The notes below the pieces were generated by a model. That model was not told the DNA's origin. It ran no database searches and was given only the letters and a program-made list of their open reading frames with translations. DNA of 64,000 nucleotides, from the NCBI GenBank assembly GCA_029062165.1, contig JAIDQQ010000023.1, positions 543,889 to 607,888 on the forward strand, given 5' to 3'. This DNA is from Ruminococcus sp. (GTDB lineage Bacteria; Bacillota; Clostridia; Oscillospirales; Ruminococcaceae). The position numbers were made by a program, and so were the translations under genes. Shown in pieces: positions 1 through 64,000 of this stretch (the first letter of the stretch is position 1; every line of letters begins with the position of its first letter).

Positions 1-71
1 TCACGGTCAGGGTTTTCGCCGATAGCTTCTAACAATCCTCTTATGTGGTACTTAATTTTTTCCCTGTCCAT
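1..71 (-). CDS. folE: GTP cyclohydrolase I, N-terminal fragment cut by window edge
   Basis: Only the first 23 or so codons are in the window. They read MDREKIKYHIRGLLEAIGEN, which matches the start of the bacterial FolE family (a helix followed by the conserved AIGENPDR stretch). FolE makes 7,8-dihydroneopterin triphosphate from GTP and feeds both folate and queuosine. It starts 3 nt after the stop of queE and is the last visible gene of a queD-queE-folE operon, so its role here is probably the first step to preQ0. Active-site residues lie outside the window, so the call rests on the N-terminal motif and the neighbours. Confidence 0.75.
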   Translation of the reverse strand, partial: MDREKIKYHIRGLLEAIGENPDR

Positions 72-74
72 AAA

Positions 75-734
75 TTATACTCCTCTCTCGTCCGGATTCC
101 ATATAAATTTATGTAACTGCAATTGCAGACGGACTTTATTTAAATTTTTAAGTTTCATGAAATCGACTATTTCCGTCGGATTTATTCTGTCAAATACCGG
201 ACTTACATAAACATGACACTTTTCTGTAAGCGAAAATTTTTCTATAATTTCAGTAGCTTTTTCGAGGTCTGCAACACTTCCTGCAACAAATTTTATGACG
301 TCTTTTTCCGTAAGATACGCATAATTTCCGGTATTCATGAAACTTTCCATATCACTCGACGGCAATTTATAATCTATCGTGAAATCCGGTCTGTAAAGTT
401 TTCCGGAAAATTTTTCAATGGAAATGCTTCCGTTAGTTTCGATTTCCACATTATGACCGCTTTTAATGAGACTTTCAACCAGTATATCAATATTTTCCTG
501 TAGTAATGGTTCGCCACCGGTCAGTGTGACGTTCTTTACGCCCTCTTCGTTGACGTATGAAACTATATCTTCAACAGACATCATTTCCGCCGGACAGTCT
601 CCGGTATTTGCCCACGTTGTATCGCAATAGGAGCATTTCAGGTTACAACCTCGGAAACGTATAAATACAGCGAGTTCACCGGCACATTTTCCCTCACCGT
701 TTATGCTGACGAATTTTTCAGCTACCGGAAACAT
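75..734 (-). CDS. queE: 7-carboxy-7-deazaguanine synthase, radical SAM
   Basis: QueE converts 6-carboxytetrahydropterin to 7-carboxy-7-deazaguanine in preQ0/queuosine synthesis. The protein has the substrate-loop motif SINGEG near its start and the radical-SAM cluster motif RGCNLKCSYCDT (CX3CX2C). TGGEPLLQ and METNGS-like motifs follow. The ORF track starts 19 codons earlier, but the ATG at 734 (MFPVAEKF) is preceded by an AGGGGG-type ribosome site at good spacing and matches the family start, giving 219 aa. It sits 1 nt after the queD stop, so the two are almost certainly co-translated. Family identification is secure from the cluster motif and gene order. Confidence 0.93.
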   Translation of the reverse strand: MFPVAEKFVSINGEGKCAGELAVFIRFRGCNLKCSYCDTTWANTGDCPAEMMSVEDIVSYVNEEGVKNVTLTGGEPLLQENIDILVESLIKSGHNVEIETNGSISIEKFSGKLYRPDFTIDYKLPSSDMESFMNTGNYAYLTEKDVIKFVAGSVADLEKATEIIEKFSLTEKCHVYVSPVFDRINPTEIVDFMKLKNLNKVRLQLQLHKFIWNPDERGV

Positions 735-735
735 T

Positions 736-1161
736 TCAACAAGCCCCCTCGTATACCGCACAATTATCGGGTGTTTCGTATACTGTAACATCTGCTAACT
801 CGAAACCCTCACCGGAAAGAATATCATAAAAATAATGTGCAAAATTTTCGGCAGTAGGTCTGAACGGTACTTCTATAAGCCGGAAATCCTCGTCGTTGAG
901 TGCCTGTATCGTCGACGGTTTAAGAGTGTTCTTTTCGTATATAAATGAATGGTCAAAACTTTCCGCAAGGTCTCGGACGGTCTTTTTCAGATTGCCGAAA
1001 TCGGTCAGCATACCCTTTTCGTTACCGGTTTTCTGTAGTTCCTGACCTTTTATTTTTACTTCTATTACCCATCTGTGTCCGTGTATATTTTTACATTTGC
1101 CGTCGTATCCGGACAGAAAATGTGCGGAATCGAATGCCGACGAAGTTTTAAGATAATACAT
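736..1161 (-). CDS. queD: 6-carboxytetrahydropterin synthase
   Basis: QueD converts dihydroneopterin triphosphate to 6-carboxytetrahydropterin. At 141 aa the length is normal. Zinc-ligand histidines appear in FDSAHFL and NIHGHRW, and the catalytic Cys lies just before the latter (GKCKNIHGH). It is the first gene of the queD-queE-folE operon. The ATG follows an AAGGGGAG ribosome site that abuts the T-run of an attenuator hairpin, so its translation start lies directly behind a regulatory leader. queC and queF are not in the window. Confidence 0.93.
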   Translation of the reverse strand: MYYLKTSSAFDSAHFLSGYDGKCKNIHGHRWVIEVKIKGQELQKTGNEKGMLTDFGNLKKTVRDLAESFDHSFIYEKNTLKPSTIQALNDEDFRLIEVPFRPTAENFAHYFYDILSGEGFELADVTVYETPDNCAVYEGAC

Positions 1162-1174
1162 ATATACTCCCCTT

Positions 1175-1209
1175 AAAGAAAATACAGCCGTAAAAATAAC
1201 CGGCTGTAT
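1175..1209 (-). terminator. attenuator hairpin in the queD leader
   Basis: Read on the minus strand, ATACAGCCG and CGGCTGTAT form a 9-bp perfect stem around a 10-nt loop, followed by TTTTCTTT. The run of T ends at the queD ribosome site. A terminator between a promoter and the first gene implies conditional readthrough. Confidence 0.8.
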
Positions 1210-1214
1210 CGTAT

Positions 1215-1298
1215 AATCAGAATAGTTAAAAAATATAATACAATGCCCATAGTTTTATTTAATGACAGGATTGGTGCAAACGAACTGTCCTGAATGAC
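1215..1298 (-). promoter_or_regulatory. candidate preQ1-type riboswitch aptamer region
   Basis: About 85 nt separate the promoter and the attenuator. The minus strand can pair CAGGA with TCCTG, or alternatively GACAG with CTGTC. An A-rich stretch ending AAAACTATGGG follows. AGTT in the loop can pair with AACT downstream, an H-type pseudoknot layout like that of preQ1 aptamers. The known class I core is not matched letter for letter, so the class is undecided. Assignment leans on genetic context (queuosine genes) plus the attenuator. Confidence 0.45.
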
Positions 1299-1327
1299 AT
1301 TATATCATATACCGCAAAAAAAGTCAA
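1299..1327 (-). promoter_or_regulatory. promoter of queD-queE-folE
   Basis: TTGACT, 17 nt, TATAAT on the minus strand. It lies about 140 nt upstream of the queD start and so leaves room for the regulated leader. Confidence 0.85.
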
Positions 1328-1347
1328 TTAATAAATGATTACAATTT

Positions 1348-1412
1348 AATTCATAATTCATAATTATTAATTAAATTAATTCTTAATTATGCATTCTTAA
1401 TTCTGAATTATT
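1348..1412. repeat. AT-rich dispersed repeat (family copy)
   Basis: The tract is built from ATTCATAATT, TTCTTAATTA and TGCATTCTTAATT units. The same units recur at about 15 other intergenic sites in the window. Here the repeat supplies the last codons and stop of the antiporter gene (C-terminus NSELRMHN). Confidence 0.8.
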
Positions 1413-2597
1413 ATTTTCGTCTGATTTGTAAAGGAATTTCAGTATAATCGGAGTAGCTACCGAAGATACTATTATAAGCAGTATCACACACGCAAAGTAT
1501 TTTGAATCCAACATACCTACTGACAGTCCTTTCTGTGCTACTATCAATGCGACTTCACCACGGGTCATCATGCCGACGCCTACTTTAAGACTGTCACGGA
1601 GATTATATTTCATTAATTTTGCAGTAAGTCCGCATCCGATTACTTTCGTAAGTAATGCAACAAGTACGAATCCTACCGAAAATAATACAAGTTCCTTATT
1701 GAATCCGCTTAACTCCGTTTTAAGTCCGATACTTGCGAAGAATACAGGTCCGAAAATCATATAGGAATTTATATCTACTTTCCGTGCTATGTAGTCGGAA
1801 TCCTTAAGACTACACAGAATAAGTCCGGCTACGTATGCACCGGTAATATCGGCTATACCGAAAAATTCTTCCGCCGAAAACGCCATGAACATACACATTG
1901 CAAGGCTTAATATCGGTATACGCTGATGATGTTCGTATCTCTTGTCAATCAGTTTGAAGATGTAGTACATAGCGAATCCTATACCAAACGCAAACAGTAT
2001 GAAAAGTCCGGTACTGATTAAAACATCTGACGGCTTTGAATCCGGATTCTTGAAACCGATTACAAACGTCAGGACTATTATTCCTATAACGTCGTCTATA
2101 ATCGCACTGCTTAAAATAAGCGTTCCGATACTTTCCTTTATGTGTCCTAACTCCTTTAAGGTCTGTACCGTTATTCCGACGGAAGTAGCGGTCATGATAG
2201 TGCCTATGAACACCGCACGGAAAAATTCTTCACTTCCTACCGCTCCGAAGCCATAGAAACAACTGTACAATAAAGTACCGCCAGCCAGTGGCACGAATAC
2301 CCCGACAAGTGCTATTATCAGTGCTTTCCAACCAGTCCGGAGCAGGTCTTTCATATTCGTTTCCAGACCGGCAGAAAACATAAGCATTACTACACCTATT
2401 TCCGATAGCAATGAAAGATAATCCGTACCGGCATAATCTGAACCGCCCATTAGTCCTAAACAACTCGGTCCTATAATTAATCCGGCTATTATCTCCCCGA
2501 CTACCTGCGGTGCTTTGAGTTTCTGTGCGATAAGTCCGAACAGTTTGGCACTGACTATTATTATCGCCAAATCCTTGAAAAATGCTATTCTGTCCAT
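1383..2597 (-). CDS. Kef/NapA-type cation:proton antiporter (CPA2)
   Basis: This is an integral membrane monovalent cation/proton exchanger of the CPA2 family (404 aa, about 12 hydrophobic segments). The N-terminus carries AQKLKAPQVVGEIIAGLIIGP, a family signature, and AIIDDVIGIIVL contains the paired Asp of the ion site. Start at 2597 (MDRIAFF) is chosen because AGGAGG lies 7 nt upstream; the track start 21 codons earlier lacks a site. No KTN/RCK nucleotide-binding domain follows, so it is the short form. It could serve pH or Na+/K+ homeostasis. The C-terminal residues NSELRMHN are encoded by the AT-rich repeat, so the original tail may have been replaced. Confidence 0.88.
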   Translation of the reverse strand: MDRIAFFKDLAIIIVSAKLFGLIAQKLKAPQVVGEIIAGLIIGPSCLGLMGGSDYAGTDYLSLLSEIGVVMLMFSAGLETNMKDLLRTGWKALIIALVGVFVPLAGGTLLYSCFYGFGAVGSEEFFRAVFIGTIMTATSVGITVQTLKELGHIKESIGTLILSSAIIDDVIGIIVLTFVIGFKNPDSKPSDVLISTGLFILFAFGIGFAMYYIFKLIDKRYEHHQRIPILSLAMCMFMAFSAEEFFGIADITGAYVAGLILCSLKDSDYIARKVDINSYMIFGPVFFASIGLKTELSGFNKELVLFSVGFVLVALLTKVIGCGLTAKLMKYNLRDSLKVGVGMMTRGEVALIVAQKGLSVGMLDSKYFACVILLIIVSSVATPIILKFLYKSDENNNSELRMHN

Positions 2598-2631
2598 AAA
2601 AAAACCTCCTGTAAATTTTATACCGGAAATT

Positions 2632-2660
2632 ATTCTATCACTTTTCCGGTAAAATTGCAA
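2632..2660 (-). promoter_or_regulatory. promoter of antiporter gene
   Basis: TTGCAA, 17 nt, TAGAAT on the minus strand, about 35 nt before the ATG at 2597. Confidence 0.7.
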
Positions 2661-2668
2661 GTATTTTT

Positions 2669-4444
2669 TTAAATATACGCCTGTTTTTTGAGTATCGCTG
2701 TTAAAGTCCGTCCCATAATGGTCAGATAGTTTATATCATTGACTGACCACTTCTTGAAACGTCCCACGTAACAGAAAGATATAAGACCTTTGATAATATT
2801 ATTTTCTGTCATGAGATACTGTATAGTACCGCCTATATTCTGTTCGTTCAGACGGTTAAGGGCGTTATCGTCTCTGCCCTCTAACTCGTTGACGTTATCT
2901 ATTACAAGTACGCTGTCACCGGAAAATCTTTCTGTATAGTTGTTACTGAAAATGTAGTCTGCATTTTTGGCGGAGGAATTTCCGCAACTAAGTATTAAAT
3001 GCATATCGTTTCCGGCAAATACGCATATATCGTCAAGGTGAAACTGTATTCTTGTCTGCTCCAACAGTACGGAAATATCCGGAATCTGTCCGAAGACGAT
3101 ATTTTCCGAAAGCTGTCCTATAAAAGCAAGTCTGTGTGAACTTTCTTTCTTGTCGCTCAGGAATGCTATTTTGTTTTCCATATCTTTTTCTACTGCTCCG
3201 TGTTTTTCTACGTCGTATATTACGTATCTGTTCTGACCTTTCTGCTGTGCTATGTATAAAGCCTTGTCCGCCTGCATGAAAAGTTCGTCATATTCCTGAC
3301 TGTCAACAGGATACGTCGATATGCCCATTGAACACGTTATATTAAGATTCTCGGAACGTCCATTAAATGCCCACTCGGTTTTTGTACGTATCGCACGTAA
3401 AATACCCCTTAAATCTGTTTCGTCCTTGGTATCTTCAAGGACTATCAGAAATCCTGCTCCGCTTATACGTCCTACTATGCCCCTCTTGCCTATTTCAGTC
3501 TTTATTATTCCGGCTATTGTAAAAATAACCTCGTCGCCGAAAAGATGACCGTATGTATTTACCGTCTCATTGAAGTTATCAATATCAAGGAGTACTATAT
3601 TTACCCTGTATGAAGGTTTTTCGGAAATAAGTTCCATAGCATAGGAAGTTACCGCCTGTTTGTTGAGTACGCCGGATAATGAATCCCTGTTTGCTTCAAG
3701 TGCAAGGTTAATGTCTTTCGATTTCTGTCGGGAACTCACTACCGATATTATACCGGTTACTTTTCGTGTATCAGGGTCATTGTAACGTGTCATGCCCCTG
3801 AACAAACACATTTCACGGTTTTTACCACCGGTGAGTATGGAAGATTCAAATTCATAGTCAAAACGATAGACACCATTTTTAATATCACTACATAGTTTTA
3901 TGAAAGTCTCCGTATATCTTGACAGAATATATCCCGATTCTATGGAATCATTCTGCCATGTATCAATATCGCAGTCGGTGATGACTATTTCCCGATAACA
4001 ATCGAACATATATATTTTTATTTTCCGTGTCAGAAAACTGTACTCAAAGGCGAGGTCACTTGTGAGACTTAAAATATGTCTGTATTCGGACGCCTTGTTT
4101 TCACGTGAATATGCAAGCGTTTCGAGGGAAAAAATATCGCTGAACGATATACTGAAAAGTTTTTCCGGAGTATCTGAAATCATTCTTACGGAAGCAAGCG
4201 TCCACCGGAGCGAATTATTTATACCTTTCATTCTTATGACGGTCTTTGCCGGTACTCCGGAAGATGCCGTTTCAAGACTTTCTTCTATATACCGGAAGTC
4301 TGTTTCCTCTATGGTACGTTTTATAGAGTATACAACATCATTTCCGAAATACCGGAAGAAAGTTTCGTCAGCCCTCTGTGTATGGAAACTTCCGTCAATA
4401 ATTACGTTACCTAATGTATAAATTTCATTGTTTATAAAATCCAT
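2669..4444 (-). CDS. PAS-like / degenerate GGDEF / GAF-like signalling protein
   Basis: This 591-aa cytoplasmic protein has an N-terminal PAS-like half (about residues 1-245), a GGDEF domain (about 250-420) and a C-terminal GAF-like part (about 440-590). The GGDEF domain keeps LDIDNFNETVNTYGHLFGDEV (the substrate-pocket Asp/Asn and metal region) and the closing SMGISTYP and ADKALYIAQQKGQNRY motifs. The active-site loop, however, reads SGAGF instead of GGDEF. Loss of the acidic residue and the first Gly predicts no diguanylate cyclase activity, so a GTP- or c-di-GMP-sensing or purely allosteric role is likely. It starts 3 nt after the permease stop, with AGAGGA upstream, so the two are in one operon. 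Confidence 0.85.
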   Translation of the reverse strand: MDFINNEIYTLGNVIIDGSFHTQRADETFFRYFGNDVVYSIKRTIEETDFRYIEESLETASSGVPAKTVIRMKGINNSLRWTLASVRMISDTPEKLFSISFSDIFSLETLAYSRENKASEYRHILSLTSDLAFEYSFLTRKIKIYMFDCYREIVITDCDIDTWQNDSIESGYILSRYTETFIKLCSDIKNGVYRFDYEFESSILTGGKNREMCLFRGMTRYNDPDTRKVTGIISVVSSRQKSKDINLALEANRDSLSGVLNKQAVTSYAMELISEKPSYRVNIVLLDIDNFNETVNTYGHLFGDEVIFTIAGIIKTEIGKRGIVGRISGAGFLIVLEDTKDETDLRGILRAIRTKTEWAFNGRSENLNITCSMGISTYPVDSQEYDELFMQADKALYIAQQKGQNRYVIYDVEKHGAVEKDMENKIAFLSDKKESSHRLAFIGQLSENIVFGQIPDISVLLEQTRIQFHLDDICVFAGNDMHLILSCGNSSAKNADYIFSNNYTERFSGDSVLVIDNVNELEGRDDNALNRLNEQNIGGTIQYLMTENNIIKGLISFCYVGRFKKWSVNDINYLTIMGRTLTAILKKQAYI

Positions 4445-4447
4445 AAA

Positions 4448-5566
4448 TCAATCCTCTTTTTTAATGGAATTTTCACGGTATTCAAGCAGTTCTGAAGCCA
4501 GTCTGTAAACCGTTGCAGTGACAGGTACACTTAACAGCATACCTTTCACGCCGAAAAGAGTTCCGCCAGCCGTTACAGAAGCAAGTACCCATATCGCCGG
4601 AAGTCCTGTAGATGTCCCGACTATTGCCGGATAAATTATATTGTCTTCAAGTTGCTGGAGTATAAGCAGAAATATCACGAATACAAGAGCTTTTACAGGG
4701 TCTACAGTGAAGATTATAAAGGCACTTATCAGCATACCGGTAATAGCTCCGGCAATGGGTACGAGAGCCGTTACGCCTACTACAGTCCCTGCCATGACCG
4801 CATACGGCAGATGCAGAAAAGTCATACCGGTGAAACACAGTACACCGATAATAATTCCCTCCGTGAACTGTCCTACAAAAAAATTACGGAAAATATTATC
4901 TGCCGTTTCAAGTACGTGATTTAAATATCTTCGTGTTTTTTTGTTGAGAAGTACTTTTTCCAGACGGTGCAGACTGTGGGAAAGTTTATCCTTGCGCATA
5001 AGTATATACAGGGCAAACATTACGGCTATTATAATATCGGCAACAAAAGATATTGCTGACCCTATGAAAGACAATAGCGTATCGAATATATTATATGCAC
5101 CATTACCGAAAGTATCTGAAATTCTCATAATATCGGGTTCTATACTGCTGAAAAAATGCTGTATTTCCGGAAATTCTTTCAGTTTAGTACCGGCGTACCG
5201 CTGTAGCTGTGAGAATATTTCAGGAATTTCACCGCATATTATCCGGAATGCCTTTTCAATTTCCGGATATACTATACTTACAACAAGTACTATTATCAGT
5301 AAGGCACTCGCAAATGAGAGTATCAGGCAGACAGGTCTTCTTGACCTTTTTATTAAATCGTTATCTGTTTCCGGAAAATAATGTTTTTCATAGAAGTTCA
5401 TTATTATATTGAGTATGTAAGCCATAGCACAGCCCGTAACAAGAGGCGTTACCGCTGTGAAAAACTTCCGGAAAAGTTCAGATATAACATGAAAATTCTT
5501 CACGGCAATGCAGACTGTCAGTAAAAGTACTGCAATGATGATATAATTCAGATATTTTCTGTGCAT
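4448..5566 (-). CDS. AI-2E/PerM family membrane permease
   Basis: This 372-aa polytopic membrane protein has the PerM/AI-2E-exporter pattern. There is an N-terminal pair of helices, a soluble stretch with amphipathic helices, then the C-terminal motif GVTALVPIAGAITG followed by QQLEDNIIYPAIVG. Family members export diverse small molecules, and some are Na+/H+ antiporters, so the substrate cannot be read from sequence. Start at 5566 (MHRKYL) is set by AGGAGG 8 nt upstream rather than the track start 14 codons earlier. It precedes the degenerate GGDEF gene by 3 nt. Confidence 0.87.
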   Translation of the reverse strand: MHRKYLNYIIIAVLLLTVCIAVKNFHVISELFRKFFTAVTPLVTGCAMAYILNIIMNFYEKHYFPETDNDLIKRSRRPVCLILSFASALLIIVLVVSIVYPEIEKAFRIICGEIPEIFSQLQRYAGTKLKEFPEIQHFFSSIEPDIMRISDTFGNGAYNIFDTLLSFIGSAISFVADIIIAVMFALYILMRKDKLSHSLHRLEKVLLNKKTRRYLNHVLETADNIFRNFFVGQFTEGIIIGVLCFTGMTFLHLPYAVMAGTVVGVTALVPIAGAITGMLISAFIIFTVDPVKALVFVIFLLILQQLEDNIIYPAIVGTSTGLPAIWVLASVTAGGTLFGVKGMLLSVPVTATVYRLASELLEYRENSIKKED

Positions 5567-5581
5567 CTGAAAGCCTCCTCT

Positions 5582-5610
5582 ATTATAGCACATTTCTTTA
5601 CAATTCACAA
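5582..5610 (-). promoter_or_regulatory. promoter of permease-GGDEF operon
   Basis: TTGTGA, 17 nt, TATAAT on the minus strand. The -10 lies so close to the ribosome site that the leader would be only 10 or so nt, which lowers confidence. The -35 falls in an AT-rich repeat. Confidence 0.5.
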
Positions 5611-5875
5611 TGCATAATTCATAATTATTAATTGATTTAATTCTTAATTATGCATTCTTAATTCTTAATTATAAACCGGTTGACTATTTCTGGACAGTAT
5701 GATATAATCAATTCATAATTCATAATTATTAATTCATAATTAATAAGCCGTCGACGATTCGTGGACGAATGGTTGACGCAGGTAAGGTAAGATAAGATTA
5801 GGTTAGGTTAGATTAGATAAATTCATAATTATGCATTATTAATTATCAATTAAATAAAGGGAGTGTTTTTTTTTT
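5605..5875. repeat. 309-nt intergenic region: AT-rich repeats and pentamer tract
   Basis: The gap before the sugar kinase holds three copies of the AT-rich repeat (about 5605-5671, 5709-5747, 5820-5855). It also has a short tract of 5-nt units of the form RGWTA (ggtaa, gataa, gatta, ggtta) at about 5780-5820. The kinase promoter lies among them. I see no ORF. Confidence 0.75.
5680..5708 (+). promoter_or_regulatory. promoter of PfkB-family kinase
   Basis: TTGACT, 17 nt, TATAAT. The leader of about 160 nt consists mainly of repeats. Confidence 0.75.
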
Positions 5876-6829
5876 ATGATAGTTACTGTCACACTGAATC
5901 CGGCTGTTGACTGTTCAATGAATGTTACCGGCTATACGGAAAATGCCGTCAACCGTGCGGATTTCCAGCACCTTACGGCAGGTGGCAAAGGTATAAATAT
6001 TTCAGTTATTCTTAAAAGACTGGGCATTCAGACTTCCGCCTACAGTTTCTGTGGTGGCGAAACAGGCAGGCTTTTCTGTAATCTTCTTGACAATACAGGT
6101 CTTGACTACTCTGTGATATGGCTTGAAAATCAGCGTACACGCATAAATTTCAAGCTGAAACATGGTAAGTACGAAACTGAAATAAATGGTACAGGTACGG
6201 AAATTTCGTCGGAAATTCTTGACGATTTCATTTCAGACCTTGACAAAAAGCTCAGTAATAATGATATTCTCGTACTCGCCGGAAGTATTCCGCCGTCCTC
6301 ACCGCCTGATACTTATGCTTACATAATGAAAAGACTTTCGCACCGGAATATCCGTATAGTTGCCGATACTTCCGGAAAACCTCTCCTTGAAATTCTTCCG
6401 TACAGACCTTTTCTTATAAAACCGAACAATCACGAACTCGCCGACATTCTCGGCAGACCTGTGAACACTCCCGACGAAGCATCGGCAGGTGCAAGGGAAT
6501 TACAGAAAATGGGAGCAGGTAATATAATAGTATCTCTTGCGGAAAAAGGTTCAGTACTCCTTACCGCTGACGGTACGGAATACCGGATAAAAGCCCCGAA
6601 AGGTACGGTAAAAAATTCAGTCGGTGCAGGGGATTCAATGCTTGCCGGATTCCTTGCGGGTCTCGAAAAAACCGGTAACTTCGTACTCGCTCACGTACTC
6701 GGGACGGCTTGCGGTAGTGCTACTGCTTTTTCCGACGGTCTTGCGGAAAAATCTGAAATAATACGTGTTCTGAATGAAATGTTTCCCGATACTCAACTTG
6801 TGCAGAATTTCTTTGGTATAGAATTTTAA
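5876..6829 (+). CDS. 1-phosphofructokinase / tagatose-6-P kinase-type hexose kinase
   Basis: This is a PfkB-family sugar kinase of the FruK/LacC branch (317 aa, normal length). It starts with MIVTVTLNPAVD, has the sugar-contacting TAGGKGINIS segment, and near the C-terminus carries the anion-hole and catalytic Asp motif NSVGAGDSMLAGF. The branch phosphorylates fructose-1-P or tagatose-6-P to the bisphosphate. No PTS fructose permease or DeoR regulator is adjacent, so the substrate is undecided although FruK is the most common assignment. The ATG follows AAAGGGAGTG and a run of T. It forms a single-gene unit ahead of the PFL locus. Confidence 0.88.
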   Translation: MIVTVTLNPAVDCSMNVTGYTENAVNRADFQHLTAGGKGINISVILKRLGIQTSAYSFCGGETGRLFCNLLDNTGLDYSVIWLENQRTRINFKLKHGKYETEINGTGTEISSEILDDFISDLDKKLSNNDILVLAGSIPPSSPPDTYAYIMKRLSHRNIRIVADTSGKPLLEILPYRPFLIKPNNHELADILGRPVNTPDEASAGARELQKMGAGNIIVSLAEKGSVLLTADGTEYRIKAPKGTVKNSVGAGDSMLAGFLAGLEKTGNFVLAHVLGTACGSATAFSDGLAEKSEIIRVLNEMFPDTQLVQNFFGIEF

Positions 6830-6969
6830 ATGAAATTTTTGTGAAAAATATACAATAAAAATTATAAAATTATTTAATAAAGTCTGTATTAAATCGGGTT
6901 TGTGGCTGTCATGCGAAGTTTCTGAAAAAATTTCTTGATTATATTTTTTATTAATTAAAATGATTCCCT

Positions 6970-6985
6970 GTTAACCACGGTTAAC
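6970..6985. promoter_or_regulatory. palindrome just upstream of the pfl -35 box (Rex-like half-sites)
   Basis: GTTAACC-AC-GGTTAAC is a perfect inverted repeat, extended on the right to TTAACAA. The half-sites resemble the redox regulator Rex (TTGTTAA / TTAACAA), but they are spaced by 6 nt instead of the usual 4. It ends 7 nt before the -35, a position suited to an operator. Confidence 0.5.
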
Positions 6986-6992
6986 AAAATCA

Positions 6993-7021
6993 TTGACATT
7001 TCATAACGATTGTGTTAATAT
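6993..7021 (+). promoter_or_regulatory. promoter of pfl locus
   Basis: TTGACA, 17 nt, TAATAT, about 70 nt upstream of the pflB ATG. Confidence 0.8.
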
Positions 7022-7096
7022 GATTTAAGACAAATTTTTCTTTAATTACGTTTCCCGAAAGGACGTAAATTTAAACAAAAGGAGTTATCAGTAACT

Positions 7097-9151
7097 ATGG
7101 AATTTGCTAAAGAATGGGACGGCTTTAAAGCCGGTAAATGGAGTTCTGATATCAATGTCAGCGACTTCATAAAGAAAAACTATACACCTTACGACGGCGA
7201 CGAGAGTTTCCTTGCCGGTCCTACAGAAGCTACTACTAAGCTCTGGGAACAGGTCATGGACCTCACCAAACAGGAACGTGAAGCCGGTGGTGTTCTCGAT
7301 ATGGATACAAAAATCGTTTCCACTATCACCTCACACAATGCAGGCTATCTCAATAAAGACCTCGAAAAAATCGTCGGCGTACAGACAGATAAGCCTTTCA
7401 AACGTTCGCTCCAGCCTTTCGGCGGTATAAGAATGGCTATCAATGCTTGTGAACAGAATGGTTACAAGGTTGATGACGAAGTTGTAAAGATTTTCACTGA
7501 ATACCGCAAAACTCACAATCAGGGTGTTTTCGACGCTTATACACCTGAAATGCGTATGGCTCGTAAATCCGCTATTATCACAGGTCTTCCGGACGCTTAC
7601 GGCAGAGGACGTATCATAGGCGACTACAGAAGAGTTGCCCTCTACGGTATTGACAGACTTGTTGCAGATAAAAAACATCAGATTGAAACTTCTCTCGTGA
7701 GAATGACTTCTAAAAATATCCGTCTCCGTGAAGAACTCGCTGAACAGGTACGTGCATTAGGCGAACTCAAAAAACTCGGCGAAATCTACGGTTTTGACAT
7801 CTCACAGCCTGCTAAGAACGCTAAGGAAGCTGTACAGTGGTTATACTTCGGCTATCTCGCAGCAGTCAAGGAACAGAACGGTGCAGCTATGTCTCTCGGA
7901 CGTACTTCAACATTCCTTGATATCTACATTCAGCGTGACCTTGATAACGGCGTTCTCACTGAAGAAGAGGCACAGGAAATCATTGACCACTTCATTATGA
8001 AACTCCGTATTGTCAAGTTCGCAAGAACTCCGGAATATAACGCACTCTTCTCCGGTGACCCGACTTGGGTTACTGAATCTATCGGCGGTGTTGATATAGA
8101 CGGTCACCACCTTGTAACTAAGAACAGTTTCCGTTATCTCCATACACTCGAAAATCTCGGCACTGCTCCCGAACCGAACATGACTGTACTTTGGTCACAG
8201 AAACTTCCTCGCAAATTCAAGGAATACTGTGCTAAAATTTCTATCATGACTTCTTCTATCCAGTACGAAAACGACGATATGATGAGAGTTATCCACGGCG
8301 ACGACTATGCTATAGCTTGTTGCGTATCTTCAATGGTAGTCGGCAAGGAAATGCAGTTCTTCGGCGCACGTGCAAACCTCGCTAAATGTCTCCTCTACGC
8401 TATAAACGGCGGTGTCGACGAAAGAATGAAAGTTCAGGTAGGTCCTAAGTACAGACCAGTTGAGGGCGATTATCTCGACTTCGACGACGTTTGGGCTAAG
8501 TACCTCGATATGATGGAATGGCTTGCAGGTCTTTATGTCAATACTCTTAACATTATCCACTATATGCACGATAAGTACAGCTATGAAAGAATCCAGATGG
8601 CTCTTCATGACAGAGACGTTAAGCGTTATTTCGCTACCGGTATTGCAGGTCTTTCAGTCGTTGCAGACTCTCTTTCAGCTATAAAGTATGCAAAAGTTAA
8701 GTGCATTCGTGACGAAGACGGCGTTGTTACTGACTACGAAGTTGAAGGAGATTTCCCGAAATATGGTAACAATGATGACCGTGTTGACGATATCGCAGTT
8801 AAAGTTGTTCGTACATTCATGGATATGATTAGAAAACATCATACCTATCGTGACGGCGTGCCGACAATGTCAATTCTTACTATTACTTCAAACGTTGTTT
8901 ACGGTAAGAAAACCGGTAACACTCCCGACGGCAGAAAAGCTGGTATTCCGCTTGCTCCTGGTGCAAATCCAATGCATGGCAGAGATACACACGGTGCAGC
9001 AGCTTCACTTTCTTCTGTTGCTAAACTTCCGTTCAAACACGCACAGGACGGCATTTCAAATACATTCTCAATTATTCCTAACGCACTCGGTAAGGATATG
9101 GAAGTATTTGTCGGCGATATCGACATTGACAAACTTAGTCAGGGTGAATAA
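7097..9151 (+). CDS. pflB: pyruvate formate-lyase, large part lacking the glycyl-radical domain
   Basis: PFL cleaves pyruvate with CoA to acetyl-CoA and formate. The 684-aa protein matches PflB from its N-terminus through the active-site cysteine pair ([11 protein letters not shown]) and on to [16 protein letters not shown]. It then diverges into [13 protein letters not shown] and stops. Full PflB continues for about 70 more residues with the LLDGY...RVSGYAV glycyl-radical domain; here that part is a separate gene at 9463. A plain frameshift is unlikely because a different ORF, a hairpin and a fresh ribosome site lie between. The activating enzyme gene (pflA) is not in the window. Codon use looks highly expressed, with strongly preferred codons compared with neighbours. 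Confidence 0.93.
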
Positions 9152-9154
9152 TCC

Positions 9155-9382
9155 ATGATTACCCCTAATATGCTCGGCAAAAACGGTACTCCCGAAGAAC
9201 TCGCCGATTTTATCGACAAGTTAATGGCGGAAGGTAGCGGTCATGTAAATATCGAATCCAGTGACGACGGTGAAGGGCTGAAAGTCGATACCGTCAACAG
9301 TACCGACTGCGGTACAGGTAAAGGTGCTTGTATGCAACCTACTGAACTCGATATTGACCCCGACGAAGAAGAAGACGACTGA
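9155..9382 (+). CDS. small acidic protein between the two PFL parts
   Basis: This 75-aa ORF starts 3 nt after the pflB stop, with AGGGTGA as a likely ribosome site. I do not recognise a family. Its middle reads FIDKLMAEGSGHVNIES, which lines up weakly with the [17 protein letters not shown] segment that opens the glycyl-radical domain downstream. A Cys-containing stretch (DCGTGKGAC) and a very acidic tail (DPDEEEDD) follow. It may be a degenerate or repurposed PFL piece, or an assembly partner that helps the two PFL parts associate. Its place in the same operon is clear; its function is inference. Confidence 0.65.
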   Translation: MITPNMLGKNGTPEELADFIDKLMAEGSGHVNIESSDDGEGLKVDTVNSTDCGTGKGACMQPTELDIDPDEEEDD

Positions 9383-9400
9383 TTTAATTTATGCTATCGG

Positions 9401-9426
9401 CGTGGACGGCTTTCGGGTTGTTCACG
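9401..9426 (+). other. UUCG-capped RNA hairpin between PFL genes
   Basis: CGTGGAC pairs with GTTCACG, and the stem continues through G-U pairs to a TTCG tetraloop. No T-run follows, so it is more likely an mRNA-processing or stability element than a terminator. It precedes the strong AAAGGAGG site of the radical-domain gene. Confidence 0.6.
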
Positions 9427-9462
9427 TCTATATAAAAAATCTTTAAAGGAGGATTTTTAACA

Positions 9463-9705
9463 ATGGAAAGTAATGCTACACAGGTTAATAACCTTATTGA
9501 ACTTCTTGACGGTTATGTTGAAAAAGGTGGTCATCACCTCAATGTAAACGTGTTCACAAGAGAAACACTTCTCGACGCTCAGGCACATCCTGAAAAGTAT
9601 CCTCAACTTACCGTAAGAGTTTCCGGTTATGCCGTAAACTTCGTTAAGCTCACAAAGGAACAGCAGGACGACGTTATTTCAAGAACATTCCACGCTGCAC
9701 TCTAA
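9463..9705 (+). CDS. grcA: stand-alone glycyl-radical domain of pyruvate formate-lyase
   Basis: This 80-aa protein corresponds to the C-terminus of Pfl[21 protein letters not shown], then [19 protein letters not shown]. The Gly of RVSGYA is the radical site, followed by [15 protein letters not shown]. It has its own strong ribosome site (AAAGGAGG) and lies 80 nt after the acidic ORF in a different frame from pflB. Stand-alone copies (GrcA/YfiD) normally rescue oxygen-damaged full-length PFL. Here the upstream pflB lacks this domain, so this gene must supply the radical in trans for a working enzyme. A full-length pflB elsewhere in the genome cannot be excluded. Confidence 0.9.
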
Positions 9706-9714
9706 TCAAAACAG

Positions 9715-9742
9715 AAAGTCCGGAGAAATCCGGACTTTTTTT
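9715..9742. terminator. bidirectional terminator between grcA and ddh
   Basis: AAAGTCCGG and CCGGACTTT form a 9-bp stem with a 6-nt loop, followed by T-runs in both directions between convergent genes. Confidence 0.9.
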
Positions 9743-9743
9743 A

Positions 9744-10724
9744 TTATAACATTTTTGCCCTCAACTCTTCCGGACTTAGTCTTGAAAGATATACCGGTGC
9801 TATATCGAAAACAGTTTTACAACCTGTCACGCCCTCTTGTCTAAGACGGTACAAAGCCCTTGCATAGCAGATTAAAACACTGGCGGTAAATTCCGGATTG
9901 GATTCGAGTTTCAGGGAATACTCAATCATCTGATGTGTATTTTCACCGGTGATACCGCTTCTCATTACAAATCCGCCATGTGGCATCTTATTATGAACGG
10001 CGTCAAATTCCTCTTCGGAAATAAAATTAACGATTGTGTCGTATTCGTCAAAATAGTTCTTCATGGATTTTATAGCCTGCTCAATTTTCGAGAGGTCAGC
10101 GTTTTCTTCCGGTACTATCCAGCATTCACGAGTATGTTTCTGACGTGTAGTCAGTTCAGGCATACTTCCGGAACGTACAGCGTCCATAGCCTCTTCAACC
10201 GGTACGGTGTACTGTATGCCTTTCTTTACGCCCTCAACACGACGGATAGCGTCGGAATGTCCCTGACTTACGCCTTTACCCCAGAATGTATAAGTTTTTC
10301 CGTCGGGCAGAATGGATTCCGCATAAAGTCTGTTAAGTGAAAATAAACCAGGGTCCCAGCCGAGTGATATAAGTGCGAGATGTCCGCTGTCTTTCGCCGA
10401 TTTATCGACGTTTGCAAAGTGTTCCGGTATTCTTGCGTGTGTGTCGAAACTGTCAATAACGTTGAAAATTTCTGCAAGTGCGGGTGTCTGTTCGGGTAAA
10501 TCGGTAGCACTTCCGCCACAGATTATCATGACATCTATTTTGTCCTGATAATTTTTTATGTCGTTCATACTGTAAACGTTACAGCCGGAAACAGTCTTTA
10601 CCGTTTCGGGATTACGACGTGTGAAAACTCCGAAAAGTTCCATATCGTCATTCTGATTAACGGCGAGTTCTACGCCTTTTCCGAGATTGCCATAACCGGC
10701 AATGCCTATTTTTATTTTGTCCAT
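9744..10724 (-). CDS. ddh: meso-diaminopimelate D-dehydrogenase
   Basis: Ddh reductively aminates tetrahydrodipicolinate to meso-DAP with NADPH and ammonia in one step, bypassing the acylated lysine/DAP routes. The 326-aa protein opens with the dinucleotide-binding motif IGIAGYGNLGKG, then VFTRRNPETV. FWGKGVSQGHSDAIRRVEGV and the C-terminal MIEYSLKLESNPEFTASVL are family features. The ATG follows AAGGAGG. It is a single-gene unit with its own promoter, convergent with the PFL locus. Confidence 0.93.
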   Translation of the reverse strand: MDKIKIGIAGYGNLGKGVELAVNQNDDMELFGVFTRRNPETVKTVSGCNVYSMNDIKNYQDKIDVMIICGGSATDLPEQTPALAEIFNVIDSFDTHARIPEHFANVDKSAKDSGHLALISLGWDPGLFSLNRLYAESILPDGKTYTFWGKGVSQGHSDAIRRVEGVKKGIQYTVPVEEAMDAVRSGSMPELTTRQKHTRECWIVPEENADLSKIEQAIKSMKNYFDEYDTIVNFISEEEFDAVHNKMPHGGFVMRSGITGENTHQMIEYSLKLESNPEFTASVLICYARALYRLRQEGVTGCKTVFDIAPVYLSRLSPEELRAKML

Positions 10725-10757
10725 AGGGTTGACCTCCTTGAAAAAATCTGTAATTAT

Positions 10758-10786
10758 ATTATATCACATAATTTTCCGGTTGTAAA
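10758..10786 (-). promoter_or_regulatory. promoter of ddh
   Basis: TTTACA, 17 nt, TATAAT on the minus strand, about 30 nt before the ATG. Confidence 0.75.
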
Positions 10787-10787
10787 G

Positions 10788-12470
10788 TCATTTCTTTTCG
10801 GATTTACGGAGAGTTTTATTAATCTCGTCGATAAGATGTGTTATTTCGGCGACGGATTTATTTATAATTTCCGTACTTTCGTTTGTTGTATTTACATTGT
10901 CGTCAAGTACGCTGAATGCCTTTATAGTCATCTGAAGTATAGAGGTCATCTGCTGTACGCCCTCGGAATCCATACTTTCATTTGCGTTACAGAACATCAC
11001 GATATTATTCAGCAGACTGTTCACCTGACCGGCTTTCTGACTGGTTTTGGAAGTCGAAACACCGATATTATTTACATTTTCGGTAATCCTGTTTATATCT
11101 TCTTTGAGACGTTCAGAGAGTTCGAGACATTCGTTAGTAATTTCCGCAAGTCTTTCGTGTTGTTCAGCGAGTTCACTGTGTCGGGCTATGAGTACAGATT
11201 TTGCATGGACTATACAGTTTTCCGGCGTATTAAGTCCCCGACATATTGCTACTGCCATTTCGTGACACGAACGGTATCCGCACGCATGACAATTATAATT
11301 ACGGTCAGCCTCGGTGTGTTTACCCATCATTTCATAGACCGCTTCAAGCTGTTTTCCGGTGGGAATCGGTGACGGATTCATAGGAGTATAATTTCTGCGG
11401 AAGTCTGACGGGTCAAGTTTTTCGTTGAATTGTTTAAATAATTTATCTTCTCCGAAACGGAATGGTCCTGTAGTCTTCCGACGTTTTTTGGCTTCTTTTT
11501 CTACTTCACGCATAGTAGCCATGACGTCAAAAACCGTCTGGGTAGTTCCTGAGGCAGGACCTACATTACAACCAAATTCACAGGAAAGAACGTCAAAAAC
11601 TTCGGGGTGTTTGTATTCCGGCATATTTGCGTACATATCAAGTTCCGGATAGACCTTGTGTACGCCCTCGGACGTGGTTATATTTATATCCGGATTATGT
11701 AACCACAGATTATCACGTAATCCCCCTGGGCGTGGATATACTGCCCCTACCTGTCCCTGCTGATTTTCAAACGGATATGAAAAGTCATGTGAAGAATCAG
11801 TCGGGATTTTTATATCATTCTTTTCAAAATATTCCATTAGTTTACGGAAAGTTATACTGTAATTTACAAGTCCTGTTTCCATGAACTCCGTTTTTTTGGC
11901 TATACATGGCGAAAGTACAGCTATAGGGTTATCCTGTCGCATATATTTCCGGATATACGTTGCGGCACAGGCTATAGGACTATGTATCGGCGAAAGATTC
12001 CGGAGAAGTCGGGGCTGATAGATTTCGATATATTTGACTATCGCCGCACATGGTTGAGTTATTACGTTCCCGACGCTTCTTTCCTCTATGGCACGCAGGT
12101 GCGCCCACGTACATATGTCAGCACCTAATGAGACATCATATATTTTACAGCCGTTTTTTCTGAACCAGTCAAGAATACCTTTCCATTTATCCGGCAGTAC
12201 AGATTTTATAGCCGGTGCTACAAGTATAATAACTTCTTCCTTGCCCAGACGTGATATACAGGTTTCAGTGTCGTCTATGTAGTCTCTCGCACCGTGGTTA
12301 CACGTTCTTACGCATTCACCGCACGTTATACATCTTTCGGGGTTGACGGTAGTTACAAAACGTCCCTCTTCAAGCATTTTCGTGATATTCGCTTCCGGAG
12401 CAGGACAGTTTCTTACGCAGGCGTTACAACCGACGCATTTTTCAGGTTTTACAATAATAATTTCATTCAT
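10788..12470 (-). CDS. [FeFe]-hydrogenase-like Fe-S protein with coiled-coil tail (putative redox/H2 sensor)
   Basis: This 560-aa cytoplasmic protein starts with two [4Fe-4S] ferredoxin motifs (CVGCNACVRNC, CITCGECVRTC). The H-cluster domain follows (about residues 75-335), then a CHACGYRSC Fe-S motif (about 395), and finally a long helical tail without a recognisable enzyme domain. H-cluster ligands appear kept: TQPC, LSPCIAKKTEF and SCEFGCNVGP. The usual TSCCP motif is TQPCA, so the proton-shuttle Cys is Pro. This is typical of putative sensory [FeFe] hydrogenases rather than H2-producing ones. It follows the DivIVA-like gene by 23 nt in the same operon. Output target and partner are not visible. 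Confidence 0.82.
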   Translation of the reverse strand: MNEIIIVKPEKCVGCNACVRNCPAPEANITKMLEEGRFVTTVNPERCITCGECVRTCNHGARDYIDDTETCISRLGKEEVIILVAPAIKSVLPDKWKGILDWFRKNGCKIYDVSLGADICTWAHLRAIEERSVGNVITQPCAAIVKYIEIYQPRLLRNLSPIHSPIACAATYIRKYMRQDNPIAVLSPCIAKKTEFMETGLVNYSITFRKLMEYFEKNDIKIPTDSSHDFSYPFENQQGQVGAVYPRPGGLRDNLWLHNPDINITTSEGVHKVYPELDMYANMPEYKHPEVFDVLSCEFGCNVGPASGTTQTVFDVMATMREVEKEAKKRRKTTGPFRFGEDKLFKQFNEKLDPSDFRRNYTPMNPSPIPTGKQLEAVYEMMGKHTEADRNYNCHACGYRSCHEMAVAICRGLNTPENCIVHAKSVLIARHSELAEQHERLAEITNECLELSERLKEDINRITENVNNIGVSTSKTSQKAGQVNSLLNNIVMFCNANESMDSEGVQQMTSILQMTIKAFSVLDDNVNTTNESTEIINKSVAEITHLIDEINKTLRKSEKK

Positions 12471-12493
12471 TTATCTATATATACTCCTTTTTA

Positions 12494-13756
12494 TCAGTCG
12501 TCGAGGGCTTCCGCCTGTGCCATAAGCGTTGCGAGGTCTATACTTCCGGAACTTTTCTTTTCAGGCGGTGGGACGTCATCTTTAAGTGCCTCTGCCTGTG
12601 CGGTGAGGTCATCGAGGTTTATTCCGGAAGTTTTTTCGGTATTATCTTCCGATTTAAGAGTGTTCATAAACTCCTCTGCCTGACGGTCTAACGCACGGAA
12701 ATTTATTCCGCCTGTTCCACGTGGAACATTCTGCACCAGTCCGGATAAATCATCATATGTACTGTAATGACGGTCAATGTCTTCAAAATCCGGTGAATTT
12801 TCGTCGTAATTGTAATCGTAGTCGTAACTGTCAAAATCGTTGACGTGCTGAACGGTATAATCCTGATTGTTATAATATTCGGCTACAGGGTCATATTTTT
12901 TTTCAGGTTTTGCAGATTTTTCGGGAATTTTTCTGTCTGTAGTGTAGGAATAGTCGACAGGTTCACGGACAGGTTTTTCAGGTAAATCAACTTCTATATT
13001 ACGGAAGACCGGCACACCGCCTTTTGTGACGGTCTTTTTTGTTTCCGTGAGAATGTTTCCGGATTCTTCAAGGATTCTGTTTCCGGTTGACAAAAATTCA
13101 GTAAAGGATTTCCGGAAATTATCCATACATTCAGACAGCGTATTCACTTCACTTAAAATAACCGCCCTTATGTTTTCGGGTATAGCCGAAAGGTTTTCTT
13201 CTTCGATTTCAGCGGTCATTTCAGTGGCATAAAGTTCTGCGTCATAGATTATTTCAGATGCCTGATTATTTGCTTCGGCTATGATGTTTCCGGCGAGTTT
13301 TTCGGAATCTGATTTAAGATTTTCAGCTTTTTTACGTGCTTTTTCGATGATTTCTTCTGCCGATTTCTTTGCAGAAGCGAATACTGCCCCGAAAACTGCC
13401 GTATCGTCTTTCTGCGACATTGAAAGAATTTTCATATCGGCATCAGAGAGATTGTGTTCAAGTTCGGAAACGGAGTATTTCAGGTTTTTGATTTCATTTT
13501 CAAGAGCCTGTTTTTCTGCTGTAACGGTCTGTAAGCTGAATGAAAGTTTTTCGTTTTCTGCTTGAGATTCAGCTAATTTTTCACGTAATTCAGCGATTAC
13601 AGTATTATTTTCAGCATTTCCGAGTAAAAGACGTGTTGTACCGAGTTCAGTTTCAAGTGCGGATATTCTGGTATAGAGATTTTTTATATGTTCTTCGGTA
13701 TCGGTTTTATCGTAACCACCGAATGTAACTGTTTTTATGAATCTGGTTTCGTTCAT
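12494..13756 (-). CDS. DivIVA-like coiled-coil protein with C-terminal short-motif repeats
   Basis: This 420-aa protein begins with a DivIVA-type membrane-binding region (TFGGYDKTDTEEHIKNL). A coiled coil spans about residues 28-215, including an F0-b-like charged helix (AKKSAEEIIEKARKKAENL). Next comes an acidic, Tyr/Asp-rich linker, then three copies of a short motif: GINFRALDRQAEEF, GINLDDLTAQAEAL and SIDLATLMAQAEAL. DivIVA relatives mark curved membranes at septa and poles and recruit partners; the repeated motif looks like a docking peptide. AGGAGG precedes the ATG. It heads an operon with the hydrogenase-like protein, an unusual pairing, so it may localise that protein. The exact role is unknown. 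Confidence 0.75.
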   Translation of the reverse strand: MNETRFIKTVTFGGYDKTDTEEHIKNLYTRISALETELGTTRLLLGNAENNTVIAELREKLAESQAENEKLSFSLQTVTAEKQALENEIKNLKYSVSELEHNLSDADMKILSMSQKDDTAVFGAVFASAKKSAEEIIEKARKKAENLKSDSEKLAGNIIAEANNQASEIIYDAELYATEMTAEIEEENLSAIPENIRAVILSEVNTLSECMDNFRKSFTEFLSTGNRILEESGNILTETKKTVTKGGVPVFRNIEVDLPEKPVREPVDYSYTTDRKIPEKSAKPEKKYDPVAEYYNNQDYTVQHVNDFDSYDYDYNYDENSPDFEDIDRHYSTYDDLSGLVQNVPRGTGGINFRALDRQAEEFMNTLKSEDNTEKTSGINLDDLTAQAEALKDDVPPPEKKSSGSIDLATLMAQAEALDD

Positions 13757-13821
13757 TGTGGAATCCTCCTGTGTTGTTTCACGGACGGAAAAAATTTCAA
13801 TCCACGATATATGTTAAATAT

Positions 13822-13850
13822 ATTTTACACTGTTTTCAGCGTTTTGTCAA
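13822..13850 (-). promoter_or_regulatory. promoter of DivIVA-like/hydrogenase-like operon
   Basis: TTGACA, 17 nt, TAAAAT on the minus strand, about 65 nt before the ATG. Confidence 0.85.
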
Positions 13851-13860
13851 TAGCAATGTA

Positions 13861-13911
13861 TATAATTAATAATTTACAATTCATAATTATGAATTATCAA
13901 TTATTAATTGT
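13861..13911. repeat. AT-rich dispersed repeat
   Basis: Same units as at 1348. It encodes the last residues (LIIDNS) and stop of the hypothetical gene that follows on the minus strand. Confidence 0.75.
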
Positions 13912-14435
13912 TTCACTTCCGGATTATCGTATAAACCGAGGTCAAAAAGCGTATTTATCTGACTTTCCGTAATTTTACCGGTCATGGAATACACAAACTG
14001 TCCGTGCTGACGTTCCGTACCGTCCCACGAATCTATTACTTTCAGCCAACCTGCTCTACCTAAAGTTCGTTCCGGATATTTTGTATCAGGAAAAAATTCC
14101 CTTGCTATCATGACCGCACATTTTCTGTGACCTGTATAGTCGCATGAATATGTATCGCCATCCGGTGAAATCCACCCTAACCGGAAATTTCTGTGATTCC
14201 TGAAAAACATCTTTTCAAGTGCAAGCGGATAATCACTGTCAGTTTCAATCAGTTCCGAAAAATTATAGTCTTCCGGACTGAAACGGAAAAATCCGCCTTT
14301 ATCGTCGGCAACTACCGGCAGTTTGTCCGCTGTGACTATATTCTCCAACGGACTTCCCGAAAGTTCTTCCATATTGTCAAAATATCTGTAACAGTAAAAG
14401 CCTGTCTCTGATTTATATACAGCAAATTTTTTCAT
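13887..14435 (-). CDS. hypothetical protein
   Basis: This 182-aa soluble protein has no domain I recognise. It is rich in aromatic residues and has no signal peptide or membrane segment. The start MKKFAVYKS (14435) looks better than the track start 6 codons earlier, but the ribosome site (GGCGG) is weak. The N-terminal stretch VYKSETGFYCYRYFDN and the central KCAVMIAREFFPDTKYPERTLGRAGWLKV suggest a compact globular fold. The final residues are encoded by the AT-rich repeat, so the C-terminus may be recently altered. It is a single-gene unit divergent from the AraC regulator. Confidence 0.6.
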   Translation of the reverse strand: MKKFAVYKSETGFYCYRYFDNMEELSGSPLENIVTADKLPVVADDKGGFFRFSPEDYNFSELIETDSDYPLALEKMFFRNHRNFRLGWISPDGDTYSCDYTGHRKCAVMIAREFFPDTKYPERTLGRAGWLKVIDSWDGTERQHGQFVYSMTGKITESQINTLFDLGLYDNPEVKQLIIDNS

Positions 14436-14494
14436 ATCATAACCGCCAGTCAATTCATAATTCTTAATTATGCATTCTTAATTCTTAATTAATA

Positions 14495-14523
14495 ATTATA
14501 TCACTTTTCCGACGTTTTTACAA
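14495..14523 (-). promoter_or_regulatory. promoter of hypothetical gene
   Basis: TTGTAA, 17 nt, TATAAT on the minus strand. The leader is an AT-rich repeat copy (14450-14498). Confidence 0.6.
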
Positions 14524-14542
14524 GTATAAATTTAATTGTCTG

Positions 14543-14571
14543 TTGCATGAAAGTCAAATATGTGTTATAAT
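14543..14571 (+). promoter_or_regulatory. promoter of AraC-family regulator
   Basis: TTGCAT, 17 nt, TATAAT, about 20 nt before the ribosome site. Confidence 0.75.
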
Positions 14572-14593
14572 TATCCGGAACGGAGGTGACATT

Positions 14594-15310
14594 ATGTCTG
14601 AAGAAAATCATAATATTCTTATCGCACATAAAGACGGTTTCCGGCATACGTCTTTCGACAGGGAAATTGCTTTCTATGAAAGTATATGCTCCGGAAATAT
14701 TGAACTTGTCCGCATATTCATGAAACCTCTTTTTTTTGACGGCTGTGGCGTTCTCAGTGAAGACCCTATCCGCAATCTTAAGTATCATATGGTGGTACTC
14801 GCTACCATGATAGCACGCTATTGTATAAAGGGTGGTATGTCGCCGGAAGAATCCTACAGTATGAGCGATTTCTATATCATGAAAACCGATAAAAGTACTA
14901 CCGAAGAAGAAATACGTACGATACATCTCGAAATGATAGAGGGCTATACTAAAAAAATGCATCGTATAAAAATGGACGGTATCTTCTCGAAACAGATTGT
15001 CAGGGCTGTAAATTATATCATATGTCACATAAATAACCGGATTTTGCTTCATGATGTGGCGGAAAATCTGAAATTAAGTCCGGCGTATCTTTCGAGGCTC
15101 TTCCGCAAGGAAACCGGTATTACTTTCAGCGAATACGTCAACAAGCTGAAAATCGAAGAAGCAACTGCTTTACTTATTCATACGGAATACACTGACCTTG
15201 AAATAAGTAATATGCTTGCATACAGTTCGCAAAGCTATTTTATTAAGGTCTTCCGGAAGTTTATCGGTACTACCCCGAAGAAATACCGGTCAGGCTATAA
15301 AATACTATAA
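14594..15310 (+). CDS. AraC-family transcriptional regulator
   Basis: This 238-aa protein has a C-terminal AraC/XylS DNA-binding domain with two helix-turn-helix units: LHDVAENLKLSPAYLSRLFRKETG, then DLEISNMLAYSSQSYFIKVFRKF with the family ending GTTPKKYR. The N-terminal 130 residues are an all-helical effector or dimer region of unknown ligand. Start at 14594 (MSEENHN) is set by CGGAGGTGACATT. The ORF is followed on the same strand by a repeat array and the cellulase gene. That arrangement suggests it controls the cellulase in response to a plant-polymer signal, which is inference from position. Confidence 0.88.
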   Translation: MSEENHNILIAHKDGFRHTSFDREIAFYESICSGNIELVRIFMKPLFFDGCGVLSEDPIRNLKYHMVVLATMIARYCIKGGMSPEESYSMSDFYIMKTDKSTTEEEIRTIHLEMIEGYTKKMHRIKMDGIFSKQIVRAVNYIICHINNRILLHDVAENLKLSPAYLSRLFRKETGITFSEYVNKLKIEEATALLIHTEYTDLEISNMLAYSSQSYFIKVFRKFIGTTPKKYRSGYKIL

Positions 15311-15402
15311 TGTCATAATTTTGTTATGAGTATCGCAAAACCTCGGGGTGAGACAATAAAACAGTACATATTTTTACTATAATTACAACCGGAGATGTCT
15401 GT
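15309..15402. repeat. 94-nt diverged direct repeat, copy 1
   Basis: It begins at the AraC stop codon with AATGTCATAATTTTGTTATG and ends near CCGGAGATGTCTGTC. It contains an inverted repeat CATAA-N5-TTATG and a TACTATAAT box. Copy 2 lies 202 nt downstream and is about 80-85 percent identical by eye. Confidence 0.8.
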
Positions 15403-15497
15403 CAAAAGGATAAATTTTACTGTAGACAGTACCGTTTTACGCTGAAACTGATAATATTATTGAAAAAGTCACTTTTTAAAAGATAATATGTACTATA

Positions 15498-15509
15498 AAT
15501 CACGTGATT
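15498..15509. promoter_or_regulatory. perfect 12-nt palindrome upstream of cellulase gene
   Basis: AATCACGTGATT lies directly before repeat copy 2. It is a possible regulator site, and no factor can be named from sequence. Confidence 0.35.
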
Positions 15510-15510
15510 G

Positions 15511-15607
15511 AATGTCATAATTTTATTATAAGTATCGTAAAATCCCGAGGTCAGACAAAAAACAGTACATATTTCTACTATAATTATAATCCGGAAGTTT
15601 CCGTCCG
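15511..15607. repeat. diverged direct repeat, copy 2, with partial copy 3 at 15630
   Basis: Copy 2 begins AATGTCATAATTTTATTATAAG and keeps AACAGTACATATTT and TACTATAATTA. A partial third copy (AATGTCATCATTTTACTAT) starts at 15630, just ahead of the cellulase promoter. Together with copy 1 these elements fill most of the 422-nt gap 15311-15732, which holds no ORF. Confidence 0.75.
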
Positions 15608-15665
15608 GACAAAGCATATCATATGATTTAATGTCATCATTTTACTATTTTTGTCATAAAATTTA

Positions 15666-15694
15666 TATACTTTCTTTAAAATGTATAGTATAAT
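15666..15694 (+). promoter_or_regulatory. promoter of GH9-GH16 gene, weak -35
   Basis: The -10 is TATAAT (15689-15694), but the box 17 nt upstream is a poor TATACT. That fits an activator-dependent promoter next to the repeat array. Confidence 0.5.
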
Positions 15695-15732
15695 TTCAAC
15701 ATAGTTTACGAATTTTATGGAGGATTAACAAT

Positions 15733-18700
15733 ATGAAGAAAAATCTCTTTAAACGCTGTACAGCTTTACTTGCTATGTGTGGCGTTATGATATCTGCTAT
15801 GCCATTGGCTTCAATACCGGTTTATGCCGAATCAAATCTTATAGATAATTCTACTTTTGACAGTGGTGTTTCCGGCTGGAGTACGTACAAGGAATCCGGT
15901 GGTAGCTGTTCGCTCTCTACAGATAACGGCAGACTGGCTCTTAAAGTAAGCAGTACCGGCAAGGTAAATTACGCCGTACAGGTATGTTACGACATCATAC
16001 CGCTTTATCAGAATGGTGTATACCGTCTTAAATACGACATCTCTTCAAGCGTCGACAGATACGTTGAAGGCATGATTCAACAGAACGGCGGTACTTATCA
16101 GGCTTACACATGGAAAGGTCTTAATCTTACTTCCGAACCGCAGACCGTCGATTATGAATTTACTATGGAAGCCGATACTGACATAATGGCAAAAATGGTT
16201 TTCAACTGTGGCTTACAGGAAAAGGACGGCGTGGAACTTCCGGAGCATACAATATATCTTGATAACGTATCTCTCGAATTAATCGACGATTCCGAAGTTG
16301 ACTACAGTGCAACACGTCCTTACGAACCCGATATTATGACAAATCAGGTAGGTTACAAGCCTGACAGCCGTAAAATTGCGGTAATCAGAAATGCAGACGC
16401 TGTAAATACAAATGAATTTGCAGTTGTTAATGCTGATACAAAAGAAGTTGTTTACACCGGTGTTGTTTCCGAGGCAATGCATAATGCTCTGGCTGATGAA
16501 ACAAACTACAAGGCTGATTTTTCGGCAGTTACAACCTCCGGAAGATATTACATATCATATGGCGGACTTGATGATTCATACGTTTTTGAAATCGGTGATA
16601 ATGTCTATAATAACCTGCTCGATGACAGCATTAAAATGTTATATCTACAGCGTTGTGGCGTGGAAGTAAATGATGATACTTTCGGTCATAAGGCTTGTCA
16701 CGATACCCTCGCTACCGTATACGGTACAGACCAGAAAATAGATGTATCAGGCGGTTGGCATGATGCCGGTGACTACGGACGTTATGTAGTACCGGCAGCC
16801 AAGGCAGTAGCCGATTTACTTTATGCATACGGTGCTAATCCGTCACTCTACAGCGACAATATAGGCATTCCCGAAAGTAACAACGGTGTTCCGGATATTC
16901 TCGATGAAGTACGTTTTGAACTTGAATGGATGATTAAAATGCAGGATTCCAATGGTGGCGTACATCATAAAGTTTCATGCGAATCTTTCCCAGGTTACGT
17001 TATGCCCGAAAAAGAAACTCAACCTCTTATTGTTACGGAAATTTCAACTACTGCTACTGCTGATTTCTGTGCGTCTATGGCACTCGCCTACGAGTACTAC
17101 AAGGACGTTGACAGCGATTTTGCGGAAAAATGTCTTGACTGTGCAAAGAAAGCATGGAGTTTTCTTAAAGAACATCCGGAATTTATCTTCAAAAATCCGG
17201 AAGATATTGTCACCGGCGATTACGGTGACAGATACGACACAGACGAACGTTACTGGGCTGCCACACAGATGTACAGGGCTACCGGCGATATAAGTTACAT
17301 GGACGGCGTTTCAGCTTTTACCGGTCTTGACTGGTCAACAGTAGGCGATTACGGTAATATAGCTATCCTTACCATGAAAGACGTTGACAAGGAATCCGAT
17401 ATCTATAACAAGGCAAAGAAAAATATTATAAGTCAGGCTGATAAGTTCGTGAACACCTCTCAAAATACAGCCTACGGGGTCTCACAGACGAAATTCAACT
17501 GGGGTAGTAATATGACCATAGCTAACTCCGGTATCGTTTTAGGGCTTGCGTATCAGCTTACAGGAGAAGAAAAATATATCAACGGTGCAAACAGTCAGCT
17601 TGATTACTTGCTTGGCGTAAATCCAATCGGCGAATGTTTCGTGACCGGTTATGGTACGGTATCGCCGGAGAATCCACACCACAGACCGTCAATGGCACAG
17701 AATCAGGCTATGAAAGGTATGTTAGTAGGCGGTGTAAACTCCGCTCTCGAAGACAGTGCCGCAAAAGCATACTGTAAAGGACTTCCACCGGCAAAATGTT
17801 ATATTGATAACTCCGAAAGCTATTCGACTAATGAAATTACTATCTACTGGAATTCACCGTTGACTTATCTTATTTCGCTTACGGAAGAATCCGGAAATAC
17901 AGGCGATATTCTCTGGGGTGACGCCAACTGCGACAAGGAAGTTTCACTTGCTGACGCCGTACTTATTATGCAGTCGCTTTCCAATCCGGACATATACACA
18001 CTCACGGAGCAGGGTAAAATAAATGCTGACGTATACAACAACGGCGACGGTATAACTTCAAATGATGCCCTTACTATTCAGAAAGTAATGATAAATCTGC
18101 TTAAACAAAGCGATTTGCCGTTATCGGATACGGATAAACCTGTTCAGACTACTACTACCACTACTACCAAACCTACAACAACTACTACAACTACTGCAAC
18201 TACTGTTCCGGACAGCAGTTCCGGTATAAAGGATTACGGTACGCCTATGAACGATAAGGCAACAGTTGTAGCGGATTTCCGTAAGGGTGAAACGCCTGTA
18301 TTCTTCGCCTCGGACGGCTGGACGAACGGAAGCTGTTTCGATTGTGGCTGGTATAAGGAAAATACTTCTTTCGACGGTGGTGTACTTAATCTCACTATAG
18401 ACAAGGATAAATCCGGAAAATATAACTACTCCGGTGCAGAGTACAGAACGACTGATTTCTATAGTTACGGCTATTACGAGACCTCTATGCAGGCTATCAA
18501 GAATGACGGCGTTGTATCATCTTTCTTTACTTATACAGGACCGTCAGATGATAACCCTTGGGACGAGATAGACATTGAAATTCTCGGTAAGGATACTACC
18601 AAAGTACAGTTCAATTACTATACAAACGGTACAGGTAATCACGAATTTATGTATGACCTCGGTTTTGACGCTTCGGAAGGCTTCCATACATACGGCTTCG

Positions 18701-18894
18701 ACTGGCAGAAAGACCACATAACATGGTACGTCGACGGAAAAGAAGTATATACCGCTAAGGATAATATACCGTCTACTTCCGGCAAGATTATGATGAATGC
18801 TTGGAACGGTATAGGCGTTGACGAATGGCTTAATCCTTTCAATGGCAATACACCTCTTACAGCACGCTATCAGTGGGTGACATATAATAAGTAA
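15733..18894 (+). CDS. secreted bifunctional GH9 endoglucanase - dockerin - GH16 beta-glucanase
   Basis: This 1053-aa extracellular enzyme has a signal peptide (about 1-32, cut after VYA). A CBM4/9-like carbohydrate-binding module follows (about 34-185), then an Ig-like cellulase N-domain (about 195-285). The GH9 catalytic domain (about 290-725) has the Asp motif [13 protein letters not shown], the NPHHRPS His motif and the acid Glu in [13 protein letters not shown] type I dockerin (about 735-805) shows two Ca2+-binding repeats ([29 protein letters not shown]). After a Thr-rich linker comes a GH16 domain (about 840-1053) with DEIDIEILG. It should attach to a cellulosome scaffoldin and attack cellulose and mixed-linkage glucan. 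The dockerin in the middle is unusual; dockerins are usually terminal. The stop lies at an AT-rich repeat. Confidence 0.95.
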
Positions 18895-18938
18895 TTAATA
18901 ATTCATAATTAATAATTTTTAACACGCAAAATACAAAA

Positions 18939-18978
18939 AAATCGGTGGGGAGCAGGTATAAACTCTTCACCGGTTTTT
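18939..18978 (+). terminator. terminator of GH9-GH16 gene
   Basis: AATCGGTGGGGAG pairs with CTCTTCACCGGTT (with G-U pairs) and is followed by TTTTT. Confidence 0.85.
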
Positions 18979-19054
18979 AATTATTGTACGGAATCTACAA
19001 AAATAATATATCCGATTTGTTTAATTATACAAAAAAATTTTAACCGTAAACTTT

Positions 19055-19083
19055 TTGACGGTCTTAAATCACTTGTTTATAAA
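19055..19083 (+). promoter_or_regulatory. promoter of binding lipoprotein gene
   Basis: TTGACG, 17 nt, TATAAA, about 24 nt upstream of the chosen ATG. Confidence 0.65.
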
Positions 19084-19106
19084 AAGCAATGAAAGGTTGT
19101 GTTTTT

Positions 19107-21287
19107 ATGAAAGGTAAAAAATTAATTATCGGACTTCTTGCGGTGTTATGTGCATTTACGTCATGCGAAAACAAAAAACAAAAACCTGCTCCGGAAGTTC
19201 CGGAAGTAGATGTCATGGGCTACAGACCTACTGAAATACGTCTCACTGACAACTTCGACAAGGTTATATCCCTTGATACAAATGTAGGCGACGTCTATAT
19301 TTTCGGACAGCTGAAAAGCGGTGGTTATACCGGATATACTACCGACAGTTCTTTCAGTGAGTACGAAAGTTTCAGTTTCATACCGCAGGAAAATGAATCC
19401 GTTATGACATCTGCCTTACTGCCGTTCGGTCAGAAGGCCGTACTCACGTATCTCGACGGCGAAAACTTTCTTTACGTCTACGGCAAGGACGGTTTACAGC
19501 TACAGTCAATTGGATTAGGTAGCATAACTGACAGTCCGGAAGTAAGAGTTTCTGTTCTTCCGTATGGCAGAAATAATTATATTATCAACGTCGATAACAA
19601 ACGTCTGATAATTGCCGACAAAACCGGTTATTTATCTGATATTTCCACCGACGGCAATATTACAGGCTTTTCAAGAGGTGCGGAAAATACCGTAAACTGT
19701 CTGATAAGCGACGGCAGTTCAGAATTTATTGCCGGTATAGATATTGATTCCGCTACTCTCACCGACAAGAAAAAAATTGTTACAGATTCCAGTGCATACG
19801 CTTCCTGTATGAGCGAAAAATATTCCTGTATAAGCGTCATGGACGGCGGTATTTACGGTATCAGCGACAGTACCGTAAAGAAGATTACCGACTTCGCAAA
19901 CATGAATTTCAAGCCCTCTGAAGTCTCCGGTATTATAGAAACTTCCGACGGTAATTACGCTGTCAACGTCGGCGGAACGGTTTATTTTGTCACGGAAGAC
20001 AATATCAAAGAAGTTTCCGCTAAAAAAATAATATGGTTAGGTGCATACCAATATTATATCCCGTCAAGAATTGAAAGGTATGTGAACTTGTTTAACGAAT
20101 CTCAAGACGAATATGAAATTAAAGTCAGAACATACAAAGGACAAGACCCTGATGCTCTCTATAAGGACGTTATCAGCGGAAACGCTCCGGATATTATACC
20201 GTTCAATTTAGGTACACCGCTTGCAAGTTACGGTAAAAATGACGTTCTTTTCGCCGATTTATACCCTTTCCTCGATAATGACCCCGATTTATCCCGTGAT
20301 GATTTTTTACCAAACATTCTCACCGGTCTGGAGCGTGACGGAAAATTATATCAGATTGGTACGGAGTTCACATTAAGTACGGTTACTGTAAGTAAAGATG
20401 ACGGTATTCCGGAAAACTGGACTATCGACGATATGATTAGAATTTATGAAAATCCACCGGAAAATAAAACTCTTTTCCCGATACTTAATATGGATAAGAT
20501 AAGATTACATATTTTTACAAATTATTTTGACGAATCAATGTATATAGATTACAATAATGCGGAATGTCATTTTGATTCTCCGGATTTTATAAAGGCTCTC
20601 GAATTTTTTCAGAATAATAAAATAGGTCTCACGTATGCGGAATATGACGAGTTATCCCGACAGGAATTATTTATGATTCCGGAAGAAGAAATCGCAATAA
20701 GTTCTATTCTGTCTACGTATCCTACCAGCATAAATAATGCTGAAATGCTTTTCGATAATGCAAGGATAAATGATTCTGAAACATGGGCTGGCTATGTCGG
20801 CGACGGTACAAAAAGCGGTACTCATATTAACATGGATATTATGTATGGTATAAGTGCTACTTCGCCACATACTGACGGTGCGTGGGAGTTCTTAAAGACT
20901 ATCTTTTCAGATTATACTTCTACTTTTAAAGAAAACGGTAGTACCTATATGTTTTCAGTTGATTTTCCGGTAATTGAAAAGTATTTTGACGAATCACTTG
21001 AAGCATTTACCCATGATAACGTATACGTCGACTACGAAACCGGAAAGACTGTAGTAGAAAAACGCAAGACTTTTGACGGCAAGGAAGTTGAAAACTTTAC
21101 GCCGGAAGAAGTACAGTACTACAAAGACAAGATAACATCCGCAAGCATAGTACCGGACGATATTAATATAAGTACAATGGTATGGGACGAATTAAACGAT
21201 TATTTTGAAAATGACGGTTCAGCTAAGAAAACAGCGGAAAATATTCAGAAAAAAGTTTCGGAATATCTCAACGAAAGATACACTTAA
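19107..21287 (+). CDS. lipoprotein with propeller-like N-half and extracellular solute-binding domain
   Basis: This 726-aa surface lipoprotein has a lipobox ending FTSC after a short hydrophobic signal. Residues of roughly 30-320 form beta-rich repeats with Gly/Asp-Gly turns, like a beta-propeller. From about 325 onward it is a family-1 solute-binding protein (IERYVNLFNESQDEYEIKV, then NAPDIIPFNLG and AWEFLKTIFSDYTS). Start at 19107 (MKGKKLIIG) fits GAAAGG spacing better than the track start. No ABC permease or ATPase lies nearby, so it may serve a transporter encoded elsewhere or act as a carbohydrate sensor. The fold of the N-half is inferred from pattern only. Position after the cellulase suggests an oligosaccharide ligand. 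Confidence 0.78.
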   Translation: MKGKKLIIGLLAVLCAFTSCENKKQKPAPEVPEVDVMGYRPTEIRLTDNFDKVISLDTNVGDVYIFGQLKSGGYTGYTTDSSFSEYESFSFIPQENESVMTSALLPFGQKAVLTYLDGENFLYVYGKDGLQLQSIGLGSITDSPEVRVSVLPYGRNNYIINVDNKRLIIADKTGYLSDISTDGNITGFSRGAENTVNCLISDGSSEFIAGIDIDSATLTDKKKIVTDSSAYASCMSEKYSCISVMDGGIYGISDSTVKKITDFANMNFKPSEVSGIIETSDGNYAVNVGGTVYFVTEDNIKEVSAKKIIWLGAYQYYIPSRIERYVNLFNESQDEYEIKVRTYKGQDPDALYKDVISGNAPDIIPFNLGTPLASYGKNDVLFADLYPFLDNDPDLSRDDFLPNILTGLERDGKLYQIGTEFTLSTVTVSKDDGIPENWTIDDMIRIYENPPENKTLFPILNMDKIRLHIFTNYFDESMYIDYNNAECHFDSPDFIKALEFFQNNKIGLTYAEYDELSRQELFMIPEEEIAISSILSTYPTSINNAEMLFDNARINDSETWAGYVGDGTKSGTHINMDIMYGISATSPHTDGAWEFLKTIFSDYTSTFKENGSTYMFSVDFPVIEKYFDESLEAFTHDNVYVDYETGKTVVEKRKTFDGKEVENFTPEEVQYYKDKITSASIVPDDINISTMVWDELNDYFENDGSAKKTAENIQKKVSEYLNERYT

Positions 21288-21318
21288 TAATTCATAATGC
21301 ATAATTCATAATTATAAA

Positions 21319-21352
21319 AAAAGCGGTGAAGATTTTTTCCTCACCGTTTTTT
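21319..21352. terminator. bidirectional terminator between two binding-protein genes
   Basis: CGGTGA and TCACCG form the stem, flanked by A7 on one side and T6 on the other. It serves the convergent genes on both sides. AT-rich repeat copies flank it (21284-21317, 21366-21395). Confidence 0.85.
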
Positions 21353-21375
21353 GCGTTATGCGTGTTAAAAAATTC

Positions 21376-22143
21376 TTAATTATGAATTATTATGACCTGA
21401 CTTGAAAGGGCATAGCTTTGTGTAAAGTCTACAACTTCTTCTCTTTCGGGGGTTATAGATATTCCGGCAACACCTATGTCCGCTTCCTCGAATCCGATAG
21501 CCGTTATTATTGAACTGAAATCCATGTCTGTTATTTTCAGCTCCATGCCTAAAATATCGCAGATAGCGTTTGCCATATCGACATCAAAACCGACTATTTC
21601 ACCGTTTACTTCGTCTTCATAGGGTGGGAAGTCCGCATTGGTAGCCATAACAAGAGTACCGTTTCTTGCGACGTCTTCCGGCTGATAAGGCTTATTATCG
21701 GGATTTTCACCAATCCAGTGTTTAGAAATTTCCGTAATAGTGCCGTCACGTTTGAGTTGATTTATAGCGTCGTCGAGTTTCTGACCTAATTCTTGATTGC
21801 CTTTTTTGTAGGCTATAGCGTATTCCTCTTCGCTGAACGGTTCGGGAAGTATTTTCAGATTTTCGTAACCGCTTATGATTTCCTCTGCGGTGAGTTCGTC
21901 AATAATTACGGCATCTATTTTTTTTTCGTCGAGAGCCTTTACAGCTTCGGAAGCGTTCTTGTATTTTTCCACAGTTGCACCGGAAATATCCTTAGCGAGT
22001 TTATAACCGGTAGTACCGATTTGTGTTCCGATAACTTTTCCGGATAGGTCATCAGCACCGGAAATTGTCTGATTTTCTTTTTTTCCGCAACCACCGGACA
22101 ATATAACCGATATTACTGCAAATATACTCAAAAATTTTTTCAT
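21376..22143 (-). CDS. circularly permuted amino-acid-binding lipoprotein (SBP_bac_3)
   Basis: This 255-aa lipoprotein (lipobox LSGGC) belongs to the polar-amino-acid binding family, but its two halves are in swapped order. After the signal comes the normally C-terminal half: DLSGKVIGTQIGTTGYKLAK, then KKIDAVIIDELTAEE and LKRDGTITEISKHW. Only then, at about residue 155, comes the usual N-terminal half: GTLVMATNADFPPYE, GFDVDMANAICDILG, ITPEREEVVDFTQSYALSSQVI. Each half occurs once, so both lobes of a Venus-flytrap fold can still form. The C-terminus (IIIHN) lies in an AT-rich repeat. Start at 22143 follows AAGAGTGG. No transporter genes are adjacent; it is probably co-transcribed with brnTA upstream. 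Confidence 0.85.
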   Translation of the reverse strand: MKKFLSIFAVISVILSGGCGKKENQTISGADDLSGKVIGTQIGTTGYKLAKDISGATVEKYKNASEAVKALDEKKIDAVIIDELTAEEIISGYENLKILPEPFSEEEYAIAYKKGNQELGQKLDDAINQLKRDGTITEISKHWIGENPDNKPYQPEDVARNGTLVMATNADFPPYEDEVNGEIVGFDVDMANAICDILGMELKITDMDFSSIITAIGFEEADIGVAGISITPEREEVVDFTQSYALSSQVIIIHN

Positions 22144-22174
22144 AAAAACCACTCTTTTCTTATAATTTAAAAAA

Positions 22175-22390
22175 TCAGTCCCATGAAATATCAATTTTCC
22201 GGTTTTTGTTCATGCAGTCGGCAAGATAGAGATTGATAAGTGTCTGATATGGAATACCGGAATCCGCTGACATCTGCCTGAAAAAATCAATTACTTTGCA
22301 GTCTATATTTATAGTAATCTGTTGCCTTAGTTTTTTTGCATACGGATTTTTACGTGGGTTAAGTTCTTCAATGTTATATTCGTCTCTCAT
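22175..22390 (-). CDS. brnA: BrnA-family antitoxin
   Basis: This 71-aa ribbon-helix-helix-type antitoxin (QQITINIDCKVIDFFRQMSADSGIPYQTLINLYLADCM) matches the BrnA pattern. It binds and neutralises BrnT, and the complex usually represses its own promoter. It starts 4 nt after the brnT stop, with the toxin first and the antitoxin second, the normal order of this family. The next gene downstream is the permuted binding protein, with no clear promoter between. Confidence 0.88.
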   Translation of the reverse strand: MRDEYNIEELNPRKNPYAKKLRQQITINIDCKVIDFFRQMSADSGIPYQTLINLYLADCMNKNRKIDISWD

Positions 22391-22394
22391 GAAA

Positions 22395-22685
22395 TCACCA
22401 GCCTTTCAGATAAGTTTTCTTTTCATTTTTTGTTGCTTTTCGGGCGGAAATAATCCAGATAATGTTATCATTATCCCTGTAACAATGGCTTACAATACAT
22501 ATTTTTTGAGATACTGTCATTCCTATAATCAGAAATCTTTCTTCACCTATGGAATGTTCAGGGTCATCAAAAAGAATAGCATTATCGTCTTCAAAAACCT
22601 CCTTTGCCTCCTCAAATGATAAGCCATGTTTACTTTTATTAATTGTATTTTTATTTTCGTCCCATTCAAATATAAGATTTTCCAT
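22395..22685 (-). CDS. brnT: BrnT-family toxin (RelE-like ribonuclease)
   Basis: This 96-aa protein has the family start FEWDENKNTINKSKHGLSFEEAKEVF and the basic C-terminal motif IISARKATKNEKKTY. BrnT is a small ribonuclease that stops growth when BrnA is lost. The start is firm because the FEWD motif begins at residue 6. The -10 box ends only 6 nt before the ATG, so the mRNA should begin at or next to the start codon and be leaderless. That is an odd feature for a toxin gene. Confidence 0.9.
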   Translation of the reverse strand: MENLIFEWDENKNTINKSKHGLSFEEAKEVFEDDNAILFDDPEHSIGEERFLIIGMTVSQKICIVSHCYRDNDNIIWIISARKATKNEKKTYLKGW

Positions 22686-22691
22686 AATTAT

Positions 22692-22720
22692 ATTATAATT
22701 AAAAAATAATTATCTGTCAA
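22692..22720 (-). promoter_or_regulatory. promoter of brnTA, leaderless
   Basis: TTGACA, 17 nt, TATAAT on the minus strand. Transcription would start about 7 nt after the -10, that is at the brnT ATG. Confidence 0.85.
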
Positions 22721-22846
22721 GAGGTTTTTAAAAATTTCTGCAATTAATAATTATTAATTTCACAAAATTATCATATCATTAACGTATGTTTTACACATGA
22801 CAGTATTAATATTATCTAACCCCGTTAAATAAAAGGAGGAATTTTT

Positions 22847-23293
22847 ATGGCAGACCGTGAATATGTTTTGAACGTCATTCAAAGGCTACATCCTAAACCG
22901 CCTAATGACGTTTCACGGCGATTCAGCGACGATAACGCCGGTATCGCCTGTATGCTGAAATATCTCTATGACGCCGAAAAACCAGTTTCGGCAGGCGAGA
23001 TAAGTCGGTTTATGAGGGTCAGTACCGCAAGGGTTTCCGTACTGCTGAAAAAAATGTACGAAAAAGATTACATTATCCGTGACAGTTGTTCCGAAGATGC
23101 ACGTCGGCTTATGATTTCGCTTTCCGGAGCAGGTAAGGCGGAATTTATCAGACGTCAGGAAAAAATGATTGAAACATTCAGTCTTATTATTGACCGTATC
23201 GGCACGGAACGCATGGAAGAATTTATTTCCGTCAGCAATGAAATAAGAGATATTGTTTCGGCGGAAATAAAAAAAGAAATCAATAATTCTTAA
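22847..23293 (+). CDS. MarR-family transcriptional regulator
   Basis: This 148-aa winged-helix regulator has its recognition region at PVSAGEISRFMRVSTARVSVLLKKM and its wing at DYIIRDSCSEDARRLMISLSGAG. Dimerisation helices lie at both ends. It stands 20 nt ahead of the ABC exporter genes with AAAGGAGG before its ATG, the classic arrangement of a drug-responsive repressor controlling its own operon. I see no clear -35/-10 in the 161-nt gap upstream beyond a weak TTTACA box near 22790. Confidence 0.9.
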   Translation: MADREYVLNVIQRLHPKPPNDVSRRFSDDNAGIACMLKYLYDAEKPVSAGEISRFMRVSTARVSVLLKKMYEKDYIIRDSCSEDARRLMISLSGAGKAEFIRRQEKMIETFSLIIDRIGTERMEEFISVSNEIRDIVSAEIKKEINNS

Positions 23294-23313
23294 AGAAAGG
23301 TGGTAATTTTTTA

Positions 23314-25080
23314 ATGCTTAAGATTTTCAGAAACCTCAAAAAGCGTGATGTCTGTTTCATGCTTGTATGCGTACTGCTTGTTATAGCACAGGTATGGCTT
23401 GACCTCACTATGCCGGACTATACACAGAAATTAACGGAATCCGTTTCAGCCGGTTCTATAGAAATGAACGAAGTACTTAAAAACGGCGGTATGATGCTTT
23501 TATGTGCCGTCGGAAGTATGGTATCGGCTATGTTATGCGGATTCTTTGCCTCACAGGTTGCGGCGAATTTTGCTAAAACCTTACGTGAAAAACTTTTCGG
23601 ACATATACTTAAATTCTCAAATGCCGAGATAAACAGATTTTCCACACCAAGCCTTATAACACGTACTACCAACGACGTTGTACAGTTACAGATGTTAATT
23701 GCTATGGGTATGCAGATGATGATAAAAGCACCTGTTACGGCTATATGGGCTATCATAAAAATATCTGATTCCAGCGTGGAATGGACTACAGCCGTATTCG
23801 TATGCGTTGCTGTGGTAATCGTGACCATATCGCTTCTGGTAGGTCTTGCATATCCTAAATTCAGACAGATTCAGAAACTCACTGACAATCTCAACGATGT
23901 CACACGTGAAAATATCAGCGGTGTAAGAGTTGTACGTGCATTCAATGCCGAAAAGTATCAGGAAAAGAAATTCGATAAGGTCAACGACGATATTACTAAA
24001 AATCATCTGTTTACCAGTCGTATAATGGGCGTAATGATGCCTGTCATGATGATGGCTATGAACGGTCTGACCCTTGCTATCTACTGGATTGGTGCGTACC
24101 TGATAAACAATGCGGAAATAGCCGGAAGAGCCGAAGTTATCGGTAATATGACCGCTTTCACACAGTATGCGTTGCAGATTATGGGTGCGTTTATGATGTT
24201 GGTAATGATTTTCATAATTATGCCTCGTACTATGGTATCGGCAAAACGTATAAACGAAGTCCTTGAAACTCAACCTACTATAGACTACAAATCACAGGAA
24301 GTCAAGACCATAGGTCACGGAAAAATTGAGTTTAAAAACGTATCGTTTGCCTACTCCGATTCCGGTAAACCATGTCTTAAAAATCTAAGTTTCGAGATTA
24401 ACGAGGGCGAGACTTTCGCTATAATAGGTGCTACCGGTACTGGTAAATCAACGCTTGTCAATCTGATACCACGTTATTATGATACAACCGCCGGTGAAGT
24501 ACTTATCGACGGCGTTAATATCAAGGAATATCCCGAAGAACAGCTTGAAAAAATGGTATCCGTCGCACCACAGAAAGCTACTTTGTTTTCCGGTGACATA
24601 AAATCAAATATCACATACGGCTGTAAGGAAGAAGTCCCAGATAATGACGTAAGAATTACTAAAGCCCTTGAGGTTTCCAAATCCGATTTTGTCGGAAATC
24701 TCGCTGACGGTATTCACTCTAAAGTAGCACAGGGCGGTACTAACTATTCCGGCGGTCAGAAACAACGACTTTCTATAGCAAGAGCAGTTTTCAAGAACTC
24801 TGAAATCATGATTTTTGACGATACTTTTTCCGCTCTTGACTACAAAACCGATATGCTTGTAAGAAAGTCCATACGTGAGGAACTTACAGGAACTACTGTA
24901 ATAATAGTAGCACAGCGAATAGGTACTATCAGAAATGCCGATAAAATTCTTGTACTCCATGACGGTGAAATAGCAGGTATCGGCAGACATGAAGAACTTA
25001 TGGAAAACTGTTCCATATACAAGGAAATAGCACTTTCACAGTTATCAGAAGAAGAATTATCCGGAAAGGAGCGTGTATAA
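23314..25080 (+). CDS. ABC exporter half-transporter, degenerate ATP site subunit
   Basis: This 588-aa protein has six N-terminal membrane helices and a C-terminal ATPase domain: Walker A GATGTGKST, signature YSGGQKQRLSIARA, Walker B IMIFDD. The catalytic Glu is Asp and the switch His is Gln (VAQRIGTI). It therefore contributes a non-hydrolysing site. The signature is intact and would complete the active site of the partner encoded next. Together they resemble TM287/288- or LmrCD-type heterodimeric drug exporters. AAAGGTGG lies upstream. Confidence 0.93.
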   Translation: MLKIFRNLKKRDVCFMLVCVLLVIAQVWLDLTMPDYTQKLTESVSAGSIEMNEVLKNGGMMLLCAVGSMVSAMLCGFFASQVAANFAKTLREKLFGHILKFSNAEINRFSTPSLITRTTNDVVQLQMLIAMGMQMMIKAPVTAIWAIIKISDSSVEWTTAVFVCVAVVIVTISLLVGLAYPKFRQIQKLTDNLNDVTRENISGVRVVRAFNAEKYQEKKFDKVNDDITKNHLFTSRIMGVMMPVMMMAMNGLTLAIYWIGAYLINNAEIAGRAEVIGNMTAFTQYALQIMGAFMMLVMIFIIMPRTMVSAKRINEVLETQPTIDYKSQEVKTIGHGKIEFKNVSFAYSDSGKPCLKNLSFEINEGETFAIIGATGTGKSTLVNLIPRYYDTTAGEVLIDGVNIKEYPEEQLEKMVSVAPQKATLFSGDIKSNITYGCKEEVPDNDVRITKALEVSKSDFVGNLADGIHSKVAQGGTNYSGGQKQRLSIARAVFKNSEIMIFDDTFSALDYKTDMLVRKSIREELTGTTVIIVAQRIGTIRNADKILVLHDGEIAGIGRHEELMENCSIYKEIALSQLSEEELSGKERV

Positions 25081-25081
25081 T

Positions 25082-26872
25082 ATGCCCCCTATGAGACCTA
25101 TGACTGTTACAAATCCCGACGAAAAAGCCGATTTAGGTTCAATAAAGAAAATACTCGTCTACTGCAAACAGTATCTTCCGGCGGTAATCGTCGCCGTTAT
25201 ATTCGCTATAGGCGGTGCATTGACTACCATTATCGGACCTGAAAAAATAAGTGACCTCATGAACGAAATAACTTCCGGTATAATGACCGGCGTTGACATG
25301 GATAATATTAAAAAAATTTGCTTTACACTGGTAGCCATATATGCCGGTGGTGCGATACTGAATTACAGTCAGCAGTTTATAACGGCTACAATAACACAGA
25401 AAACTTCAAAGCGACTTCGTACCGATATTGACGAAAAAATAAACCGTCTGCCCCTGAAGTACTTCGATACCACCACTAAGGGCGATATACTTTCACGTGT
25501 AACCAACGACGTCGACACCATAAGCCAGACACTTTCAAGCAGTTCGGCGAATTTAATAAGTTCGTTGGCGTTGTTCGTGGGAGTTATATATAAGATGTTC
25601 TCTACTAACTGGATTCTTGCCCTTGTAACAATCGGCTCTTCGCTTTTCGGATTCGTAATGATGGGCGTTATCATGAAAAATTCGCAGAAATTCTTCAACC
25701 GTAAGCAAGCCGATTTAGGTGTAATGAATGGTCAGATAGAGGAAGTCTATACCAATCATAATATAGTACACGCATTCGGAGCGAAAAATCAGGAAAAAAT
25801 CAAATTTGATGAGGTAAATGACCGTCTTTACGATTCAAACTGGAAATCGCAATGGTTATCCGGTATGATGCACCCGATTATGCAGTTTGTCGGAAATCTC
25901 GACTATGCACTTGTATTTATAGTAGGTGTTATTTTCATAATCAATGACAATTCCGCCGTGACACTCGGTACTATTATGGCATTCGTTATATATTCGAGAC
26001 TTTTTTCGCAACCGTTAGGAACTTTCGCACAGTCAATGACTTCCATACAACAGGCATCAGCGGCATCTAAGCGAGTTTTTGAAATGCTTGAATCCGAAGA
26101 ACAGGCTGACGAATCCGCTAAGAACGGTACTATAAGCAACGTCGCCGGAAACGTCGAGTTTAAACACGTTAAATTCGGCTACTCACCGGATAAAACTATC
26201 ATACACGATTTTTCAGCAGACCTGAAAGCCGGTCAGAAAGTAGCGATAGTAGGACCTACCGGAGCAGGCAAGACGACTATGGTCAATCTGCTTATGCGTT
26301 TCTACGAGATTGACAGCGGTGACATTCTTATTGATGGCGTTTCCACTAAAACCCTTAAACGTGAACAGGTACACGATTTATTTGACATGATTCTTCAGGA
26401 TACGTGGCTTTTTGACGGTACTATACGTGAAAATCTGGTCTATAACAAGGAGGGCGTAACAGACAGTCAGCTTGACGAAGCGTGCGAGGCGGTAGGTCTG
26501 AAACACTTCATATCGACGTTACCGCAAGGCTACGATACAAGGCTTAATGAGGCTCTGAATCTTTCGGACGGTCAGAAACAACAGCTTACAATCGCAAGGG
26601 CAATGATTAAAGACGCTCCTATGCTGATACTCGATGAAGCTACTTCCTCTATCGACACGAGAACGGAACTCGTCATACAGCGTGCTATGGATAAGCTTAC
26701 TATCGGACGCACTTCATTTGTAATAGCACACAGACTATCCACTATCAAAAATGCAGATGTCATACTTGTCATGAAAGACGGCGACATTATAGAGCAGGGC
26801 AATCACGAAAAACTCATTGCAGACGGCGGTTTCTATTCGGAATTATATAACAGTCAGTTTGTAGTAGCATAA
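25082..26872 (+). CDS. ABC exporter half-transporter, catalytic partner
   Basis: This 596-aa membrane-ATPase fusion has Walker A GPTGAGKTT, the canonical catalytic Glu in MLILDEATSSID and switch His in VIAHRLSTI, but a changed signature LSDGQKQQ. In the heterodimer the changed signature faces the already degenerate Walker site of the partner, so all defects fall in one composite site. The track starts at a GTG 9 nt earlier, overlapping the ribosome site. The ATG at 25082 is 9 nt after AAAGGAG and 1 nt after the partner's stop, so it is preferred. Confidence 0.93.
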   Translation: MPPMRPMTVTNPDEKADLGSIKKILVYCKQYLPAVIVAVIFAIGGALTTIIGPEKISDLMNEITSGIMTGVDMDNIKKICFTLVAIYAGGAILNYSQQFITATITQKTSKRLRTDIDEKINRLPLKYFDTTTKGDILSRVTNDVDTISQTLSSSSANLISSLALFVGVIYKMFSTNWILALVTIGSSLFGFVMMGVIMKNSQKFFNRKQADLGVMNGQIEEVYTNHNIVHAFGAKNQEKIKFDEVNDRLYDSNWKSQWLSGMMHPIMQFVGNLDYALVFIVGVIFIINDNSAVTLGTIMAFVIYSRLFSQPLGTFAQSMTSIQQASAASKRVFEMLESEEQADESAKNGTISNVAGNVEFKHVKFGYSPDKTIIHDFSADLKAGQKVAIVGPTGAGKTTMVNLLMRFYEIDSGDILIDGVSTKTLKREQVHDLFDMILQDTWLFDGTIRENLVYNKEGVTDSQLDEACEAVGLKHFISTLPQGYDTRLNEALNLSDGQKQQLTIARAMIKDAPMLILDEATSSIDTRTELVIQRAMDKLTIGRTSFVIAHRLSTIKNADVILVMKDGDIIEQGNHEKLIADGGFYSELYNSQFVVA

Positions 26873-26874
26873 AC

Positions 26875-26906
26875 AAAAAACCGTATCTGAAAAGATACGG
26901 TTTTTT
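26875..26906 (+). terminator. terminator of MarR-ABC operon
   Basis: CCGTATCT and AGATACGG around a GAAA loop, with A-run before and T6 after. Confidence 0.9.
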
Positions 26907-26925
26907 GCGTTTCGGGTGTTAAATT

Positions 26926-26964
26926 CTGAAAAAACGTTCTCCCGAAAGAGAGAACATTTTTTCA
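26926..26964. terminator. second hairpin, likely bidirectional terminator
   Basis: CTGAAAAAACGTTCTC pairs with GAGAACATTTTTTCAG. It lies between convergent units and could end the minus-strand operon coming from 27-32 kb. Confidence 0.7.
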
Positions 26965-27058
26965 GTGTAGGAAATTATTGTATTTCGGTTTCCCGATATA
27001 TGAATTATATCATATTATTGTGAAAAAGTCAATAATATATTTTGTCGAAAAGTATTAG

Positions 27059-27379
27059 TTATTCAATTAATTTGTCTGACTGGTAATTAAGAAAATCTTC
27101 GGCAGTATTTCTTATATCTTCGTCAACGGAAGCATTTTTACAGATATTTTTCAGTATCTCCATGTATTCCGGAAGTTCGTTCAATGTTCTGCCGTTGTAA
27201 AGTCTGTTAAGCATAATCAGAGTATGTATAGCCGGACGTTTTTTTATAGATTCTTACGGTATATATTTTTCCTTGTCGTCTGCTGTTTCGAGTAAATCCC
27301 ATATCTGATACTCATTGTATAAAATGTCATCATCATACGCATATTCAGACAGTTCTTTTATTTTTTTAATTATTTCCAT
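27059..27379 (-). pseudogene. small gene broken by an in-frame stop
   Basis: From an ATG at 27379 (with GGAGGTGAAC before it) the frame stays open for 107 codons to 27059, except for one TAA at 27254-27256 (codon 42). The two halves read on smoothly as an alpha-helical protein: KELSEYAYDDDILYNEYQIWDLLE, then LIMLNRLYNGRTLNELPEY. The track misses it because each half is under 60 codons. It overlaps the end of the upstream gene by 14 nt. I do not recognise the family. Either a recent nonsense mutation or a sequencing error explains it. Confidence 0.75.
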
Positions 27380-27767
27380 AGTTCACCTCCGGAATCTTGA
27401 GATAGTCTATACTTTGATTGATAAGTTTTGTTTCTTTTCCCATAAACTCCAAAGCACGTGAATATGTAATATATTCGTCCCATAGATATTCAAGTAAAGT
27501 GACCTGTAGAAGATTTTTAGTTTCTGTATCGCCGTATTCTGCCAGTTCCTCGTACATACGGAAAATTCTTTCAAGCAGATTATTATTTCTGTAGTCTTTT
27601 TGTTTAAGAAGTCCGGTAACAAGCGGATTCAGAATATTTCCGAAAAGACAGTGTGGGAGTTTTTCGCCTAACCAGTCATTTTCAGCGATTATTTTTTCCC
27701 TTAATTCCGGAAAACGTCCGCACAGGAAATCGCAGTCAAGGGAGTTATATTTTATAGTCGTCAACAT
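27366..27767 (-). CDS. hypothetical helical protein
   Basis: This 133-aa soluble, all-helical protein has no family I can name. It has a conserved-looking core (LLERIFRMYEELAEYGDTETKNLLQVTLLEYLWDE) with no signal or membrane segment. Its start overlaps the preceding proline-rich gene by 23 nt, and its end overlaps the broken small gene by 14 nt. The three therefore form a tightly coupled set. The order (flexible protein, helical protein, small helical protein) could suit an immunity-like or adaptor module, but this is speculation. Confidence 0.65.
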   Translation of the reverse strand: MLTTIKYNSLDCDFLCGRFPELREKIIAENDWLGEKLPHCLFGNILNPLVTGLLKQKDYRNNNLLERIFRMYEELAEYGDTETKNLLQVTLLEYLWDEYITYSRALEFMGKETKLINQSIDYLKIPEVNYGNN

Positions 27768-28230
27768 TGTTCATTACCGGTATTTCCATTATCATTGTGG
27801 ACTGGTCTGTATCACCGTCGAAAGTAGTCCCGAATGCTCCGAACTCATTGTTGACGTTGTCAACTTTTTTCCGTACCGGTACAGTCACACGTACCATTTT
27901 CGGCGGTGGAGTTTCTGTGCGTTCCTCGACGAATTTTGAGGGGTCAGGCTTTACAGGTTCGGGCGGATGTGGCGGTACAGGCGGAGCAGGTTTGTTATAC
28001 AGATTTTCATTTTTCGGCGATACGTAGACACTTTGCGGTGTCTGTATGTGCCGGACGTCCGGTAACGGCATACTCTGATAACGACTTGCCGGAATTAACT
28101 GTTTTTCCGGAAGTGCTTCTGATTCTTCCGGAATTTTTTCAACCGGACGGAAATTTATGTCACGGAGTGTACCTGCTCCGGAATATGTACGTGTTTTTAT
28201 ATTTTTCGCATTCATGTCACGTAAAGTCAA
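27745..28230 (-). CDS. hypothetical proline-rich protein, TTG start
   Basis: This 161-aa, probably unstructured protein has a Pro-rich centre (PAPPVPPHPPEPVKPDP). The segment TLRDMN at the start recurs as TLRDIN 14 residues later. The start is a TTG at 28230, supported by GGGGTGAT 4 nt upstream; the next ATG is too far from that site. It lies downstream of pnkp with only an AT-rich repeat and no promoter or terminator between, so it may belong to the hen1-pnkp transcript. The N-terminal region of the TerD protein across the island is similarly flexible and Pro-rich. Function unknown. Confidence 0.6.
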   Translation of the reverse strand: MTLRDMNAKNIKTRTYSGAGTLRDINFRPVEKIPEESEALPEKQLIPASRYQSMPLPDVRHIQTPQSVYVSPKNENLYNKPAPPVPPHPPEPVKPDPSKFVEERTETPPPKMVRVTVPVRKKVDNVNNEFGAFGTTFDGDTDQSTMIMEIPVMNNVDDYKI

Positions 28231-28240
28231 AATATCACCC

Positions 28241-28319
28241 CATTATCAATTAAGAATTAAGAATGCATAATGCATAATTATTTCAATTCTTAATTATGAA
28301 TTATTAATTATGAATTTCA
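28241..28319. repeat. AT-rich dispersed repeat
   Basis: About 80 nt of TTAATTCTTAATT, TGCATAATTATT and ATTATGAATT units lie between pnkp and the proline-rich gene. Confidence 0.8.
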
Positions 28320-30881
28320 AAGTCGTGGGTCAACAGGTTCGCTCTCGAATGCAAGTACACCGAATGAACATTCATGTACTTTATAAAGCGGTTCACGGTT
28401 TACGAAACGTTTCAGCGATTCCATACCTAACGAAAATTCTTTCAGGGCGAGGGTACGTTTTCTTGAAAGCGAACGTTTTTTCAGTCTCCGGAGGTGTTCC
28501 GGCAGAAGATAATCCGCACCATAAATAATCCTTAAATACTCACGTCCACGGCATTTGACAGCCGGTTGAAGAAGTTTGCTTCCGGTAATAGCCGTATAGT
28601 ATTCCGGTTTTACTACCATTCCTTCACCGCCCGATTCCGTCATTTCAGACCACCATTTCACAGCATTTTCAATGCTTGTTACGTCGTCGGTATCTACGCA
28701 TATATACGGCGTTGCCATGAAAATTTTATCCGTACAGATATACTTTCTTATATTCTCCATATGCCATATGTGTTTCTGCTTGTCGAAAACTTTTCCCTCA
28801 ACCGCAAGTATATGAAACGGTGCTATTCTGAAATCGTCGATATTATTGACCGTCCAGCAGTATTCACGATAGGCGGATACATATTTTTCAATGGCATCTT
28901 TCCGGAAACGGAATTTTTCAAGGACTTCTTTCAGATTGGTATTCTGTCCGGACGTAAGAGCGGAAACTTCCGGCGATACACTGGTAAGGGAGCAGGCTTT
29001 TTCAAGCAATTTTACCGCAGTATCAAGCGAATTTTTTCCGGCGTTTCCTACCGGTGCATACTGTGTTTTAATAAGTCCCTGTGCCTTTTCTGACCACGGC
29101 ATTAACTCTGTATCGAGGCATACCCATTCCGTATTGAAGTCTTTCCAGAAATTATTGTCTGTAAGTACCCTGTCAAGATGTTTAAGTAATTCCGTTTCAG
29201 TTTCCGGATTATCAAAGAAACGCCGTCCGGTACGGGTGTATATTATGCCGGAAGTGCCGTCATCTATGCCGAAACGTTTTACAGCAGTTTCCGGCGTATG
29301 ACATAATATTATAACCGCTCTCGAACCCATATGTTTCTTTTCGCATACGACGTTTTTTATACCGTTCTTACGATAATATTCAAAGGCTTCGGGTGGGTAT
29401 TCAAGATAACCGTCAGTCTGACTTGTCTCGCACGGCGACATTGTAGGCGGAAGATATATCAGCCAGTGAGGGTCAGCGGAATATCTCGACATTATTTCCA
29501 GTGCGGAATTTGCATTGTTTTCGTCGATATTTATTGACGGTATCAAATCTGTACGGATATTCATTTTCCCCTGAAAATCGCCTATTGTAAGCATATCGCC
29601 AATATCTTCGGATTTTTCAGTTGCAAGAGGTTTTACAGGTTCACAGTATTTTTCGTATGCCTCAACGCTTACGAACTCTTTTTCAGGGTATCGCATTGCC
29701 GTAAGTTTTCCGCCAAATACGCAACCGTTATCAATACAGTATGTGTTGTTTATCGCTGTCACGTCGGTACAGGGCGTATGACCGTATACTATAGTAGCAC
29801 GTCCTCTGTAGTCGGCTGACCAGTCAAGGCGTACTGGTAAACCGAACTCGTCGACTTCACCGGTAGTATCTCCGTATATACAGAACTCACGGACACGTCC
29901 TGAACCACGTCCGATATAATTTTCCTTTATTCCGGCGTGCGAAACAACAAGTTTTCCGTCGTCGAATACATAATGACTTATCAGACCGTCAAGAAATTTC
30001 CGGAGTTCCTCTTTAAATTCCGGAGTTTCTTTGTTTATTTCCTCAACGGTCTTGTCAAGTCCGTATGTGAGATTGACATTTTTTCCGTTAAGATATTTAA
30101 GTAATCTGACCTCATGATTTCCGACTACCGAAAATGCATTACCATTTTTAATCATACTCATAGCAAGTTTAAGTACACCGGTATTATTATAACCTCTGTC
30201 ACAGAAATCTCCCAAGAAAATAACACGTCTGCCGTCGGGGTGTACCGGTATACCGTCGGCGTTATCGATATAGCCTAATTTTTCAAGAAGTTCACGTAAT
30301 TCGCCGTAACAGCCGTGTATATCGCCTATAATATCGAATTTTCCGTGAACGTCTTTTTTGTCGTTCCAAAGTTTAGTACGGACTATTTCGGCATTGTCGA
30401 TATCTTCCTGATTGTTCAGGACGTACACAAACCGGAAACCTTCACGCTTTAATTTTTTAATACAGCGTCGTAACTGGTTTGAATGATTCCGGATTACACT
30501 TTCCGGAAGCCGTCTGTTTTCACGTGCGGAATTTCTTTCGAGTAAAGTTTTTTCCGGAACGTCGAGGACTATAGCTACACTATGTACGTTATTTTCCCTT
30601 GCATAATCAAGAATTTTTTTCCGTGCAGACTGCTGTACGTTTGTAGCGTCTATAACGGTCAGTTTCATTAAGTCGAGACGTTTTTTCAATGCATAGAAAA
30701 GTAAGTCGAAAGCCTCACCGGAAACACTCTGATTATTTTCGTCGTCGGAAACCATTGCCCTGAAAAAGTCGGAAGATAAAACTTCCGTAGGCTTGAATTT
30801 ACTGTTAGCAAATGTAGTTTTTCCGCTTGAAGTAGCACCAATCATGGCGACAAGTGAAAATTCCGGTATTTCTATACGCAT
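28317..30881 (-). CDS. pnkp: polynucleotide kinase-phosphatase-ligase of bacterial RNA repair
   Basis: Bacterial Pnkp (854 aa, normal length) heals and seals broken RNA. Residues about 1-175 are the 5'-kinase (P-loop GATSSGKTTF). Residues about 180-420 are the metallophosphatase that removes 2',3'-phosphates (DIIGDIHGCYGE, FLGDFCDRG, GNHEV, SHAG). Residues about 450-854 are the adenylyltransferase, with the lysine motif VCEKKHMGSRAVI and a late VVKPEYY motif. It overlaps the hen1 stop by 10 nt, and the two proteins form one complex. In characterised systems it repairs ribotoxin-cut tRNAs. The stop lies within the AT-rich repeat. Confidence 0.95.
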   Translation of the reverse strand: MRIEIPEFSLVAMIGATSSGKTTFANSKFKPTEVLSSDFFRAMVSDDENNQSVSGEAFDLLFYALKKRLDLMKLTVIDATNVQQSARKKILDYARENNVHSVAIVLDVPEKTLLERNSARENRRLPESVIRNHSNQLRRCIKKLKREGFRFVYVLNNQEDIDNAEIVRTKLWNDKKDVHGKFDIIGDIHGCYGELRELLEKLGYIDNADGIPVHPDGRRVIFLGDFCDRGYNNTGVLKLAMSMIKNGNAFSVVGNHEVRLLKYLNGKNVNLTYGLDKTVEEINKETPEFKEELRKFLDGLISHYVFDDGKLVVSHAGIKENYIGRGSGRVREFCIYGDTTGEVDEFGLPVRLDWSADYRGRATIVYGHTPCTDVTAINNTYCIDNGCVFGGKLTAMRYPEKEFVSVEAYEKYCEPVKPLATEKSEDIGDMLTIGDFQGKMNIRTDLIPSINIDENNANSALEIMSRYSADPHWLIYLPPTMSPCETSQTDGYLEYPPEAFEYYRKNGIKNVVCEKKHMGSRAVIILCHTPETAVKRFGIDDGTSGIIYTRTGRRFFDNPETETELLKHLDRVLTDNNFWKDFNTEWVCLDTELMPWSEKAQGLIKTQYAPVGNAGKNSLDTAVKLLEKACSLTSVSPEVSALTSGQNTNLKEVLEKFRFRKDAIEKYVSAYREYCWTVNNIDDFRIAPFHILAVEGKVFDKQKHIWHMENIRKYICTDKIFMATPYICVDTDDVTSIENAVKWWSEMTESGGEGMVVKPEYYTAITGSKLLQPAVKCRGREYLRIIYGADYLLPEHLRRLKKRSLSRKRTLALKEFSLGMESLKRFVNREPLYKVHECSFGVLAFESEPVDPRL

Positions 30882-32272
30882 TTCTTAAACACTCCCATCT
30901 GTGTAGGCGTACCGTGTAAGCCATCGTCATCGCCGATACCCGATATTGTCACGGTATAGCCGTATTTCTGACAGATATAATCCGTCCATTTCCTGAAATC
31001 CTCACGAGACCATTCAAAACGGTGGTCATTATGACGTAACTGCCCGTCCGGAATAAATTCGTAATTAATGTTATACTCCGTGTTAGGAGTGGTCAGGATT
31101 ACTGTAGCCGGTTTTGCAAACTCGAAAATATTTCTTTCAAATGCCGGAAGCCTTAAAGGTTCAATGTGTTCGATTACCTCAATCACGCAGGCACAGTCAT
31201 AACCGGAAAAACGTTTGTCTTTGTAGGTCAGCGACGACTGCATAAGTGTAAGTTTATTACGTCTGTGTTCGTTCATGGTATCGTAATGCAGACGGTTTTT
31301 AGCTTTTTCGAGTTCATGGGCGGAGACGTCAACAGCAGTTACTTTTTTAATCTGTTGTTGTTCGAGAAGAATTTTAGTCAGCCTACATTCTCCGCAACCT
31401 AAATCTATAACGCTTTCCGCACCGCTTGCGAGTACCGCATTTTTTACGGTCTCGAGACGTAACGCATTAAGGGATATTTTTCTTTCGTCAGCCGGTCTGT
31501 CAACCTGTTCTGATTCCTGTGTTTCGTCTGATTCCTGTGTTTCCGGTATTTCTTCTGTGAGCAGGTCAATAGTTCTGTGTGCGTAACTTCTTTTCATAAG
31601 GAAGTAACGGTAAATAATGTCATTTTTTGCGGGGTGTTCAGCTAACCACTCTCCGCCATGCGAAAGAAGTTTATCAATTTCCGCTTCGTCTATGTAGTAG
31701 TGTTTCTGCTTATCGAAAACCGGTATAAGCACGTATATATGATTGAGTAAATCGGATAATCTTACTTTACCGGAAATTTCAAGGTTTATATACGGACTTT
31801 CACCCCATTCAGTGAAATTATCATCGAGGATATTTTTTGAAGTCTTTACGGTATAGCCAAGCGGTTCAAAAATCTTACGTGCGAAACTATCTGTACCGTG
31901 AATAGAATATATATTCGCTGTAAGGTCAAGAGGTGTGCCGACAAGTTCCGGTTTCCTGTCGCATTTACCGTTCATGGCGGTATTGAAGATTCTTGTTATA
32001 GCGGTACTAAGAAAAGAACTCGCTGTATAAGGTCTGTCGTTGACGTAATCGAACAGTCCGCCGGTATTTGTACCCTGTTTGCCTTTTACGAGGTCAATAG
32101 GGTTTATGTCAAGAAGTAATGCCATAGTTGTCTTTTCGTCGGAAACTTCCGGATAGAACACATAAGCCATACCGGAATTTAATTCAAATTCCTGTGGTCT
32201 GTACGGATTCTTATGCAGAAGATAGCCTAAATCCTGTGTATTTCGTCCGGTGTAGGTGATTGTGAGAATCAA
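30872..32272 (-). CDS. hen1: Hen1 3'-terminal RNA 2'-O-methyltransferase
   Basis: This 466-aa protein partners Pnkp. The N-terminal half (about 1-240) binds and activates the Pnkp ligase. The C-terminal methyltransferase (about 265-466) has the SAM motif VIDLGCGECRL and the metal site EVIEHIEP with RHNDHRFEW. It methylates the repaired 3' end so the same toxin cannot cut again. The start is a TTG at 32272 (ILTITYTGRNTQDLGYLLHKNP), 8 nt after AAGGAG and in line with the family start. The GTG in the track overlaps the ribosome site. Between the halves lies a short acidic Glu/Gln-rich linker. Confidence 0.93.
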   Translation of the reverse strand: MILTITYTGRNTQDLGYLLHKNPYRPQEFELNSGMAYVFYPEVSDEKTTMALLLDINPIDLVKGKQGTNTGGLFDYVNDRPYTASSFLSTAITRIFNTAMNGKCDRKPELVGTPLDLTANIYSIHGTDSFARKIFEPLGYTVKTSKNILDDNFTEWGESPYINLEISGKVRLSDLLNHIYVLIPVFDKQKHYYIDEAEIDKLLSHGGEWLAEHPAKNDIIYRYFLMKRSYAHRTIDLLTEEIPETQESDETQESEQVDRPADERKISLNALRLETVKNAVLASGAESVIDLGCGECRLTKILLEQQQIKKVTAVDVSAHELEKAKNRLHYDTMNEHRRNKLTLMQSSLTYKDKRFSGYDCACVIEVIEHIEPLRLPAFERNIFEFAKPATVILTTPNTEYNINYEFIPDGQLRHNDHRFEWSREDFRKWTDYICQKYGYTVTISGIGDDDGLHGTPTQMGVFKKCV

Positions 32273-32318
32273 ATAATTCACTCCTTAAATAAAAAATTTC
32301 CTCCGTAGCTCATGTATC

Positions 32319-32347
32319 ATTATACCACATATTTCAGCGTATTTCAA
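32319..32347 (-). promoter_or_regulatory. promoter of hen1-pnkp
   Basis: TTGAAA, 17 nt, TATAAT on the minus strand, about 45 nt upstream of the start. Confidence 0.75.
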
Positions 32348-32387
32348 GCCCTTAATGTGAAATTTTACTGTAAAATTCAAAAGTATC

Positions 32388-32416
32388 TTGACAAACCATG
32401 AAATAAGTGCTAAAAT
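32388..32416 (+). promoter_or_regulatory. promoter of kinase-like/PP2C operon
   Basis: TTGACA, 17 nt, TAAAAT, divergent from the hen1 promoter with 40 nt between the two -35 boxes. Confidence 0.8.
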
Positions 32417-32449
32417 ATATTTAAATAATTTATAAAGGGGTGAATTTGT

Positions 32450-33793
32450 ATGGCGGAGTATCTGACAAGAAAGAGAATTGAAACGGAGTTCGGAGGCATC
32501 GCCCAGATTAACGGCGTTATCGGCAAGGGCAGGCAAAGTATCGTTTACAGGGTTGAAACCAACACTCAGAAAAAAGCTCTCAAGTGGTACGATACCGACA
32601 AAATAAAAAATATTGAACAGATTCACGAAAATATCCGCCGGAACATCGTGGACGGCAAACCCGACAGGCGTTTTCTGTGGCCTGAATATACTACCATAAC
32701 TGACAATTCAACCGGTGCTTTCGGGTATTTCATGGAACTCCGGACAGATGATTTTGAATATTTTGCCGACGTGGTAAGGGGTTATAAATTCGTGATAAAT
32801 TCCGAAACTGGTAATCCGATTAAGAAAAAAGTACGTTTTTCAAGTCTCTATGCCATGATTACGACGGTCATAAATATTATTGATTCTTTCAGACAGATTA
32901 ACGCCTTAGGAAAAAGTTTTCAGGGACTTAGTGAGGGTAGTTTTTTCATAAATACAGATACTGGTGAAATACTCGTCAGCGACTGCGACACCATAGCACC
33001 ATACGGTACAGACCTTGATATAAAAATACGTTCAGAGTATAAAGCACCGGAAGTTATTATGGGAAAACTTCCTGACGAAAAATCCGATATGTATTCACTT
33101 GCACTGATACTTTTCAGACTTCTTTTCCGTGGTGACGCTTTTGAGGGTGAAAAGACTGTCATGGACGTTTGCCTTAATGAAAAGGAAATCGCAAAGCATT
33201 ACAGTACGGATGCGGTATTCATATATGACCCCGATAATAATTCCAACCGTGCTTTAAACGGTATTCACGATAATGTAATTAAATTCTGGAATGAATATCC
33301 GGAATATATTAAAGAGGCTTTTACATATTCTTTTACTGTAGGGATAAATAATCCCGAAAAGAGAATCCGTTTTGAAGAATGGCTTAATCTTTTTGTGCGT
33401 CTCCGTACCGAAATACTATGTTGTATGTGCGGAAAAAGCAGTTTTATTTCAATGAATGCAAGTCCGGAAGATGAGGTTTTTGTATGCCCTGTATGTAATC
33501 TGAAATACGCTTCCATGAAGTTCACAGACAGATTATACCGTATGCCCCTGTGTATAGGCGGTAAGATATTCGCCTGTGACCTTGACCCCTCAACAGATGA
33601 TTTACTTACAGTCGACGGTGAAATAGTGGAAAATAAAATACGTAAAGGTCTTATGGGTATAAAGAATCATTCACGAAAAAAATGGAGCGTTTTTCTGCCG
33701 GACGGTATGTATCATGATGTTGAATATAGTAAAGGTTTTCCTGTATGGCAGGGTTTAAAGATAGACTTCGGCAAGATAAAGGCAGAATTATAA
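32450..33793 (+). CDS. protein-kinase-like protein with zinc ribbon, probable pseudokinase
   Basis: This 447-aa soluble protein has a Hanks-type kinase fold (about 15-270). It keeps the nucleotide loop GKGRQSIVY, the Lys in KKALKWY, a DFG-like SDCDTI and the APE motif in YKAPEVI. The catalytic loop reads FQGLSEGSFFIN: the HRD Asp is Gly and the metal-binding Asn is Ser, so phosphotransfer is doubtful. A zinc ribbon (CCMCGKSS, then CPVCNLKY) follows, then a small C-terminal domain. The PP2C phosphatase gene comes next (27 nt gap), then TerD. Such kinase/PP2C/TerD sets belong to Ter-type stress systems. It may bind ATP and act as a sensor or scaffold. Confidence 0.8.
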   Translation: MAEYLTRKRIETEFGGIAQINGVIGKGRQSIVYRVETNTQKKALKWYDTDKIKNIEQIHENIRRNIVDGKPDRRFLWPEYTTITDNSTGAFGYFMELRTDDFEYFADVVRGYKFVINSETGNPIKKKVRFSSLYAMITTVINIIDSFRQINALGKSFQGLSEGSFFINTDTGEILVSDCDTIAPYGTDLDIKIRSEYKAPEVIMGKLPDEKSDMYSLALILFRLLFRGDAFEGEKTVMDVCLNEKEIAKHYSTDAVFIYDPDNNSNRALNGIHDNVIKFWNEYPEYIKEAFTYSFTVGINNPEKRIRFEEWLNLFVRLRTEILCCMCGKSSFISMNASPEDEVFVCPVCNLKYASMKFTDRLYRMPLCIGGKIFACDLDPSTDDLLTVDGEIVENKIRKGLMGIKNHSRKKWSVFLPDGMYHDVEYSKGFPVWQGLKIDFGKIKAEL

Positions 33794-33819
33794 ATTTCAG
33801 GTCTGAAAGAGGTGTATAT

Positions 33820-34722
33820 ATGTTCAGTGGATTCAGCCGTTCGGTAATCGGTGCAAGCCATATCAAAAAAAATATAGTATGTCAGGACAGTTCCGGCTAT
33901 GAAGTACATGAAAAATATGCGGTAGCCGTTGTGGCGGACGGTCACGGCAGTAAGAAACATTTCCGTAGCAATATCGGTTCAGCCCTTGCAGTTGAATCGG
34001 CTATAGAAACTGTAAGGAATTTTTTCGCCGACTACGAAAGAATATTACGTGAACTTCCTGAAAATCACGAACTTATTCTTAAAAATATAGAAAAACAGGT
34101 AATAGCACGCTGGCACAGGAAAATAACGGAACATTTTTCTGAAAACCCTGTAACCGACGACGAAAAAAAACCTTTCACAGAAGAGGAGTTCAGTAAAATT
34201 CCTGTGGCTTCGTATTATGGTACTACTCTTGTTACGGCTGTGATAAGTGAGGATTTTTCATTAGGTTTCCAGATAGGCGACGGAACACTTGTCGCAGTAT
34301 TCGGTGACGGCGAAACGGTCATGATTATGGACTATGAAGAATCCAATCCGGCGAATATTACCGCATCTGTATGTAACAAAAACGCACAGTTACTTTTCAA
34401 TCATTTCTACAAGAACAAAAAGAAAATTCTTGCAATGTTCGTTTCCACGGATGGTTTATATACGTCTTTCGGAAGTGACTGTGATTTCCTTGACTATCAT
34501 ACTATAATTGCCGGTCAGCTTTACGATATTCAGGCTTTTGAATCTTCCGTAGTGAAGAATATTACCCGAAGAACTCATTTCGGTACTGAAGACGATATTT
34601 CACTTTCGTGTGTATATAATAAAGAACTCGCCTCGGAAAATATTGAAATTATCCGTCAGAAAATAGAGGAAAACAAAATTAATGCTTCTGCACGTAAAGT
34701 CCGTAAGTGTCCGGACTTATAA
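33820..34722 (+). CDS. PP2C-family Ser/Thr phosphatase
   Basis: This 300-aa phosphatase has metal-site motifs NIVCQDSSG, VADGHGS, GTTLVTAVI, IGDGTLVAVF, STDGLY and EDDISLSCVY, the order of PF13672-type PP2C. The track start overlaps the previous gene; the ATG at 33820 (MFSGFSRSVIG) follows AAAGAGGTG at good spacing and matches the family. With a kinase-like protein that seems inactive, the phosphatase may answer to a kinase elsewhere. The two may instead form a non-classical pair. A lysine-rich tail ends the protein. Confidence 0.88.
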   Translation: MFSGFSRSVIGASHIKKNIVCQDSSGYEVHEKYAVAVVADGHGSKKHFRSNIGSALAVESAIETVRNFFADYERILRELPENHELILKNIEKQVIARWHRKITEHFSENPVTDDEKKPFTEEEFSKIPVASYYGTTLVTAVISEDFSLGFQIGDGTLVAVFGDGETVMIMDYEESNPANITASVCNKNAQLLFNHFYKNKKKILAMFVSTDGLYTSFGSDCDFLDYHTIIAGQLYDIQAFESSVVKNITRRTHFGTEDDISLSCVYNKELASENIEIIRQKIEENKINASARKVRKCPDL

Positions 34723-34749
34723 TAAAAAATTCCTGAAAGGCGTTTTTTT

Positions 34750-35652
34750 ATGTATATAATGAAACTGATACCCTCTGTGAAGTCATATCTGTGGGGCGGT
34801 ACACGTCTTATACGTGATTACGGAAAAACCGGTGCGGAAATGATTTCTGAAACGTGGGAATGTTCCGTACACCCCGACGGTCTAAGCATAGTGGCAAACG
34901 GAAAATTTTCCGGAAAAACTCTTGCGGAAGTCCTGAAAGTACATCCGGAATATACCGGCACTGAAAATACTGGTACATTTCCGGTACTCGTCAAGCTGAT
35001 TGACGCTGAAAAAGATTTGTCCGTACAGGTACACCCTGATGACTTATACGCCGGTATTCACGAAAATCAGAAAGGCAAGTCGGAAATGTGGTACGTCCTC
35101 GACGCTGACGAAAATTCAGAAATAATATACGGTTTTGAGGAAAAAATATCTACCGAAACTGCACGTCATTCGGCTTACGACGGTAATATTACAAGTCTGC
35201 TACACAGGGAGCAGGTACACAAAGGCGATATTTTTTACATACCGGCAGGAACTGTCCACGCACTCGGTAAGGGAATAGTCGTTGCGGAAATTCAGGAAAA
35301 TTCCAATGTAACGTATCGTCTTGACGACTACGGTAGAACCGACGAGAACGGCAGATTACGTGAACTTCATATAGAAAAGGCTCTTGATGTCATGAATCTT
35401 TCACCGGTTGGGAAGTCCGGAACTGATTTAAATTTACCGTTTACGACGGAAATTGTAAACACTCATGAAAAATACGTCTTTCATATAAATAAAAAGTCAT
35501 TTGTCATACTGCTTTTCACTGACGGTACAGGAACTGTAAGAAATTTGTATAATTCCGTCGACGTGAAAAAAGGCGACTGTATTTTTATTCCGGCGGATTC
35601 CGGTATAACTGAAATATCCGGAAAAACCGACTTCCTTAAAATATCTACCTGA
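34750..35652 (+). CDS. manA: mannose-6-phosphate isomerase, class I
   Basis: ManA interconverts mannose-6-P and fructose-6-P. The 300-aa short form has the zinc motif QVHPDD, the Glu in KSEMWYVLDAD, PAGTVHALG and the substrate Arg in RLDDYGR. The first ATG (34750) is 9 nt after AAAGG. It is co-directional with the kinase-like and PP2C genes upstream, but a terminator follows it. It thus interrupts an otherwise Ter-type gene set; whether it has any link with that system or merely sits there is unclear. Confidence 0.93.
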   Translation: MYIMKLIPSVKSYLWGGTRLIRDYGKTGAEMISETWECSVHPDGLSIVANGKFSGKTLAEVLKVHPEYTGTENTGTFPVLVKLIDAEKDLSVQVHPDDLYAGIHENQKGKSEMWYVLDADENSEIIYGFEEKISTETARHSAYDGNITSLLHREQVHKGDIFYIPAGTVHALGKGIVVAEIQENSNVTYRLDDYGRTDENGRLRELHIEKALDVMNLSPVGKSGTDLNLPFTTEIVNTHEKYVFHINKKSFVILLFTDGTGTVRNLYNSVDVKKGDCIFIPADSGITEISGKTDFLKIST

Positions 35653-35666
35653 AAATATCTGTTATT

Positions 35667-35698
35667 ACTGCAAAAATATTTGTTTTTTGCAGTTTTTT
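35667..35698 (+). terminator. terminator after manA
   Basis: ACTGCAAAAA pairs with TTTTTGCAGT, followed by T6. Confidence 0.85.
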
Positions 35699-35706
35699 GT
35701 GTCTGA

Positions 35707-35735
35707 TTGACATTTCCGGTACATTATGATATAAT
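35707..35735 (+). promoter_or_regulatory. promoter of terD-AIM24
   Basis: TTGACA, 17 nt, TATAAT, just after the manA terminator. Confidence 0.85.
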
Positions 35736-35762
35736 CAGTTTAATATTACAGGAGGTGTAAGA

Positions 35763-36497
35763 ATGGGTTTTGATATACCAGTAAGAAAAGCTCCGCCGGT
35801 TGACAGGCAGTCACTTGCCGGAAAACAAGGTTTTATGAATATCCGGCAGAGTATCGACAGAAATAATCTTGATAATAAATGTTTCAGTAAGAAGCCTGTA
35901 CCGGTAAATGTACCTGCTCCGGTACAGGTACAGAAAAAACAACGTAATCTTCCGTCGGGAAAAGTTTTTCTGCAAAAAGGGCAGAAAATTCCGGTAGATT
36001 CTTCTTCAACTATAAAAATCGCTCTTGGCTGGGATATTCTCGATAACCGTTGCGAACTTGACGGCTCGGCTTTTATGTTGGGTGCGGACGGTAAAGTTTT
36101 AGGCGACGAATGGTTTATATTTTACGGTCAGAATGTAAGCCCCGATAAAAGTCTGAAATATAATTCCGGTGGGAATCCGGATAACGCCGTAATTGATATT
36201 GATTTCCGGAAAATAAATCCGGCTGTTGAAAAGATAGTCTTTTCCGTGACTATCTATGAAGCATACGAAAAAGGTCTTAATTTCGGCATGACCGAAAACG
36301 TATATTCACGTATCACAGACGGTACGGACAATGAATTATTCCGTTTTCAGCTTGACGAATGTTACAGTAACGTCACAGCTATGGTACTCGGTGAATTATA
36401 TCGTTATAAAGGCAACTGGAAATTCAATGCGGTAGGTTCAGGAGTGGCGAGGGATTTGGCTGGATTCTGTGCAATGTACGGTGTAAATCTCATATGA
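35763..36497 (+). CDS. terD: TerD-family stress protein with flexible N-terminus
   Basis: This 244-aa protein has about 75 flexible residues, then a TerD domain: FLQKGQKIPVD, IALGWDILD, FMLGADGKVLGDEWFIFYGQ. The Ca2+-associated ending DNELFRFQLDECYSN and ALVLGELYRYKGNWKF-like strand follow. TerD proteins bind Ca2+ and act in tellurite, colicin and phage-linked stress through an unclear mechanism. AGGAGGTG precedes the ATG. It forms a two-gene unit with AIM24 and lies near the PP2C and kinase-like genes. No TerC or TerB is in the window. Confidence 0.9.
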   Translation: MGFDIPVRKAPPVDRQSLAGKQGFMNIRQSIDRNNLDNKCFSKKPVPVNVPAPVQVQKKQRNLPSGKVFLQKGQKIPVDSSSTIKIALGWDILDNRCELDGSAFMLGADGKVLGDEWFIFYGQNVSPDKSLKYNSGGNPDNAVIDIDFRKINPAVEKIVFSVTIYEAYEKGLNFGMTENVYSRITDGTDNELFRFQLDECYSNVTAMVLGELYRYKGNWKFNAVGSGVARDLAGFCAMYGVNLI

Positions 36498-36510
36498 AAG
36501 GATTTTTTTT

Positions 36511-37257
36511 ATGATAAAATTTGAAACTCTCAACGAATTAAGTTTAATGGTTACGTGCGAAAACGGAGCAGGTGAATATATTTTCACAAAAGCCGGTGCA
36601 TTTATCGGTGGCGAATGTTTCGGGGCGAAAAATTTCAAGTTCACTAAGGTTATGTTAGGTCCGCAGGAAAATGTAGGACGTGCTATACTCGGACAGATTG
36701 CAAGACGTTTTACCGGTGAAAATTTACCGCTTATGAAAGTGGAATTTAGTGGTGACAGTATAACATACTATGCCAACGAACAACAACACGTTGTTGTGTA
36801 TAAACTTGACTATGGCGAAACTATTTCCGTAGAAAGCGAAAATATACTTGCTTTCACACGTAGTTGCGATTACGGCGTGCGTTTCCTCGGACAAGGTGTC
36901 ATATCGCAGAAAGGTGTAGCTACTTCCACGCTTACCGGCAGGGGCAATGACGCCTATGTTGCGGTACTCGTCGACGGCAACCCGCTTGTATTGAGTAACG
37001 TACATAACGGCTCTACCCTTGAGGCTGACCCCGACGCTGTTGTATGCTGGGTAGGTGCTGACCCCTCCATAACTCTTGACGTTTCATGGCGTAACTTTAT
37101 CGGACAGAGTTCCGGAGAATCATATATGTTTGAATGGCATTCCGGAGCGACGGCGACTGTAATAATACAGCCTACCGAAAGAACTTCCGGTATTGATATT
37201 TCTATGGACGGTTCACGTTCCGGAAATAAACCGTCCAGACAGAGAAGACTTTATTAA
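36511..37257 (+). CDS. AIM24-family beta-sheet protein
   Basis: This 248-aa soluble all-beta protein matches the AIM24/TRAP-like family (VGRAILGQIARRFTGENLPLMKVEFSG, then ISVESENILAFT and FLGQGVISQKG). The biochemical role of the family is not settled; members occur with TerD and PspA-type envelope-stress genes. It follows terD by 13 nt with AAAGGA before its ATG, so it is co-transcribed. The C-terminal tail is basic (KPSRQRRLY). No terminator is obvious in the 93 nt before the sigma-factor gene. Confidence 0.85.
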   Translation: MIKFETLNELSLMVTCENGAGEYIFTKAGAFIGGECFGAKNFKFTKVMLGPQENVGRAILGQIARRFTGENLPLMKVEFSGDSITYYANEQQHVVVYKLDYGETISVESENILAFTRSCDYGVRFLGQGVISQKGVATSTLTGRGNDAYVAVLVDGNPLVLSNVHNGSTLEADPDAVVCWVGADPSITLDVSWRNFIGQSSGESYMFEWHSGATATVIIQPTERTSGIDISMDGSRSGNKPSRQRRLY

Positions 37258-37350
37258 AAAATAAAAATAAACCGGTTAAGTGAGAGAAAAAAACATTTCC
37301 TACGTCATATATATAGTGGGAATACTGTTTTTTTCGGAAAGGGGGAATTT

Positions 37351-37905
37351 ATGGATAATGGTGCAGTCAGTTACCGACGCTTCCTTGACGGCGACGACGA
37401 AGGAATGGTTGAAATTATCCGTGATTATAAAGACGGTCTTATACTTTATCTCAACGGCATAACCGGAAACATACTGCTTGCGGAAGAAATCATGGAAGAT
37501 ACTTTTTTTAAACTCGTTGTCAGGAAACCTAAATTTTCCGGAAGAAGTTCTTTCAAGACGTGGCTTTATGCTATCGGAAGAAATTCCGCTATTGAAAGTC
37601 TCCGGAAGAGGTCACGTTTTTCGGACAAGTCTTTTGACGAATATACAGACCTCGCTGACGAACTTTCCATAGAAAAGGAATATCTTATAGAAGAACAGAA
37701 AATAGCACTCCACAGGGCTTTACAGAAACTCAACCCTGATTACAGGCAGGTACTTTATCTTGTCTTCTTTGAGAATTTCAGTAACGCCGAAACGGCAAAA
37801 ATCATGCACAGAACAAGGCGACAGGTGGAAAATCTTCTTTACAGAGCAAAACAGTCACTTAAATCAGAGCTTGAAAAGGAGGGTTTTGAATATGAAGTCA
37901 TATAA
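37351..37905 (+). CDS. ECF-type sigma factor
   Basis: This 184-aa sigma-70-family protein has region 2 (EEIMEDTFFKLVVRKPKFSGRSSFKTWLYAIGRN) and region 4 (LNPDYRQVLYLVFFENFSNAETAKIMHRTRRQVENLLYRAKQ). The length fits an extracytoplasmic-function sigma factor. GAAAGGGGG precedes the ATG. Its last 14 nt overlap the next gene, a single-pass membrane protein, the arrangement of sigma/anti-sigma pairs. A CGTC motif (37309) in the gap upstream hints at autoregulation, but I cannot fix a matching -35. Confidence 0.9.
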   Translation: MDNGAVSYRRFLDGDDEGMVEIIRDYKDGLILYLNGITGNILLAEEIMEDTFFKLVVRKPKFSGRSSFKTWLYAIGRNSAIESLRKRSRFSDKSFDEYTDLADELSIEKEYLIEEQKIALHRALQKLNPDYRQVLYLVFFENFSNAETAKIMHRTRRQVENLLYRAKQSLKSELEKEGFEYEVI

Positions 37906-39034
37906 AGAAGTCGCAGACAGCATTTTTGAACGTCGTGACAGGTATCTTGCTGAAAAGAAACGTAAGCAGACTATTATACGCCGGAATGTTACCATAGGTT
38001 TGAGTTTCTGTTTTGCCATACTCGCCTTTATAGGTGTATGGAAAAATGAAGAAATACGAGAAGCATTTCGGTCATACAGTCAGAAACCGTCGACTGAAAT
38101 AATTATCGACACTCCTGAACCTGCAACTACTGATATTATCACAACTTCCTTACATACTACCGTACCGGTTACTACCGCCGGAAAAAATAATACAGTCACT
38201 AAGGTTACGGAAATAACGTCGGATGATATTCAGACCGATATTACTGAAACAGTATTGGTAACAACTTTACAGGATTTACCGGAAATCATTACGGAAAGTA
38301 CTGTTTCTTCCGCCATTTATACGGAAAGTTCCGTATATAATCCGCCGGAAACAACCATACCAACGGTCATCACAACTGATACAGTACCGATTACTACGGT
38401 AAACAATACGGAAGTTTTTACCGCTACCACTACCACAGGTAATTTAATCACCGCAACCGCAACACATCATACTTCGGATACGGTTACAAGGACTACCACC
38501 ACCACCACTACAACACGACGTACTATAGCTACAAGACCAACTACTAATATAACAACTACTACAACTACTACTTCGGAAAAGATTGATACTACTGTAACAA
38601 CACGTATCACACACATTACCACCACAACACCACCCTTACGGACTACTACCACTACTACACGCCGTCCTATATGGACTACAACTACAACTACAACTACAGT
38701 TTTATGGACTACTACAACTACAACTACTGCTTTATTGACTGATACAACAACATCAGACTATATTATATGGACGTCAACGACTACTGACTTTCCTTTCTGG
38801 ACGACTACTACAACAACTACCACAGATGACACTACTTCTGAAACAACAGCTACAACTACATCTGACTTTACAATTATAGAAACGTCCACCACCGCTACAA
38901 CCACTACTACTACCACCACGGAAGAAGAAACTACAACTACTATAACAATCAGTACGGATTACGAAGAATATGAAATTACTACAACTACTACTGCAATGCC
39001 TTTACCGCCGGAAGAAGATTCAGATTTTTCTTGA
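37892..39034 (+). CDS. putative membrane anti-sigma factor with long Thr-rich exterior
   Basis: This 380-aa protein has a basic cytoplasmic head (about 1-30), one membrane helix (about 32-50) and an extracellular part of over 300 residues. The outer part is low-complexity Thr with runs of up to eight. Near its end the unit IWTTTTTT or FWTTTTTT recurs about four times, then it closes with an acidic tail. Start at 37892 (MKSYKEVADS) follows AAGGAGGG and overlaps the sigma gene by 14 nt. The layout recalls RsgI-type anti-sigma factors of cellulolytic clostridia, but with no visible carbohydrate-binding domain. The Thr tract resembles the cellulase linker and is probably O-glycosylated or wall-spanning. 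Anti-sigma function is inferred from context. Confidence 0.72.
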   Translation: MKSYKEVADSIFERRDRYLAEKKRKQTIIRRNVTIGLSFCFAILAFIGVWKNEEIREAFRSYSQKPSTEIIIDTPEPATTDIITTSLHTTVPVTTAGKNNTVTKVTEITSDDIQTDITETVLVTTLQDLPEIITESTVSSAIYTESSVYNPPETTIPTVITTDTVPITTVNNTEVFTATTTTGNLITATATHHTSDTVTRTTTTTTTTRRTIATRPTTNITTTTTTTSEKIDTTVTTRITHITTTTPPLRTTTTTTRRPIWTTTTTTTTVLWTTTTTTTALLTDTTTSDYIIWTSTTTDFPFWTTTTTTTTDDTTSETTATTTSDFTIIETSTTATTTTTTTTEEETTTTITISTDYEEYEITTTTTAMPLPPEEDSDFS

Positions 39035-39059
39035 CTTATCCGGAAAAATATGATACAAT
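39031..39059 (+). promoter_or_regulatory. promoter of nitroreductase gene
   Basis: TTGACT, 17 nt, TACAAT. The -35 overlaps the stop of the Thr-rich gene. Confidence 0.75.
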
Positions 39060-39092
39060 GGATTACAATATTTTTTTAAAGGAGTATTATTA

Positions 39093-39611
39093 ATGAATTT
39101 TTCAGAACTCGCTGAAAGCCGTTATTCCGTCCGTAAATTCGACGGAAGAACAATCGAATCCGATACCATGCAGAAAATCTTACAGACAGGCAATATCGCC
39201 CCGACAGGTTGTAACTATCAGCCACACAGAATCTATGTTATAGAAAATCCGGAAAAAATCGGATTATTGAACAAGTTGAGTAAATGTATATTCGGTGCTA
39301 AGACGGTACTATTATTCACTCTTAATACCGACGAGGACTGGAAAAACCCTCTTGAAAAGGGTGTACACTCCGGTGTACAGGACGTAAGCATAGTTGCGAC
39401 GCATATAATGTTACAGGCATGGGAGTTGGGTGTAGGTACGTGCTGGGTAAATTATTTTTCACCGTCTGCACTGGAAGAGGCGTTAAGACTTCCGGCAAAT
39501 GAAAAAGCGATACTGTTAATGCCTATGGGCTATCCTGCTCCGGATTCTGAACCTCTTAAACTTCATTCTGAATGCAAGGATATTTCAGAAACAGTAACAT
39601 TTATCAATTAA
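39093..39611 (+). CDS. nitroreductase-family FMN oxidoreductase
   Basis: This 172-aa flavoprotein has the family start ELAESRYSVRKFDGR, the flavin-contacting GNIAPTGCNYQPHRIYVI and the C-terminal LLMPMGYPA. Such enzymes reduce nitro or quinone substrates with NAD(P)H; the physiological substrate cannot be read. AAAGGAG precedes the ATG. It is a single-gene unit. Its last codons (FIN) and stop run into an AT-rich repeat block (39601-39685). Confidence 0.9.
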   Translation: MNFSELAESRYSVRKFDGRTIESDTMQKILQTGNIAPTGCNYQPHRIYVIENPEKIGLLNKLSKCIFGAKTVLLFTLNTDEDWKNPLEKGVHSGVQDVSIVATHIMLQAWELGVGTCWVNYFSPSALEEALRLPANEKAILLMPMGYPAPDSEPLKLHSECKDISETVTFIN

Positions 39612-39685
39612 GAATTTATAATTCATAATTAATAATTGTTAATTAATTTAATTCTCAATTATGCATTCTTAATTATGAATTATTG
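39601..39685. repeat. AT-rich dispersed repeat between convergent genes
   Basis: Units TTCATAATTAATAATT and TTCTTAATTATGAATTATT fill the gap. The block encodes the last residues of genes on both strands (FIN on plus, YNNS on minus). Confidence 0.8.
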
Positions 39686-40611
39686 TAAAGCCTTCCCTGA
39701 AAAGTATCGAGTTCCGCAAGATGTTTGTCAATTCCGCCGAGTACGGAAATTTTATCGGCACTCCATAGCGGTGCGACAAGTTTTGATTTATCGCCGTCAC
39801 CGGTTATGCGTTCTATGACGGTTTCCGGCGGTAACAATTCAAGCTGACGTACAGTTATGTCTATGTACTCTTCTTTGGTCAGCGGAACAAATTTCCCCGA
39901 TTTACAGAGTTTTTCAAGCGGTGTACCTCTTATGACGTGCAACATCTGTATCTTGACGGAATCGGGCTTCATGACGGCTATCTGACGTGCAGTTTCAAGC
40001 ATCATTTCCGGTGATTCTTCCGGAAGTCCGTTTATTATATGCAGACAAGTCCGGATATTCATATTTTTTAATTTCCGGAAACCGTCAAGAAATTCCTCAT
40101 GACTGTAACAACGGTTAATTTTTTCAAGGGTACAGTCGTGGACGGTCTGTAAACCTAACTCCACTGTGAGACCGGTTTTTTCATTGATTTCACCGAGAAG
40201 TGAAAGAACGTCATCCGGCAGACAGTCCGCCCTTGTACCGACTGATATTCCGCATACTTCGGGGAAATCCAGTACGGAAAAGAATATCTCACGGAGTTTT
40301 TCAACCGGTGCATATGTGTTTGTGTTCGCCTGAAAATAAGCCGTCACCGGTACATCTCCGTGACGTTCCCTGATACGTCTTATTTCTTTTTCAAGCTGTC
40401 CGGTAACTGATAGCGTACTGTCAGTGAAGTAACCGCTACCGCCGTCACAGAATATGCACCCACCTGTACCTCTTGTGCCGTCGATGTTCGGACACGTGAA
40501 GCCACAGTCAAGCACAGCTTTATATATTTTTCTGCCATATACTGTACTGTTATGATAGTTCAGTGTGTGGTATCTTTTATTATCCGAGGAAAATTCAAAC
40601 GGATTACTCAT
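39673..40611 (-). CDS. radical SAM protein, TIGR01212/YhcC family
   Basis: This 312-aa protein has the family cluster region CGFTCPNIDGTRGTGGCIFCD, the motifs YFQANTNTYAPVEKLRE, GISVGTRADCLPDDVL and the ending LWSADKISVLGGIDKHL. The family is widespread, with a likely RNA- or cofactor-modifying role not yet proved. AAGGAGC precedes the ATG. It has its own promoter. The last residues (YNNS) come from the AT-rich repeat. Confidence 0.88.
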   Translation of the reverse strand: MSNPFEFSSDNKRYHTLNYHNSTVYGRKIYKAVLDCGFTCPNIDGTRGTGGCIFCDGGSGYFTDSTLSVTGQLEKEIRRIRERHGDVPVTAYFQANTNTYAPVEKLREIFFSVLDFPEVCGISVGTRADCLPDDVLSLLGEINEKTGLTVELGLQTVHDCTLEKINRCYSHEEFLDGFRKLKNMNIRTCLHIINGLPEESPEMMLETARQIAVMKPDSVKIQMLHVIRGTPLEKLCKSGKFVPLTKEEYIDITVRQLELLPPETVIERITGDGDKSKLVAPLWSADKISVLGGIDKHLAELDTFQGRLYNNS

Positions 40612-40659
40612 AAAAACAGCTCCTTATAATTCATAATTAAGAATGCATAATTAAGAATT

Positions 40660-40688
40660 ATTATATCATATTGTAAGTATTTTGTCAA
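40660..40688 (-). promoter_or_regulatory. promoter of radical SAM gene
   Basis: TTGACA, 17 nt, TATAAT on the minus strand, flanked by AT-rich repeats (40625-40662, 40688-40725). Confidence 0.8.
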
Positions 40689-40753
40689 AAAATTATAAAT
40701 TATGAATTATGCATTATGAATTGTTAAAAGTTATGAATAATTATTTGTATAAT

Positions 40754-40794
40754 TTGCACAATAAGTAACGTTATAATGCGTTATATTGCACAAT
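40754..40794. promoter_or_regulatory. paired 9-nt repeats upstream of MinD-like gene
   Basis: TTGCACAAT occurs at 40754 and 40786, 32 nt apart (about three helical turns). Between them TAACG and CGTTA form an inverted repeat. They lie 26 nt before the -35, a likely regulator site of unknown identity. Confidence 0.45.
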
Positions 40795-40819
40795 CTTATG
40801 ATTTCCGTTAAAAACTTCT

Positions 40820-40848
40820 TTGACATTCCCTGTTTTTTATGTTATAAT
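40820..40848 (+). promoter_or_regulatory. promoter of MinD-like gene
   Basis: TTGACA, 17 nt, TATAAT, about 50 nt before the ATG. Confidence 0.85.
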
Positions 40849-40898
40849 TAATGAAAAACAATTTTTAAGATTCTTGGTGAATCGGAAAGGAATCCAGA

Positions 40899-41645
40899 AT
40901 GATTGAAAATTCAAAAATTATCGCCGTGACGTCCGGTAAGGGCGGTACCGGTAAATCTACTATATGTTCCGGATTAGGCTATACTCTCGCTAAACAGGGT
41001 CAGAGAACCCTTATTATTGAACTTGATTTCGGTCTCCGCTGTATTGATATAATGTTTGGTCTTCAGGACCATATAGAACACGATTTAAGTGACGTCCTTA
41101 ACGGTAACATGAACGTCCTTGACGCCTGTGCGAAAGTGCCTATGGCTTCAAATCTTGAAATACTCTGCGCCCCGAAAACTCTCACACCTGTCACCGCTGA
41201 ACAGATTTATAATATCTGCCGTTCCGTGAAGAAATACTATGACTACATAATAATTGATACCGGAGCAGGTATAAATTCGCACGTCTTTGACATTGTGGAG
41301 CAGGCAAATTTAATTCTCGTCGTCTCTACGCCTGACCAGGTCTGTATACGTGACGCCTCACTTATGTCCGACGAGTTCTATAACAGAGGAAACAAAAGTC
41401 AGCGACTTATTATAAACAAAGTCAGCAAGAAGATTATAGGCAATTCCCTTGTAAAGAATCTCGACGAGATTATTGACAAGGTAGGTGTACAGTTGATAGG
41501 CGTTATTCCGGAAGACTTCAAACTTACGGTTGCTACTGCCAAGGGTGACCCTATCCCGACAGAATCAGATGCCCTGCTTGCTTTCGACGCTATTTCAAAA
41601 AGACTAAGGGGCGATTTTGTAAAGCTTACTATAAAGGGTGCGTAA
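40899..41645 (+). CDS. minD: MinD/ParA-family ATPase
   Basis: This 248-aa P-loop ATPase has the deviant Walker A SGKGGTGKST, switch I region ELDFGLRCIDIMFGLQ, Walker B YIIIDTGAGI and the signature Lys. The MinD-type FGLR...D motif supports MinD over plasmid ParA. MinD places the division site on the membrane. The C-terminus (RLRGDFVKLTIKGA) is only weakly like the usual amphipathic membrane helix. No minC or minE is adjacent, yet the MgsA-like gene that follows fits the min-rodA-mgsA neighbourhood of clostridia. AAAGGA precedes the ATG. Confidence 0.78.
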   Translation: MIENSKIIAVTSGKGGTGKSTICSGLGYTLAKQGQRTLIIELDFGLRCIDIMFGLQDHIEHDLSDVLNGNMNVLDACAKVPMASNLEILCAPKTLTPVTAEQIYNICRSVKKYYDYIIIDTGAGINSHVFDIVEQANLILVVSTPDQVCIRDASLMSDEFYNRGNKSQRLIINKVSKKIIGNSLVKNLDEIIDKVGVQLIGVIPEDFKLTVATAKGDPIPTESDALLAFDAISKRLRGDFVKLTIKGA

Positions 41646-41740
41646 TTATTAATTAAGAATTAAGAATGCATAATGCATAATTAAATTAATTAAGAATTAA
41701 TAATTATGAATTATGAATTATAAATTATGAATTAAATTAA
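41642..41740. repeat. AT-rich dispersed repeat
   Basis: About 100 nt of TTAAGAATTAAGAATGCATAAT and AATTATGAATTAT units separate the MinD-like and MgsA-like genes. Confidence 0.8.
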
Positions 41741-41772
41741 ATTCCGTTTGTACGGGGAAAGGACATAAATAT

Positions 41773-42174
41773 ATGAATATTGCAATTATTGCACATGATT
41801 CAAAAAAAGAACTCATGGTACAATTCTGTAGTGCATACTGTGGGATTCTATCAAAACATTCGCTCATAGCAACGAATACTACCGGAAAACAGGTCGGCGA
41901 GGCAACAGGGCTTCCCATAAAGAAATGTCTTAGCGGTCAGGGTGGTGCGGAACAGATTGTTTCCTTGCTTTCATGCAATCAGGTTGACATTCTGCTTTTC
42001 TTCCGAGACCCTAACAACCCACGTACTACCGATATACACGACATGAATCTTCTTCGCCTGTGCGACGTGCATAATGTACCGGTTGCAACGAATATAGCCA
42101 CCGCCGAGGCTCTTATACTCGCCCTCGAACGTGGTGACTTAGACTGGCGGAAAATGGGAACGCTTAGTATATAA
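41773..42174 (+). CDS. methylglyoxal-synthase-like protein with altered active site
   Basis: This 133-aa protein follows MgsA closely at the ends (MNIAIIAHDSKKELM, FFRDPNNP, LLRLCDVHNVPVATNIATAEALI). MgsA turns dihydroxyacetone phosphate into methylglyoxal. The catalytic loops differ: the usual SGxxGG(D/E)QQ is SGQGGAEQ, one residue shorter with the acid displaced. The usual PH(D/E)P is TTDI, losing the His. The phosphate-binding TGTT is TNTT. The enzyme may be inactive or do something else. The GGGAAAGGA site supports the start. It is probably transcribed with the MinD-like gene or from within the repeat gap. Confidence 0.8.
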   Translation: MNIAIIAHDSKKELMVQFCSAYCGILSKHSLIATNTTGKQVGEATGLPIKKCLSGQGGAEQIVSLLSCNQVDILLFFRDPNNPRTTDIHDMNLLRLCDVHNVPVATNIATAEALILALERGDLDWRKMGTLSI

Positions 42175-42187
42175 TTAAGAATTTTTT

Positions 42188-42229
42188 CAAGGCAGAGGAT
42201 AAAATTTATTCTTTGCCTTGACTTTTTTT
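42188..42229 (+). terminator. terminator after MgsA-like gene, overlapping hisS promoter
   Basis: CAAGGCA pairs with TGCCTTG around an AT-rich inner stem, followed by ACT7. The last TTG of the 3' arm plus ACT forms the -35 of the hisS promoter. Confidence 0.8.
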
Positions 42230-42246
42230 CAGAAATGTTATATACT
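42218..42246 (+). promoter_or_regulatory. promoter of hisS-aspS
   Basis: TTGACT, 17 nt, TATACT, about 37 nt before the hisS ATG. The leader is too short for a T-box. Confidence 0.7.
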
Positions 42247-42282
42247 GTTAATGTTAAAAAATCAGGAAAGGATTTGAAAAAA

Positions 42283-43605
42283 ATGTCACTTAACATAAAA
42301 AGACCTAACGGTACAGAAGATATTCTGCCTTCTGACGTACACAAATGGCATACTGTCGAAAAGATAGCACGTGAAACTGCTGAAAGTTTCGGCTTTTCGG
42401 AAATAAGGATTCCTACGTTTGAAAATACTGAATTATTTCAGCGTTCTGTCGGCGAAACTACTGACGTCGTTCAGAAAGAAATGTATACCGTAATCGCAAA
42501 GGAAACTAAATTTACATTACGTCCGGAGGGTACAGCCGGAACTATCCGTGCAATGCTCCAGAACGGCTTACTCAATGAAGCACTTCCGCAGAGAGTGTAC
42601 TATATACTTTCGTGTTTCCGCCATGAACGTCCGCAAGCCGGAAGATTACGTGAATTTCACCAGTTCGGACTTGAAATGGCAGGAAGTGCTGAACCGTCAG
42701 CAGATGCGGAAGTTATTTCCCTTGCAAAGAATATTCTTGACCGTCTCGGACTGAAAAATATAGAGTTATATATAAATTCAATAGGCTGTCCGAAATGCCG
42801 TTCTGAATATCACAAGGCTTTAAGAAGTTATTTCAGTGAACGTAAGGAAAATTTATGCGATACCTGTATTGAACGTCTCGAAAAAAATCCTATGCGTATT
42901 CTCGACTGCAAAAGTCCTGTATGTCAGGAAATTGCCAAAAATGCTCCGGTTATTCTCGACTATCTCTGCGAAGACTGTAGCGGACATTTTGAAAAACTAA
43001 AAAAATACCTCGCAAACCTTAAGATAGATTTCAAAGTAAATCCTAAAATAGTCCGTGGTCTCGACTACTACACCAAAACGGTCTTTGAATTTGTCACTAC
43101 TGAAATAGGCGCACAGGGTACTGTATGCGGTGGCGGACGTTATGACGGTCTGATAGAACAGTTAGGCGGTAAATCTACTTCTGCACTCGGTTTCGCTATG
43201 GGTATCGAAAGATTACTGATAGTCATGGATAAGCAGAAATGCGATTTTATGACCCCTAAAAAATGCGACATCTATTTTGCGACTATGGGTGAAAATGCCC
43301 TCGAAAAAGCTATGAATATATCCCACGAATTAAGAGATTTCGGCTATCGTGCGGAATTTGATTTAATCGGACGTGGTATCAAGGCACAAATGAAGTACGC
43401 TAACAAAATAGGTGCTGTTTTCACTGTCGTTATAGGCGACAACGAACTTGAAACAGGTAAAGTAAAAATAAAGGACATGGAAAAAGGTACTGAAATTGAA
43501 ATAGCACTTGACGATAAATTCAGAATCAATTTTGAATCGCTTTACTTTAATAAGATGATGGATTCTATAGACGATACGGAAATCGGAGGTAATGAAAATG
43601 GCTGA
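42283..43605 (+). CDS. hisS: histidyl-tRNA synthetase
   Basis: This class II synthetase (440 aa) has motif 1 region NGTEDILP, motif 2 RPEGTAG then FRHERPQAGRLREFHQFG, the histidine-specific RGLDYYTKTVFE and GGGRYDGLIEQLGG, and a C-terminal anticodon-binding domain. Start at 42283 (MSLNIKRPNG) follows AGGAAAGGA; the track start is 16 codons too early. It overlaps aspS by 8 nt, the common Firmicute hisS-aspS pair. Confidence 0.95.
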   Translation: MSLNIKRPNGTEDILPSDVHKWHTVEKIARETAESFGFSEIRIPTFENTELFQRSVGETTDVVQKEMYTVIAKETKFTLRPEGTAGTIRAMLQNGLLNEALPQRVYYILSCFRHERPQAGRLREFHQFGLEMAGSAEPSADAEVISLAKNILDRLGLKNIELYINSIGCPKCRSEYHKALRSYFSERKENLCDTCIERLEKNPMRILDCKSPVCQEIAKNAPVILDYLCEDCSGHFEKLKKYLANLKIDFKVNPKIVRGLDYYTKTVFEFVTTEIGAQGTVCGGGRYDGLIEQLGGKSTSALGFAMGIERLLIVMDKQKCDFMTPKKCDIYFATMGENALEKAMNISHELRDFGYRAEFDLIGRGIKAQMKYANKIGAVFTVVIGDNELETGKVKIKDMEKGTEIEIALDDKFRINFESLYFNKMMDSIDDTEIGGNENG

Positions 43606-45373
43606 TAATATGAAAGGTCTTAAACGTACACACTATTGCGGTGACGTTACTGAAACAGGTCAGGAAGTTGTTGTAGGCGGATTCGTCGACAGGATAAGAA
43701 ACAAAGGCGGAGTTATTTTCATAGTCCTCCGTGACAGAACCGGTATAGTCCAGTTGCTTTTCAATGATAAGTCTGACCCTGAAATTTTTGAAAAAGCTTC
43801 GTCATGTAGGGGTGAGTACGTCCTTATGGCGAAAGGTAAGGTAGTAGAGCGTGAAAGCAAGAACTACAAGATAAAAACCGGTCTCGTCGAGATTTTCGTT
43901 GACGATTTACGCATACTCGCAAAGGCTCAGACACCACCGTTTGAAATAGTAAGCGATTCCAACGTAAACGAAGAATTACGCCTGAAATATCGCTATCTTG
44001 ATTTACGTCGAGAACCTTTACAGAAAAATATCATAATGCGTCACGAGATAGCGAAAGTCACAAGAGAGTACTTCTATGAAAACGGCTTCCTTGAAATAGA
44101 AACTCCCATGATGATGAAATCCACTCCGGAGGGTGCAAGGGATTATCTCGTACCGTCAAGAGTACATCAGGGAAAATTTTACGCATTACCGCAGTCACCG
44201 CAGATATATAAGCAGTTGCTTATGATTTCCGGTTATGACAGGTATATACAACTTGCAAGATGTTTCCGTGACGAAGACTTACGAGCCGACAGACAGCCGG
44301 AATTTACGCAGATAGACCTTGAGATGTCATTTGTAGACGCCGAAGACATTCAGGAATGTGTTGAAGGTTTCGTACAGCGTGTATTTAAAGAGGTCATGGG
44401 CGTTGAAGTCCCAACACCATTGCCACGCCTTACTTTCGCCGACGCTATGAACCTTTACGGCACTGATAAGCCTGATACAAGATTTGGTTTTGAAATTCAG
44501 GATATTTCTGAAACAGTAAAAGATACCGATTTTGTAGTATTCCGTAACGCTCTCGACAATGGCGGTACAGTCCGTGCGATAAACGTCAAAAACGGAGCAG
44601 GTATTTATACCCGCAAGGAAATTGACAAACTCATTGAACACGCTAAGGGAATCGGTGCAAAAGGTCTCGCATACGTCCGTTGGGCTGACGAGCCGAACTG
44701 TTCGTTTAAGAAGTTCCTGAAAGACGGTGAACTTGAAACAATCTGTAATGCCGTCGGAGCTGAAAAGGGCGATTTAATCCTGATATGTGCCGATAAAAAT
44801 AAGACAGTCCTTTCAACGTTAGGTGCGATACGTCTTATATGTGCGAAGAGACTGAATGTTATTCCGGAAGATAAGTACAATTTCCTGTGGATTACGGAAA
44901 TGCCGTTCTTTGAGTACGACGAAGAAAGTAATACATGGGTTGCGTCTCATCACCCATTCACAATGCCTATGGAAGAATGCCTTGAATACCTCGATACTGA
45001 CCCTGCAAACGTACGTGCTAAGGCGTGGGATTTGGTACTGAACGGTACGGAACTTTCAAGCGGTTCAATGCGTATAACCGATTTCGAGTTACAACAGAAA
45101 ATGTTTTCTGCCCTCGGCATGACCGACGAAGAAATTAAAGCTAAATTCGGCTTCCTCGTCGACGCCTATCGTTACGGCGCACCGCCACATGGTGGAATGG
45201 GTATCGGTCTTGACCGTCTCGCAATGATTATGTGTAAAGCCGATAGTTTACGAGATGTTACGGCATTCCCGAAAGTCCAGAATGCAAGCGAATTAATGTC
45301 TGAATGTCCGTCCACCGTGGACACCGAAAGCCTTGACGTACTCGGAATAAAAGTCGATATTCCGGAAGACTGA
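43598..45373 (+). CDS. aspS: aspartyl-tRNA synthetase, bacterial type
   Basis: This class II synthetase (591 aa) has an N-terminal OB-fold (GGFVDRIRNKGGVIFIVLRDRTG), motif 2 FRDEDLRADRQPEFTQIDLEMSF, the bacterial GAD insertion (about 290-410) and motif 3 GLDRLAMIM. The second ATG (43598, MADNMKG) is 8 nt after GGAGG; the first is only 2 nt from it. It overlaps hisS by 8 nt. With bacterial-type AspRS it may also charge tRNA-Asn if the organism uses the indirect Asn route; not decidable here. Confidence 0.95.
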   Translation: MADNMKGLKRTHYCGDVTETGQEVVVGGFVDRIRNKGGVIFIVLRDRTGIVQLLFNDKSDPEIFEKASSCRGEYVLMAKGKVVERESKNYKIKTGLVEIFVDDLRILAKAQTPPFEIVSDSNVNEELRLKYRYLDLRREPLQKNIIMRHEIAKVTREYFYENGFLEIETPMMMKSTPEGARDYLVPSRVHQGKFYALPQSPQIYKQLLMISGYDRYIQLARCFRDEDLRADRQPEFTQIDLEMSFVDAEDIQECVEGFVQRVFKEVMGVEVPTPLPRLTFADAMNLYGTDKPDTRFGFEIQDISETVKDTDFVVFRNALDNGGTVRAINVKNGAGIYTRKEIDKLIEHAKGIGAKGLAYVRWADEPNCSFKKFLKDGELETICNAVGAEKGDLILICADKNKTVLSTLGAIRLICAKRLNVIPEDKYNFLWITEMPFFEYDEESNTWVASHHPFTMPMEECLEYLDTDPANVRAKAWDLVLNGTELSSGSMRITDFELQQKMFSALGMTDEEIKAKFGFLVDAYRYGAPPHGGMGIGLDRLAMIMCKADSLRDVTAFPKVQNASELMSECPSTVDTESLDVLGIKVDIPED

Positions 45374-45403
45374 TTGTTAATAAAATTAAATTTCTGAAAA
45401 CTC

Positions 45404-45432
45404 TTGACAAAATGGAAATTACAGTATATAAT
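45404..45432 (+). promoter_or_regulatory. promoter of candidate small RNA
   Basis: TTGACA, 17 nt, TATAAT, 30 nt after the aspS stop and upstream of two hairpins that share a loop. Confidence 0.8.
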
Positions 45433-45438
45433 ATAAAT

Positions 45439-45585
45439 ATAATTAAACTTCATTCATAATTCGTAGTGGGAGCTGTCTGTAGGGATGGCTCCTGTTGTGT
45501 TTTGTTGCATAATTCTTGTAAAAATATCAATAATGTTCAATGGGGAGCTGTCTGTAGAAGTATGCTCCCCTTATATTTTCCGGAA
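45439..45585 (+). ncRNA. candidate small RNA with two hairpins sharing the loop TGTCTGTAG
   Basis: After its own promoter, hairpin 1 (GGGAGC / GCTCCT, about 45467-45492) and hairpin 2 (GGGGAGC / GCTCCCC, about 45543-45571) both carry GGGAGCTGTCTGTAG at the 5' side. Hairpin 2 runs into TTATATTTT, so it can end transcription. The V-ATPase operon has a separate promoter at 45622. This makes an independent RNA of about 145 nt likely. It could alternatively be a leader whose readthrough adds to V-ATPase expression (for example an ion-sensing element). I recognise no known family. The track ORF at 45466 here has no ribosome site of its own. Confidence 0.55.
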
Positions 45586-45621
45586 AAAATGAATGAAAGT
45601 CATTTTTTTGTTAAAAAACTA

Positions 45622-45650
45622 TTGACAAATAAAATTTTTTATGTTATAAT
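45622..45650 (+). promoter_or_regulatory. promoter of V-ATPase operon
   Basis: TTGACA, 17 nt, TATAAT, about 44 nt before the ntpF ATG. Confidence 0.85.
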
Positions 45651-45693
45651 AACAAAAATGACCGTCAGTCATTTTGTAAAAGGGGGTGAAACT

Positions 45694-46002
45694 ATGGCAT
45701 CTGAAGCAGTAAACAAAATTCTGACCGCTGAAAAACAATCGGCAGAAAAGACGGTACAGGCACGGCAGACCGCTGAAAACATCATCACGGAAGCGGAAAG
45801 ATATTCCGCTATAGCCGTACAGAAAAAAATCAGTCAGGCAATTTCTGAAATGGAAAAAATCCGCTCCGATTACGCTAAAAGACTTGAAGTCCATTCCAGA
45901 CAGTCCGATAGCAAATATGCCGGAAAATCGGCTGAAATACGTCTTAATGCTGAAAAAAATATGGAAAAAGCTGTCACGGCGGTGATTGAAGAATTTTTCT
46001 GA
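45694..46002 (+). CDS. ntpF: V-type ATPase peripheral-stalk subunit (G/H-like)
   Basis: This 102-aa protein is almost one long charged helix (ILTAEKQSAEKTVQARQTAENIITEAERY), as expected for the stalk subunit that pairs with subunit E. Start at 45694 follows AAAGGGGGTGAAA; the track start is far upstream in the leader. It is the first gene of nine in the order ntpFIKECGABD known from the Enterococcus hirae Na+ V-ATPase. Confidence 0.85.
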   Translation: MASEAVNKILTAEKQSAEKTVQARQTAENIITEAERYSAIAVQKKISQAISEMEKIRSDYAKRLEVHSRQSDSKYAGKSAEIRLNAEKNMEKAVTAVIEEFF

Positions 46003-46017
46003 AAGGGGTGATATAAA

Positions 46018-47970
46018 TTGTCAAAACTTAAAATGAAAAAAATTGAACTCATTGCACTTCTCACCGATAGCAAGAAAATTATCGAACTGTTACAGCGTCG
46101 GGGAGTAGTGGAAATATCCCGAAATAACGACGGTCTCAACGGTATGAACGTTACGGCGGTAATCGGTGAGTTTGAAAAATTCCGGAGCATATCCGCACAG
46201 GCACTCCACATACTCGACAGGTATTCTCCGGAAAAAAAATCGGTAACTGAAATTTTCGGGAGTAAGTCGGAAATTGAAGTCGATAACTTCGGAAGAGGTG
46301 CTATGCAACTCGAAAAAATTATGACCGTCGCCAATGAGATAGTAAAAAGCAGTCAGGAAATTGAGGAATCCGGAAAGAAAATCTCACAGCTTGACCTGAA
46401 ATGCGATATACTGAATCAGTGGGAAAATCTCGATATACCGCTGAATTTCAAGGGGACGGCTTCTACAACCGCTTTCATAGGGTCTGTACCGTCGGCAGTG
46501 GAAATCGGTGAAATTCTTCCGGAAAATACGTACACTGAAATAATATTCCGGTCAAAAGAAATAACCGATATTTTCGTACTAAGTCATAAGGAATCGGCTG
46601 ACGAAACAGAAGATATTCTCCGGAAAAACGGCTTTATTCCTCTTTCCGAAACGGAAAATAATACGCCTTCGGAAATAATAAAGTCCTGTATGGACGAACG
46701 GAATTTTTTAAGTAATCGCATTACGGAACTTGAAAAGCATATCGCCGGATTTTCCGAAAAGCGAAAAAGTCTTGAATTTGCCGTTGACTATCTTAGTATG
46801 CGCAAGGACAAATACAACGCCCTTAGCCTGCTCGGATTTACGGAAAATACTTTCGTACTGAATGGCTATATTCCGGAAAAATATACCGGAAAACTTAAAA
46901 AAGAACTCGAAAATAAATTCACGGTATATGTTGATTTTTCTGAACCGTCGGAAGATGATGACGTACCTGTACTTCTCGAAAACGGAAATTTTTCCGCACC
47001 TGTGGAGAGTATCACGAAAATGTACGCCATGCCCTCGGAATCGGACGTTGACCCTACACCGATAATGTCATTTTTTTACTATCTGTTTTTCGGTATGATG
47101 CTTTCTGATGCCGGTTACGGTCTTGTAATGCTTATCGCTACAACGATAATATTAAACAAATTCCGGCTTGACAGTACCATGAAAAAAACTATGACTATGT
47201 TCAGAAACTGCGGTATTTCTACGATAATATGGGGTGCGTTATTCGGAAGCTGGTTCGGCGATATAGTACAGGTAATCGGACGTGAATATTTCAACAGGGA
47301 AATCGGCAGTATAGCGTTATGGTTTCAACCGCTTGATGACCCTATCAAATTATTGCTGTATTCTTTCGGATTAGGTATACTTCACCTGTTCGTAGGCGTG
47401 GGAGTGTCGTTTAAGATGTCGTGGGATTCCGGAAAAAAACTCGACGCATTTCTTGATACCGTACCGGTATATCTGACAATTTTAGGCGTTGCACCGTTGG
47501 CAAGCAGTATACTTGTAAGTGTTCCGGCGATACTGAAAACCATAGGCACTTACATGATGATAGTCGGAGTAGTTTTAATAATTCTGACTTCCGGACGGTC
47601 TTCAAAGACAGTTTTCGGAAAATTTTTCGGCGGACTTTATGCCCTCTACAATACGGCTACCGGCTGGCTTAGCGATATTCTTTCATATTCCAGACTTCTT
47701 GCGTTAGGTCTCGCAACAGGAAGTATAGCCGGAGTTATTAATCTGATAGGTACTATGCCCGAAAATATGATAGTCAAGACGATACTTCTTGTGGTGGTCT
47801 TCATAATCGGACACACAGCGAATCTCGCTATAAATCTTTTAGGGGCGTATGTCCATACAGACAGGTTACAGTTTGTGGAATTGTTTTCAAAATTCTATAC
47901 AGGTGGCGGACGTGAGTTTAGACCGTTCACCGCAGATACAAAATACATTACTTTCAGGGAGGATAATTAA
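46018..47970 (+). CDS. ntpI: V-type ATPase subunit I (a subunit), TTG start
   Basis: This 650-aa protein has a soluble stalk-binding half (about 1-345, coiled) and a membrane half with seven or so helices. It carries the family motif PTPIMSFFYYLFFGMMLSDAGYG and LSYSRLLALGLATG, where the Arg that faces the rotor lies. It forms the ion half-channels. The start is a TTG 8 nt after GGGGTGAT. The gene is 15 nt after ntpF. Confidence 0.93.
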   Translation: MSKLKMKKIELIALLTDSKKIIELLQRRGVVEISRNNDGLNGMNVTAVIGEFEKFRSISAQALHILDRYSPEKKSVTEIFGSKSEIEVDNFGRGAMQLEKIMTVANEIVKSSQEIEESGKKISQLDLKCDILNQWENLDIPLNFKGTASTTAFIGSVPSAVEIGEILPENTYTEIIFRSKEITDIFVLSHKESADETEDILRKNGFIPLSETENNTPSEIIKSCMDERNFLSNRITELEKHIAGFSEKRKSLEFAVDYLSMRKDKYNALSLLGFTENTFVLNGYIPEKYTGKLKKELENKFTVYVDFSEPSEDDDVPVLLENGNFSAPVESITKMYAMPSESDVDPTPIMSFFYYLFFGMMLSDAGYGLVMLIATTIILNKFRLDSTMKKTMTMFRNCGISTIIWGALFGSWFGDIVQVIGREYFNREIGSIALWFQPLDDPIKLLLYSFGLGILHLFVGVGVSFKMSWDSGKKLDAFLDTVPVYLTILGVAPLASSILVSVPAILKTIGTYMMIVGVVLIILTSGRSSKTVFGKFFGGLYALYNTATGWLSDILSYSRLLALGLATGSIAGVINLIGTMPENMIVKTILLVVVFIIGHTANLAINLLGAYVHTDRLQFVELFSKFYTGGGREFRPFTADTKYITFREDN

Positions 47971-47972
47971 TT

Positions 47973-48449
47973 ATGAACAGTATGGGTTTAGCACTGGCAA
48001 TCATAGGAGCATCTATTTCAGCACTTCTTGCCGGAATAGGTTCGGCAAAAGGCGTAGGATTAGTCGGAGAGGCTGCCGCAGGTGTGGTCTCCGTTGACCC
48101 CGATAAATTCAGTAAGGTACTTGTTCTTCAACTCCTGCCAGGTACACAGGGTCTTTATGGACTTCTTACGGCAATTTTAATGTTAAGTCGCATAGGAGTT
48201 ATAGGTGGTAATGCCGTGGAACTCTCAACGGCACAGGGATTAATGTTCTTAGGGGCTTCGCTTCCGATAGCTATAGTAGGTTTGTTTTCTGGCATAGCAC
48301 AGGGACGTTCCGCCGCTGCCGGTGTAGGCATTACGGCACGTAAACCTGAACACAACGGAAAAGCAATCATAATGGCGGCAATGGTTGAAACTTATGCAAT
48401 TTTAGCATTACTTGTATCAATACTTCTGATTTATAATATAGCAATCTGA
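47973..48449 (+). CDS. ntpK: V-type ATPase rotor ring subunit K, Na+-type residues
   Basis: This 158-aa, four-helix duplicated proteolipid has the motif LQLLPGTQGLYG (Leu, Thr, Gln ligands), the Gln of SGIAQGRSAAAG and the Glu of MVETYAIL. These match the five residues that hold Na+ in E. hirae NtpK. Only the second hairpin carries the acidic residue, giving the usual one site per subunit. GGGAGG precedes the ATG. The ion preference is inferred from residue match. Confidence 0.93.
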   Translation: MNSMGLALAIIGASISALLAGIGSAKGVGLVGEAAAGVVSVDPDKFSKVLVLQLLPGTQGLYGLLTAILMLSRIGVIGGNAVELSTAQGLMFLGASLPIAIVGLFSGIAQGRSAAAGVGITARKPEHNGKAIIMAAMVETYAILALLVSILLIYNIAI

Positions 48450-48461
48450 GGGGGTGCGGAG

Positions 48462-49049
48462 ATGTCAGGAATTGACAGTATTCTGAATGTAATTGAAAGT
48501 CAGCAGAAACAGACGGAAATAAATATTATCCGTACCGCACAGGAAAAAGCGTCAGCTATCGAAGCCGACGGAGACCAGAAAGCCGAAACAGCTTACAACG
48601 ATTATATGAAAAAATCCCTCATTAAAGCCGAAACTGATTTCCGGAATGCCTGTAACTCCGTAGACGCCGGAAACCGTCGTAAGATACTTGAATGTAAGGT
48701 TGAAATAATAAATAATACAATAGAAAATATTATAACCCGTCTTGAAAGTCTTCCGGACGGAGAATACTTCAACATGATTTTAAGACTTGTACGGAAAAAA
48801 CTTCACGACGGAGCAGGCGAAATGTTTTTCAGTAAAAAAGACCTTGAAAGACTTCCGGACGATTTTCAGGGAAAAATTTCTGAAATTTCATGTAATAAAG
48901 TAAGAATATCGGATATTCCGGTGGATATTGATAACGGCTTCATACTGAAATACGGTCTTGTATCCGAAAACTGTACGTTCAGGGAGATAATAGAATCCGG
49001 AAACGACAGAATCAGGGATATTCTCGCCGGTATACTGTTTGGTGGGTGA
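48462..49049 (+). CDS. ntpE: V-type ATPase subunit E
   Basis: This 195-aa peripheral stalk protein has an N-terminal long helix (ESQQKQTEINIIRTAQEKASAIEADG) and a C-terminal globular part ending DNGFILKYGLVSENCTFREII, the family ending. GGGGGTGCGGAG lies before the ATG. It follows ntpK by 12 nt. Confidence 0.9.
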   Translation: MSGIDSILNVIESQQKQTEINIIRTAQEKASAIEADGDQKAETAYNDYMKKSLIKAETDFRNACNSVDAGNRRKILECKVEIINNTIENIITRLESLPDGEYFNMILRLVRKKLHDGAGEMFFSKKDLERLPDDFQGKISEISCNKVRISDIPVDIDNGFILKYGLVSENCTFREIIESGNDRIRDILAGILFGG

Positions 49050-49053
49050 TGTT

Positions 49054-49980
49054 ATGGGTATAGATTATGCAAGTGCCGTGGCGGTAGTCAGGACTTTGGA
49101 AAATTCGCTTTTCACAAAGAACGATTTGGAACAGCTTATTAACGCCCATGACAGTAATGAATCTGAAACGCTTATAAACTCGAAAAATGCCGGTACTCTT
49201 TTGGAAGTATGGGAGATGCTCCGGACTTTCGCCCCCGACAGTAAAGAACTTGAAATACTTCTTTACAGAAACGATTTCCATAATCTGAAGGCTGTCCTGA
49301 AAGCAATGGTTTCCGGACGTGAACCTGAAAATTATTTAATTGAACCGTCGAATATAAAAGCCGGTATTTTAAAGGAAGCGTTCCGGACTAAAGATTTCGA
49401 CTTACTGCCGGAATATATCCGTGAGACCGCCACAAACGCTTACGGAATTATAACTACTTCCCTTGATGGTCAGCTTGTCGATTCGTTTATTGATACGGAC
49501 TGTCTTAAAGCTATGCGGAAATCGGCTGACAGTACCGGTAATGATTTCATGCGGAAATACGTTGATTTAATTACGGTCTGTGCCGATATTAAAACGGCTT
49601 ACCGGTGCAGTAAAATGAATAAACAAAGAGATTTCCTTGAAACTGCCATATGCGGAAGTCCGGAACTTGATAAGGAATCAATTATAAGAGCAACTCTCGG
49701 CGGTACGGAAAATTTACTGTCTTTTCTTGACAGTACGTCATATGCGGAACTCTCCGGACTGCTGAAAGAAAATCCGGCAAAGTTTGAAAAACGTTGCGAC
49801 GACTTAATTACGGAACAGGCACAGACAGCACGTTTCAAGGCTTTCGGGATAGAACCCCTTATAGCCTACTATATCGCAAAAGAGGCGGAAATTAAAAATA
49901 TCCGGATAATAACGGTCTGTCGGGAATGCGGTGCGGACAGGGAAACTATTACGGAAAGGCTTAGGGATTTATATGTATAA
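49054..49980 (+). CDS. ntpC: V-type ATPase subunit C (d-like central socket)
   Basis: This 308-aa helical protein has the family pattern of three repeats (NDFHNLKAVLKAMVSG, FMRKYVDLITVCADIKTAYRC, EPLIAYYIAKEAEIKNIRII). It caps the K ring and links it to the central shaft. The ATG at 49054 (MGIDYASAV) is preferred over the GTG in the track, with GGTGGGTGAT upstream. It ends overlapping ntpG by 8 nt. Confidence 0.9.
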   Translation: MGIDYASAVAVVRTLENSLFTKNDLEQLINAHDSNESETLINSKNAGTLLEVWEMLRTFAPDSKELEILLYRNDFHNLKAVLKAMVSGREPENYLIEPSNIKAGILKEAFRTKDFDLLPEYIRETATNAYGIITTSLDGQLVDSFIDTDCLKAMRKSADSTGNDFMRKYVDLITVCADIKTAYRCSKMNKQRDFLETAICGSPELDKESIIRATLGGTENLLSFLDSTSYAELSGLLKENPAKFEKRCDDLITEQAQTARFKAFGIEPLIAYYIAKEAEIKNIRIITVCRECGADRETITERLRDLYV

Positions 49981-50287
49981 AGTAGCAGTAATCGGCGACA
50001 GTGCCAGTGTATCGGGTTTTGCGTCGTTAGGACTTTCGGTTTTCTGTGAGACAGAACCGGATAAAGTTTCGGGAATAATAAAACGTCTTGCGGAAAACGA
50101 TTTTGCCGTGATATACGTCACTGAACCGGTGGCTGTCACGGTCAGCGGGACGATAGAAAAATATAAAAAAAATCAGTTGCCGTCAATAGTACTTATTCCG
50201 GCTATACGTGGCAATACCGGAGAGGGTATGCGGTCACTTCATGAGGCTGTAGAAAAAGCAGTCGGCACTGATATTCTTAAGAATTGA
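49973..50287 (+). CDS. ntpG: V-type ATPase subunit F (central stalk)
   Basis: This 104-aa Rossmann-like protein has [21 protein letters not shown] at its start and the [11 protein letters not shown] strand near the C-terminus. It binds subunit D in the rotating shaft. The start at 49973 overlaps the ntpC stop by 8 nt, with AGGGA before it; the track start is 14 codons early. The E. hirae name NtpG is used. Confidence 0.9.
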
Positions 50288-50298
50288 GGCGTTTTTTT

Positions 50299-52056
50299 AT
50301 GGGAAAAATAGTTAAAATTTCAGGACCTCTTGTGGTTGCGGACGGTATGCGGGATTCAAATATGTTCGATGTCGTAAGGGTGAGTAATCAGAAACTTATC
50401 GGCGAGATTATCGAAATGCACGGCGACAGGGCTTCCATACAGGTTTACGAGGAAACCGCCGGACTTGGTACAGGTGAACCGGTTATTTCGACAGGCGAAC
50501 CTATGAGTGTTGAATTAGGACCGGGGCTGATAGGCAGTATTTTTGACGGCATACAGCGTCCGCTTGACGATATTAAAAAAATATGCGGTAATTCCCTGAA
50601 ACGTGGTGTAGATGTACCGTCTCTTAAACGTGACAGATTATGGAATTTCACCCCGACTGTCAGTGTCGGCGATACCGTAATCAGTGGCGATATTATCGGG
50701 ACTGTACCGGAAACTGATATTGTACTTCACAAAATACTTGTACCAAATGGAATAAGCGGAACGGTTAAAAAAATTACCGCCGGTGAATTTCATGTAGATG
50801 ACGTTGTATGCGTAATTGATACCGGTAAAGGCGAATATAATCTGACGTTGTTTCAGAAATGGGCGGTACGTCGTGGCAGACCCTACAGGAAAAAACTTTC
50901 GCCGGATATGCCACTTGTGACAGGTCAGCGAGTTGTTGACTGTCTTTTCCCGATTGCCAAAGGCGGTGTTGCGTCTATACCAGGACCTTTCGGAAGCGGA
51001 AAGACCGTCACACAACATCAGCTTGCGAAGTGGGCATCTGCGGATATAATTGTGTATATCGGTTGCGGTGAACGTGGTAACGAAATGACCGACGTTCTGA
51101 ACGAATTTCCGGAACTCATTGACCCACGTACAAATAAATCACTCATGGAAAGAACTGTTTTAATAGCAAATACTTCCGATATGCCGGTTTCAGCACGTGA
51201 AGCGTCTGTATATACCGGTATAACCATAGCCGAATATTATCGTGATATGGGCTATTCCGTGGCACTTATGGCGGATTCTACTTCACGGTGGGCGGAGGCT
51301 CTCCGTGAGATGTCCGGACGTCTCGAAGAAATGCCAGGTGATGAGGGTTATCCGGCGTATTTAGGGAGCAGGCTGGCACAGTTTTACGAACGTGCCGGAC
51401 GTGTCATTTCAAACGGTACGGACGGAAGAGAAGGTACATTATCGGTAATAGGTGCGGTATCGCCAGCCGGTGGCGACATTTCTGAACCGGTCACACAGGC
51501 GACGTTGAGAATTGTTAAAGTTTTCTGGGGACTTGATTCAAACCTCGCATATCAGAGACATTTTCCGGCTATAAACTGGCTTACGAGTTATTCGCTTTAC
51601 GTCGATTCTCTTGCGGACTGGTATAATAATAACGTCTCGACGGACTGGAATAAATTACGTTCAAGATTTATGGAGATACTTCACGAAGAAGAAGAACTAA
51701 AGGAAATAGTGAAATTAATCGGTATGGACGCACTTTCTGCCGGTGACCGTATCAAAATGGAAACAGCACGTTCCATACGTGAGGACTTCTTACACCAGCT
51801 TGCATTCCACGAAGTCGACACTTATACAAGCCTTACAAAGCAGTTGTATATGATGAGATTAATACTGACGTTTCACGACAAGGCAACGGAAGCTGTCATT
51901 AAGGGTGCGGACGTAGAGGAAATTTCCGTACTGCCTGTGCGTGAAAAAATAGGACGTTTCAAGTACGTACCGGAAGAAAAGACCGCCGAAGAATATGAAA
52001 AAATTTTACTTGAAATATCGGCAGAAATCAATCAGCTTGTGAGCAGGGGGAATTAA
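50299..52056 (+). CDS. ntpA: V-type ATPase catalytic subunit A
   Basis: This 585-aa catalytic subunit has the P-loop GPFGSGKTV, the catalytic Glu in [15 protein letters not shown], and the A-type bulge domain (about 110-190). [44 protein letters not shown] is present as in the family. The start MGKIVKISG (50299) follows GAGGCG. It uses ATP to pump ions, or the reverse. Confidence 0.96.
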
Positions 52057-52059
52057 TTA

Positions 52060-53424
52060 ATGTCAAGAGAATACAGAACTATCGAGGAAGTAACAGGACC
52101 TTTACTTCTTGTAAAGGACGTCGAGGGGGCAAAATATGGCGAACTCGCTGAAATACGTCTGAAAAACGGCGAAAAAAGACGTTGCCGTGTACTTGAAGTA
52201 GACGGAACTAATGTACTCGTACAGCTTTTTGAGAACTCCGCCGGAATAAATCTACAGGAAAGCAGTGTTGTATTTTCGGGTCACCAGATGGAACTGGGCG
52301 TTTCCGAAGATATGTTAGGAAGAGTTTTTGACGGTCTCGGCAGACCTATTGACGACGGTGCGGAAATAATTCCGGAAATGCGTATGGACGTAAACGGACT
52401 TCCAATGAATCCGGTGGCAAGACGTTATCCGCAGGAATTTATTCAGACAGGTGTTTCCGCTATAGACGGTCTGAACACTCTCGTAAGAGGTCAGAAATTA
52501 CCGATATTTTCGGCAAGCGGTCTGCCTCATGCACAGTTTGCCTCACAGATAGCCCGACAAGCTAAAGTACGTGGTACTGACGAGCCGTTTGCGGTAGTTT
52601 TCGGGGCTATGGGAATAACTTTCGAGGAATCTGAATATTTCATTGAAAGTTTCCGGAGTACTGGTGCTATCGACAGGACGGTACTTTTCATAAATCTTGC
52701 AAGCGATTCGGCAATAGAACGTATTGCCACACCTAAAATGGCTCTCACGACGGCGGAATACCTTGCATTTGAAAAGGGTATGCACGTACTTGTAATCCTG
52801 ACCGACATCACCAATTATGCAGATGCACTCCGTGAAATATCGTCGGCACGTAAGGAAGTACCAGGACGTAGAGGTTACCCTGGATATATGTATACTGACC
52901 TCGCAACCATTTACGAGAGAGCAGGCAGACAGGCTGACAAAGACGGTAGTATAACTATGATACCCATTCTGACCATGCCCGAAGACGATAAAACACATCC
53001 TATCCCCGATTTGACCGGCTATATTACCGAAGGTCAGATTATACTTTCAAGAGAACTGTATCGAAAGGGTATAACTCCGCCTGTAGATGTTCTGCCATCG
53101 CTGTCGAGACTTAAGGACAAGGGCATAGGTAAAGGACGTACCCGTGAAGACCATTCCGACACTATGAATCAGTTATTTTCGGCGTACGCTCGTGGAAAAG
53201 ATGCTAAGGAATTAATGGTAGTACTCGGAGAATCCGCCCTCACTCCTACGGACTTATTATACGCTAAATTCGCTGAAGAGTTTGAAAAACGTTACGTATC
53301 GCAGGGTTTCGATAATGACCGTACTATTGAAGATACACTTTCAGTAGGGTGGGAACTTCTAAGAATGTTGCCGAAAAGTGAACTCCGGAGAATCAGGGAA
53401 GAATATATCGAAAAGTACTATTAA
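52060..53424 (+). CDS. ntpB: V-type ATPase regulatory subunit B
   Basis: This 454-aa non-catalytic subunit lacks a P-loop ([19 protein letters not shown] in its place). It keeps [29 protein letters not shown] and the Arg finger region [17 protein letters not shown]. It alternates with A in the head. It starts 3 nt after ntpA. Behind it the compact operon is broken by a 408-nt low-complexity gap before ntpD. Confidence 0.96.
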
Positions 53425-53832
53425 TTCATAATAATTATGAATTGTTATGTGACAGTCAGATGACATTAAGAATACCGCATTATTACGGCATAAACTGACA
53501 TCAGGTATCATTCAGGTGACAGGCATATGACATTCAACCGACAGTCAGATGACAGTCAGGTGACAACAATGAAACAAAGATAAACAAAGCAACAATATAT
53601 ATATACCTGCTATTTTGCGTATCGCCTGTGAGATTAGCACGAACGTGAACGAACGTACACGAACGTTAACGAACGCTAACGAATGCTAACAAACGTTTAC
53701 GTTGGCTACTAATACAAATACAAATATAAATACAAGTACAAATATAAATACAAGTACAAATATAAATACAAATACAATTTATAATTCTTAATTCATAATT
53801 TTCAATTATGAATTGAAAGTGTGGTGATTTTT
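53425..53832. repeat. 408-nt low-complexity region inside the V-ATPase operon
   Basis: Three periodic tracts fill the gap. The first (about 53451-53570) repeats GACAGTCAGATGACA-like units, with exact copies at 53451 and 53540. The second (about 53637-53702) repeats six-nt AACGNN units (GAACGT, TAACGA). The third (about 53711-53778) repeats ATACAA and ATATAA. AT-rich dispersed repeats flank both ends. There is no ORF and no convincing promoter or terminator. Confidence 0.85.
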
Positions 53833-54477
53833 TTGTCAAGACTTAACGTCAACCCTACACGTATGGAGTTAAACAAACTCAAAAAGAAACTACAGTCCGC
53901 ACGACGTGGACATAAACTCCTGAAAGACAAACGTGACGAACTTATGCGACAGTTCATGATTCTGATAAGGGAAAACAACCAGCTCCGTAAGGACGTGGAG
54001 CAGGCTATTACAGAAGCTGACAGATATATGTCAGTAGCGGGTTCTGTAATGCAGAGGGAAATTCTCGAAACTGCTTTACTGTTACCGAAACAGGAAGTTG
54101 AAATAGAAGTCCTTACAAAAAACGTAATGAGTGTAAATGTTCCGGAGTTCCGCACCTTTTACAAATCGGATGATAAAAACTTCTTTTCATACGGTACGGC
54201 TTTCACGTCGACTGACCTTGACGGTGCTGTATGTGCATTAAGTGAGGTTTTCCCGAAAATGATACGTCTTGCGGAAGTCGAGAAGACCTGTCAGCTTATG
54301 GCGGACGAGATTGAAAAAACACGTCGTCGTGTGAACGCACTTGAATATATCATGATTCCCGATTACGAGGAGACTATCAGATACATTACCATGAAACTTT
54401 CCGAAAATGAACGGAATACAATAACATCCCTCATGAAAGTGAAAGACATGGTACTGAAACAGAAGTACAATTATTAA
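53833..54477 (+). CDS. ntpD: V-type ATPase subunit D (central shaft), TTG start
   Basis: This 214-aa protein has two long helices forming the rotor shaft: VNPTRMELNKLKKKLQSARRGHKLLKDKRDEL at the start, TRRRVNALEYIMIPDYEETIRYI near the end. The start is a TTG at 53833 after GTGGTGAT and a T-run; the GTG used by the track overlaps that site. It is separated from ntpB by the low-complexity gap, unlike the normal tight spacing. It may thus be made at a different level from the other subunits. Confidence 0.92.
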   Translation: MSRLNVNPTRMELNKLKKKLQSARRGHKLLKDKRDELMRQFMILIRENNQLRKDVEQAITEADRYMSVAGSVMQREILETALLLPKQEVEIEVLTKNVMSVNVPEFRTFYKSDDKNFFSYGTAFTSTDLDGAVCALSEVFPKMIRLAEVEKTCQLMADEIEKTRRRVNALEYIMIPDYEETIRYITMKLSENERNTITSLMKVKDMVLKQKYNY

Positions 54478-54480
54478 TGA

Positions 54481-54525
54481 AAAAAAATGTACCCTATGTA
54501 TATTTATACATAAGGTACATTTTTA
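54481..54525. terminator. bidirectional terminator between ntpD and pnp
   Basis: A7 TGTACC, then TATGTATA / TATACATA inner arms, then GGTACAT5. It is a long stem serving both convergent operons. Confidence 0.9.
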
Positions 54526-54529
54526 ATTA

Positions 54530-56650
54530 TTATTTTTTGTTTTTCTTTTTGGCTTCGATATCGGCGAGGGCGTCTTTACGTGAGAGATTTATTCTGCCTT
54601 GCCTGTCAATTTCAAGGACTTTCACAACGATTTCGTCACCTATGGAAACTACATCTTCCACTCTTTCAACTCTTTGCCTGTCGAGTTTGGAAATGTGTAC
54701 GAGACCGTCTTTACCAGGGGCGATTTCAACAAATGCACCGAAATCCATAATTCTTACGACTTTTCCCTTATAGATAGCACCTACTTCAGGGTCATTGGCG
54801 ATAGTATTGACAATCTGTAAAGCCTTTTCAGCCTTATCGCCGTCGATACCGCTGATAAATACGTTACCGTCGTCACTGATATCGATTTTAACTTCACAGT
54901 CAGCGGAAATTTTCTGAATGACCTTACCACCCTGACCGATAACTTCACGGATTTTGTCAACCGGAATTTTAGTCTGTAACATTTTCGGAGCGTATTTGCT
55001 TACGGTCTTGCGAGGTTCAGAAATAGCCTTTAACATAATCTCGTCGAGAATATATATACGTGCCTTGCGTGTCTTCTCGAAAGCCTCTTTAATAATCGCC
55101 GGTGTGAGACCGTCAACTTTGATATCAACCTGTATGGCAGTAATGCCCTTGTGAGTACCGCCTACTTTGAAATCCATATCGCCGAAGAAGTCTTCAAGAC
55201 CTTGTATGTCAACCATAGTCATGAAGTCGTCGCTGTCTGGAAGCGTGATAAGTCCGCACGATATTCCGGCAACAGGGGCTTTAATAGGTACACCAGCGTC
55301 CATGAGGGCGAGTGTAGAACCGCATATTGAACCCTGTGAAGTAGAACCGTTTGAAGACAGTACTTCCGAAACAAGTCTGAATGCATACGGGAACTCTTCA
55401 ACGGACGGAATAACCGGTACTAAAGCTCTTTCAGCGAGTGCTCCGTGACCTATTTCACGTCTGCCAGGACCACGGCTGGGCTTGGTTTCGCCGACTGAAT
55501 ATGACGGAAAGTTATACTGGTGCATATAACGTTTGGACTCTTCTTCGTCGAGACCGTCTATTTTCTGTGAATCGCTTACAGAACCTAACGTTGCAACGGT
55601 AAGCACCTGTGTCTGACCTCTTGTGAAAAGTCCCGAACCGTGTACACGTGGTAACAGACCTACTTCAGCAGACAGCGGACGTATTTCGTCGATACCTCTT
55701 CCGTCGACACGTTTTCCGTTATAGAGCCATTCACGGACGATTTTTTTCTGTAATTTATAGATACACTCATCAATCATGGAAATCTGTTCGGGATATACCT
55801 CATCAAATTTAGCGTGAATATCGTCGACAATGGGAGCAAGTCGCTCATCACGTACTGTCTTGTCGTCGGTATCGAGAGCGATTTTAACACGGTCTGAAGC
55901 GAAAGTTTCTATTGCGTCGAACATATCGTGGTCAACTTCCTGCGATTCAAACTTAAATTTAGGTTTGCCTATTTCCTGACGGATACCGTCTATGAACGCA
56001 ACCATTTTTTTGATTTCCTCATGACCGGTCATAATAGCTTCAAGCATGGTATCTTCCGGAACTTCATTCGCACCGGCTTCAATCATGACTATTTTTTCAG
56101 CAGTACCGGCTACTGTAAGAGTGAGGTCAGTTTTGGCACGCTGTTCGAGTGTGGGATTGAGGACTATTTCGCCGTCCACGAGACCGACGTTAATTCCGGC
56201 AATCGGACCATTCCACGGAATATCGGAAATAGAGATAGCTATTGAAGTAGCAATCATACCGGCGATTTCAGGGGAATTGTCCGGCTCTACGGCGAGGACG
56301 GTCATTACTACTGAAACATCATTACGCATATCTTTCGGGAAGAGCGGTCTTATAGGTCTGTCGACGCAACGTGAAGTGAGGATAGCTTTTTCAGAGGGTT
56401 TGCCCTCTCTTTTGGTGAAAGACCCTGGAATTTTTCCGACGGAATAAAGACGTTCTTCGTAGTCTACGGAAAGCGGGAAGAAGTCTATACCCTCACGAGG
56501 TTTTGCACTTGCGGTAACGTTAGCCATTACGACTGTTTCGCCGTAACGTACCCAACACGAACCGTTTGAAAGTCCGCAGGTTTTGCCGGTTTCGACAATG
56601 AGAGGTCTTCCGGCGTAAGTTGTTTCAAATTTTCTGTAATTTTCAAACAT
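54530..56650 (-). CDS. pnp: polynucleotide phosphorylase
   Basis: This 706-aa phosphorolytic 3'-5' RNA exonuclease has two RNase PH cores. The second has FPSYSVGETKPSRGPGRREIGHGALAERAL and the catalytic SDGDD-like DSDDF region. A KH domain (IPVDKIREVIGQGGKVI) and an S1 domain (GAIYKGKVVRIMDFGAFVEIAPGKDGLVHIS) follow. The start MFENYRKF (56650) follows GGAGGC; the track start is 25 codons early, within the structured leader. It lies downstream of rpsO, the standard order, with a long stem-loop in between that recalls the RNase III-cleaved autoregulatory leader of other pnp genes. Confidence 0.96.
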   Translation of the reverse strand: MFENYRKFETTYAGRPLIVETGKTCGLSNGSCWVRYGETVVMANVTASAKPREGIDFFPLSVDYEERLYSVGKIPGSFTKREGKPSEKAILTSRCVDRPIRPLFPKDMRNDVSVVMTVLAVEPDNSPEIAGMIATSIAISISDIPWNGPIAGINVGLVDGEIVLNPTLEQRAKTDLTLTVAGTAEKIVMIEAGANEVPEDTMLEAIMTGHEEIKKMVAFIDGIRQEIGKPKFKFESQEVDHDMFDAIETFASDRVKIALDTDDKTVRDERLAPIVDDIHAKFDEVYPEQISMIDECIYKLQKKIVREWLYNGKRVDGRGIDEIRPLSAEVGLLPRVHGSGLFTRGQTQVLTVATLGSVSDSQKIDGLDEEESKRYMHQYNFPSYSVGETKPSRGPGRREIGHGALAERALVPVIPSVEEFPYAFRLVSEVLSSNGSTSQGSICGSTLALMDAGVPIKAPVAGISCGLITLPDSDDFMTMVDIQGLEDFFGDMDFKVGGTHKGITAIQVDIKVDGLTPAIIKEAFEKTRKARIYILDEIMLKAISEPRKTVSKYAPKMLQTKIPVDKIREVIGQGGKVIQKISADCEVKIDISDDGNVFISGIDGDKAEKALQIVNTIANDPEVGAIYKGKVVRIMDFGAFVEIAPGKDGLVHISKLDRQRVERVEDVVSIGDEIVVKVLEIDRQGRINLSRKDALADIEAKKKNKK

Positions 56651-56682
56651 AAAAAAATGCCTCCGAATAAGTAATTTAACTC

Positions 56683-56744
56683 CGGCTTTAGCAAAAAATT
56701 CTGATACAGCGGTGGACTGTATCACAGTTTAATGCTAAAAGCCG
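56683..56744 (-). promoter_or_regulatory. long stem-loop in pnp leader
   Basis: On the minus strand CGGCTTTTAGCA pairs with TGCTAAAGCCG, and further in TGATACAG pairs with CTGTATCA. The structure is about 60 nt and ends 32 nt before the pnp ATG. This is the right place and shape for an RNase III target used in PNPase autoregulation. Confidence 0.65.
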
Positions 56745-56761
56745 ATTTATTTTTGTGTAAA

Positions 56762-56801
56762 GAGGGAAAGGCAGAAAGGGGAGGAATAGCCCCGTTCTGC
56801 C
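56762..56801 (-). terminator. hairpin after rpsO (terminator or attenuator)
   Basis: GGCAGAACGGGG pairs with CCCCTTTCTGCC, followed by TTTCCCTCTTT. The T-run is imperfect, so partial readthrough into pnp is likely. Confidence 0.7.
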
Positions 56802-56812
56802 AATGTAGGAAA

Positions 56813-57079
56813 TTATTTGCGGAGACCGAGTTTTTCGATAACCGCACGATAACGGCTGATGTCCTTCTTCTTGAGATAAGCAAGAAGATTACGTCTGTGA
56901 CCAACCATTTTAAGAAGACCTCTTCTTGAATGGTGGTCATTTTTGTGTTCCTTGAGATGTGCAGTAAGGTCATTTATTCTTCTTGTGAGAATAGCAATCT
57001 GCACTTCCGGAGAACCGGTGTCAGTTTCGTGAGTTCTGTTAGCTTCGATAACAGCTGTCTTTTCTTCTTTCAGTAACAT
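56813..57079 (-). CDS. rpsO: 30S ribosomal protein S15
   Basis: S15 is a primary 16S rRNA-binding protein of the small subunit. The 88-aa sequence is typical, with [40 protein letters not shown] and [19 protein letters not shown] lies before the ATG. It is the first gene of rpsO-pnp. The leader carries a strong hairpin that may let S15 repress its own translation. Confidence 0.97.
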
Positions 57080-57107
57080 GAAAGCACCTCATTTTCATAA
57101 TATTCCG

Positions 57108-57156
57108 GTATCTCTGATGAGGGTGAAACTGAGGAACACGCCCTCATCTGAGACAC
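57108..57156 (-). promoter_or_regulatory. rpsO leader hairpin, possible S15 autoregulatory element
   Basis: GTGTCTCAGATGAGGG pairs with CCCTCATCAGAGATAC around a 17-nt loop. It stands between the promoter and the ribosome site. S15 leaders vary widely between lineages, so identity rests on position and stability. Confidence 0.55.
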
Positions 57157-57165
57157 GGTAAATAT

Positions 57166-57194
57166 ATTATAACATATCCTACACTGATTGTAAA
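57166..57194 (-). promoter_or_regulatory. promoter of rpsO-pnp
   Basis: TTTACA, 17 nt, TATAAT on the minus strand. The 364-nt gap 57080-57443 also holds the leader hairpin, a tandem 20-nt repeat and the rpe promoter. Confidence 0.8.
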
Positions 57195-57309
57195 GAGGTT
57201 TTTCAAAAAAATTTTCAGAAATTTTTCAGAAATTTCAATCTCCTGAAGAAGATATATGTATTATAGCATATGTTTTCCGGTTTGTAAATATGTTTTTTTG
57301 AATAATTTC

Positions 57310-57367
57310 AGTGAAACGTGTCGAATTTTATCTAAAAAATTTTTTAGTGAAATGCGTCGAATTTTAT
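57310..57367. repeat. paired direct repeat upstream of rpe promoter
   Basis: AGTGAAACGTGTCGAATTTT and AGTGAAATGCGTCGAATTTT are 36 nt apart and separated by an A/T palindrome (AAAAAATTTTTT). They end about 10 nt before the -35 box. Confidence 0.65.
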
Positions 57368-57376
57368 ACAAACATA

Positions 57377-57405
57377 TTGACAAAAGGCAGGCAATATTAT
57401 ATAAT
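57377..57405 (+). promoter_or_regulatory. promoter of rpe operon
   Basis: TTGACA, 17 nt, TATAAT, about 40 nt before the start. Confidence 0.85.
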
Positions 57406-57443
57406 CAGAATATAAAATAAATTGAAAAAGGAATGGTGTAATT

Positions 57444-58142
57444 TTGGAAAAACATATTTCTATTGGTGCTTCTATATTAAGTGCTGATTTACTGAATCTT
57501 GAATCAGAAATCAGAAAACTTAAAAGAAATGACATTAACATGATACACTTCGACGTAATGGACGGCGTTTTTGTCCCGAACATAACATTCGGTATGCCTG
57601 TTTTTGAAAGCATAAACAGGATTGACGATGATGACCTTTCCATGCTTCTTGACGTACATCTCATGATTGCAGACCCTCTGAAATATATAGATGCTTTCGG
57701 TACATCCGGTGCAGACTATATAACATTTCACCTCGAAAGCGAAAGCGATACTGTTGAAACGATAAGAGCCATCCATAACAACGGCAGTAAGGCAGGTATC
57801 GCTATAAAACCCGACACACCGGCGGAAGCTGTATTTCCGTATATCAATTCTAAGGAACATAAATATCCGTATCTCAATAGTTTTGCAGATATAGTTCTTG
57901 TTATGACCGTTGAACCTGGTTTCAGTGGACAGAAATTCATGGATATGTCGGAAAAAATACGTAAAATCCGTGAATATGCTGATAACAATTCTGCCCATGA
58001 AGTTCTTATAGCAGTTGACGGCGGTATTGACGACCAGACAGCCCCGATAGTAAAGAGTGCCGGTGCGGATATACTTGTATCGGGTAGCTATCTTTTCAAG
58101 GCGGACGATATGAAAAAAGCAGGCGAGATGTTGGAAGCATAA
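57444..58142 (+). CDS. rpe: ribulose-phosphate 3-epimerase, TTG start
   Basis: Rpe interconverts ribulose-5-P and xylulose-5-P in the pentose phosphate pathway. The 232-aa TIM barrel has SILSADLLNLE, HFDVMDGVFVPNITFG (metal site), VEPGFSGQKF and VDGGID. The TTG start is preceded by GGAATGGTG; no better start is in frame. It is slightly longer than usual because of an insertion (NSKEHKYPYLNS) before the sixth strand. It heads the co-directional run to dnaE. Confidence 0.93.
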   Translation: MEKHISIGASILSADLLNLESEIRKLKRNDINMIHFDVMDGVFVPNITFGMPVFESINRIDDDDLSMLLDVHLMIADPLKYIDAFGTSGADYITFHLESESDTVETIRAIHNNGSKAGIAIKPDTPAEAVFPYINSKEHKYPYLNSFADIVLVMTVEPGFSGQKFMDMSEKIRKIREYADNNSAHEVLIAVDGGIDDQTAPIVKSAGADILVSGSYLFKADDMKKAGEMLEA

Positions 58143-58154
58143 GGAGCTTTTTTC

Positions 58155-59315
58155 ATGAAATTCAGAAACAAAGGAAGAAAGATTTACAAGACAAAAGAAA
58201 AAAATTATTACGGCAAAACACCGTTAGGGAAATTCTTTTCAGCAATACTGACAATAATTCTTATAGGTGGTGTAGGTGTTCTGGGATATAGTGTAGCCGG
58301 TCCTATGATTGACTATTCTCACCGGCAGGGCGACGAAGAACCGATAGAAAAAACCGTCGCTGAACCGGCAGAAGACGTTACTACAGAACCGGTTGTAATG
58401 CTACACGAAAAAACCCCCGAAACTGATGCCTACAGAGGTGTACGCCTAAGCGAGTACGAAATATCAACTCCGGAGGCTATTAAGACCGCTATAGGCAGAA
58501 TACCACAGGAACAGAATATAGAATATATTGAAGTACCGTTGAAACTCTCTGACGGCAGAATTATGTACGCTACTGAATGGACTGAATTTCCGGAACTCGT
58601 TACCGCCGGAATAACACTCAATGAAATAACCCGTACCATAAAGAAAGAGGGTTATAAACCTGTAGCATATATGGATATTTTCGCAGATAATATAATACCG
58701 TCGGTTTACTCGAATTACGGCTACATGGATACCGAAACGCTTACGGCATGGAAAGACGGCAATTCAAAGACATGGGCTTCACCGTATTCGGAAACTTATA
58801 TGAATTACGTGAACTTCATAGCACAGGAAATTTCCGGAGCGGGTTTCGATAAGATAATATGTGGTGACATTAAATTTCCGGACTTCACAGAAAGAGATTT
58901 GATACTTCTTAACGATAACCGTCTTGAAAATCATTTACCGGCACTGTCTTCAACTGCCGATATGCTTTACAGTACCGTAACCGGAAACAATTCCGATATG
59001 CTTATTGAAGTGGATTCCGCTGATATTCTTTCTGGTAAGGCTGATATACTTGACGTTACAGGGAATACACATACAATAGTCCTCGACATAAATCTTGATG
59101 GTATAATTTCCGGCGTGAATACTGGTAGGACAGTATACGAATTTACCGGTACGCCTACGGAAAACATATCAAAAATGCTGTACCTTGTCAGCGGAGATAT
59201 TTCCGGATTTGATGTCATTGTACGTATATCGGGAAATTCATATAATACTTCTGACCTGCTCCGTGCCGTCTGGGATATGGCGGAAACAGGTTACAATTCG
59301 TTTATTTTGGGATAA
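58155..59315 (+). CDS. membrane-anchored protein, weakly like DUF4015 glycosidase-like barrels
   Basis: This 386-aa protein has a basic N-terminus, one membrane helix (about 27-50) and a large outer domain. Its alternating strand/helix pattern and phrases such as GITLNEITRTIKKEGYKPVAYMDIFAD and AQEISGAGFDKIICGDIKFPD recall the TIM-barrel DUF4015 (putative glycoside hydrolase) family. I cannot point to catalytic carboxylates. AAGGAG precedes the ATG, 12 nt after rpe. Neighbours hprK and murB suggest a cell-envelope role. The family call is tentative. Confidence 0.6.
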   Translation: MKFRNKGRKIYKTKEKNYYGKTPLGKFFSAILTIILIGGVGVLGYSVAGPMIDYSHRQGDEEPIEKTVAEPAEDVTTEPVVMLHEKTPETDAYRGVRLSEYEISTPEAIKTAIGRIPQEQNIEYIEVPLKLSDGRIMYATEWTEFPELVTAGITLNEITRTIKKEGYKPVAYMDIFADNIIPSVYSNYGYMDTETLTAWKDGNSKTWASPYSETYMNYVNFIAQEISGAGFDKIICGDIKFPDFTERDLILLNDNRLENHLPALSSTADMLYSTVTGNNSDMLIEVDSADILSGKADILDVTGNTHTIVLDINLDGIISGVNTGRTVYEFTGTPTENISKMLYLVSGDISGFDVIVRISGNSYNTSDLLRAVWDMAETGYNSFILG

Positions 59316-59346
59316 TATTTTTTTACAGAAACGGAGAATTTTTTAA

Positions 59347-60306
59347 ATGGCTGAAAATTTTAAGGTATCACTACAGAAAGTGATTGACGAGTTTAAACTT
59401 GAAACAATCTTCATACACAAGGACGCTAAGGAAGTCATGATTGACGAAAACGACGTAAACAGACCAGGTTTACAGCTTATGGGATTCTATGAGTACTTCA
59501 ATCCGGAGCGTATACAGATTATAGGTAAAATGGAATTTGCCTACCTCTCTACCATAGACGAAAAAACACGTCGTGAACGTCTGCAACTGCTTTTTGCACA
59601 GAGAATACCGGCACTTATAATTACGAGAGAACTTCCGTACTTTGCGGAAATGTTAGAGTTGGCAAAAGAATACGAAGTGCCACTCCTAAGAAGCAAGGAA
59701 AGTACTTCAAACTTCATGTCCGGACTTATAGCGTTTTTAAATCTGAATCTTGCACCGAGAATAACCCGTCACGGCGTACTGATTGAGATTTACGGCGAAG
59801 GTGTTTTCATAACCGGTGAAAGCGGTGTCGGAAAGAGTGAGACAGCTATCGAACTTGTAAAGAGAGGTCACAGACTGGTTGCAGATGATGCCGTTGAAAT
59901 ACGTAAGGTATCTAACATAAGCCTGATAGGCAGTTCACCGGATAATATCCGTCACTTCCTCGAATTAAGAGGTATAGGCATTATCAATGCACGTCGGTTG
60001 TTTGGTATCGGTGCGGTAAAGATGACCGAAGAATTAGACCTCGTTGTAGAGTTGGAACAGTGGGATTCCGGTAAGATGTACGACAGAATGGGTGTAGATA
60101 CGGAATATGTTTCGATACTGGGAGTAAAAGTACCGTCGCTGACGATACCGGTAAAGCCTGGGCGTAATTTAGCGGTAATACTCGAAGTCGCCGCCATGAA
60201 CAACAGACAGAAAAAAATGGGTTATAACGCTGCAACGGAATTACTTCATAAACTCGGTATGCAGTCGGAATCAAAGGAAGTAATACACGATTACGAAACT
60301 TTCTGA
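59347..60306 (+). CDS. hprK: HPr kinase/phosphorylase
   Basis: HprK phosphorylates HPr on Ser46 in response to glycolytic intermediates and reverses it with phosphate, driving carbon catabolite control in Firmicutes. The 319-aa protein has the P-loop GESGVGKSETAIELVKRGHRLVADD and the signature LELRGIGIINARRLFGIGAV. Its presence implies an HPr/CcpA system elsewhere in the genome, relevant to the cellulase and sugar kinase here. It lies 31 nt after the membrane protein. Confidence 0.96.
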   Translation: MAENFKVSLQKVIDEFKLETIFIHKDAKEVMIDENDVNRPGLQLMGFYEYFNPERIQIIGKMEFAYLSTIDEKTRRERLQLLFAQRIPALIITRELPYFAEMLELAKEYEVPLLRSKESTSNFMSGLIAFLNLNLAPRITRHGVLIEIYGEGVFITGESGVGKSETAIELVKRGHRLVADDAVEIRKVSNISLIGSSPDNIRHFLELRGIGIINARRLFGIGAVKMTEELDLVVELEQWDSGKMYDRMGVDTEYVSILGVKVPSLTIPVKPGRNLAVILEVAAMNNRQKKMGYNAATELLHKLGMQSESKEVIHDYETF

Positions 60307-60330
60307 TAAAGAATCAAAAGAGGAGACAAT

Positions 60331-61236
60331 ATGTTAGATATAAATGAACTCACTGAACTATGTTCCGGACTTGACTGTAAAATCATTCCGGAATGTCCGC
60401 TGAATAACTACGTTACTTTCCGGACAGGCGGAAACTGTCGGGCATTGATAAGCATTAACTCACCGGAATCCGCTGTGGAGATTTTAAAATATCTCCGGAG
60501 CAGGAATATAAAATATTTCGTACTCGGTAACGGCAGTAACGTGATACCAGCTGATGAGGGTTTCGACGGCGTTATAATTCTTATGAAAAGCGATTTTTCA
60601 GGAATAGAAGTCACCGGAAATAAAATAGCCTGTCAGTCGGGAGCGTTGCTTTCGACGGTCTGTACGTACGCACAGAAAGCAGGATTATCGGGTATGGAAA
60701 ATCTTTACGGCATACCAGGGACTGTCGGGGGAGCGTTGTACATGAATGCCGGTGCATACGGTACGGAAATATCAGATGTAATAGTTTCCGCCGGATATAT
60801 AGACGATACCGGCAATATACGTACAATAGACCGTAATGACATGGATTTATCATACAGACACAGTATTTTTTCCGGAAAAAATTTACTTATAACTTCTGTA
60901 ACTTTCGGACTTTCAGAGGGTGAACCGGAAGAAATACGCCGTAAGATGTCGGAATGTCTGAATAAGAGACAGTCTAAACAACCGCTTGAATTTGCCAGTG
61001 CCGGAAGTACATTCAAGAGACCGCAAGGCAGTTACGCATCTTTACTGATAGAACAGTGCGGACTTAAAGGACTTACTTACGGTGGCGCACAGGTCAGCGA
61101 AAAACACAGCGGATTTGTCATAAATAAAGGCGGTGCTACCTGTTCAGACGTTCTTACACTCTGCCGGAAAATTCAGGAGACCGTCAGGGAAAAAACAGGT
61201 TATATACTTGAATTAGAGCCAATTATACTTAAATAA
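60331..61236 (+). CDS. murB: UDP-N-acetylenolpyruvoylglucosamine reductase
   Basis: MurB reduces the enolpyruvyl group to give UDP-MurNAc in peptidoglycan synthesis, using FAD and NADPH. The 301-aa protein has NYVTFRTGGNCRALI, the FAD motif GNGSNVI, GIPGTVGGALYMNAGAYG, the catalytic Ser region ASAGSTFKRP and the ending YILELEPIIL. AGAGGAG lies upstream. The order hprK-murB-rapZ-whiA is typical of clostridia. Confidence 0.96.
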   Translation: MLDINELTELCSGLDCKIIPECPLNNYVTFRTGGNCRALISINSPESAVEILKYLRSRNIKYFVLGNGSNVIPADEGFDGVIILMKSDFSGIEVTGNKIACQSGALLSTVCTYAQKAGLSGMENLYGIPGTVGGALYMNAGAYGTEISDVIVSAGYIDDTGNIRTIDRNDMDLSYRHSIFSGKNLLITSVTFGLSEGEPEEIRRKMSECLNKRQSKQPLEFASAGSTFKRPQGSYASLLIEQCGLKGLTYGGAQVSEKHSGFVINKGGATCSDVLTLCRKIQETVREKTGYILELEPIILK

Positions 61237-61271
61237 TTCTTAATTGTTTTAAAAATCAGGGAGGTAAAAAA

Positions 61272-62138
61272 ATGAATCTGCTGATTATTACCGGAATGTC
61301 CGGTTCAGGAAAATCATGCGTCATGGACGTAATGGAAGATATAGGCTATTACTGCATTGACAATATACCACCTAAATTAATATCACGTTTTGTTGATATA
61401 TGCAGAAAATCAGATATTGACAAGATAGCCGTTGCGGTAGATATACGTACAGGCGATATGTTTACGGAAATATACCGTTCATGGCAGTCGCTGAAAGAAA
61501 ACGAATACCTTGATATAAAAGTACTGTTTCTTGAAGCCGGTGACGAAACATTGATAAAACGTTACAAGGAAACACGTCGCCGACACCCTCTTGACGAAAA
61601 ATTCAATGGTAATCTCCACGACGCTATAAATTACGAAAGAATGCAGTTATCACAGCTCCGTGAAATTGCGGACTATTATATTGACACTTCGGAAATCTCC
61701 ACAGCACAGTTAAAAGAACAGATTAAGGAAACGTTTCTTAACAGTTCGTCGGATTCGCTTATAATAAAAATAATGTCATTCGGATTCAAGTACGGTGTTT
61801 CCACGGAATCAGACCTTGTTTTTGACGTACGTTGTTTACCTAATCCGTATTATATAGAAAGTCTCCGTAATCATACCGGTTGTGATGAGTGCGTAAGGGA
61901 TTACGTAATGAGTTTTGAACAGTCAAGAATATTATTCGACAAGCTGAAAGATTTAATAGACTATCTCATACCGCTGTACGTCCACGAGGGAAAAAGTCAG
62001 TTAGTAATAGCATTCGGGTGTACTGGCGGTAAACACAGGTCAATAACTTTCGCCGAACTCATGGCGAAACATCTTTCAGGTAACTATAAAGTACAGAAAT
62101 ATCACCGTGATATAACCAAAGATAAAAAATTCAGCTGA
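61272..62138 (+). CDS. rapZ: RapZ/YvcJ-family RNA-binding nucleotide-binding protein
   Basis: This 288-aa protein has the P-loop ITGMSGSGKSCVMDVMEDIGY, DNIPPKLI, a KRYKETRRRHPL motif and the C-terminal GCTGGKHRS motif. In E. coli RapZ steers decay of a small RNA for amino-sugar synthesis; in Bacillus, YvcJ affects competence. Its place next to murB fits control of cell-wall precursor supply. GGGAGG precedes the ATG. Confidence 0.94.
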   Translation: MNLLIITGMSGSGKSCVMDVMEDIGYYCIDNIPPKLISRFVDICRKSDIDKIAVAVDIRTGDMFTEIYRSWQSLKENEYLDIKVLFLEAGDETLIKRYKETRRRHPLDEKFNGNLHDAINYERMQLSQLREIADYYIDTSEISTAQLKEQIKETFLNSSSDSLIIKIMSFGFKYGVSTESDLVFDVRCLPNPYYIESLRNHTGCDECVRDYVMSFEQSRILFDKLKDLIDYLIPLYVHEGKSQLVIAFGCTGGKHRSITFAELMAKHLSGNYKVQKYHRDITKDKKFS

Positions 62139-62154
62139 TTCGGGAGGAAAATTT

Positions 62155-63042
62155 ATGTCATTTGCCGAAGATGTCCGTCGGGAAATATGTTCTTCCATAA
62201 GCGACAACAATAAACGTTTTTCGTGTCTGTACGGTATGTTACTTTTCGGACGTGAACTTACACCGGAAAGAATATGTTTTCAGACGGAAAGTAAAATCAC
62301 AGCAGATTTTTTCAGCAGAATTTTCCGTAATGTTTTCCGTATAACACCACCGTGTCGGAAATCGGGAGTACTTTTCAGTTTCGATATATCAGACCGCACC
62401 ATAACTGACGAAGTTTTCCGGACTTATAAATTTATAAACGTCCGTACGATAAATTCTGAGATGATTTTAACCGACAGCATAAGTGCATTGACTGCCGGTA
62501 TATTTCTTGCGTGCGGAAGCGTAAATGACCCTGAAAAAGAATATCACCTTGAATTTTCCGTACCTGAAGAGATTCTCACGGAAGAATTGATAATACTTCT
62601 CAGCGATATAGGCGTAAATGCACGTGCATCACTCCGGAGGGGTCAGCACGTTGTGTACGTCAAGGACAGCGAGGCTATAGAAGATACCTTGACTTTCATA
62701 GGCGCACAGAACTGTACTCTTGAAATAATGAACGTTAAAATATGGAAAGATGTACGTAATAAAGCAAACCGCATAGCTAACTGTGATTCCGCTAATATCG
62801 ACAAAACCGTAAAAGCCTCCGCCCGACAGACCGCCGATATTGAAATTATCCGGAAACATAACGGTCTTGAAAGTCTTTCGCCTGAACTCCGTGAAGTAGC
62901 TGAAATGCGTCTTGAAAATCCGGATATGAGTTTACAGGAAATAGGTGTCAGTCTAAGCAGACCGGTAAGCCGTTCCGGAGTAAATCACCGGTTTAAGAAA
63001 ATAGCTCTTATTGCCGATACCATAAGAAACAATCCGGATTGA
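62155..63042 (+). CDS. whiA: WhiA-type DNA-binding regulator
   Basis: This 295-aa protein has an N-terminal homing-endonuclease-like domain (about 1-190) and a C-terminal helix-turn-helix: PELREVAEMRLENPDMSLQEIGVSLSRPVSRSGVNHRFKKI. WhiA affects cell division and chromosome segregation in Gram-positives. GGGAGG precedes the ATG. The usual neighbour yvcK (glmR) between rapZ and whiA is absent; the gap is only 16 nt. It leads directly into dnaE. Confidence 0.94.
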   Translation: MSFAEDVRREICSSISDNNKRFSCLYGMLLFGRELTPERICFQTESKITADFFSRIFRNVFRITPPCRKSGVLFSFDISDRTITDEVFRTYKFINVRTINSEMILTDSISALTAGIFLACGSVNDPEKEYHLEFSVPEEILTEELIILLSDIGVNARASLRRGQHVVYVKDSEAIEDTLTFIGAQNCTLEIMNVKIWKDVRNKANRIANCDSANIDKTVKASARQTADIEIIRKHNGLESLSPELREVAEMRLENPDMSLQEIGVSLSRPVSRSGVNHRFKKIALIADTIRNNPD

Positions 63043-63059
63043 AAGTGTGGTGATTTTTT

Positions 63060-64000
63060 CTGAAAAACAACGATTTTGTACATCTCCATGTGCATACGGA
63101 GTACAGCTTGCTTGACGGTGCGTGCCGGATAAAAAATTTAATGAAAAGAGTTAAGGAAATAGGACAGGAAGCTGTTGCCATTACTGACCACGGTACAATG
63201 TACGGCGTTATAGATTTCTTCAACGAAGCAAGGAAACACGGTATCAAGGCGATAATAGGTTGTGAAGTTTACGTAGCACCCCGACGGCATACCGATAAGA
63301 ACGGCAGAATAGATTTATCGCCGTATCATCTGATACTGCTGTGCCGTAATAATCAGGGCTATAAAAATCTTGTAAGACTTGTATCAATAGCCGGTACGGA
63401 CGGTTTCTATAACAGACCTCGTGTTGATACTGACCTGCTCCGGAAGTATCATGACGGACTTATATGTTTATCGGGTTGTCTGTATGGTGAGGTGTCAAGA
63501 CTGCTGACCGCCGGAAATTACGACGGTGCAAAGGCAAAAGCCCTTGAATACAGGGAAATTTTCGGAGAGGACAGTTATTTCATAGAGATACAGAATCACC
63601 ATACAGACGAGGAAATACGCATACTACCGCAACTTTACAGGATTTCAGCGGAAACAGGTATACCGCTTGTTGCAACGAATGATGCCCACTATATCGCCGG
63701 AAATGATGCCGAAATGCATGAAATACTATGGTGCATACAGACAGGTCAGCGATATACCGGCGAAGTACGTTCCGGAGAGGCGTATATAAAATCGGCGGAC
63801 GAAATGTCCGGACTTTTTCCGAATCATACCGAAGCGGTCACAAATACTGTGCGTATCGCTGAAATGTGTGACGTTGATTTTCAGACAGGTGGTTTACTTC
63901 TTCCGGAGTTCAGACAGTCCGGCGTTACCGATAACAACGCTTATTTCAGACAGATATGCTATGACGGTATGCACGTAAAATACGGTGATAATCCGGCAAA
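63060..64000 (+). CDS. dnaE: DNA polymerase III alpha subunit, N-terminal part, apparent CTG start
   Basis: The frame runs open from 63060 to the window edge (about 313 codons). It opens with the PHP domain NDFVHLHVHTEYSLLDGACRI, AVAITDHGTMYG and the later PLVATNDAHYIAGNDAEMHEIL, as in bacterial DnaE. An in-frame TGA lies at 63051, and the first ATG/GTG/TTG after it would remove the conserved His motifs. The only sensible start is the CTG at 63060, spaced from GTGGTGAT just like the TTG of ntpD. The ORF track omits it for this reason or because it is incomplete. The polymerase core is beyond the window. Confidence 0.93.
   Translation, partial: MKNNDFVHLHVHTEYSLLDGACRIKNLMKRVKEIGQEAVAITDHGTMYGVIDFFNEARKHGIKAIIGCEVYVAPRRHTDKNGRIDLSPYHLILLCRNNQGYKNLVRLVSIAGTDGFYNRPRVDTDLLRKYHDGLICLSGCLYGEVSRLLTAGNYDGAKAKALEYREIFGEDSYFIEIQNHHTDEEIRILPQLYRISAETGIPLVATNDAHYIAGNDAEMHEILWCIQTGQRYTGEVRSGEAYIKSADEMSGLFPNHTEAVTNTVRIAEMCDVDFQTGGLLLPEFRQSGVTDNNAYFRQICYDGMHVKYGDNPA

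Follow-up and report, generated by a model that had tools for sequence, protein, structure and literature searches.

A predicted pseudokinase related to the TerY-P triad kinase adjoins an intact PP2C phosphatase gene in Ruminococcus

Sequence comparison of a 64,000-nucleotide stretch of a Ruminococcus genome (here called the window) identified a predicted pseudokinase that is a paralogue of the TerY-P triad kinase, lacks the catalytic Asp in all its orthologues and is directly followed by a PP2C phosphatase gene with intact catalytic motifs. The original TerY-P paper is reportedly that of Anantharaman, 2012. According to the available part of PMC11090510, the triad consists of a Ser/Thr kinase with a zinc ribbon, a TerY-like vWA protein and a PP2C phosphatase. 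We tentatively favour the reading that the pseudokinase binds a nucleotide (or, via its cysteine cluster, a metal) and may serve as a non-catalytic regulatory or targeting partner of the adjacent PP2C, a pair that would remove phosphates.

A degenerate active site in a conserved kinase fold

The open reading frame begins with an ATG preceded by a ribosome-binding-like site (AAAGGGG); its features and neighbours are compiled in Table 1. Pfam Pkinase matched the C-lobe of the protein (E 7e-8; 32.6 bits, cut-off 31.7), and the PDB matches of its AlphaFold2 model (pLDDT 81.5, pTM 0.84; residues 228-277 unreliable) are protein kinases such as PknB and CaMKII. At the position of the kinase consensus DxxxxN, the protein reads QGLSEGS.

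Table 1 Features of the pseudokinase gene and its surroundings in the window
Feature	Position	Strand	Basis
Promoter of the pseudokinase unit, TTGACA-17-TAAAAT	32388..32416	+	11/12 matches, extended TG
Pseudokinase ORF, 447 aa: kinase fold, cysteine cluster, C-terminal beta domain	32450-33793	+	Pfam, AlphaFold2, alignment
Gly-rich loop, residues 24-32 (IGKGRQSIV; GKGRQS 25-30), third Gly to Ser	32519..32545	+	alignment
Lys45, beta3 ATP lysine	32582..32584	+	invariant: 11/11 orthologues, 84/84 clade A rows
Degenerate catalytic loop GLSEGS, residues 159-164 (D to G, N to S)	32924..32941	+	alignment
Asp178, DFG-position Asp, within DCD	32981..32983	+	invariant: 11/11 orthologues, 84/84 clade A rows
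Zinc-ribbon-like cysteines C325, C327, C346, C349	33422..33496	+	invariant in pseudokinase clade and clade A
PP2C phosphatase, catalytic Asp motifs intact	33820..34722	+	PP2C_2 E 2e-33
Type I phosphomannose-isomerase-like protein, last gene of the unit	34750..35652	+	PMI_typeI_cat E 2e-16
Terminator-like hairpin 3' of the unit	35667..35693	+	10 pairs and T run
TerD-AIM24 promoter, TTGACA-17-TATAAT	35707..35735	+	12/12 matches
TerD protein without the GDNxTGxGDGDDE loop, neighbouring unit	35763..36497	+	TerD E 1e-51, loop comparison
AIM24 protein, neighbouring unit	36511..37257	+	AIM24 E 9e-18

Orthologues were surveyed in 125 Ruminococcus genomes, and 12 of these, the window's included, carry the pseudokinase (60-100% identity, species-level genomes). 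For the residue comparison, 11 orthologues were aligned with 84 rows from clade A, the large ordinary group of the family, a few of which represent one locus fetched twice. As originally predicted, the catalytic Asp is missing: the HRD Asp is absent from all orthologues (Gly in 7, Ala in 4 of the aligned sequences), which places the protein within the sequence definition of a pseudokinase, namely that at least one of the VAIK Lys, HRD Asp and DFG Asp is lacking. The expected retention of the nucleotide Lys, the DFG-like Asp and the APE motif (residues 199-201) likewise held throughout the alignment, as Lys45, Asp178 and the APE Glu are invariant in 11/11 orthologues, together with the four cysteines. 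In 11/11 aligned orthologues, Ser stands in place of the third Gly of the Gly-rich loop, and Lys in place of the Met of YMAPE (GYMAPE to xYKAPE). The catalytic loop itself varies (GLSEGS, GLGEGS, GLDDGS or ALSDGG), and a further genome with a 96% identical protein has the same GLSEGS. Every aligned orthologue differs at 32 of the 241 positions that are conserved to at least 95% in clade A. The Gly and catalytic loops and the activation segment together contain 43 of the 241 and account for 12 of the changes, against 20 among the remaining 198 (hypergeometric p 0.004, common descent uncorrected).

Two further expectations stood in part. The metal-binding Asn is indeed absent, but this is not distinctive: the corresponding residue is Gly in 84/84 ordinary clade A paralogues, so that the missing Asn says little about the pseudokinase and only the missing Asp sets it apart. 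On the question of whether active relatives carry the same residues with compensating acids, the answer is a partial yes for the Asn, which the ordinary paralogues lack too, and no for the Asp, which is kept by ordinary paralogues and by homologues outside Ruminococcus. A zinc ribbon had been placed at the C-terminus. The four invariant cysteines are present, but their cluster spans residues 325-349 and is followed by a beta-rich domain of about 98 aa, and it is therefore not at the very C-terminus. Pfam zinc-ribbon models did not match the window pseudokinase, nor did a Pfam search match the C-terminal domain. The position of the alphaC Glu aligns with Asn65 across the kinase family of the genus, Asp-bearing members included. 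As the whole family is atypical in this respect, textbook kinase rules may fail here.

Pairwise dN/dS values of the pseudokinase were 0.08-0.15 for pairs with computable dS (0.09 against the 96% identical genome) and those of the ordinary copy 0.03-0.07; several dS values exceed 1 and are rough. The low range shows purifying selection and marks the pseudokinase gene as functional. A sequencing error was ruled out by the lack of the Asp in 11/11 orthologues and by the identical GLSEGS loop in the 96% identical genome, and a pseudogene by the orthologues and the dN/dS values. An ordinary, Asp-bearing triad kinase copy is present in 11 of the 12 pseudokinase genomes, the exception being a genome that is 75% complete.

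The PP2C gene and the neighbouring transcription units

The PP2C gene starts 26 nt 3' of the pseudokinase gene. The phosphatase had been noted next door in the window; it directly follows the pseudokinase in every orthologous locus, and its DS, DGHG, GDG, TDG and EDD motifs are retained in 11/11 of them. The vWA gene was found in 0/11 orthologous loci, in contrast to 68/68 ordinary loci with downstream sequence, where the order is kinase, vWA and then PP2C wherever the contig extends far enough. The 12 closest PP2Cs belong to the very 12 genomes that carry the pseudokinase, and those placed on a tree form one clade (SH-aLRT 100).

The gene for the phosphomannose-isomerase-like protein is the third of the unit and is conserved across orthologous loci. 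A block similar to the promoter (TTGACAAA..TAnAATAt) lies 5' of the pseudokinase gene in 8/8 other loci inspected, and the TerD-AIM24 promoter occurs in 8/9 loci inspected, the window counted. The promoter scan by itself yielded 14 sites versus 13.8 expected, and the case for the promoters therefore rests on their conservation across loci. Hairpins comparable to that 3' of the unit recur in other orthologous loci as well. We take the pseudokinase, PP2C and phosphomannose-isomerase-like genes to form one predicted unit, with TerD and AIM24 in a separate putative transcription unit. A single operon including TerD was ruled out by the terminator-like hairpin and the perfect promoter in between, both recurring in other loci.

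TerD and AIM24 follow the unit in 10/10 loci with enough sequence, and the fetched flanks of ordinary loci contained no TerD match. The GDNxTGxGDGDDE loop is kept in the five other TerD genes of the genome and in the solved TerD structure 2kxt; it is also absent from the orthologues of the window TerD and from the other AIM24-linked TerDs of the genus, and the loop-less TerD with AIM24 therefore looks like a separate subfamily at the sequence level. The loop-less pair also occurs unlinked, in genomes of the genus without this pseudokinase, which weakens the idea that the degenerate kinase and the degenerate TerD arose in one event.

Further afield, the RNA-repair genes Pnkp and Hen1 (28317-32281) are divergent from the pseudokinase gene and are replaced by another RNA-repair gene, RlaP, at orthologous loci L081, L082 and L087; Pnkp/Hen1 or RlaP is found at 7/10 orthologous loci with upstream sequence. 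A Sigma-70-family (ECF-type) sigma factor gene is conserved 3' of AIM24; in the window, an ORF very rich in threonine comes next (37351-39034 region). A record titled Alistipes senegalensis contains Ruminococcus-type loci (contigs L080 and L144), and its title is probably wrong. PADLOC returned weak matches to the kinase domain only, on which we base no claim of an anti-phage system, and an Rfam search gave no matches.

Family history and repeated loss of the catalytic Asp

The outer group of homologues has the loop YQDLN[DN]GN with both Asp and Asn, and in the ordinary clade A it reads YQDLNDGG, with the Asp kept and the Asn changed to Gly. Homologues in other families of the phylum (L179/L201 and L181/L202) have kept both residues and adjoin vWA and PP2C genes. 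Because these homologues retain both, Asp and Asn look ancestral, and loss of the Asn, in the ordinary group, seems to have preceded that of the Asp.

Kinase copies without the Asp were detected in seven more genomes beyond the lineage of the window. Three of them (L035, 5974-7329; L036; L164) have the loop YLDDGG or YLDDNG and a Gly in place of the DFG Asp. The DFG Asp is also absent from L163 (YLNDGA) and from L167, whose loop is wholly changed, and it is kept in L176 and L177 (NLSDGG and YLSDGG). The vWA gene is retained beside these copies wherever downstream sequence exists. A second, Asp-bearing copy was read as sequence in 6/7 of these genomes and is only listed for the seventh (G076).

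A first kinase tree joined all Asp-less kinases (SH-aLRT 88); a single origin was rejected when addition of the ordinary relative L178 caused L176 and L177 to group with the latter (97). A kinase tree from which the motif columns were omitted requires at least two Asp losses and at least two changes of the DFG Asp; the branches of L163 and L167 are long, and the number of Asp losses is best read as a lower bound. Separate origins agree with the PP2C tree. An AU test marginally rejected one clade of Asp-less kinases (p 0.049) and clearly rejected one clade of the matching PP2Cs (p 0.002; p 0.14 without L177). These results suggest that the catalytic Asp has been lost at least twice in the kinase family.

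Possible roles and relation to known systems

Several lines of evidence support a role as partner of the PP2C. None of the 11 aligned orthologues has the Asp, and all of them keep Lys45 and Asp178; an intact PP2C always adjoins, the vWA gene is lost, dN/dS is low and an ordinary copy is co-present in 11 of 12 genomes; and the clade-specific changes cluster in the Gly and catalytic loops and in the activation segment. In the course of events that we propose, the triad kinase would have been duplicated; in the copy that became the pseudokinase, the catalytic Asp, some of the Gly loop and the usual sequence of the activation segment would then have disappeared, and the vWA partner would have dropped out of its lineage. 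Left in place through this divergence are the Lys of the nucleotide pocket, the Asp at the DFG position, the cysteines and the C-terminal domain. The protein may thus bind a nucleotide, or a metal through its cysteines, without transferring phosphate, and may regulate or target the PP2C by physical contact, the pair removing phosphates that were probably set by the cell's own Asp-bearing triad kinase if the two share substrates. On the other side, the lost third Gly could weaken ATP binding, and the PP2C pairing could be mere inheritance, as ordinary triads carry a PP2C too. The original idea of an ATP-binding sensor rather than a kinase is supported in part, by the pseudokinase sequence, the retained pocket residues and the constant PP2C neighbour; ATP binding and sensing would be conjectural functions, and so would a tie to TerD, since TerD-AIM24 has a promoter of its own and occurs unlinked elsewhere in the genus. 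A broader extension, which is possible but which we hold with considerable doubt, is that TerY-P kinases of Ruminococcus repeatedly become dedicated non-catalytic PP2C partners, so that a phospho-switch of three parts is reduced to a phosphatase arm working against the complete triad of that cell, with the window lineage having gone furthest by discarding the vWA.

Alternatively, a dead kinase with the docking surfaces of its paralogue might dampen the Asp-bearing triad by tying up the latter's substrate, vWA partner or metal or ligand signal, with the PP2C being secondary. The coexistence with an ordinary copy in nearly all pseudokinase genomes and the conservation, in both paralogues, of the cysteines, the C-terminal domain and a large part of the C-lobe fit such a competitor, but the activation segment and P+1 region, where substrate docking would be expected, are altered clade-wide (GYMAPE to xYKAPE), and the PP2C accompanies the pseudokinase in all cases; we regard this role as unlikely.

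Still less probable to us is a different ATP-using transferase, SelO-like (AMPylation) or SidJ-like (glutamylation), which would need the residues of the ATP and metal sites and not the ordinary HRD Asp. The invariance of Lys45 and Asp178 next to a freely varying catalytic Asp position would be expected of such an enzyme, and SelO and SidJ are given as pseudokinases with new activities in the available part of PMC12599244. However, the SelO motif (Hgvmntdn in the same part of PMC12599244) retains the Asn that the pseudokinase lacks, the third Gly of the latter is lost, and its loop varies with no new invariant charged residue as a replacement.

About as improbable, and if anything slightly more so, is a protein kinase of low activity in which Glu162/Asp162 or Asp180 substitutes for the catalytic Asp. 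An acid is found three positions on in every member (SEG/GEG/SDG/DDG), the alphaC Glu is atypical family-wide, and ordinary clade A members manage without the Asn. But the Asp-bearing paralogues (DLNDG) have an acid at this position too, so the loop acid is no compensation, and a compensating acid was ruled out on this ground; moreover, homologues outside the genus retain both Asp and Asn. A decaying, functionless copy that lost its catalytic residues after duplication is very hard to reconcile with a reading frame that stays open across 12 species-level genomes (60-100% identity), a dN/dS of about 0.1 and a conserved promoter and gene order, and we consider it extremely improbable.

A search of the open-access literature, which covers few subscription papers, turned up no account of a pseudokinase derived from TerY-P, and bacterial pseudokinases are described as mostly unexplored experimentally in the available part of PMC12599244. 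One genus here holds active-type, intermediate and full pseudokinase paralogues, mostly in the same genomes, beside an intact phosphatase. Such a series therefore offers a clean test of what a pseudokinase does for a phosphatase and of the role of the vWA protein in TerY-P systems.

YegI, PphC and YegL of E. coli form a trio of kinase-like, PP2C and vWA proteins. A Yersinia Yegi1 member is listed as a pseudokinase (loop Hsdlsykn, DVD) in the available part of PMC12599244; its pattern, with the loop Asp and Asn present and the Lys missing, is opposite to that of the window pseudokinase. The bacterial families named there are ActPs1-3, GLW, CP1, DYD, DLHK and Yegi1. All but the last resemble our protein in combining a bacterial Ser/Thr kinase fold with a degenerate catalytic motif, but the descriptions of ActPs1-3, CP1, DYD and DLHK in this part of PMC12599244 do not appear to fit it. 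In GLW pseudokinases, as described there, a GLW motif replaces HRD, the ATP Lys is lost and a transmembrane segment is present; the window pseudokinase, with its GLSEGS loop and invariant Lys45, falls outside this definition. EssB/YukC, SelO and SidJ are likewise kinase folds without ordinary kinase activity, but they have other motifs, and no PP2C pairing is described for them in the available part of PMC12599244, the main text of which does not mention Ruminococcus, PP2C, zinc or vWA. The closest likeness is to TerY-P itself, a triad already known: the kinase is homologous, the cysteine cluster lies in the same place, a PP2C adjoins, a TerD gene is nearby, and elsewhere in the same genome the genes for the ordinary kinase paralogue, vWA and PP2C stand side by side. 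The pseudokinase locus differs from it in having no vWA gene, a kinase without the catalytic Asp (Gly or Ala in 11/11) and TerD-AIM24 as a separate unit, and this Asp-less, vWA-less variant appears to fit none of the families as described in the available part of PMC12599244.

Follow-up and report, generated by a model that had tools for sequence, protein, structure and literature searches.

Transcription attenuators that are read by a protein or by another RNA are known from the RAT/LicT, HutP, TRAP and PyrR leaders. The element described here resembles them in that a terminator-like leader hairpin carries a strictly conserved sequence in and beside it and adjoins one operon, but we found no alternative antiterminator fold, no known recognition sequence and no regulator gene in the operon. 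In enterococci and clostridia, the Na+-I riboswitch (DUF1646 motif) is found in front of V-ATPase genes (PMC9337991). Our locus shares with it the leader position before V-type ATPase genes, the link to a terminator (a putative one in our case) and a Na+-type pump, but differs in sequence and architecture; the element here is far smaller and has one hairpin and one conserved strand. Rli51 is reported to be a 5′-UTR attenuator that also acts as a small RNA (sRNA; PMC11394854); the two have in common a short premature leader transcript before a regulated gene, which is predicted in our case, although no sequence relation between them is known.

We analysed a 64,000-nt stretch of Ruminococcus DNA (the window). 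An initial annotation of the window had called the element an unrecognised stand-alone RNA and had suggested an Rfam scan and a covariance search in related genomes. The first half of that description held: Rfam 15 gave no match at the gathering cut-off for the window or for 23 related loci. At E values of up to 10, matches in 45374-45700 were at chance level and did not include Na+-I (DUF1646). We found no paper printing the sequence and no relevant transcript study of Ruminococcus.

Promoters, hairpins and operators before the V-ATPase genes

The element lies downstream of aspS, whose stop codon is at 45373, in the intergenic region that ends at 45694 with the first start codon of the V-ATPase operon; all features given below are on the + strand. 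Promoter 1 (TTGACA-17-TATAAT, 45404-45432) matches the sigma-70-type consensus at 12/12 positions and starts 30 nt after aspS, as annotated, with the leader RNA predicted to begin at about 45439. Hairpin 1 (45462-45498; covariance model R1, E 1.7e-14) consists of the 5′ arm GGGAGC (45468-45473), the loop UGUCUGUAGGGAUG (45474-45487) and the 3′ arm GCUCC (45488-45492), with weaker outer pairs added to the main stem. Hairpin 2, a tandem copy (45542-45570; model match, E 3.5e-11), consists of the 5′ arm GGGGAGC (45542-45548), the loop UGUCUGUAGAAGUAU and the 3′ arm GCUCCCC (45564-45570). T-rich tails follow both hairpins, an interrupted, terminator-like U tract at 45493-45503, so classed by consensus scan and by the composition of 76 tails, and TTATATTTT at 45571-45579. 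The annotation had assigned a terminator-like tail to the second hairpin; the T-rich tail is present there, but the consensus scan flagged hairpin 1 and not hairpin 2. A -10-like CATAAT, with no -35 box, lies at 45508-45513, about 28 nt upstream of GGGGAGC.

Both hairpins contain GGGAGCUGUCUGUAG, and the direct repeat GGGAGCTGTCTGTAG spans 45468-45482 and 45543-45557, which bears out the shared 5′ sequence noted earlier; UGUCUGUAG belongs to the loop and not to the stem. Each hairpin folded better than nearly all of its shuffles (z -4.3 and -3.5 for hairpins 1 and 2, respectively), and for the whole 147 nt (z -3.35) none of 200 shuffles folded equally well. The 2.72-Mb genome has exactly two copies of the 14-mer, both in this intergenic region. 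The repeat is far beyond chance, since genomes throughout the genus conserve its sequence at this position.

The V-ATPase operon, which is complete, has its own promoter after the hairpins, as the annotation had stated: promoter 2 (45622-45650) is a 12/12 consensus match with a TG extension. Two TetR-type operators are predicted around it, the palindrome AATGAATGAAAGTCATT upstream (45588-45604) and AATGACCGTCAGTCATT at the promoter 2 start (45657-45673). In the window and most of its relatives, this second promoter, placed after the hairpin, is flanked by TGAC-N5-GTCA palindromes. At another place in the genome, the same palindromes stand in three copies before a gene of the TetR family (G000:C51, L167; operators at about 1472-1575, gene at 1656-2267), which makes TetR control of promoter 2 probable. 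The arrangement suggests a TetR repressor that acts on promoter 2 and on its own gene, conserved across the genus.

The first V-ATPase gene (45694-46002) is an ntpG/H-like open reading frame of 102 aa that had no Pfam match and is the gene next after the hairpin in virtually every locus. Pfam matches and open reading frames placed the I, K, E, C, F, A, B and D subunits in the remaining operon (46018-54477), the match for E falling just below the cut-off; the same kind of inspection revealed no regulator gene adjoining or within the operon. NtpK retains LQLLPGTQGLYG and the VETYA segment, which hold the Na+ ligands, and is closest to the subunit K ring of the Enterococcus hirae V-type Na+-ATPase (2bl2; E 2e-44). 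The pump is therefore likely to be of the Na+ type, in agreement with the annotation.

Conservation in Ruminococcus and beyond

Searching for the exact 13-mer gave matches in 44 out of 99 related genomes; each of the 44 belongs to the window's genus, and none of 39 genomes of other genera had it. Nearly all intergenic copies formed the hairpin and lay directly before ntpG/H-ntpI; the few intragenic copies did not form it. The gene upstream of the hairpin varied among loci, and ntpG/I downstream was constant for the hairpin-forming copies. A covariance model built from 50 hairpins matched (E < 3e-8) in 93 out of 105 genus genomes with a V-ATPase, scored by V_ATPase_I, and in 0 out of 20 without one; the 93/105 figure is a tally of two tables, the E-values of the model are rough and many of the genomes are draft MAGs. 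GenBank hosts of the element are Ruminococcus, including R. flavefaciens FD-1, YAD2003 and SAb67. The hairpin is a genus-wide Ruminococcus element.

We looked at four of the 12 V-ATPase genomes without a match. One (G156) ends at a contig edge, in two (G125 and G011) a V-ATPase of the same lineage follows another kind of leader, and the fourth (G020) has an unrelated V-ATPase. About 80 nt before ntpG in G125 and G011 (loci L201/L202), a long stem, GUAUUAUUGU...ACAAUAAUAC, closes an inner UUGAAG...CUUCAA hairpin; this is apparently a second, unrelated type of V-ATPase leader RNA.

Most loci have one hairpin. Tandem copies occur in a minority, and all tandem loci with enough flanking sequence adjoin aspS. 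The duplicated recognition loop, or tandem sensing, of the initial annotation is thus not the core feature, and local duplication is the best account of the tandem. In the window, the CATAAT without a -35 box looks like the remnant of a promoter that was duplicated along with the hairpin and then decayed.

The hairpin has 6-8 bp (GGGAGC...GCUCCC), lies about 22 nt after the predicted RNA start and contains 12 to 15 near-invariant letters; the -10 box and GGGAGC are about 28-31 nt apart in nearly all genus loci. Among 98 distinct hairpins, the 5′ strand GGGAGCUGUCUG-AG was invariant except for one base, with U, A or G at one loop position; the near-invariant 5′ arm and 5′ loop read GGGAGCUGUCUG-U-AG. 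The search pattern imposed part of this invariance but left the first G and the variable positions free. The 3′ side of the loop varied in letters and length, giving loops of 13-16 nt. At the three G/C stem pairs, we counted 273 G-C, 53 G-U and one mismatch; the G side never changed, 93.5% of stem cells were paired and 53 out of 54 changes were C to U opposite G. This last bias indicates that the helix is kept as RNA. The 5′ arm and 5′ loop are constrained as sequence as well, in keeping with the selection on stem top and loop proposed earlier. A loop sequence that stays invariant while the stem register and its surroundings change implies a specific partner.

The tails are T-rich, at least five T in 10 nt in 95% of 76 tails, but other letters break up the U tract (UUU-C/G-UGUUU), and termination may therefore be weak or may not occur at all. 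The leader before the main hairpin is variable and yielded no competing antiterminator fold, only a weak small hairpin. Its mean MFE was below that of shuffles (p 1.6e-4, from related and hence not independent sequences), clearly so only in some clades, and we regard a 5′ hairpin preceding the main one as tentative. Small, variable hairpins of this kind (CAGGA..UCCUG, CGGAA..UUCCG and UUGAA..UUCAA are examples) precede the main hairpin in some clades (L017, L023, L053, L058, L120, L162 and L166), often around a UGAAUA-like sequence.

Beyond the genus, loci from two other families of its order, L097 (f19) and L100/L101 (f17), have GGGAGCUGUCUGUAGG between a promoter and the start codon of the V-ATPase. 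L235 comes from a different order of the class, and its V-ATPase 5′ UTR reads GGGAGC-CA-GCUGUCUGUAG-AGGAUGC-GCUCCC-UUUUU, and AGCTGTCTGTAG in this leader is the sole copy in that genome. All of these copies lie directly before the V-ATPase start. The CA inserted between the stem and GCUGUCUGUAG in L235 indicates that loop sequence and stem are kept separately. In an ntpI tree, the motif-bearing V-ATPases of the order formed one clade, well apart from the motif-less V-ATPases sampled, which were best Pfam hits and an uneven sample. The majority of the order's V-ATPases lack the motif, and since near relatives without it exist (L208, L211 and L212), its presence is patchy. The leader of one of these, L208 (G358), has terminator-like hairpins, such as GAGAGC...GCUCUUUUU, which raises the possibility that this operon is often controlled by attenuation in its leader.

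Class-wide 14-mer matches outside the genus, with no V-ATPase nearby, were rejected as chance, and weak model matches (about 20-35 bits) were mostly ordinary terminators with the loop deleted. IMG/VR contained no copy of the element, leaving a viral origin unsupported.

A probable leader RNA and its alternatives

Eighteen loci from four bacterial families (16 listed loci, L100 and L235) have 25-67 nt between the end of the hairpin and the start codon, with no fitting second promoter in that stretch. The V-ATPase genes of these loci can be transcribed only through the hairpin. A leader element is therefore the reading that best covers all loci, and the stand-alone status given to the RNA in the initial annotation does not hold there. 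We consider it likely that the hairpin is a cis-acting leader RNA; that it works by attenuation is an even bet. Taken as a whole, we assign a probability of about 0.5 to the reading that this is a new leader RNA family of a Na+-type V-ATPase lineage, attenuator-like and with its loop read in trans.

Under this reading, the hairpin would be a leaky intrinsic terminator in the leader. A trans-acting factor, either a protein or another RNA, would read the invariant strand as the RNA leaves the polymerase and would change how often transcription stops there rather than reading through into the V-ATPase genes. In species of the window's type, which have two hairpins and a further promoter probably under TetR control, promoter 1 would mostly give a short RNA, plus some read-through.

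The main rival, compatible with the leader reading, is that the element could be a trans-acting sRNA of about 65-70 nt, made from promoter 1 and ended by the terminator hairpin, with the invariant loop as its pairing seed; its link to the V-ATPase would then be secondary, or it would be a 5′-UTR-derived sRNA. The perfect promoter, its short distance to a terminator-like hairpin, a contiguous invariant loop of seed length and the separate V-ATPase promoter of most loci all agree with such a role, and Rli51 is reported as a precedent for premature leader transcripts that act as sRNAs (PMC11394854). In the 18 single-promoter loci, however, the promoter before the hairpin is the sole V-ATPase promoter, so the RNA is not separate from the mRNA leader, and no complementary target stood out from composition within the V-ATPase operon. 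We therefore rate this role as unlikely, well behind the leader reading, although the short terminated product of a leader could itself be an sRNA. Two candidate pairings were rejected. The loop complement CAGACAG was enriched downstream in the operon only as much as other permutations (rank 13 out of 210), mostly in the ntpI codons for LTDSK, and complementarity to rRNA (from Escherichia coli) was within the shuffled range.

The remaining alternatives fit worse than a leader terminator read in trans. A riboswitch for Na+ or another ligand or ion, built on the hairpin, would suit the pump, which looks Na+-type, and would parallel the Na+-I (DUF1646) riboswitches before V-ATPase operons in enterococci and clostridia (PMC9337991). 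However, the element is a single small hairpin in which the conserved part is one contiguous strand; we saw no further conserved strand and no partner for a pseudoknot, and neither DUF1646 nor any other riboswitch matched 45374-45700 even at E 10. A single contiguous strand resembles a protein or RNA site more than a ligand pocket, and a sensing role of this kind seems improbable. A translational switch is slightly more doubtful still. In this scheme, the freed 3′ arm and U tail (GCUCCCUUU) would pair with the Shine-Dalgarno (SD) region, and formation of the hairpin would free the SD. Several to about ten pairs (-5 to -12 kcal/mol) are possible in the single-promoter loci, but pairing with a locus's own SD was no better than with the SDs of other loci (p 0.62), pointing to generic anti-SD complementarity only, and such a switch would be powerless on promoter 2 transcripts. 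A DNA operator downstream of the promoter, serving as a roadblock repressor site, would explain an inverted repeat at a fixed distance from the -10 box, but is the least probable of the three, given that the C to T arm changes opposite an invariant G (53/54) produce G-U pairs that matter only in RNA and that the conserved loop strand is not palindromic. A leader peptide was rejected, as in-frame starts occurred in 33, 24 and 22 of 82 leaders in the three frames, with no common frame.

Returning to the leader terminator read in trans, we put at slightly below even odds the specific proposal of a dedicated, previously undescribed recognition system, in which a protein or RNA of Ruminococcus and its relatives would read the 12-nt AGCUGUCUGUAG in the leader and thereby set how much of the Na+-type V-ATPase is made; this V-ATPase lineage would have kept the link across families and orders. 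The hairpins form a well-defined RNA family, absent from the catalogues, that is tightly tied to particular genes in a major genus of the gut and rumen. It suggests that Clostridia may have a second route, beside the Na+ riboswitch, for controlling the Na+-type V-ATPase.
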